23,372 nucleotides of DNA, from the IMG/VR virus record IMGVR_UViG_3300027896_000228, positions 1 to 23,372 of that record. The stretch is one strand, 5' to 3'. Source of the DNA: a virus. Shown piece after piece: positions 1 through 23,372 of the stretch. The notes beneath the pieces are model-generated. The model ran no database searches, had not been told where the DNA came from, and saw only the letters and a list, made by a program, of their open reading frames with translations. A program made the position numbers and the translations under genes. The stretch's first letter is position 1. Every line of letters begins with the position of its first letter.

Positions 1-369
1 GAAAACGCTCGCCTCAAGCGCGATGTCCCGGCCGCTATAGCCGCAAATCCCGCTGTCAAAGCGCTCATAGACAACTTCGAACTCCGATGCGCTAATTACG
101 ATTCCCAAATCCTCACTCTCAATCAGGCTGTCGCCAAGCGTGACGCTCAAATCGAAGACTTTAGCGTAGAAGCTATAGCGCTTAAGTACCAGCGCAACAC
201 ATACGAGAAGATGTTCGGCGATGAGCATCAGCTCCGTCTTGCCAGCGATTCGCTCCGCCTCGGGCTGGAGAAGAGGCTTAACACTAACAATTTTTGGTCA
301 TGGATAGGCAAAGGGGCTCTTGCCGCAGGGGGTGGTTTAGTAATCTATCTTGCAACGAGGAAGAAATGA
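1..369 (+). CDS. Partial coiled-coil protein with C-terminal membrane segment
   Basis: The reading frame is open from the first base to TGA at 367-369, giving the last 122 residues of a protein whose start lies left of the window. The visible part is highly charged and helical, with heptad-like spacing suggesting a coiled coil. It ends in a short hydrophobic stretch (WIGKGALAAGGGLVIYLA) followed by a basic ATRKK tail, which looks like a C-terminal membrane anchor. The next gene starts inside its stop codon (ATGA), so the two are translationally coupled. Small membrane proteins just before terminase genes are sometimes holins or spanins, but no family-specific motif is visible and the function is unassigned. 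Confidence is high that it is coding and low on role. Confidence 0.7.
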   Translation, partial: ENARLKRDVPAAIAANPAVKALIDNFELRCANYDSQILTLNQAVAKRDAQIEDFSVEAIALKYQRNTYEKMFGDEHQLRLASDSLRLGLEKRLNTNNFWSWIGKGALAAGGGLVIYLATRKK

Positions 370-716
370 ACGACCAAAAAATCATCACCGAGCCTCCTAA
401 GTTACTCGTCGCCGTCGCTATCGCGCTTCTCACCTTCTACACCGGTATCGTCATCTATCTCGTATACTCTGTCCGAGACCTCGGCCAGCGTATATCATCT
501 CTCGAGCAGTCCCAAGCATTCGATGTTAAGTTCGAAGAGAAGGTCGATTCCTTAGTGAAATCAGGCGCGGCGGACAGTCAGCTCCTGAGGGATATCCAAG
601 TCACCATGACGGAGATGAAGGATAACCAAAAGCGTATCGAAAACAAAATCGATTCCCACGTTACAGAAAGCGCAAAGCGCTCGCCCGAATCTCAACAGGA
701 AAAAGATTACAAGTGA
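366..716 (+). CDS. Small membrane protein, N-terminal TM plus coiled coil (possible lysis or virion accessory protein)
   Basis: This is a 116-residue protein. The start is ATG 366, not an upstream in-frame ATG at 294, because GAGG at 357-360 sits 5 nt before it and it overlaps the previous stop (ATGA). About 12 residues precede one strong membrane helix (residues about 13-37, LLVAVAIALLTFYTGIVIYL). A long charged amphipathic segment follows, predicted as coiled coil, to a lysine-rich C-terminus. One N-terminal TM followed by a coiled coil is the layout of inner-membrane spanins and of some holin-like proteins, so a lysis role is possible. There is no sequence motif to prove it and no endolysin in the window. 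It mirrors the preceding protein, which has the coil first and the membrane segment last. Confidence 0.75.
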   Translation: MNDQKIITEPPKLLVAVAIALLTFYTGIVIYLVYSVRDLGQRISSLEQSQAFDVKFEEKVDSLVKSGAADSQLLRDIQVTMTEMKDNQKRIENKIDSHVTESAKRSPESQQEKDYK

Positions 717-1249
717 ATGACAAGTTAACGGCTCGCCAAAAACTCTTTGTCCAAGAGTACCTTGTAGACCTGAATGGTAGACAAGCCGCTATCAGAGCTA
801 AGTACTCTCCTAATTGTGCTGATATCCAAGCCTGTGCTAATCTTGGATTACCTAAGATACAAGCCGCAATCAAGGCTGGGATGAGCGAACGCGCTAAGGC
901 TACAGGGATAACTCAGGAGCGTGTCGTCCTCGAGCTGGCTATAGTAGCATTCTCCGACCTCCAGGATTTCATTGTAATCGACAAAGACACTGGCGCGATA
1001 AGGGCTAAGGGATTCGAAGAGATGCCGCCCACGGCTAGCCGGGCCCTGTCAGCCATCAACGAGGACCGTGCTATCAAGGAATCGTCCGATGGCAAAGAGG
1101 TCGTCATCTTCGACAAGGTCAACTTCAAGATGCACGACAAGCTGAGGGCGCTAGAGTTGCTTGGCAAGCACCTCGGCATGTTCAAGGAAGGCGGGCCGGC
1201 GCTTACAATAGACAACCACCTGACCATCGAGGTTATTAAGACGCGATGA
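713..1249 (+). CDS. terS: Terminase small subunit
   Basis: This 178-residue protein recognises phage DNA and hands it to the large terminase. The N-terminus has the typical small-terminase opening (LTARQKLFVQEYLVDLNGRQAAIRA), a helix-turn-helix-type DNA-binding region over residues about 1-60. The middle contains the family-typical VLELAIVAFSDLQDF segment. The C-terminal part (HDKLRALELLGKHLGMFK) is the usual oligomerisation/large-subunit end of the Terminase_2 type. It begins with GTG 713 overlapping the TGA of the gene before (GTGA); an AGGA lies about 12 nt upstream, so coupling probably matters more than the SD. It sits one gene before the large subunit, as expected. Confidence 0.92.
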   Translation: MNDKLTARQKLFVQEYLVDLNGRQAAIRAKYSPNCADIQACANLGLPKIQAAIKAGMSERAKATGITQERVVLELAIVAFSDLQDFIVIDKDTGAIRAKGFEEMPPTASRALSAINEDRAIKESSDGKEVVIFDKVNFKMHDKLRALELLGKHLGMFKEGGPALTIDNHLTIEVIKTR

Positions 1250-1665
1250 GAAAAGGCGAAAAAACGGTAGCCATCGTCATGGTTCTCGTGTTTTCCATGT
1301 TTCTCATGGCTTCCTCTGGCGCAGGCGCTACAAAGCTCGAGAATACGGCCAAGGTTACGCTATCGATTACGCTTGTTGGCCTAGGCGTCGCTGATACAGC
1401 GCTTTCGATTTACGGCACCTCTCACTATGGACTAGTAGAGTCCAACACCCTCCTGAGGCCTCTGTTCGAGAAGCGCCACTATGCGGCCATATGGGCCATA
1501 GAGTTCGCCGGGACAGCGGCCCTCCTTACAGCCTGCCTTGTGTTGACGGCCCAGAAGAGCCGGGCTCCTCGTATAGTCGGATATGCCTTATTCGGAGCGG
1601 CCGTGGTCGCCCGTGGTCTTATTGTGGCTTCGAACGCCCGTCTTAACCATAGAGGCGGAAGATGA
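1246..1665 (+). CDS. Small multi-pass membrane protein between the terminase genes
   Basis: This is a 139-residue protein. It opens with basic residues and a hydrophobic stretch ending in an Ala/Gly-rich region (AIVMVLVFSMFLMASSGAGA), compatible with a signal peptide or first membrane helix. Two or three further hydrophobic segments follow (about residues 38-55, 80-104 and 108-128). The motif D-T-x-L-S-I-Y-x(5)-G-L-V-E-S-N-T-L resembles the D...T...G..E.NPL pattern of DUF5658-like small membrane proteins; this match is from memory and is weak. It overlaps the small terminase gene (ATGA, 1246-1249) and the large terminase gene (ATGA, 1662-1665), so it is co-translated with the packaging genes. 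Its function is unknown; a holin or superinfection-related role is possible but unsupported. Confidence 0.75.
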   Translation: MRKGEKTVAIVMVLVFSMFLMASSGAGATKLENTAKVTLSITLVGLGVADTALSIYGTSHYGLVESNTLLRPLFEKRHYAAIWAIEFAGTAALLTACLVLTAQKSRAPRIVGYALFGAAVVARGLIVASNARLNHRGGR

Positions 1666-2915
1666 AGATAGTCCTTAGCGACAGTTTCGAGCCTTTGCTC
1701 GAGTGCAAGTCCCGATATCTTGTGCTCTGTGGGGGGCGAGGCTCGGGCAAGTCCGAGTTCGCCGCTAGGAAGGTCTTCTATCGTTGTATGACAGAGGGTC
1801 GGCATCGCTTCCTCGTGATGCGCAAGGTCCGGGTCACGCTAGCGGACAGCGTCATCCTGGTCATGCGTAGAGTTCTTGCGGAGAACAATGTCATCCATGA
1901 CTACAATAAGAGCGATAGGAAGATAACCTTCGCCGGCCCGAAGGGGATGAGTGAAATAGTCTTCGAGGGCCTAGACGACCCAGAGAAGATTAAGAGTATC
2001 GCAGGCATAACTTCCATATGGATTGAGGAGGCCACGGAGTTCTCGAAGGAAGACTTCTTAAAACTCGACCTTTGCCTCCGAGAGCCTGGGCCTTCATACC
2101 ACCAGATAATGCTATCGTTCAATCCTCAAGAGGCGGAGGCCAGGTGGCTCAAGGACCGTTTCTTCGGGGCCGAGCCCTATCCAGATTCGACCGTTCATCG
2201 TTCTACCATAGACGACAATCCGCTGAAGGTACTCCAGCCATCGACATGGCAGGCTTATTGCGGAACTCTGGATGCACTAAGAGGCCAGGACGAAGCACTA
2301 TGGAAGATATCGCGGCTAGGGGAATGGGCATCGCGCTCGGGTCAGATTTACAACTGGGACGTTCAGACGTTGCCTCCTCCTGTCAAGGTCAAGAATGAGA
2401 AAGGCGAAGAGATTGAGGTCCTCCCATTCGACGAGATTTGGTGCGGAGGCGACTTCGGATATTCCGTGGACGAGGCGGCCGTTGCTCGCATCTATCGCAA
2501 GGCCGATGAGTTCTGGGTCCAGGAAGTCCTATATCAGAAGGACTTAACGAACCAAGAACTCGGGGCGGAGATGAAGGCCAGGGGGATTAACGGCGAGGCC
2601 GTATACTTCGATTCCGCAGAGCCTAAGTCCATCGCAGAGCTGAAGAAGCTAGGATTGAACATCCGGCCGGCCGACAAGGGGCCAGACAGCGTCCGGGCGG
2701 GTATCGATTTCATCAAGGGCAAGAAGGTCCACATAGTCCAGGGCTCTAGCAATATCCTGAAAGAGATGAACAGCTATTGTTGGCGGAAGGACAAGTCAGG
2801 AGAGAGCCTTCCAGAGCCTGTCGCGGCGTTCAACCACTTGATGGACGCGATTCGCTATGGGATAGCGACACATTGCATGCGTCCTCCATGTTCTATTGGA
2901 TACGAGGCTAACTAA
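1662..2915 (+). CDS. terL: Terminase large subunit (ATPase and nuclease)
   Basis: This 417-residue protein is the DNA-packaging motor and headful/end-cutting nuclease. The N-terminal ATPase shows Walker A GGRGSGKS (residues 24-31) and Walker B IWIEEATEF (about 119-127, with Glu122/Glu123 as acidic residues). The C-terminal RNase H-like nuclease shows GGDFGYSVDEAAV (Asp264), VYFDSAEP (Asp317) and NHLMDAIRYG (Asp395), the usual metal-binding acidic triad. Length and motif spacing fit the PBSX/Terminase_3/6 type. The start is ATG 1662, overlapping the TGA of the membrane protein gene. It ends in TAA at 2913-2915, one base before the portal start, so packaging and portal are one translational unit. 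Confidence 0.96.
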   Translation: MKIVLSDSFEPLLECKSRYLVLCGGRGSGKSEFAARKVFYRCMTEGRHRFLVMRKVRVTLADSVILVMRRVLAENNVIHDYNKSDRKITFAGPKGMSEIVFEGLDDPEKIKSIAGITSIWIEEATEFSKEDFLKLDLCLREPGPSYHQIMLSFNPQEAEARWLKDRFFGAEPYPDSTVHRSTIDDNPLKVLQPSTWQAYCGTLDALRGQDEALWKISRLGEWASRSGQIYNWDVQTLPPPVKVKNEKGEEIEVLPFDEIWCGGDFGYSVDEAAVARIYRKADEFWVQEVLYQKDLTNQELGAEMKARGINGEAVYFDSAEPKSIAELKKLGLNIRPADKGPDSVRAGIDFIKGKKVHIVQGSSNILKEMNSYCWRKDKSGESLPEPVAAFNHLMDAIRYGIATHCMRPPCSIGYEAN

Positions 2916-2916
2916 G

Positions 2917-5091
2917 ATGGGAATCATCGACCGTTACCTAGAGCGCAGGGGATTCGTGAGGGCGGAGCCGGATTACAAGAGCAAAGCGGCCGGCTTCATG
3001 GACTTGGAGACCAGCACCTATCCAGACGGCCGGCCGGACGCGGAGAAAATCTATGACTATCCGCAATTCATCCAGGCCTACCGTTCTCTGCCATGGCTCT
3101 ATGCGGCGGCTACGGCGCTAGCGATTGCTTGCGTCAAGCCTGAGTTGAAGGTCTATCGCGAGGTCAAGGACAAGAACGGCGTCCACCAGGAAGAGGTCGA
3201 AGGCGAGGACATTAATCGGCTAATCGAACTACCGAACGCGCAGACCAGCTATCACGAACTCTTGCAAATCACAGTCGTCAACCTGTGGCTGATGGGCAAC
3301 CACTACTGGAACCTCGTCGGCACTCAGGAGAAGGCGAAGATTACGAAGGCTAATCCCCCGGTGGAGATTTGGTGGGTCAAGCCTGAGCAGGTATTCCCGA
3401 AAGCTGACAGGAATGGCTTAATCTACGGATACGAGTTCCAAGGGGCCTCGGGCCAGAAGCGGCTCCTGGACCCCTCGGAGATTGTCCACTTCAAGAAGGC
3501 TAATCCAGCTTCATACTTCCTGGGGATGGGAGTGATGGAGCCTTTGACTAACACAGCGGTCCTCGAGCTGAATGCTTCGACTTTCATGCGGCGCTACATG
3601 GAGAACGACGCTACTCCGCCGTATATCTTCGAGCATCCGGGCGACCCGACGCAGGAACAGAGGAAAGCGTTCTGGACGGCCTGGGACGAGCGCCACAAGG
3701 GGCCACGTCGGGCCGGCCGCGCCGGCATGGTCTGGGGTGGCATGAAGGTCACGAAGATAGGGGAGACTGTCAAGGATGCGCAATACAATGAACTCCGAAA
3801 GCAGAACCGCGAAGAGATTCTTGCGGCTATGGGAGTTCCGCCGTCGGTAGTCGGACTTCTCGAATACGCTAACTACTCCAACATGGAGGTCCAGCAGAAG
3901 AAGTTCTGGGAGGACGCCGTGATGCCGTGCCTCTCGCTCATCGCCGACAAAATGACCCTTAGGCTGGCTCCGCTATTCGATGAGCAGTACTGGTTTGAAT
4001 ACGATTACTCGAACATCCGCGCTTTGCAAGAGGACGAGGAGCATCGCGCTCGAGTGGCTGATTATCTCATAGGTTGCGGCGTGAAGACTCCTAACCAGGT
4101 CCGCCAGGAGATGTTCAACGAAGACCCTTATCCTGGGGGAGACCAGTATTTTATGAAGATGACTTACACGCCCATCGGAGTTGACCCGAATGGGATTACA
4201 GAGGAGGTCCCGGCCGGAGCCGCAAGCGCGGCGGCTGGCAAGGCTGTGGTAGCCAAGGATGGCGAAGAGGCCCCTAAAGAGGGCGGCTCATTCTGGACTC
4301 AGCGTGAGCGGAAAGAGGCGCTTTGGACGAACTGCGAGAAACGGCTCTCCGCTTCCACTCGCGCCTTCCAACCAAAGGTCGAAGGCTACCTAAGGGACCA
4401 GGCTAAGATGGTTAAGGAGAGGATTGCCTCAGCTAAGACGCCGGCGCATCTTCGGGCGGCCGATGTGTTCGACGTCAACGCTGAAGTGAAGAGGTTCAAG
4501 GCATTTGAATCTTTCTACAAGTCAGTGTTTGAGCGGGCGGGCGAGGCCGGCTACCATGCCACCAAAGGCAAGCTCTGGATTCCGCCCGAGGAGCGTCGCA
4601 TCAAGGACGAGGACACGTTCAACCCTACAGCAGAGCACTGGGCTAAGCTGAGTGCCCAAATCGATAAGTCGGCGCGTTTCTTCAACGAATCGACATGGGA
4701 TGTAGTCAAGCAGGGCCTCGAAACGGGCCTTGCAGAGAACATGACTACCGAAGAGATAGCGCAGACTATATGGCAGAGCCTTTCAGACAGGGCGGCTTGG
4801 GAGGCGCGTCGCATCGCCTCCACTGAGATGACGCGGACAGAGGGCTGGGGTCAGGTGGAAGGCTACAAGCAAAACGACCAAATCGAGATGAAAGGCTGGC
4901 TCTGCTCGATGCTTCCCACCTCGCGCGACGACCATATTGCCGCAGACGGGGAGGAAGTAGGACTGGATGAGGACTTCATCGTCCCTCCGAATGGGGGGTA
5001 CGCTATGGAATACCCTGGAGATGAGCGAGCGCCGGCCGAGGAGGTCTGCAACTGCCGGTGCTCTACATATCCAGTGGTCGGTTCTCTCTAA
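2917..5091 (+). CDS. Portal protein fused to MuF-like head morphogenesis domain
   Basis: This is a 724-residue protein. Residues about 1-430 are a HK97/lambda-family portal, the dodecameric ring through which DNA is pumped: N-terminal YPQFIQAYRSLPWLYAAATALA, then GNHYWNLVG, and the EILAAMGVPPSVVGL signature of this family. A charged linker follows (about 430-480). The C-terminal part (about residues 590-724) has the Mu gpF/SPP1 gp7-type pattern: ARRIASTEMTRT, then SRDDHIAADGEEV, then APAEEVCNCRC. MuF proteins are minor head proteins, normally encoded by a separate gene just after the portal gene. Start ATG 2917 is chosen over a TTG at 2896 inside terL because GAGG at 2904-2907 is well spaced. 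No separate MuF gene exists here, so the fusion probably serves both roles. Confidence 0.93.
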   Translation: MGIIDRYLERRGFVRAEPDYKSKAAGFMDLETSTYPDGRPDAEKIYDYPQFIQAYRSLPWLYAAATALAIACVKPELKVYREVKDKNGVHQEEVEGEDINRLIELPNAQTSYHELLQITVVNLWLMGNHYWNLVGTQEKAKITKANPPVEIWWVKPEQVFPKADRNGLIYGYEFQGASGQKRLLDPSEIVHFKKANPASYFLGMGVMEPLTNTAVLELNASTFMRRYMENDATPPYIFEHPGDPTQEQRKAFWTAWDERHKGPRRAGRAGMVWGGMKVTKIGETVKDAQYNELRKQNREEILAAMGVPPSVVGLLEYANYSNMEVQQKKFWEDAVMPCLSLIADKMTLRLAPLFDEQYWFEYDYSNIRALQEDEEHRARVADYLIGCGVKTPNQVRQEMFNEDPYPGGDQYFMKMTYTPIGVDPNGITEEVPAGAASAAAGKAVVAKDGEEAPKEGGSFWTQRERKEALWTNCEKRLSASTRAFQPKVEGYLRDQAKMVKERIASAKTPAHLRAADVFDVNAEVKRFKAFESFYKSVFERAGEAGYHATKGKLWIPPEERRIKDEDTFNPTAEHWAKLSAQIDKSARFFNESTWDVVKQGLETGLAENMTTEEIAQTIWQSLSDRAAWEARRIASTEMTRTEGWGQVEGYKQNDQIEMKGWLCSMLPTSRDDHIAADGEEVGLDEDFIVPPNGGYAMEYPGDERAPAEEVCNCRCSTYPVVGSL

Positions 5092-5102
5092 GGAGGAACA
5101 CC

Positions 5103-7478
5103 ATGGAACAGAGAGTTATCAAAGCGAATGAGATGCTCTTCCGCCGCCTCGCGCCGGAGGACGTTGTCATCCGCTCTATCGATGAGAAGACGAGGACCAT
5201 CTGGCACCCCGTCACGCGCGAGGTCAACGACAGGATGGGCGATATCGTCAGACTGGGAGGGGCGAACCTCGAAGAGTTCAAGAAAAAGCCTGGAGTGCTC
5301 TACGGGCACGACTATCGCTCCATGAATCCCATCCCTGTCATCGCCGAGAACGTCGGTTTCCAGGTCGAGGGCGACCGGCTAATAGCCGGGACACGCTTCC
5401 TCGACACCGGCACGCCGGGAATGAGCCAGCCTCTGAAGGACCTGGTCAATGACAACTGGATTCTCCAGAGTCAGAAACTCCTCGGCTGGAGCATCGGCTT
5501 CATGCCAACGAAGTGGGAGGCCATCAAGAACACAGATGGCCAGGTCACCGGCTTCGACTTTCAGGAGTGGAAGCTCTACGAATACAGCTCGGTCATCATC
5601 CCGGCGCACCAGGACGCCGTCAACGATGCCATCAAGGGCGGCCAGATTACTGGCGCGGTCAAGAAATACTTCGATATGTTGCCTGCCATCAAGTCCGAGC
5701 CGGAGCCCGAGGCTAAGGGTGTCATCCCCTATGCCAGTCACGGCACAGCGCCGGAGGGCGAGGCGTGGGACGCTGGCGCAGAGGTCGGGAAGGCCGACGT
5801 CAACCAGCTGAAGAAGATGTGCGCCTGGTTCGACTCGGCAAACCCCGATGTCAAGGGCTCCTACAAGCTCCCCCACCACAAGGCCGGCGACCTCAAGGCC
5901 GTGTGGCGCGGCGTAGCGGCCGCGATGGGCGCTCTGCTCGGGGCTAGGGGTGGCGTGAATATCCCTGACGCAGACCGCAAGGGTGTTTACAACCATCTCT
6001 CGAAGCATTACGACGAGTTCTCTAAGACTCCGCCCGAGTTCAAGGAATACGAGGACGAGGGCGAAGAGTTCATCGAACCTGAACCCCAGGTCGCGGCTCC
6101 CGGAGCCGTAGAGGATATACCAAAAGAAGAACCAAAATCTCAAGGAGGAAACAAAGTGCTTGACAAAATCTTTGACAAGCTCAACAAGGGCGAACCTCTC
6201 ACGTCCGATGAGAAGGAAGTCCTCGCCAAGTTCCGGCTGGCGCTGATGCCGGAAAAGGCCGCCGAGCCCATCCGCAAGCTCGAACTCACCGACGAGCCGC
6301 GCCGGGCCGATGTGCGCCCCATCTCCAAGTTCTACGGTGAGCAGAGGGGCGACCTCTTTGTCCCGCCCGACGACCCCAAGACCTACACGAGCGCCGAGAA
6401 GGAGCTCGTGGACTTCCTGGACAAAGCCTACATAGTCGGAGAGATTCTCCACAAGCCGGCTTCCCAGCTCAAGATGTGGACGAACTTCTTCGACCGCAAC
6501 AGCTCGTTGAAGAAGGCCCTGGCCGAAGCCACGTCCTCGGGCGGCGCGGAGTGGGTGCCGACCCTGCTATCGGCTAATCTCTACCAGCTCTTCTTCCTGA
6601 ATGCCATCGTGGCCTCGCTGTTCCAGGAAATCCCGATGCCGGGCAACCCCTATACCCTGCCCTACAGCTTCGACACAGATGCGGCCGACGGCTTCTACTA
6701 CGTGGCTGAGTCCACGTCGGACGAGCCGGGCAAGTCTCCGACCTCCAACGTCACGACCGGCAAGCTGACCCTCACGGCCCGCAAGCTGAAGAGGCGCATC
6801 CTCTTCTCCGAAGAGCTCCAGGAAGACAGTATCGTCCCGGTCATCTCGGTCCTGCAGAACCAAATCGTGATGGCGGCCGCACGTGCAATCGACAACGCCG
6901 TCATCAACGGCGACACCACGGCCACTCACCAGGACTCGAACGTCACCGACCCGAGGGATGTCCAGAAGGCGTGGATTGGCCTGCGCAAGTCCTGCCAGGC
7001 CGGCCAGAAGGTCGACTGCTCGACCTTCAACACGTCGAACCTCATGTCCATCCGCACGGCCATGTCCAAGTGGGGCATGGACCCGAGCCAACTGGCCTGG
7101 ATTCCCGGCCCGAAGACCTACAACAAGATGCTGGGCCTCACGGAAGTGTTGACGGTCGACAAGTTCGGCCCGAGCGCCGTCATCATCAAGGGCGAGCTCG
7201 CGGCCCTGCTCGGAGTGCCCATCGTCCCCTCCGAAAAGGTCAAGGAGAACCTAAACGCCTCCGGCGTCTACGACGGCACGACCACGACCAAGACCATCGG
7301 CCTCATCGTCAACAGGCTCGGCTTCATCGTGGGCACCAGGGGCACGGCGCGGGTGCGCATGGAAGAGGAAGGGGCCACGGACATCAACCAGCTCACCGTG
7401 AGCTTCCGCAAGGCGTTCACGGCGGTTTACGACACCAGCTCGTACCCGACCGTCGGACTGGCCTACAACATCAGCTAA
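5103..7478 (+). CDS. Prohead protease - accessory domain - major capsid protein fusion
   Basis: This is a single uninterrupted 791-codon frame from ATG 5103 (AAGGAGG at 5090-5096). An upstream ATG at 5058 inside the portal gene lacks a good RBS. Residues about 1-200 are a HK97-type prohead protease (S78/U35 family) with the catalytic His in LYGHDY (His69) and Ser in LGWSIGF (Ser130). Residues about 210-315 hold an accessory domain with KLPHHKAG and VWRGVAAAMGALLGARGG, seen in other phage proteases, role unknown to me. An acidic linker follows, then from residue 352 the capsid protein. In HK97 the protease and capsid genes are separate; here they share a frame. Full-length product may be minor, because a strong internal start (6156) lies at the capsid boundary. 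Confidence 0.9.
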   Translation: MEQRVIKANEMLFRRLAPEDVVIRSIDEKTRTIWHPVTREVNDRMGDIVRLGGANLEEFKKKPGVLYGHDYRSMNPIPVIAENVGFQVEGDRLIAGTRFLDTGTPGMSQPLKDLVNDNWILQSQKLLGWSIGFMPTKWEAIKNTDGQVTGFDFQEWKLYEYSSVIIPAHQDAVNDAIKGGQITGAVKKYFDMLPAIKSEPEPEAKGVIPYASHGTAPEGEAWDAGAEVGKADVNQLKKMCAWFDSANPDVKGSYKLPHHKAGDLKAVWRGVAAAMGALLGARGGVNIPDADRKGVYNHLSKHYDEFSKTPPEFKEYEDEGEEFIEPEPQVAAPGAVEDIPKEEPKSQGGNKVLDKIFDKLNKGEPLTSDEKEVLAKFRLALMPEKAAEPIRKLELTDEPRRADVRPISKFYGEQRGDLFVPPDDPKTYTSAEKELVDFLDKAYIVGEILHKPASQLKMWTNFFDRNSSLKKALAEATSSGGAEWVPTLLSANLYQLFFLNAIVASLFQEIPMPGNPYTLPYSFDTDAADGFYYVAESTSDEPGKSPTSNVTTGKLTLTARKLKRRILFSEELQEDSIVPVISVLQNQIVMAAARAIDNAVINGDTTATHQDSNVTDPRDVQKAWIGLRKSCQAGQKVDCSTFNTSNLMSIRTAMSKWGMDPSQLAWIPGPKTYNKMLGLTEVLTVDKFGPSAVIIKGELAALLGVPIVPSEKVKENLNASGVYDGTTTTKTIGLIVNRLGFIVGTRGTARVRMEEEGATDINQLTVSFRKAFTAVYDTSSYPTVGLAYNIS
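6142..6158 (+). promoter_or_regulatory. Internal ribosome binding site and GTG start for free capsid protein
   Basis: AAGGAGG at 6142-6148 is followed after 7 nt by GTG 6156, in frame. The surrounding bases (about 6115-6155) are much richer in A than the flanking GC-ending codons, which would keep the site single-stranded. In the protease frame the site encodes a Gly-Gly within a linker, so it can be kept without harming a folded domain. Confidence 0.8.
6156..7478 (+). CDS. Major capsid protein (HK97 fold), internal start
   Basis: This is a 440-residue product from GTG 6156, in frame with the protease fusion. The support is an AAGGAGG at 6142-6148 with 7 nt spacing inside a locally A-rich stretch of an otherwise GC-rich gene. 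The N-terminal about 100 residues are charged and helical (LDKIFDKLNKGEPLTSDEKE), like the delta/scaffold region that the HK97 protease removes. The rest follows HK97-fold capsid features: GAEWVPTLLSANLYQ, then FQEIPMPGNPYTLPY, then KLKRRILFSEEL of the spine-helix region, DNAVINGD, and a C-terminal FIVGTRGTARVRMEEEGATD. It forms the icosahedral shell. The strong start right at the domain boundary implies most capsid protein is made this way, without the protease part. Confidence 0.9.
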   Translation: MLDKIFDKLNKGEPLTSDEKEVLAKFRLALMPEKAAEPIRKLELTDEPRRADVRPISKFYGEQRGDLFVPPDDPKTYTSAEKELVDFLDKAYIVGEILHKPASQLKMWTNFFDRNSSLKKALAEATSSGGAEWVPTLLSANLYQLFFLNAIVASLFQEIPMPGNPYTLPYSFDTDAADGFYYVAESTSDEPGKSPTSNVTTGKLTLTARKLKRRILFSEELQEDSIVPVISVLQNQIVMAAARAIDNAVINGDTTATHQDSNVTDPRDVQKAWIGLRKSCQAGQKVDCSTFNTSNLMSIRTAMSKWGMDPSQLAWIPGPKTYNKMLGLTEVLTVDKFGPSAVIIKGELAALLGVPIVPSEKVKENLNASGVYDGTTTTKTIGLIVNRLGFIVGTRGTARVRMEEEGATDINQLTVSFRKAFTAVYDTSSYPTVGLAYNIS

Positions 7479-7488
7479 GGAGGGCATC

Positions 7489-7884
7489 ATGGGCCTCACC
7501 TACGAAACCAGGTACGAAACGCAACTCATGGGCGACATGGCGGCCGATATGTCCACCTACAAGTGGGCACTCTTTCGGACGCTTCGTCAAATCAAGATCA
7601 TCGCCGTTCGATTCGGCGCGGCCAAAGCCGTGACCGCCGCCGACACCAATTACAGCACGTTCTCGCTCTCGGACGGCACCAACACCATCGCCTCGCTGGC
7701 CACGGGGCCGGCGGCCGGTGGCGACTCGATCGCTCAGGGCGCGTTCATCTCCAAGACCCCGGTGGCGGCTTATGCCGTCGTCGCGGCCGGGACGACGCTC
7801 CAGCTCGTCGGTGCGAAGACGGGCTCCGGCATGGCCATCTCGGGACTCATCGTCCAGATTGAGTTCGTGGAGTACGGCGTCTAA
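7489..7884 (+). CDS. Probable capsid accessory (decoration-like) protein
   Basis: This is a 131-residue protein directly after the capsid gene, with AAGGAGG 10 nt or less before ATG 7489. It begins with polar residues (GLTYETRYETQLMGDM), then a Ser/Thr/Ala/Gly-rich beta-type sequence (TAADTNYSTFSLSDGTNTIASL, then KTGSGMAISGLIVQIEFVEYGV). Its position, small size, GC-ending codons like the capsid gene, and the hairpins that follow it suggest an abundant head protein such as a decoration or cement protein. There is no diagnostic motif, so the assignment rests on synteny and composition. Confidence 0.7.
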   Translation: MGLTYETRYETQLMGDMAADMSTYKWALFRTLRQIKIIAVRFGAAKAVTAADTNYSTFSLSDGTNTIASLATGPAAGGDSIAQGAFISKTPVAAYAVVAAGTTLQLVGAKTGSGMAISGLIVQIEFVEYGV

Positions 7885-7895
7885 GGCATGTTTTG

Positions 7896-7915
7896 AACCG
7901 GGCTCTTGCTCGGTT
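7896..7915 (+). terminator. Stem-loop 1 after the capsid block
   Basis: AACCGGGC (7896-7903) pairs with GCTCGGTT (7908-7915) around a TCTT loop: 8 pairs including one G-T wobble. It lies 12 bases after the stop of the probable decoration gene. There is no T-run directly after it, so alone it would be a weak terminator; it may also protect the mRNA 3' end. Confidence 0.5.
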
Positions 7916-7923
7916 GACCGGGC

Positions 7924-7947
7924 GGGAGGGGGCTTCGGCCCCCTCCC
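7924..7947 (+). terminator. Strong GC-rich stem-loop 2 after the capsid block
   Basis: GGGAGGGGGC (7924-7933) and GCCCCCTCCC (7938-7947) form a perfect 10-bp stem closed by a TTCG tetraloop, an exceptionally stable hairpin. It lies in the 91-base gap between the decoration-like gene and the next gene. Only a short CTTT (about 7955-7958) follows, so it is either a partial or inefficient terminator or an RNA-stabilising structure. Either would lower expression of the neck and tail genes relative to capsid, or raise capsid mRNA stability. Confidence 0.65.
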
Positions 7948-7975
7948 TCCCGAACTTTACGCAAGGAGTTGAGTC

Positions 7976-8194
7976 ATGAGACTCCAGTTCTTCTCGACCC
8001 CATCGCTAGCCGAATACCACGGCTATCCCAGAGGGACGGCTGTCCACGCCAGGCCGGGCGACGAGGTTGAAGTCCCCGAGGAGGCCGGGAAGATTTTGCT
8101 CTCGGATTTTCCTTCCAACTTCTTTGCTGTCACGGGAGATTTGCAGGGCCCGCCAGTGGACAAGCAGATAAAGAGCGCCAAAGTGCGCAAGTAG
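7976..8194 (+). CDS. Small hypothetical protein in head-tail region
   Basis: This is a 72-residue protein with AAGGAG (7963-7968) 7 nt before ATG 7976. It has a short beta-like N-terminus (MRLQFFSTPS), the segment HARPGDEVEVPEEAGKILL, and a lysine-rich tail. The pattern 'GD.VEV..E.A..LL' is common in tiny proteins encoded between capsid and connector genes of siphoviruses; their function is generally not known. It is the first gene after the hairpins and is followed 9 nt later by the connector gene, so it belongs to the neck operon. Confidence 0.75.
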   Translation: MRLQFFSTPSLAEYHGYPRGTAVHARPGDEVEVPEEAGKILLSDFPSNFFAVTGDLQGPPVDKQIKSAKVRK

Positions 8195-8203
8195 GAGGCT
8201 CAG

Positions 8204-8788
8204 ATGGCTGTCGACGCAACAGTAGCTCTAGCGACGCTAGCTGAAGCAAAGGCGTTCATTAAGAAGACCGACGACAAGGACGTCTCTGTCCTCGAGGTGA
8301 TAATGAACGCTGTGGGGGATTTGTTCAACCAGCACACCGACCGCCACCTACTTGCGGCCACCTATACAGCCTTGTATCTCGACGGAAACGGAGAGCGCGA
8401 ACTTAGGCTCCCGAATTATCCCGTATCGACACTCACTTCAGTCTACGAAGACGAAGACCCTCTCACCGAGGGCATCGGCTATGACTTTATGGCCTATCTA
8501 GACACCGGCCGGCTCAGCAAGCCAGTCGGAGAGCGCTGGATGTGGGGTCCGAAGACTATCAAGGTCACCTACACGGCCGGCTATTCGCTTTCCAGCACTC
8601 CGCTTATTCCCAACGACCTCAAATTGGCCTATCTTATACAGGTCGGAGAGTTCTGGCAGAAGTTCTTGCACGCCAGCTGGGGCGAACTATCGCGCTCCCT
8701 CACCGGCCAGAGCGTTACAGTAACAGAGAAGGAAATCCTGCCTATCGTGAAGACGATGCTTTTGAAACACAGGAGGCTCGGGCTTTAA
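8204..8788 (+). CDS. Head-tail connector protein (gp6-like)
   Basis: This is a 194-residue protein; TAGGAGG precedes ATG 8204 with good spacing. The sequence has the features of HK97 gp6/SPP1 gp15-type connectors: an N-terminal helical part (TLAEAKAFIKKTDDKDVSVL, then VGDLFNQHTDRHLL), a central beta segment (LPNYPVSTLTSVYED), IKVTYTAGY and a C-terminal helical part (PNDLKLAYLIQVGEFWQK). The ring it forms joins portal to neck. It overlaps the next gene by TAATG. The position after capsid genes and before a gp10-like gene fits the standard order. Confidence 0.85.
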   Translation: MAVDATVALATLAEAKAFIKKTDDKDVSVLEVIMNAVGDLFNQHTDRHLLAATYTALYLDGNGERELRLPNYPVSTLTSVYEDEDPLTEGIGYDFMAYLDTGRLSKPVGERWMWGPKTIKVTYTAGYSLSSTPLIPNDLKLAYLIQVGEFWQKFLHASWGELSRSLTGQSVTVTEKEILPIVKTMLLKHRRLGL

Positions 8789-9429
8789 TGGACGAGTTCA
8801 AGATTACCGTCAAGTCCGACTACTCAGAGCAAAAGCTCAAAAGCGATACGCTCCGCAATATCCCTCGAGCGTTCAAGCGCAACGCTACGCAGTGGGCCTC
8901 GCGAACGGTGCTGTATATCAAGAATTACATCCGAGGGGGGAATGTCTTTAAGCAGGCCCCTAAGGAGATTATCCAGCGCCTAGGGATGAAGACCGATGTC
9001 CACGGACAGCAGGCCGAAATCGTACTGGGCACTGGCGGAGTTGTAGGCAAAGACCCCGTGGTATATGCCAGAATACAGGAAGAAGGCGGCTGGATAGTAC
9101 CTGCCAAGGCCAAGGCGCTAACGATTCCGCTTCCAGGGGTCACCGGCGCTGTAGCAAACTACGGCACGTTCGGGCCAGGAGGGACGCTATTTACGATAAG
9201 GTCGAAGGCTGGCAACGGATTAGTCTGCATGAAGACTGGGAAAAGCGGCTTTAAGCCACTATTCATCCTGTCGAAATCAGTCAAACTTCCGGCCCGCTAC
9301 TGGTTCACGAATCCGATTGCCCAGCAAATCCCCGATTTAGAACGGACAATGAGCCCTGAGGGGGTCTGGGCTACGGCGCAACAGCTGGCCTACGAGCGCA
9401 CGGCGGCGCAGGGAGGGATTGAAGGATGA
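8788..9429 (+). CDS. Neck/tail completion protein (HK97 gp10-like)
   Basis: This is a 213-residue protein. Start ATG 8788 overlaps the TAA of the connector gene and has AGGAGG at 8771-8776; an upstream in-frame ATG at 8542 lies deep in the connector gene and is not used. The N-terminal half is helical and basic (IPRAFKRNATQWASRTVLYIKNYI). The middle carries VVYARIQEEGGWIVPAKAKALTIP, the 'YA..Q..GG.I.P....L..P' pattern of HK97 gp10/Mu gpG-like tail completion proteins. It would close the head-proximal tail end or join the neck. It is longer than typical gp10 proteins, with an extra glycine-rich segment at about residues 115-150. Confidence 0.75.
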   Translation: MDEFKITVKSDYSEQKLKSDTLRNIPRAFKRNATQWASRTVLYIKNYIRGGNVFKQAPKEIIQRLGMKTDVHGQQAEIVLGTGGVVGKDPVVYARIQEEGGWIVPAKAKALTIPLPGVTGAVANYGTFGPGGTLFTIRSKAGNGLVCMKTGKSGFKPLFILSKSVKLPARYWFTNPIAQQIPDLERTMSPEGVWATAQQLAYERTAAQGGIEG

Positions 9430-9914
9430 CAACTACAATGCCTGCCGACCCTCTATCGCTCCAGGTCTTGAATCGCTGTGTTGACGTCCTGAAGTCAATC
9501 ACTCAAGGCTCAACCTACTTTTACACGGTAGGCGATAACGTCATGCTAGGCTTCCGGCATTACAAGGAAGTCCCGAGCTTTCCTTACGACATGGTATGCC
9601 TAGAGAAGGACGACCGGGACCCCGAACTCCTGCCTGACCAGTGGGTGAGGCGCTACCTTGTCGTGAGCATCAAGGCCTATGTCGATTACGAGGATAGCGA
9701 CCCTGTCAAGAAGTTGATTAAACACCTAGCAGATGTCCAGCTGGCCATTAACAACGATACGAAGAATCCCACCTCGGGCTCCCTGGGCAATCTCTGCGCT
9801 TATTGCCAAATCCAAGGCGTAGAGACGGACTCCGGGCTCCTGATGCTCGAGGGAGTTGCTTATTTTGACCTGAAAGTGCTCGCGGTCATCCACGGGCAGT
9901 TTGGGCAACTTTAA
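9426..9914 (+). CDS. Probable tail terminator protein
   Basis: This is a 162-residue protein, coupled to the previous gene by ATGA at 9426-9429. Short alpha/beta pattern: an N-terminal helix with VLNRCVDVLKSI, beta strands (YLVVSIKAYVDY), a helix (DPVKKLIKHLADVQLAIN) and C-terminal strands (MLEGVAYFDLKVLAVI). This order, and the position after a gp10-like and before the tail tube gene, match lambda gpU-type tail terminators, which cap the tube when it reaches tape-measure length. There is no catalytic motif. The role comes mainly from synteny and fold-like pattern. Confidence 0.7.
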   Translation: MTTTMPADPLSLQVLNRCVDVLKSITQGSTYFYTVGDNVMLGFRHYKEVPSFPYDMVCLEKDDRDPELLPDQWVRRYLVVSIKAYVDYEDSDPVKKLIKHLADVQLAINNDTKNPTSGSLGNLCAYCQIQGVETDSGLLMLEGVAYFDLKVLAVIHGQFGQL

Positions 9915-9925
9915 GGAGGCACGCT

Positions 9926-10138
9926 ATGGCGAGAGACAGATTCACATGGCTCGGCGCGGACACCTACACGCGCTCCTACGGGGCGGCCAACTCCGTCTTT
10001 CTCGAGAAGGGGAAGGATTACGACCTCGGCCCCATCCCTCCAGAGGTTGTGGACGAATGGGCCAAGTCCGGGCATGCCAAGTGGATAGGCGGCTCCAAGC
10101 CGAAGACTCCGGTTCCCGCGACGCCCGAGGAGGTCTAA
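9926..10138 (+). CDS. Small hypothetical protein
   Basis: This is a 70-residue protein after AAGGAGG with good spacing to ATG 9926. It has aromatic residues near the start (RFTWLGADTYTRSY), then KGKDYDLGPIPPEVVDEWAKSG, and a Pro/Lys-rich end (KPKTPVPATPEEV). It loosely recalls the small 'SG-A-W/I' proteins found near phage neck genes and the 72-residue protein at 7976. Its last codons contain GAGGAGGT, which is probably the ribosome site for the following gene. Function unknown. Confidence 0.7.
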   Translation: MARDRFTWLGADTYTRSYGAANSVFLEKGKDYDLGPIPPEVVDEWAKSGHAKWIGGSKPKTPVPATPEEV

Positions 10139-10139
10139 G

Positions 10140-11249
10140 CTGACTCCTATCGTCGACGCCCGCCCTATGAACCGTATCGTCACGGTTCCTCAGATAGGGA
10201 GGATTTTCGACCTGCGACCCGGCGACCGCTGGAAGGGCAAAGGGCCGGCGTTCTTCGAGCTGGGGCAGGAGATGATTCAGGACCCAGGCATCGAGTTCTG
10301 GGCCGACTCTCACACCCCTCTCTACTGGGCCAGATACACGACTGGCGGCACGGTAGTCAACCAGGACGGGAACATGTATTACAGCTACCCTTACTCGGCG
10401 CGTGTAGATGTGGACGGCTCTAACTCCGACTTCTACATCTCCGTCAATCCGCCTGGCTTGCAGGCTGGGCGGGGGTACCGGTGCTCGGTGTGGGTGAGGA
10501 CGACGGCTGGGAAATCGGCCTACATTTACGCTCAGTCCTGGGACGGCGGGCAGAACCACGTACTCGCCAGCAAGACCATCGACACGGCCGGGGCATGGCA
10601 ACAGGTCATGTTCGATGTGTGGCCGCCTTGGCCCGACCTCGGCTGGGTATTTGCCAGAGGGCAGTCGGCCAGTTCCTCGCTTTACTTTGACGAAGCCTCC
10701 ATGCGTCCGCACATCTTCGGCACCGGCTACCAGCTCGGGCCGGAGCTTCTGGTGGATGGGAGTTTCGAGCGCTGGTGGAGCACCACGCAGTCTAAGACCT
10801 GGGCTGAGAGCGTTGCCGGGACCTCGACCATCAACCGCACGGGCTCTGCTAAATCGGGCAACTGGGCGATGCGGATGGACGTTGACGGCTCCAACTCCTA
10901 TGCCCAGGCGACACAGTACCTCGACCTCGTGAGCCTGAAGACCTACCGTCTCGGCGTCTGGTATAACGCCCCCGTGGGGGCCAGCGTGGCGGTAGGGGCC
11001 AATATGTCCATCAACGGAGTGATGTATTACCTCCAGGAGAACGACGAGTTCCAGAAGCCTGGCGACCTAGGTTACGCCGGGGCTATCATCCTCTCGGGAA
11101 CCGGGGCCTGGACCTACTACTCGACGACGTTCCATTGGCCGGGGAGCGTGGACCCCGGAAGCTCCTGCTTCTGGGTGAAGCGCTCTGGCGGCTGTCAGAA
11201 CAAGAGCCTCTACTTCGACGACATCAGCCTCCGCCAAGTGCTGAATTAG
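10140..11249 (+). CDS. Tail-region protein with two carbohydrate-binding-like jelly-roll modules
   Basis: The frame is open from before 10140 to TAG at 11247-11249. The first ATG is 10167 (360 residues) but has no ribosome site. A perfect GAGGAGGT at 10127-10134 sits 5 nt before an in-frame CTG at 10140, so I list CTG as the likely start (369 residues). Two repeats of about 150 residues follow a short N-terminus; each ends in a typical 'SLYFDEASMR' or 'SLYFDDISLR' strand. Module 1 covers about 10260-10712 and module 2 about 10734-11246. They resemble CBM4/9-type jelly rolls (YSARVDVDGSNSD, YRCSVWVRT). The modules are related to those inside the tail hub at 16039. Likely a virion-surface glycan-binding protein; the location before the tail tube gene suggests a tail or neck decoration. 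Binding has not been shown. Confidence 0.8.
   Translation: MTPIVDARPMNRIVTVPQIGRIFDLRPGDRWKGKGPAFFELGQEMIQDPGIEFWADSHTPLYWARYTTGGTVVNQDGNMYYSYPYSARVDVDGSNSDFYISVNPPGLQAGRGYRCSVWVRTTAGKSAYIYAQSWDGGQNHVLASKTIDTAGAWQQVMFDVWPPWPDLGWVFARGQSASSSLYFDEASMRPHIFGTGYQLGPELLVDGSFERWWSTTQSKTWAESVAGTSTINRTGSAKSGNWAMRMDVDGSNSYAQATQYLDLVSLKTYRLGVWYNAPVGASVAVGANMSINGVMYYLQENDEFQKPGDLGYAGAIILSGTGAWTYYSTTFHWPGSVDPGSSCFWVKRSGGCQNKSLYFDDISLRQVLN
10260..10712 (+). repeat. Lectin-like module 1 (protein-level repeat)
   Basis: About 150 codons encoding a CBM4/9-like jelly roll, from the LGQEM segment to SSSLYFDEASMRPH. It shares the 'ARVDVDGSNS', 'GYRCSVWVRTTAGKSA' and terminal 'LYFDEAS' strands with four other modules (10734, 16138, 16660, 18120). 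The DNA is diverged, so these are old or independently acquired copies rather than recent duplications. Confidence 0.65.
10734..11246 (+). repeat. Lectin-like module 2 (protein-level repeat)
   Basis: About 170 codons: LGPELLVDGSFERW start, AGTSTINRTGSAKSG, then MRMDVDGSNSYAQ, and the KSLYFDDISLRQ end. The 'GTST.NR..S....G' segment is nearly shared with modules 16138 (GTSTLNREAS) and 16660 (GTSTVNRESS) in the tail hub, tying the two proteins together. Confidence 0.7.
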
Positions 11250-11258
11250 GAGATGACG

Positions 11259-11555
11259 ATGGGCGCTTACGACTCAGACCGAATAATGCGGATAGGCGAG
11301 ATTGACTTCGTCGGATTCCGATTCTCCGGGGGCGACCTTCCTACCGGCGTCACGGTGGCCTCGGGCACGGTGGCCGTCGTTCCAGGAACAGGCCTCACGC
11401 TCGGCTCCGGCACGGCGCTCATAACCTCGGCCCAGGACGGCGTTTACGCCTGGCTCACGGCTGTGACGGCCGGCGAATACGATGTAACCTTTACGACTAC
11501 ATTCTCGGATACAAGAAAGCTCATCCGGGTCTACCGGGTGACGGTTATCGCTTAG
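11259..11555 (+). CDS. Small Ig-like structural protein
   Basis: This is a 98-residue protein. ATG 11259 is preferred over ATG 11253 because the SD (AGGAG, 11248-11252) directly abuts the earlier ATG and lies 6 nt from the later one. The sequence is beta-rich with alternating small and hydrophobic residues (GVTVASGTVAVVPGTGL, then GEYDVTFTTTFSDTRKLIRVYRVTV). It ends with the strand pattern of Ig-like phage accessory domains that often follow or form part of tail tube or fibre proteins. It lies 13 nt before the tail tube gene. Likely virion surface decoration; exact role unknown. Confidence 0.7.
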   Translation: MGAYDSDRIMRIGEIDFVGFRFSGGDLPTGVTVASGTVAVVPGTGLTLGSGTALITSAQDGVYAWLTAVTAGEYDVTFTTTFSDTRKLIRVYRVTVIA

Positions 11556-11568
11556 GAGGTAATTAAAC

Positions 11569-12627
11569 ATGGCTACACCTACCGGGACAGAACGAAGATT
11601 CCTTGCGGCCGGGGCGAAAAAGGCCGCTACTTGGCGCACGGCCGTAGCGCTGGGCGCGGGCTTTGGCCTCAACTGCAAGGCTATCGCCGGCATGAACCCG
11701 AGCCGGGACTTCATGGTCTCGCAGGAAGTGGACCTGCCCCTGCCGACGGTCGGGGCTCTCAATGTCTACAAGCCTGCCGACATCACCATCTCGACCGACA
11801 TGCTATACTCTCCGGGGGCCTTGGGCACGCTCATCGCCGAGCTCTTCGGCACTGCCGGAGCGCCGTCGGGTCCGACTGACACTACGGCCTACACGCACAC
11901 GTTCCAGTGGGCCAACACGAACCTCGGGCTCTTCTCCACGCTGTGCATGGAGGTGCCGGGGAAGATTTTCGAATGCGCCTCTGTGAAGCCTATCGAGTGG
12001 ACGCTGAAGAGCGCCCAGGGAGGCATCGTTCAGAGCGACCTCAAGGTGCGCGGCAACAAGATTATCGACAGTTCCGGCACGAACGGCGCGACGCAAATCG
12101 ACGCACTCACCTACGACGAGCGCATCAACCCCATGACCTATTCGGTCCAGAGCGTCAAGATGAACGACCAGAGCGCTGGCGATGTGGCTGGCGGCACACA
12201 ACTCGAGGTTTCGAACGTCGAAATCAGCTTCAAGCGCACCGGGCAGGACGCTATCGTCACGGCTGGCAATGACAACATCCAGGAACCGGCCGAAGCGGGC
12301 TACCCCGACATCCGCGTCAAGCTCAAATTCGCGCACATGGACACCGTGAACAACCTCTGGCTAGCGAAAGCTATCGCCGAGACCACGCAGAAGATTCTCA
12401 TCAAGTTCACGAGCCCGAACCTTGCCGGGGCCGCCACGGTTTATTACTCGCTGTCGCTCTACTTCCCGAGGATGAGAATGCTTTGCCCCGAGGTTTCTTG
12501 GGACGACATCGTGAACGTGGGCCTGGAACTAGTTGCCGAGGAAGCGGCGGCGGCTCCCACCGGGATGACCTACACGCGGCCCTATGCCGTGTTCGTCAAC
12601 AAGAGGACTACCGACTATCTCGCGTAA
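11569..12627 (+). CDS. Major tail tube protein
   Basis: This is a 352-residue protein with TAGGAGG 11 nt before ATG 11569. It has tail-tube-like features: an N-terminal GTERRFLAAGAKKAATWRTAVALG segment, beta strands of the tube fold (FMVSQEVDLPLP, GIVQSDLKVRG, LEVSNVEISFKRT), KILIKFTSPNL and a C-terminal domain. At 352 residues it is larger than minimal tubes, in line with two-domain tubes. It directly precedes the frameshifted chaperone pair and the tape measure, the canonical siphovirus order. GC-ending codons match the capsid gene, consistent with high expression. Confidence 0.85.
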   Translation: MATPTGTERRFLAAGAKKAATWRTAVALGAGFGLNCKAIAGMNPSRDFMVSQEVDLPLPTVGALNVYKPADITISTDMLYSPGALGTLIAELFGTAGAPSGPTDTTAYTHTFQWANTNLGLFSTLCMEVPGKIFECASVKPIEWTLKSAQGGIVQSDLKVRGNKIIDSSGTNGATQIDALTYDERINPMTYSVQSVKMNDQSAGDVAGGTQLEVSNVEISFKRTGQDAIVTAGNDNIQEPAEAGYPDIRVKLKFAHMDTVNNLWLAKAIAETTQKILIKFTSPNLAGAATVYYSLSLYFPRMRMLCPEVSWDDIVNVGLELVAEEAAAAPTGMTYTRPYAVFVNKRTTDYLA

Positions 12628-12636
12628 GGAGGAAAT

Positions 12637-13020
12637 GTGGGAGAACTGAGAAAACTGGAGCCTGTATCGGACTGGCTCGAATACGACCTGGAAACCAAAC
12701 AGCTAGACCCCCCGGTCTTGCGCCTGCGGCTGAACTTCATCACGAATCCGGCCGACTACATGCCTAGCGAGGCTAATCCATTCTCGCCTGCGGAGATGCT
12801 CGAAAAGCTCCTAGCGCTAGTAGCCGACTGGGACGTGACCTCCAATGGCGTGCCTATCCCGCTTTCGGAGAAGGAAGGCCGGGACCAGCTCACGGACTTC
12901 TTGGTTCGCCGGGTGCCGAGCCGGGGAGTTCTACTCGGTGTGGCTATCACCTTTGATGCGCAGAACCGGGAGAACTTCCTAAAAAACTTGCCGACTTCCT
13001 CTCCTGGCACTACGGAATAG
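12637..13020 (+). CDS. Tail assembly chaperone, short form (gpG analogue)
   Basis: This is a 127-residue protein from GTG 12637 with AAGGAGG just upstream. An overlapping ATG at 12635 opens only a 5-codon frame and is not used. It has the composition of tail assembly chaperones: acidic, helical, no catalytic motifs (FSPAEMLEKLLALVADWD, then EGRDQLTDFLVRRVPSRG). It lies between tail tube and tape measure. The zero-frame stop is TAG 13018-13020, but 31 nt before it is a slippery AAAAAAC. A fraction of ribosomes should continue into the 13325 frame. The G and GT proteins help load tube protein around the tape measure. Confidence 0.85.
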   Translation: MGELRKLEPVSDWLEYDLETKQLDPPVLRLRLNFITNPADYMPSEANPFSPAEMLEKLLALVADWDVTSNGVPIPLSEKEGRDQLTDFLVRRVPSRGVLLGVAITFDAQNRENFLKNLPTSSPGTTE

Positions 13021-13325
13021 GTTCTAGGACGAGGAAGGGCGAGCGTCCGGCTACAGCTCCGCCCGAGATGGAGACGGAGAATGCCGAAGCCTGGAATTTT
13101 TACTGCCGGAACGCGACAGGCTTTGTGCGGGACTTCGGACTTATGCATGGACTCCTATCGGAATATCTCGGGCCGGCTGTCTCCCAAGCGAGAAAGGAAA
13201 TATTCATGGCCAAGCTCTCTCTGATACACCACAAAATAATCGAGGAACAGGCTCGCGACCAGAGAGAGCAATTCGAATCGGAGAGCAGGGCCGGCGAAAC
13301 CTATTATGCGGCGGACCCGACATGA
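12637..13325 (+). CDS. Tail assembly chaperone, -1 frameshift fusion (gpGT analogue)
   Basis: The predicted product is join(12637..12987, 12987..13325), 229 residues. After slipping on A-AAA-AAC (12981-12987), the -1 frame reads LADFLSWHYGIGSRTRKGERP and continues without a stop through ETENAEAWNFYCRNATGF to TGA 13323-13325. The T region has no ribosome site near its only useful ATG (13068), so it is most likely made only by frameshifting, as in lambda G/GT. The T part is helical and charged (IIEEQARDQREQFESESR), typical of the tail chaperone T domain that contacts the tail tube. The next gene is the tape measure, 11 nt later. Confidence 0.88.
12981..13037 (+). other. Programmed -1 ribosomal frameshift element
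   Basis: The slippery heptamer AAAAAAC (12981-12987) lies in the correct phase (cta-aaa-aac in the zero frame). A 7-nt spacer follows. Then a stem-loop: 12995-13005 (CTTCCTCTCCT) pairs with 13026-13037 (AGGACGAGGAAG), giving 11 pairs with one bulged C at 13030 and a 20-nt loop. The zero-frame stop TAG (13018-13020) lies in the loop. Slip site, spacer length and stem match known -1 frameshift signals. Confidence 0.88.
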
Positions 13326-13336
13326 GGAGATAGGCT

Positions 13337-15643
13337 GTGGCTGATGTAAAATATGCCGTGACCGTAGATGCGGCCGGTGCCGTAACGCAGATACAAAAGC
13401 TGGACGATGCCTTTAAACAGCTAGGAAGGTCCACTGATTCTACCGCAAATGTAGGCTCAGCGCTCCGGGGACAGCTTGATGGGCTATGGAAGAGCTTTGT
13501 TGCGGGCCAATTTGTAGTAGAAGGGCTCCGAAAAGGCTACGAAATACTCAAAAACTTCGTTGTGGGCTCTATTTCGGCCGCCAAAGAGTCCGAAATGACG
13601 GAGGCTCGGCTTTCGGCCGCCTTGAAAGCTACGGGCCGGGAAGTAGAGATGGGGACGCGCTACTACATGGCGCACGCCCAGGCCCTGCAAGGCGTAACGA
13701 TTTACCGCAAGAACGATATCGCTTCAGCCGAGGCGATGCTTCTCACGCTGACTAAACTCGACAGAGATGGCATGGACGATGCCACAAAGCTGGCCATCGG
13801 GCTAGCGGCGGTCTACGGAGGCGACCTCAACACTTACATCCGGCAAGTGGCGATGGGATTCGAGGGTCAGTATATGCAACTCGGGCGGCTCCTCCCGACC
13901 GTCAGGGAAGCCACTACAGCTCACGATAAACACGCCGCTATGATTAAGGCCTCGGGCCAGATGTTCGAAATCGCCCAGGCGCAGGCCGCTACCTTCGGTG
14001 GCCGCATCGCTCAGATAAACAACTTCTTCTACCAGTTCCAAGAGAAGGTAGGGCAATCTGTAACTCAATCGAAGGCTCTTCAGTTTTTCCTCTCGTTAAT
14101 CTCCGAGACTCTGAAACAACTAGCGCAGGCTCCCGACCCTACGCGTGGACCACTAGGTATGCTGATGGCTACTGTCAATGCCACAGCACAGGTCTTGAAC
14201 CGACAGTTCGGGCCGGCTCTGCTGTTAGTCGCCGCTGAGCAAGCCAAGGCCAACGAGGAAGCCAAGAACCTCATCGGGGGGCTAATAGGGCAGACTGTAG
14301 CTTACACCCCGGCCGGCCTAGCGGCCAAGAAGCATGCTGATGCTCTAAAGGCGGCTCAGGCCGCTACCGAGGCCTACGAGAAATCGCTCACTGCCCTGCA
14401 GACCAAGAGCGGGGAAACCCTGAAGGCTGAACTCGCTGACGCTCAGGCCGCTCTGAACGCCGCGCTGGCCAGGAAGGAGGAATCGGGCGTAGTCGAGGAA
14501 CTTGCCAAGAAGGTCGCTACGCTGAAGGAGAAACTCGAGGGGACCAACTTCGAGTTGGATAAATTCGGTCATTTCGTCCCGAAGGGTAGCCAGGTCGCTC
14601 TGGTATTTCGGGACATCGACGTATCCACGGACACGGCCACAGCCTCGTTGAATGAATACAAGACGGTCATGGGCCGGCTTGTAGGAGGCGAACTCGGCAA
14701 GATTATTGACTCGATGTATGATTACAAAGGCGCGGCCGAGGGCGATGTGGTCGTCACTTACAAGTTGAAGCAGATATTCGATGCCCTCAGCCGCACCGAA
14801 ATCAAAGTCGAGATGGACAAGACCAAGAAGGCTCTGGACGAAATGGCATTGTCAGGGCGTTACACGGCTGATGAGTTTTTGAAACTCTACAACAGGTGGG
14901 TGGCACTCAAGAAAGAATTGGCAGAGCCGACCTGGACAGCGAAATTGGCCAAATCCATCCAGGATGCCATCGCGATAGCAACTCCTATCGTTCAGGGATT
15001 TAGCGCTATCTTTTCTCAGATGCAGACCAATAACACCATCGCTGTGGACAACTGGTATAAGAAGCAGGTCGACATCATTAACAAGACCGTCAAGGATGAG
15101 ACGAAGAAGCAACAGGCCTTGATAGCGTTAGAGGCTGAGTATCAGATTAAGCGCACTTCGGCCGCCCGCGAAGCGGCCAAGGGCCAGAAGGCTGTCGCTC
15201 TCATGGAGGCTGTGGTCAACACGGCCGCTGGCGTAGCCAGGGCCTTCTCGGACTTCATGTTTCCGCTTTCTGTAATCATTGCCGGAATCGTAGGAGCGCT
15301 CGGAGCTGTGCAGATAGGCCTTATCGCGGCCCAGCCTATACCTCTCGCCAAAGGAGCCCTGTTCACTCGCCCCACAAGAATGACCACATCCGATGGCCGG
15401 GCCTACGAGATGGGCGAGGCCGGCCCGGAATTGCTTTCGCCGGAGCCTAGATTACGCACAATCATCCGCGAGGAGACCAAGTTCTCCTCCTCGAGGACTG
15501 TGCTGAACATCAATTCGCCTCTAATAAACACTTCCGGCCTGACTAGAGCCGACCTAGAGAACGCCGGGGCCGAACTCTTCGCGGTAATTGAACGCCAAGG
15601 CCGGCGCAGAGGCCGCCTGAAACTAGCTAGCGCCACTGGATGA
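13337..15643 (+). CDS. Tape measure protein
   Basis: This 768-residue protein sets tail length and enters the host envelope during injection. It starts with GTG 13337, with AGGAG 7 nt upstream. The N-terminus (VKYAVTVDAAGAVTQIQKLDD, then FKQLGRS) is typical of tape measures. It has long Ala-rich helices, a clear coiled-coil-like stretch at about residues 330-400 (TLKAELADAQAALNAALARKEE), and near the C-terminus a hydrophobic segment (LSVIIAGIVGALGAVQIGLIAA). An 'AQPIPLAKGALF' motif follows, common at tape-measure C-termini. At about 0.15 nm per residue the tail would be roughly 115 nm. No peptidoglycan hydrolase motif is seen. Confidence 0.92.
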   Translation: MADVKYAVTVDAAGAVTQIQKLDDAFKQLGRSTDSTANVGSALRGQLDGLWKSFVAGQFVVEGLRKGYEILKNFVVGSISAAKESEMTEARLSAALKATGREVEMGTRYYMAHAQALQGVTIYRKNDIASAEAMLLTLTKLDRDGMDDATKLAIGLAAVYGGDLNTYIRQVAMGFEGQYMQLGRLLPTVREATTAHDKHAAMIKASGQMFEIAQAQAATFGGRIAQINNFFYQFQEKVGQSVTQSKALQFFLSLISETLKQLAQAPDPTRGPLGMLMATVNATAQVLNRQFGPALLLVAAEQAKANEEAKNLIGGLIGQTVAYTPAGLAAKKHADALKAAQAATEAYEKSLTALQTKSGETLKAELADAQAALNAALARKEESGVVEELAKKVATLKEKLEGTNFELDKFGHFVPKGSQVALVFRDIDVSTDTATASLNEYKTVMGRLVGGELGKIIDSMYDYKGAAEGDVVVTYKLKQIFDALSRTEIKVEMDKTKKALDEMALSGRYTADEFLKLYNRWVALKKELAEPTWTAKLAKSIQDAIAIATPIVQGFSAIFSQMQTNNTIAVDNWYKKQVDIINKTVKDETKKQQALIALEAEYQIKRTSAAREAAKGQKAVALMEAVVNTAAGVARAFSDFMFPLSVIIAGIVGALGAVQIGLIAAQPIPLAKGALFTRPTRMTTSDGRAYEMGEAGPELLSPEPRLRTIIREETKFSSSRTVLNINSPLINTSGLTRADLENAGAELFAVIERQGRRRGRLKLASATG

Positions 15644-15652
15644 GGTAGCCAC

Positions 15653-16039
15653 ATGCCAAATATATATCTAGGTCCTCCTGGCGCTGAGACGTTGCTCCCG
15701 GCTGTTAATTGGAGGGACGGGGCCTCCCCCGAACTCCCAGTGGGGGTAACAAAGCAGATTGTCAAATCCACAATGATAGACGGGACGACCCGCTACAACT
15801 TCAAGACTATATCCCCGAAGACATTCCAGCTCGAGTGGGCCTTGCTGGCCGGCGCAGATGTGTTGACTCTGCTCTCGCTAGCCGAATACAACGGCCGGCT
15901 CCGATTCCAGAACAACTGGCAGGACGCTGTGTGGCGCTTTGTCGCCATAACGAGCATTACAGTAGCGCCGGTTCAGGAAACCTTTGCGATGGCGGCCGCT
16001 AAATACCATGTCACGGTCACTTTAGAGGAGATTAGATAG
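15653..16039 (+). CDS. Distal tail / tail tip adaptor protein
   Basis: This is a 128-residue protein directly after the tape measure, with a GAGG site before ATG 15653. It is beta-rich with many Trp/Phe residues (LEWALLAGADVLTLLSL, then NWQDAVWRFVAITSITVAPV) and no lytic motif. Size and position fit small distal-tail or hub-adaptor proteins linking tube to tip; it is shorter than full Dit proteins and could be a Dit N-domain analogue. Its stop TAG shares its G with the GTG start of the hub gene, so the two are tightly coupled. Confidence 0.7.
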   Translation: MPNIYLGPPGAETLLPAVNWRDGASPELPVGVTKQIVKSTMIDGTTRYNFKTISPKTFQLEWALLAGADVLTLLSLAEYNGRLRFQNNWQDAVWRFVAITSITVAPVQETFAMAAAKYHVTVTLEEIR

Positions 16040-19000
16040 TGCAGGCTATTCCTCTACCTCTCCGTCCTCCAGACCTATGGGCTGAAGACCAAGAGCCGGT
16101 TTCTAAGTTCGAAATACTAAAGAGCCAGACCGAGAAGCTCACCGACGGAGGCATGAACGCCTGGACCGACGCCGTCACCTTAACCAACTGGACGAAGTCG
16201 ACCTCCGGCACCTCGACTCTCAACCGGGAAGCCTCTGCCCTGCTCGAAGGCGCTTACTCGGCCCGCGCCGACATCGACTCCTCCAACAGCTACGTCTACT
16301 GGTATCAGGCCAGCATCGCTCTCAAGGCCGGGCTCTCCTACGAAATCTCCTTCTGGTATAAGACGACGCGCTCGGTTCAGGCCGGGTGGCAACTCGCCTC
16401 CTCTGACAACGCCTACTCGCTCGGCGCGGACGGCGTTTGGGTGGCAGGCAACGTGCCTGTCATCCTCCCGTCATCTGAGGTCTGGACCAAGGTTATTATA
16501 CCGTTCTCTGCCTATCCCCCGAAGACATCCTACAACATCTACTTCGGCGCGGGGAACACGTTCGGCGCGAGCTCGGCCAATGGCTCTATTTGGTTCGACG
16601 CCGCCTCGCTCAAAGAACAGGACTGGCTAGACCTCTCCCAGACGCCCGAATCCCAGGAGCTTACGAACGACGGCGGGCTCAACATTTGGACCGATGCTAC
16701 GCACCTCACTAATTGGACCAGCTCCCTCACCGGCACTTCAACGGTCAACAGGGAGAGTTCCGTCAAGCGCGGAGGAGCATATTCTCTGCGGCTAGACGTT
16801 GACGCTGGCAATGACACAGTCTACGTCTGGCAACAGCAAAAACTCATCCCCGGCAATCGCTACACGGTTAGTTTTTGGTATAAGACAGCGGCCGGGAAGA
16901 ACGCCGGTTTCTACCTTTGGGACCCTAAATATCCTATGTATCTAAAGAGCGATGGCTCTTGGATGACAAGCGGCAACCAAATCGCCCTCCCGGAAGCGCA
17001 GACCTGGACCTACTGGGAGGTGACATTTAGGGCTCTTCCAGGCACTTGCGAGCATAATTTTGCTCTCTCCTCTGGTTCCAGTTCGGCCTCCTCCTCGATT
17101 TATTTTGACGATGTTTCGCTACGGCCGTTCACCAACTGTCTTCGTTCATTGCAAATTACCCAGGGGGGTGCCGGAGTTTCTCCAGACCCTATTGCCGGGA
17201 CTTGGCAAGCCGAAATCGATAATCCTGATGGCATATTTCACCCCAAACACCCTACATCGGCATGGGCTTCCTTGTTGCAACTGGGACGAAAAATGCGGCT
17301 TTCTACAGGTGGGAAGTTCTCCGGCAACCTAAACTTTGACGGCTCTAACGACTACGCCGAGGTGCCGCATAATTCCGCTCTCAACCTCACCGCCAACGTG
17401 ACGCTGGAGGCGTGGGTGCGGCAGACGGCCCGCAACGCCTGGGCCGCCGTCATCACTAAGGGCACCTCGACAGACTGGACTAACGGTGACAACTACGTTA
17501 TGGGCCTCCAGAGCGGCAAGGTCGATTTCCGTTGGGGCGCGGCGGGCTCCGCACTCATGAGCTCGGCCATTCCGCTCAACACCTGGACACACATCGTATG
17601 CGTGGCCGAGACGGGCACGACCAACTGCCTGAAAATCTACATCAACGGAGTACTGGATACTCAGGCCAATCGCAACGGCAACCCCTCGACCAACGCCAAC
17701 GCGCTCCGCTTCGGAACGGACACGCAGGGCCAAGACCAGTACTCTGGAGACCTACGTGGCGTTAGGATTTACGGTCGGGCACTGGCGGCCTCCGAGGTCT
17801 ACGAGCACTTCCTCGGCTCGTTCCGCGACGAGACGAGCGTGGTCGGGTTGTGGAAGTTCGGGGAGCCCTCCGGCTCCATCCTGGACACCTCCGGCGCGGG
17901 CAACGCCCTGAACGGAACGCTTTACGCTGAGACGGTGCGTTCTAAACCCACTACGCTCTGGCAAAGGATGATTGGATTCCTCGACCCTCCCAAATTCAAC
18001 AATGGAGCCAAGACCGTAGGATTAGCAGGATGCGATTACAGCAAACTTCTCTCCGACACCATCCTCCAGAAGCCTAACAACTACTTCGGCAAGAGCTGGA
18101 CGACCTCGACCGTGGGCTCCTCGCCGACGCTCGGCTCCGAACTATACACCAATAGCGATGCCATCGCCTCCAACGACACGAACACCATGAACACCTGGAC
18201 GGCTTATTCTGGGACTATCGCCTCTGCGGCAGACGGTGGAGGCGGCTCGACTTACGTGGGCCTCCAGGCCGCCGGCGGAGCGCTTTACCAGGCCTTCACC
18301 TACCAGAACAGCACCGTGAACCTCACGGCCGGGCACAAATACCAGGTCATTATCAAATACTGCCAGCAGAGCGGGAGCGACGACTGCACCTTCGAGTTCA
18401 AAATATGTAAAGGCGGAGACTCCTCGTCCGTCCAGGGAACTACCGGTGCGTTTCATTCCTATTCCTGGGTGACCAAGACATTCTACTTCGATGCGCTCTA
18501 CACCGGCAACTGTATGCTCCAGTTCGAGCTGACCGACCCGCAGTTCATGAACCAGAGCTGTTATATCGACGCGCTCTCAATCAAAGAGGTCACCGGCTAC
18601 ACCAACTCCAAGTATTCAATGCCCTCCGACTGTAACGGGCCGTATTATTGCACGGTCGATGGCATTCCTCACTGGTTCGGGGAGGCGACGCAGGGCTGGC
18701 TCTACAAAGAGGACATTAAGCAGTTCTACTTCTCGGATAACTACTTGCTCGCTGATGGCACGAACAACATGGTCATCTACTACTACACTAACCAGACGCC
18801 GGAAGGGATTGTAGCGGCCTTGCTTGTAACGGCCGGGCTATACTCCTCGGCCGCGCTAGCGCTTGCTGACATGAACTATGTCCCCACTGGGATAACTCTT
18901 CAGAGGGTGTGGTTCGAAAGCGGCATGTCTATCATGGAGGCCATCCGCCAACTTTGCGAAAGGGCTAACTATCGCTTCTGGTTCGACGAACTTGGGAAGG

Positions 19001-19560
19001 CTAATTTCCGTCCGGCTCCTACGGCCGCTGGCGTCATGGCCTCCTTCAACTTCAGGCAACTCCAAGACCTTCAGGACTACGAGGACCTCGCCGAAATTCG
19101 CAACCATATCATCATCGAAGGCATGAGCCTGACTATGTATAACGACGACAAGAATCTAGACGGCGACAAGATTCAGCCCTCCGCCTACAAGTCCGACGTG
19201 TCCGACGCCTCCTCTATTGCCACCTATCTAGAGAAGACCTGCTCGATAAAGAATACGCTTTTCCAGACTCAGGCCTCTTGCGATGCGATGGCGGCCGCTA
19301 TGCTCGCCGCCTTCAAGAATCCCAAGTGGTATTCGGAGCTGGCTGTCCCGGCCAATGTCGCCCCTCTGCAACGCGGGGATACGATATCCTGGGAGATTCC
19401 CCTCCGGGCCGCTCTACATGACGGAAAGTATTATGCGGTTCCGATGTATGGCGACGGCACCCTCTATGGCGAACCTGGCGTCAAGGCCATCGTCACGGGT
19501 ATTATTCGCGATGTCCAGATGCAGGGGTCGGACTTCCGCTTTAAGTGCGAGATGATTTAG
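16039..19560 (+). CDS. Tail hub/tip protein with inserted lectin-like modules
   Basis: This is a 1173-residue protein from GTG 16039 (GAGGAG at 16025-16030). Hub-type segments are split into pieces: residues about 1-33; 365-424 (LRSLQITQGGAG, then AEIDNPDGIFHP, then GRKMRLS); 637-693 (LWQRMIGFLDPP, then VGLAGCDYSKLLSD); and 853-1173 (IMEAIRQLCERANYRFWFDE, DTISWEI). Between them lie two CBM4/9-like jelly rolls (34-194 and 208-364), a LamG-like domain (about 425-636) and a third jelly roll (about 694-852). Each jelly roll ends in an 'IWFDAASL/IYFDDVSL/YIDALSI' strand. The hub organises the tail tip; the inserts likely display glycan-binding surfaces. The LamG stretch is more GC-ending than the hub codons around it. 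Confidence 0.85.
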   Translation: MQAIPLPLRPPDLWAEDQEPVSKFEILKSQTEKLTDGGMNAWTDAVTLTNWTKSTSGTSTLNREASALLEGAYSARADIDSSNSYVYWYQASIALKAGLSYEISFWYKTTRSVQAGWQLASSDNAYSLGADGVWVAGNVPVILPSSEVWTKVIIPFSAYPPKTSYNIYFGAGNTFGASSANGSIWFDAASLKEQDWLDLSQTPESQELTNDGGLNIWTDATHLTNWTSSLTGTSTVNRESSVKRGGAYSLRLDVDAGNDTVYVWQQQKLIPGNRYTVSFWYKTAAGKNAGFYLWDPKYPMYLKSDGSWMTSGNQIALPEAQTWTYWEVTFRALPGTCEHNFALSSGSSSASSSIYFDDVSLRPFTNCLRSLQITQGGAGVSPDPIAGTWQAEIDNPDGIFHPKHPTSAWASLLQLGRKMRLSTGGKFSGNLNFDGSNDYAEVPHNSALNLTANVTLEAWVRQTARNAWAAVITKGTSTDWTNGDNYVMGLQSGKVDFRWGAAGSALMSSAIPLNTWTHIVCVAETGTTNCLKIYINGVLDTQANRNGNPSTNANALRFGTDTQGQDQYSGDLRGVRIYGRALAASEVYEHFLGSFRDETSVVGLWKFGEPSGSILDTSGAGNALNGTLYAETVRSKPTTLWQRMIGFLDPPKFNNGAKTVGLAGCDYSKLLSDTILQKPNNYFGKSWTTSTVGSSPTLGSELYTNSDAIASNDTNTMNTWTAYSGTIASAADGGGGSTYVGLQAAGGALYQAFTYQNSTVNLTAGHKYQVIIKYCQQSGSDDCTFEFKICKGGDSSSVQGTTGAFHSYSWVTKTFYFDALYTGNCMLQFELTDPQFMNQSCYIDALSIKEVTGYTNSKYSMPSDCNGPYYCTVDGIPHWFGEATQGWLYKEDIKQFYFSDNYLLADGTNNMVIYYYTNQTPEGIVAALLVTAGLYSSAALALADMNYVPTGITLQRVWFESGMSIMEAIRQLCERANYRFWFDELGKANFRPAPTAAGVMASFNFRQLQDLQDYEDLAEIRNHIIIEGMSLTMYNDDKNLDGDKIQPSAYKSDVSDASSIATYLEKTCSIKNTLFQTQASCDAMAAAMLAAFKNPKWYSELAVPANVAPLQRGDTISWEIPLRAALHDGKYYAVPMYGDGTLYGEPGVKAIVTGIIRDVQMQGSDFRFKCEMI
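16138..16620 (+). repeat. Lectin-like module in hub, copy 1
   Basis: About 161 codons from LTDGGMNAWTDAVTLTNW to GSIWFDAASLKEQ. It contains GTSTLNREASAL, ADIDSSNSYVYW and ISFWYKTTRS, all matched in the next copy and partly in the 10734 module. Confidence 0.7.
16660..17130 (+). repeat. Lectin-like module in hub, copy 2
   Basis: About 157 codons from LTNDGGLNIWTDATHLTNW to SSIYFDDVSLRPF. Closely parallels copy 1 (GTSTVNRESSVKRGG; VSFWYKTAAGKN), so the two are tandem repeats at protein level separated by a short linker. Confidence 0.72.
17317..17945 (+). other. LamG-like domain inserted in the tail hub
   Basis: This encodes about 210 residues with LamG/concanavalin-type motifs: LNFDGSNDYAEVPHNSALNL, VTLEAWVRQTA, NTWTHIVCVAE, LKIYINGVLD, and DLRGVRIYGRALAASEVYEHF. 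The usual first LamG motif ('LVGYW.FDEGSG....DSSG..N.G.L') appears here at the end, as VVGLWKFGEPSGSILDTSG. This suggests a circularly permuted form. The codons are strongly C/G-ending, unlike the hub sequence on either side. Confidence 0.8.
18120..18597 (+). repeat. Lectin-like module in hub, copy 3 (divergent)
   Basis: About 159 codons from LGSELYTNSDAIASND to SCYIDALSIKEV. It keeps the jelly-roll layout and terminal strand of the other copies but has several cysteines (CQQSGSDDC, CKGG, NCML, SCY) absent from the first two copies. It sits between hub segments, after the Cys-containing GCDYSKLL segment. Confidence 0.6.
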
Positions 19561-19570
19561 GAGAACGAAC

Positions 19571-20398
19571 ATGAGTTCTTGGACTACAAAAACCGGCTCC
19601 GATACGATACAGGCCTCCCACATCAACGACCTGCAGACTCTCAAGCTAGATGCCGACATGGTCACGCCCACTCCAACAGCAAGCAAAGTGCCGCAGGCGG
19701 ATGCCAACGGCAAACTCGCGGCCGGCTGGGGAGGTAACGCCTCGACTATAGCTACGCTAGACGGCTCATCCAAGGTGGTCCAGGACCCGGCCAACGCCAC
19801 TGCTACTCCGACGGCCTCGAAGATTCCCATTGCCGACGCCAACGGCCAGCTCGACCTGTGGCTAAACTCCTTCATCGACGGCGCGGAAACTCAGCGCACT
19901 CTTATGTGTCGCCTAGCGCCGGGCACGGCCGGCTTCCTGCTTATATCGGGCACGGCTTACTTCGTCTACCTCGGCCGCACGAAGCGGGCCTTCACACCGA
20001 AGTACGTCGAGTTCTACGTCTCGACGGCCGGCGTGGGCGCTCAGACAGCGGAGGTCGGATTCTTCACCTCTAGCACTCCGCCAAACAAAGGCGCAATATC
20101 GATGGTCTACAAAATCGCTACCGGCACGGTCGATTCGCTAACGACGACCGGACTCAAGCGAAACACCTCGGCCTTTTCGACGAGCATCCCGGCCGGAACG
20201 CATCTCTGGGCGGGCATCCGCACGGCGATGGCCACCACCCAGCCGACGATTTGGGGCGTGGGCCAGGACTGGGGCGAGGGCATCGTCCAGGCGGCCGCCG
20301 GAGCCAGCGCGCTGACGGGCGCGGGGCCCTGGAGCGGTGCGCTCATCAGCGCCTCGACTTCGGTCATCTGCCCAGACCTTAGAGGAGTTCTTGATTAA
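19571..20398 (+). CDS. Tail fibre protein
   Basis: This is a 275-residue protein with TAGGAG before ATG 19571. It starts with SSWTTKTGSDTIQASHINDLQ, the typical tail-attaching start of short phage fibres. Two repeats of a fibre shaft motif follow: TPTASKVPQADANGKL (about residues 32-47) and TPTASKIPIADANGQL (about 78-93). The rest is a beta-rich globular end (FYVSTAGVGAQTAEVGFF, then SIPAGTHLWAGIRTAM), likely the receptor-contacting part. As the last large structural gene after the hub, its position fits. It probably trimerises, by analogy with this class of repeats. Confidence 0.8.
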   Translation: MSSWTTKTGSDTIQASHINDLQTLKLDADMVTPTPTASKVPQADANGKLAAGWGGNASTIATLDGSSKVVQDPANATATPTASKIPIADANGQLDLWLNSFIDGAETQRTLMCRLAPGTAGFLLISGTAYFVYLGRTKRAFTPKYVEFYVSTAGVGAQTAEVGFFTSSTPPNKGAISMVYKIATGTVDSLTTTGLKRNTSAFSTSIPAGTHLWAGIRTAMATTQPTIWGVGQDWGEGIVQAAAGASALTGAGPWSGALISASTSVICPDLRGVLD

Positions 20399-20619
20399 TG
20401 AAGTGCCAAGATTCGGCCTGGCGTCTGTTAGCAGAGCTACTTCTTCGCACAGAACGTCTTCATCCTTACGACAAGGAGCGCCTGGCTCGTGCTGTCCTAT
20501 TTCTCAAGGAGTTCGAGGCGCTCCATAGCGAGGCCTTCTTTAAAGCCATGGATGTTCTTGATACTCCCGAAGGCCGGCGCTTTCGTCGCGCCTTCTTGGG
20601 GTTAAGAGAGGTGCTGTGA
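20398..20619 (+). CDS. Small hypothetical helical protein
   Basis: This is a 73-residue protein coupled to the fibre gene by TAATG at 20396-20400. It is predicted all-helical and rich in Arg/Glu/Leu (LLAELLLRTERLHPYDKERL, then EGRRFRRAFLGLREVL), with no membrane segment and no recognisable motif. The absence of beta structure makes a fibre part unlikely; a small assembly or regulatory factor is possible. Function unknown. Confidence 0.65.
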   Translation: MKCQDSAWRLLAELLLRTERLHPYDKERLARAVLFLKEFEALHSEAFFKAMDVLDTPEGRRFRRAFLGLREVL

Positions 20620-20828
20620 TGGATACGAAAGAGATTTTCGTAGAGGCAAAACTCAGCAAATGGGATGAGACGAACATAGCCCAGATGGGCTTGCACAAGA
20701 TGCCCATGAGCAAGGCAATGTATGCAGGGCGTTGTCCTTTTTGCCGCACCGGGGACTTCGTCGTCTGGCTGGATAAGGGGCGGGTCCACTGCTACGGGTG
20801 CGGCCTGGATGGCAAAATCAAGCGATAG
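20619..20828 (+). CDS. Small zinc-ribbon protein (CHC2-like)
   Basis: This is a 69-residue protein. ATG 20619 overlaps the previous TGA, with GAGAGG at 20606-20611; a GTG three bases earlier is possible but less well spaced. The C-terminal half is a four-cysteine zinc ribbon: Cys39-x2-Cys42 and Cys58-x2-Cys61 in CPFCRTGDFVVWLDKG and VHCYGCGLDG. The second pair with HCYGCG is similar to the CHC2 zinc finger of DnaG-type primases, but no primase catalytic domain is present. It could bind DNA or a protein partner. Probably a stand-alone regulatory or accessory factor. Confidence 0.75.
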   Translation: MDTKEIFVEAKLSKWDETNIAQMGLHKMPMSKAMYAGRCPFCRTGDFVVWLDKGRVHCYGCGLDGKIKR

Positions 20829-20839
20829 GAGGCAATCTC

Positions 20840-21154
20840 ATGGCAACTAAGCTCGGGCAAACTTCCGTCACGCTGGAGGTGCAGGCCGCGCCGACAGCCT
20901 TTCTCCAAGCTACTCCAGCGGCTCTGGCAGTGGCTAAAGGCAGTCCTGCGGTTTTTTCGGTTCACGTGACGCCGCAGAACTTCGCCGGCCCGATATATCT
21001 CCGGCTCGGCAACGTCGCCAACGACGAGGCCTGGTCGGTGAATCCCATCCCAGCTGGCGGAGGGAGCTCTCAGCTCACCATCGACACTACGGGCTGGCCG
21101 GTGGCTCCGCCGTTCGAAATCGCCATCGAAGCATGGGATGCGCTCCCGGCCTAA
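20840..21154 (+). CDS. Ig-like domain protein
   Basis: This is a 104-residue protein. ATG 20840 follows TAGGAGG with 8 nt spacing; an in-frame ATG at 20798 lies in the zinc-ribbon gene and has no RBS. The sequence has an Ig-like/bacterial surface pattern: PAALAVAKGSPAVFSVHVTP, then FAGPIYLRLGNV, then GSSQLTIDTTGWP, ending in FEIAIEAWD. This resembles single Ig-like domains used as virion or cell-surface adhesion modules. It is the last gene before the intergenic region, so it closes the structural transcription unit. Possible head or tail decoration; no specific ligand is visible. Confidence 0.75.
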   Translation: MATKLGQTSVTLEVQAAPTAFLQATPAALAVAKGSPAVFSVHVTPQNFAGPIYLRLGNVANDEAWSVNPIPAGGGSSQLTIDTTGWPVAPPFEIAIEAWDALPA

Positions 21155-21185
21155 CGAATCTACCAGCCCTAAATAGTTCACGCCA

Positions 21186-21228
21186 CTGCAGGCATTTGCA
21201 GGGCCTTCGCGGGCCTATGCCGTAGGCC
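21186..21228 (+). terminator. Two small stem-loops after the structural genes
   Basis: CTGCA (21186-21190) pairs with TGCAG (21197-21201) around a 6-nt loop. GGCCTA (21212-21217) pairs with TAGGCC (21223-21228) around a 5-nt loop. There is no clear T-run directly after them, so a terminator is plausible only by position (33 to 58 bases after the last structural stop). Confidence 0.35.
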
Positions 21229-21371
21229 ATCACTAGCCGTCTTCCTTAACTGTCAAGACTAGCGCTCCAGCAGTCTGGCCAATTCCATGATAAAAAAATA
21301 TTTTAAAATTTATTTCTCCTGTCTTTACAATGACTTGCCTTCGCAAAAAGGCTATTTTCAGCACCATGGAC

Positions 21372-21400
21372 TTGACTTTTTTTGAAAACGCGTTTATAAT
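21372..21400 (+). promoter_or_regulatory. Sigma-70-type promoter with palindromic spacer
   Basis: TTGACT (-35, 21372-21377), 17-nt spacer, TATAAT (-10, 21395-21400); start predicted about 21407. The spacer and -10 first base contain a perfect 10-bp palindrome AAACGCGTTT (21386-21395), a possible operator for a repressor that would block polymerase. An AT-rich tract upstream could act as an UP element. It drives the module from 21434 onward. It is the only clear promoter seen in the window. Confidence 0.85.
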
Positions 21401-21433
21401 ATAGTGTAGTTCGGAATGAAAGGAGCTGGATGA

Positions 21434-21634
21434 ATGACGGTTCTGAAAGGGCAAATCCACCGGGAGGTGGTTGTCCACGACATCAAGAGGCCGGTCATCG
21501 TGACCATGGACGCCGAGACGAAGCGCCTCGGTTTCCACGAGAAAGTGTGTAGGCACATCTACTGGCTCCCCATCTACACCTGCTTCGCGATGGCTATAGC
21601 GGCGGAAGGGCAGGGCAAGAGTAGAAAAGAATGA
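21434..21634 (+). CDS. Small hypothetical protein, first gene of promoter-driven module
   Basis: This is a 66-residue protein. AAAGGAG (21419-21425) is 8 nt before ATG 21434. An alternative ATG at 21430 opens a different, shorter frame. It has a short beta-type start (LKGQIHREVVVHDIKRPVIVTMD), HEKVCRHIYWLPIYTCFAMAIAAEG with a mildly hydrophobic stretch, and a basic end (GKSRKE). Overlap with the next gene is ATGA. Expressed from its own promoter, it may be made early, so a host-interaction role is possible, but nothing in the sequence identifies one. Confidence 0.7.
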   Translation: MTVLKGQIHREVVVHDIKRPVIVTMDAETKRLGFHEKVCRHIYWLPIYTCFAMAIAAEGQGKSRKE

Positions 21635-21831
21635 AGAGGGAAAGCAAGGACGACTGCAAAGAGCCGGTAATGGTCTGGGAACTTCCACGTTACAAGAGGT
21701 CTAAGGAATCTGGGCTCGAAAGGTCCGAGGGCCCGGAAGAAGATGATGTCGCAGAGGTCATTCACATTAACAAGAGATTCATCAAGCAGGCCCTGAAGCG
21801 GTTCGAGCGCTATCGGCTGAGAGGCTGGTGA
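21631..21831 (+). CDS. Small highly charged hypothetical protein
   Basis: This is a 66-residue protein coupled by ATGA to the gene before. Very rich in Lys/Arg/Glu (KRESKDDCKEPVM, then RYKRSKESGLERSEGPEEDD) with a basic C-terminal helix (NKRFIKQALKRFERYRLRGW). The basic helix could bind nucleic acid or membranes. No known motif. Confidence 0.65.
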   Translation: MKRESKDDCKEPVMVWELPRYKRSKESGLERSEGPEEDDVAEVIHINKRFIKQALKRFERYRLRGW

Positions 21832-21834
21832 GTT

Positions 21835-21918
21835 ATGCGCGATAGCCAGCGCTCAAGACTCTACGGCGCGGAGCGCCTCGCCGCCCTGCCGGACGCGCCG
21901 GAAAAGGAGGGGGCATGA
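21835..21918 (+). CDS. Possible 27-residue peptide
   Basis: The frame runs from ATG 21835, just after the previous stop, to TGA 21916-21918, overlapping the next ATG. Arg/Ala-rich (RDSQRSRLYGAERLAALPDA). It has only a weak GGTGAG-type site. It may be a real small peptide, a leader for the next gene, or spacer sequence. Confidence 0.3.
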   Translation: MRDSQRSRLYGAERLAALPDAPEKEGA

Positions 21919-22094
21919 GCGATGTGAAATTGGAAGTTTTGCTATCCATACTCAATCCGAGATGCCCGTATTGGAAGTATGAATTCAGCTCGTTTGGCTC
22001 TTGCTCAAAGATGCCGGAAAACGAAGATAAGCCTCCGCTTACCCAATGCGACGCCTCTGTTAAGGACTGTGAATTAAAGGAGTGGAAACCATGA
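21915..22094 (+). CDS. Small cysteine-containing protein (59 residues)
   Basis: Start ATG 21915 has a very strong AAGGAGG at 21904-21910 (4 nt spacing) and TGA at 22092-22094. The protein has four cysteines (Cys17, 30, 45, 52) in NPRCPYWKY, FGSCSKMP, LTQCDASVKDC. Four spread cysteines suggest a metal site or disulfides. The stop overlaps the next start (ATGA). It is short but the ribosome site and coupling make it convincing. Function unknown. Confidence 0.65.
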   Translation: MSDVKLEVLLSILNPRCPYWKYEFSSFGSCSKMPENEDKPPLTQCDASVKDCELKEWKP

Positions 22095-22387
22095 CCATCT
22101 CGAAAGATAGGATTGCGGAGTTGCGGGAGCGGTTGAAGATTTGTATCAATGATGGTGAATACAACCTAGACCACGAGAAAGTTCGAGATTATATCGACCT
22201 TCTCGCCGCCCTCGATGAGCTGGAGCGGCTACGGAAAGAACTGGAGGCACGGAAGGAAATCATGGCCGAAGACTTCTTGGCGATAGACCGGTGGGCCAAG
22301 GAATCCCATCAGCAACAGGCCCAAGCCGAGCAACGATACGCCGAACTAGTGGAGACTGTTAGCAGACGAACTGACCAGAACAAATGA
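22091..22387 (+). CDS. Small coiled-coil protein
   Basis: This is a 98-residue protein. ATG 22091 is preferred over GTG 22082: AAGGAG (22076-22081) is 9 nt upstream and directly abuts the GTG. Heptad-like pattern: TISKDRIAELRERLKICIND, then LAALDELERLRKELEARKEI, then QQQAQAEQRYAELVETVSRR. No catalytic motif. The stop overlaps the methyltransferase start (ATGA), so it is co-translated with it and may be a partner or unrelated small phage protein. Confidence 0.7.
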   Translation: MTISKDRIAELRERLKICINDGEYNLDHEKVRDYIDLLAALDELERLRKELEARKEIMAEDFLAIDRWAKESHQQQAQAEQRYAELVETVSRRTDQNK

Positions 22388-23037
22388 ATTACCCAACCGA
22401 TTTCATTGACAACATAATTTGCGGGGACTCTTTAGAGATAATGAAGAGTATTCCAGACAAGTCTATTGATGTTATTCTCACAGACCCCCCGTATGGAGTT
22501 GGAGTAGAATACGACAGTTTCCAAGATACCCAAGACAATCTCTTGGCTCTTATTCAGCCAATGATGAAAGAAATGCTAAGAGTATCAAAACGATGCGCGT
22601 TGACTTGTGGGCATACAAACATATGGAAATATCCAGAGGCGACATGGATAATGGCATGGGTCAATAGCGCAGGAAATAATCGCAACAGTTGGGGGTTTAC
22701 TTGTTGGCAACCAATTTTGTGTTATGGCAAAGACCCATTTTTAGCAAATGGGATGGGGGCTAGACAAGATATTATAGTTCACAACGAATCTGCTCCAGAT
22801 GTAAAACATCCTGTTCCCAAGCCGGTAGAGTTTTGGAAAAGACTCTTGTTGAGAGTTAGCGTAAAATCGACAGACATTGTGCTTGACCCATTCATGGGGA
22901 GTGGGACAACCGCCATTGTTTGTAAAGAAACCGGCAGGCATTATATCGGGATAGAAATAAGCCAAAGTTATTGCGACATCGCCAAAAACAGACTAATACA
23001 ATCCTCTTTTGAGCCATCTCTTTTTGGTAATCAATGA
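22384..23037 (+). CDS. DNA methyltransferase (adenine-N6 or cytosine-N4)
   Basis: This 217-residue protein transfers methyl groups from AdoMet to bases in phage DNA, usually to block host restriction. Catalytic motif DPPYG (Asp34-Tyr37) comes first and the AdoMet-binding motif DPFMGSGTT (168-176) later, followed by GIEISQSYCDIA. Order catalytic-before-binding is the beta class, and DPPY means adenine-N6 or cytosine-N4, not C5. No SD is seen; translation probably couples to the gene before (ATGA). Codons here (aga, ata, tta) are clearly more AT-ending than the structural genes, suggesting recent acquisition. No restriction enzyme gene lies nearby. Confidence 0.93.
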   Translation: MNYPTDFIDNIICGDSLEIMKSIPDKSIDVILTDPPYGVGVEYDSFQDTQDNLLALIQPMMKEMLRVSKRCALTCGHTNIWKYPEATWIMAWVNSAGNNRNSWGFTCWQPILCYGKDPFLANGMGARQDIIVHNESAPDVKHPVPKPVEFWKRLLLRVSVKSTDIVLDPFMGSGTTAIVCKETGRHYIGIEISQSYCDIAKNRLIQSSFEPSLFGNQ

Positions 23038-23270
23038 CCCAAAGACTGACTAAGTTCGTGGCCCGACTCGTTTCGGGGGGTGAGACAGACCTTGGGGAGT
23101 TGTATAAACTTTGTTTAGACCAGACCGCATCGTGGAAGCCCCGGCCCGAACCAGAAGCGATGGAAAAGGTCATCACCATCTACAACTGGAAGAACGGCCC
23201 TGGCTACGGGGTCTGCGACTGCGTCCAGGACATCACAGAATGGCACATCGGCTCTATGACATTTTTCTGA
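23034..23270 (+). CDS. Small hypothetical protein
   Basis: This is a 78-residue protein coupled to the methyltransferase gene (ATGA at 23034-23037). It has an amphipathic N-terminus (TQRLTKFVARLVSGGETDLGEL), a charged middle (KPRPEPEAMEK) and CDC near the end (GVCDCVQDITEW). GC-ending codons return here, unlike the methyltransferase gene. No motif or homolog recognised. Confidence 0.6.
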   Translation: MTQRLTKFVARLVSGGETDLGELYKLCLDQTASWKPRPEPEAMEKVITIYNWKNGPGYGVCDCVQDITEWHIGSMTFF

Positions 23271-23372
23271 AACATAAGATTTTCACAGAACAAACTCTAA
23301 TAGATGCGCCTCCGATTATCAAGGGCATTCGTTCTGGCATCATTTCCAAAATACACAGCGACCTCACCAAAA
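23240..23372 (+). CDS. Partial hypothetical protein, cut by right edge
   Basis: This frame is open from ATG 23240 to the window end, with no stop. It overlaps the end of the preceding gene by 31 bases. An AGGA at 23227-23230 lies 9 nt upstream. The visible start MAHRLYDIFLKHKIFTEQTL is amphipathic-helical, then IKGIRSGIISKIHSDL. No motif is seen in the visible part. Confidence 0.5.
   Translation, partial: MAHRLYDIFLKHKIFTEQTLIDAPPIIKGIRSGIISKIHSDLTK

Follow-up and report, generated by a model that had tools for sequence, protein, structure and literature searches.

How a prohead comes to hold a suitable, small number of protease molecules is a question for capsid assembly in general, and it is raised by a viral record 23,372 bases long (hereafter the window, i.e., the whole stretch of DNA analyzed) in which a prohead protease and a major capsid protein are encoded in one frame, with a Shine-Dalgarno (SD) sequence and a start codon inside it. 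We asked whether this frame gives rise to one protein or to two. Our reading, to which we assign a rough probability of 0.77, is that the locus holds two genes in one frame, one nested in the other, from which a 791-residue fusion and a free 440-residue subunit would be made, the fusion co-assembling with the free subunit and thereby placing the protease inside the shell.

The fused frame and its domains

As a sequence-only reading of this DNA had claimed, the protease, an accessory domain and the capsid protein share one uninterrupted frame of 791 codons (Table 1), with profile matches for its protease and capsid parts. In a profile search with the whole protein, the protease part matched PF04586 with 23.1 bits (cut-off 21), and all 13 relatives matched the same profile at E <= 0.001; the window protein missed the equivalog cut-off of TIGR01543 (21.1 vs 59), and the protease alignment, used as a profile against solved structures, found no match. 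H69 and S130, which the same reading had assigned to an HK97-type protease, were both invariant in an alignment of 13 sequences, and we take them, from knowledge of the family, to be the catalytic His and Ser of S78 proteases. The capsid part scored 36.9 bits against PF05065 (cut-off 24.2) and 55.8 bits against TIGR01554 (cut-off 27.5), and its best match among solved structures was the 458-residue major head protein 8ho3 (E 2e-22). The structure model of the full-length protein was poor (mean pLDDT 42); the delta domain, of approx. 116 residues, had helices at residues 349-381 and 430-449 in this low-confidence model.

Table 1. Coordinates of the fused gene and of the features within it (positions in the window)
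Feature	Position	Strand	Remarks
Fused protease / accessory domain / linker / delta domain / HK97-fold capsid gene	5103..7478	+	791 codons without a stop, ATG 5103 to TAA 7476-7478; same frame in L002
S78 (HK97-type) prohead protease domain	5175..5630	+	profile match; H69 and S130 invariant in relatives
Accessory domain	5709..6047	+	absent from L003; also found in S78 proteases from many other phages
Acidic/proline linker	6048..6155	+	A-rich at 3' end; not alignable between relatives
Nested capsid gene	6156..7478	+	440 codons: delta-like domain 6156-6503, HK97-fold core 6504-7475
SD AAGGAGG for full-length product	5090..5096	+	6 nt 5' of ATG 5103; anti-SD pairing -12.0 kcal/mol
Internal SD AAGGAGG	6142..6148	+	7 nt 5' of GTG 6156; anti-SD pairing -11.4 kcal/mol
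GTG start of nested capsid gene	6156..6158	+	homologous to true capsid starts in split relatives

An assembly error that removed a stop codon, which had been named as a possible objection to this frame, is ruled out as far as sequence goes, because the same open frame occurs in contig L002 and in further relatives. Over the 5581 bases that L002 shares with the window (positions 4558-10138), the two differ at a single base (99.98% identity). The same uninterrupted fusion also occurs in nine other non-redundant relatives (L003, L017, L018, L020, L021, L023, L025, L026 and L027; the contigs of L023 and L027 end within the capsid part). The fused gene is preceded by a large terminase gene and by a gene in which a portal protein is joined to a Mu-F-like minor head domain (window 2896-5091; PF04860 and PF04233) and is followed by head-tail and tail genes. 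Relatives were also sought in bacterial genomes; a first scan found none and a second found one distant MAG contig.

The accessory domain (approx. residues 203-315 of the 791-residue protein) had no match in Pfam or NCBIfam. While missing from L003, the closest relative of the window, it was also observed in the S78 protease ORFs of L004-L012, L033-L036, L038-L041, L052-L053 and L074. A further mosaic module, with the approximate pattern HACR ... HDGK.Y.I ... W(T)..EARSHC..HDG.FE, was seen by eye in some translations of protease ORFs (L005, L008, L011 and L017); in L017, it lies between the protease and capsid parts.

The internal start in the window and in its clade

Codon GTG 6156 opens a frame of 440 codons, and the AAGGAGG that the sequence-only reading had placed 7 nt ahead of it, at the capsid boundary, was confirmed. 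Its predicted anti-SD pairing exceeded in strength that at each of the 34 further in-frame start codons. The claim that the site lies in an A-rich pocket of a GC-ending gene also held; third-position GC around the internal site was 0.19, as compared to 0.84 for the gene as a whole, a value that places the site in the bottom 1.2% of 16-codon windows. The SD sequences ahead of ATG 5103 and GTG 6156 are about equal in strength.

We compared 10 non-redundant fused genes (the window and its nine relatives) with each other and with relatives from the same clade that have separate protease and capsid genes. In the alignment, the delta domain of all 10 fused genes begins with a start codon that is preceded by an SD sequence, with anti-SD pairing of -8.5 to -11.4 kcal/mol at these internal sites; only 3 of 306 other in-frame starts in these genes equaled the internal-site SD of their own gene. 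The sequence ahead of the nested start could not be aligned between relatives. Mean third-position GC across the ten genes was 0.55-0.84 farther upstream and only 0.30 over the eight codons that immediately precede the start; it then rose to 0.66 in the first eight codons past it, to 0.82 by codons 8-15 and to 0.80-0.94 beyond. This dip and recovery resembles the pattern at a real ribosome-binding site. Moreover, local RNA structure at the internal site was among the weakest tenth of the gene in 7 of the 10.

To assess the significance of the internal SD, amino acids were held fixed and codons were redrawn from the same gene. By this test, the SD alone was significant (P < 0.05) in only four of the ten genes; Fisher combination gave P = 5e-6, a value that overstates the evidence because the ten genes share ancestry. 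As the SD of a single gene is thus often not significant with amino acids fixed, the claim for a nested start rests on the comparison among genes and not on the window alone. The internal SD was stronger than the first SD in 7 of the 10 genes, the exceptions being the window, L021 and L027, and these exceptions mean that no general ratio of products can be read from the sequence.

The capsid genes of the split relatives (L022, L024, L028, L029, L030 and L042) start behind an SD, at the residue aligned to GTG 6156 or close to it. Overall, the conservation of SD and start codon across the fused genes makes dual products from one frame, through a second and internal start, a well supported prediction, and comparison with fused and split relatives gives strong support to the two products proposed in the sequence-only reading. 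Among the split relatives, L022 and L024 are nearest to the window on the tree, and in both the end of the protease gene and the beginning of the capsid gene share a few bases (L022 5837-5840; L024 6049-6056); a small change of frame therefore separates the split from the fused arrangement. In L042 (4914-6078), the protease domain is divided over two frames, which represents either a real frameshift or a sequencing error.

The nested start across a wider survey

The sequence-only reading had proposed a search of phage genomes for the same fusion with a conserved internal SD. This search was positive: an automatic survey yielded 84 non-redundant fused genes in two clades (10 and 74 genes), every one of which had an in-frame ATG or GTG at the homologous position. 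At the nested start, SD pairing was -5 kcal/mol or better in 77 genes and -7 kcal/mol or better in 52, and seven genes had a poor SD. Control windows of equal width contained a start codon in 61-68% of cases, pairing of <= -5 kcal/mol in 14-17% and pairing of <= -7 kcal/mol in 3-6%. For tight controls of five codons, the corresponding values were 24.5% with a start codon, 4.6% with a start codon and pairing of <= -5 kcal/mol, and 0.8% with a start codon and pairing of <= -7 kcal/mol. All seven nested starts that were not ATG were GTG, as compared to 33% GTG among the valine codons of these genes; as the survey itself looked for start codons, we count the GTG-only valine sites as supportive only.

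One possible explanation for these data is that only the full-length chain is made, that every capsid subunit carries a protease which is removed by self-cleavage, and that the SD-like stretch does no more than make ribosomes pause where two domains meet. In keeping with this explanation, the composite gene of Gifsy-2 is reportedly discussed as a single gene product. The same view has been taken of the composite gene of MD8 (PMC8508860). A pause, however, would need no correctly spaced start codon, yet a start was found at the homologous residue in every one of the 84 surveyed genes, and one protease per capsid subunit would have to be accommodated within the shell. We thus consider production of the full-length chain alone to be very improbable.

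The second clade includes Pseudomonas phages PAJU2 and IME307, Salmonella phage FSL SP-016, Rhizobium phage RHph_X2_26 and Escherichia phage JLK-2012, and in this PAJU2-like clade a nested ATG is located at the delta boundary. Moraxella phages Mcat3 and Mcat7, which are related to it, have separate genes with the capsid start at the same boundary. In a phylogeny of 59 capsid cores, about four changes between the fused and the split state were needed, at least three of them on well supported branches; seven fused genes form one clade, throughout which the nested site is kept.

This history bears on whether the internal SD and start could be left over from an ancestral separate capsid gene that lost its stop, such that only the fusion is now made and the site is without function. 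Such an origin would fit the corresponding position of the capsid starts in split relatives, and since the fused or split state changed several times, some fusions may be recent. Against this, the start was kept in 84 of 84 genes, both in the seven-member fused clade and in the long-diverged PAJU2-like clade, despite turnover of the linker; the drop in codon composition at the site is sharp; and the valine sites all use GTG. As a useless site would be expected to have decayed in some of the seven genes of the fused clade, we regard a functionless remnant as improbable.

Predicted products and known systems

We hypothesize that initiation at ATG 5103 would produce the protease-delta-capsid fusion, and that independent initiation at GTG 6156 would produce the free delta-capsid subunit, from which most of the prohead would be built. 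As both products share the delta and capsid parts, subunits armed with a protease could join the growing shell; the fusion would enter through its own capsid part, with the protease on the inner side. The protease would then cut near the junction of delta and capsid, and elsewhere, to leave mature capsid subunits and degraded protease-delta. We infer that both products are made, and likewise their ratio, their co-assembly and the order of cleavage. As the sequence-only reading had suggested, the fusion may plausibly be the scarcer of the two and, by co-assembling, carry the protease into the prohead. For the window, the scarcer product is not predicted, because the SD ahead of ATG 5103 matches or exceeds the internal SD in strength. 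The earlier interpretation as a whole is partly supported.

Both products could also be made with a different outcome, in which the protease is cut from the linker early and enters the prohead free, the fusion serving only to couple expression. The linker region (residues 190-349) is long, poorly conserved and of very low model confidence (pLDDT about 25-35), and split relatives do without a covalent fusion, both of which are consistent with early release. Conversely, repeated fusion with retention of the nested start suggests, if indirectly, that covalent attachment is useful, and we consider early release unlikely, though not strongly so.

The proposed co-assembly of the fusion with the free subunit has a parallel in lambda C/Nu3 and, by analogy, in herpesvirus UL26/UL26.5, where an in-frame gene is nested in a longer one and the protease is present on the long form and absent from the short one. 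Through a C-terminal part common to both forms, the protease would be directed to the prohead. The locus studied here would apply the C/Nu3 principle to the capsid protein: like C/Nu3, it has an in-frame internal start conserved among relatives (10/10 in the clade, 84/84 in the survey), whereas the shared part in lambda is a scaffold that leaves and the shared part here is the capsid protein, which stays; the short frame includes its delta domain. That the lambda protease and scaffold share one gene has been published (PMC8508860). The head genes of T5 and HK97 also combine a delta-type N-terminal domain with the HK97 fold; protease and capsid protein are encoded by separate genes in these phages, as in the T5-like phage Eos, and are fused in the window.

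Fusions of protease and capsid protein are themselves already known (i.e., Gifsy-2, MD8, PAJU2 and NCBIfam NF045541). Gifsy-2 is said to be the earlier case of a protease, scaffold and capsid protein in a single gene. The same arrangement has been published for MD8-like phages (PMC8508860), and the text of that paper contains neither "internal" nor "Shine-Dalgarno". The Gifsy-2 tripartite gene and MD8 gp5, like the window, hold a protease, a scaffold-like middle and an HK97-fold capsid protein in one frame, the delta part of the window probably having the scaffold-like role; their protease is ClpP-like (S14-type), whereas that of the window is S78. The Gifsy-2 region has 697 codons and a possible internal AGGAG, 9 nt ahead of an ATG at codon 221. 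In the PAJU2 record, ORF003 is named "prohead protease fused capsid protein", and NF045541 is a curated family of prohead protease/capsid fusions; the window protein fell below the cut-off of this family (18 bits vs 525) and matched in the protease part only. PAJU2-like fusions share domain order, S78 class and a nested start at the delta boundary with the window, but belong to a separate capsid clade, are shorter (about 640-670 residues) and, in those examined, are without the accessory domain.

The fused arrangement therefore has less novelty than the sequence-only reading implied. We found no description of a conserved nested start for the capsid protein itself in the open-licence literature; as only open-licence papers were covered, this absence speaks only weakly for novelty. 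The nested start is general in the surveyed genes and, within the literature covered, undescribed. A single gene that yields capsid subunits with and without a protease would be a simple and directly testable answer to protease dosing. If this answer is true, annotations as a single ORF ("capsid and scaffold", "head maturation protease") hide the real start of the capsid gene, which would matter for proteomics and structure work.

We lean, with some reserve, towards a broader rule by which protease-capsid fusions of tailed phages are generally nested, with a conserved internal ribosome-binding site yielding free capsid protein, the full-length product being a minority armed subunit and the protease being dosed by the ratio of start-site use. 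The rule may also apply to portal-protease fusions, with the start kept at the protease domain. An S78 protease was observed at the C-terminal end of long ORFs in L055, L059, L060 and L064-L069 (866-953 codons where the contig end does not cut them). No strong SD was found ahead of the protease domain in L061 or L062; L061 is related to the ORFs of portal-protease type, and its N-terminal part is a portal (PF04860). All nine of the long ORFs have an SD-like site and a start codon 23-28 residues 5' of the protease domain, which suggests a nested protease gene in portal-protease fusions.
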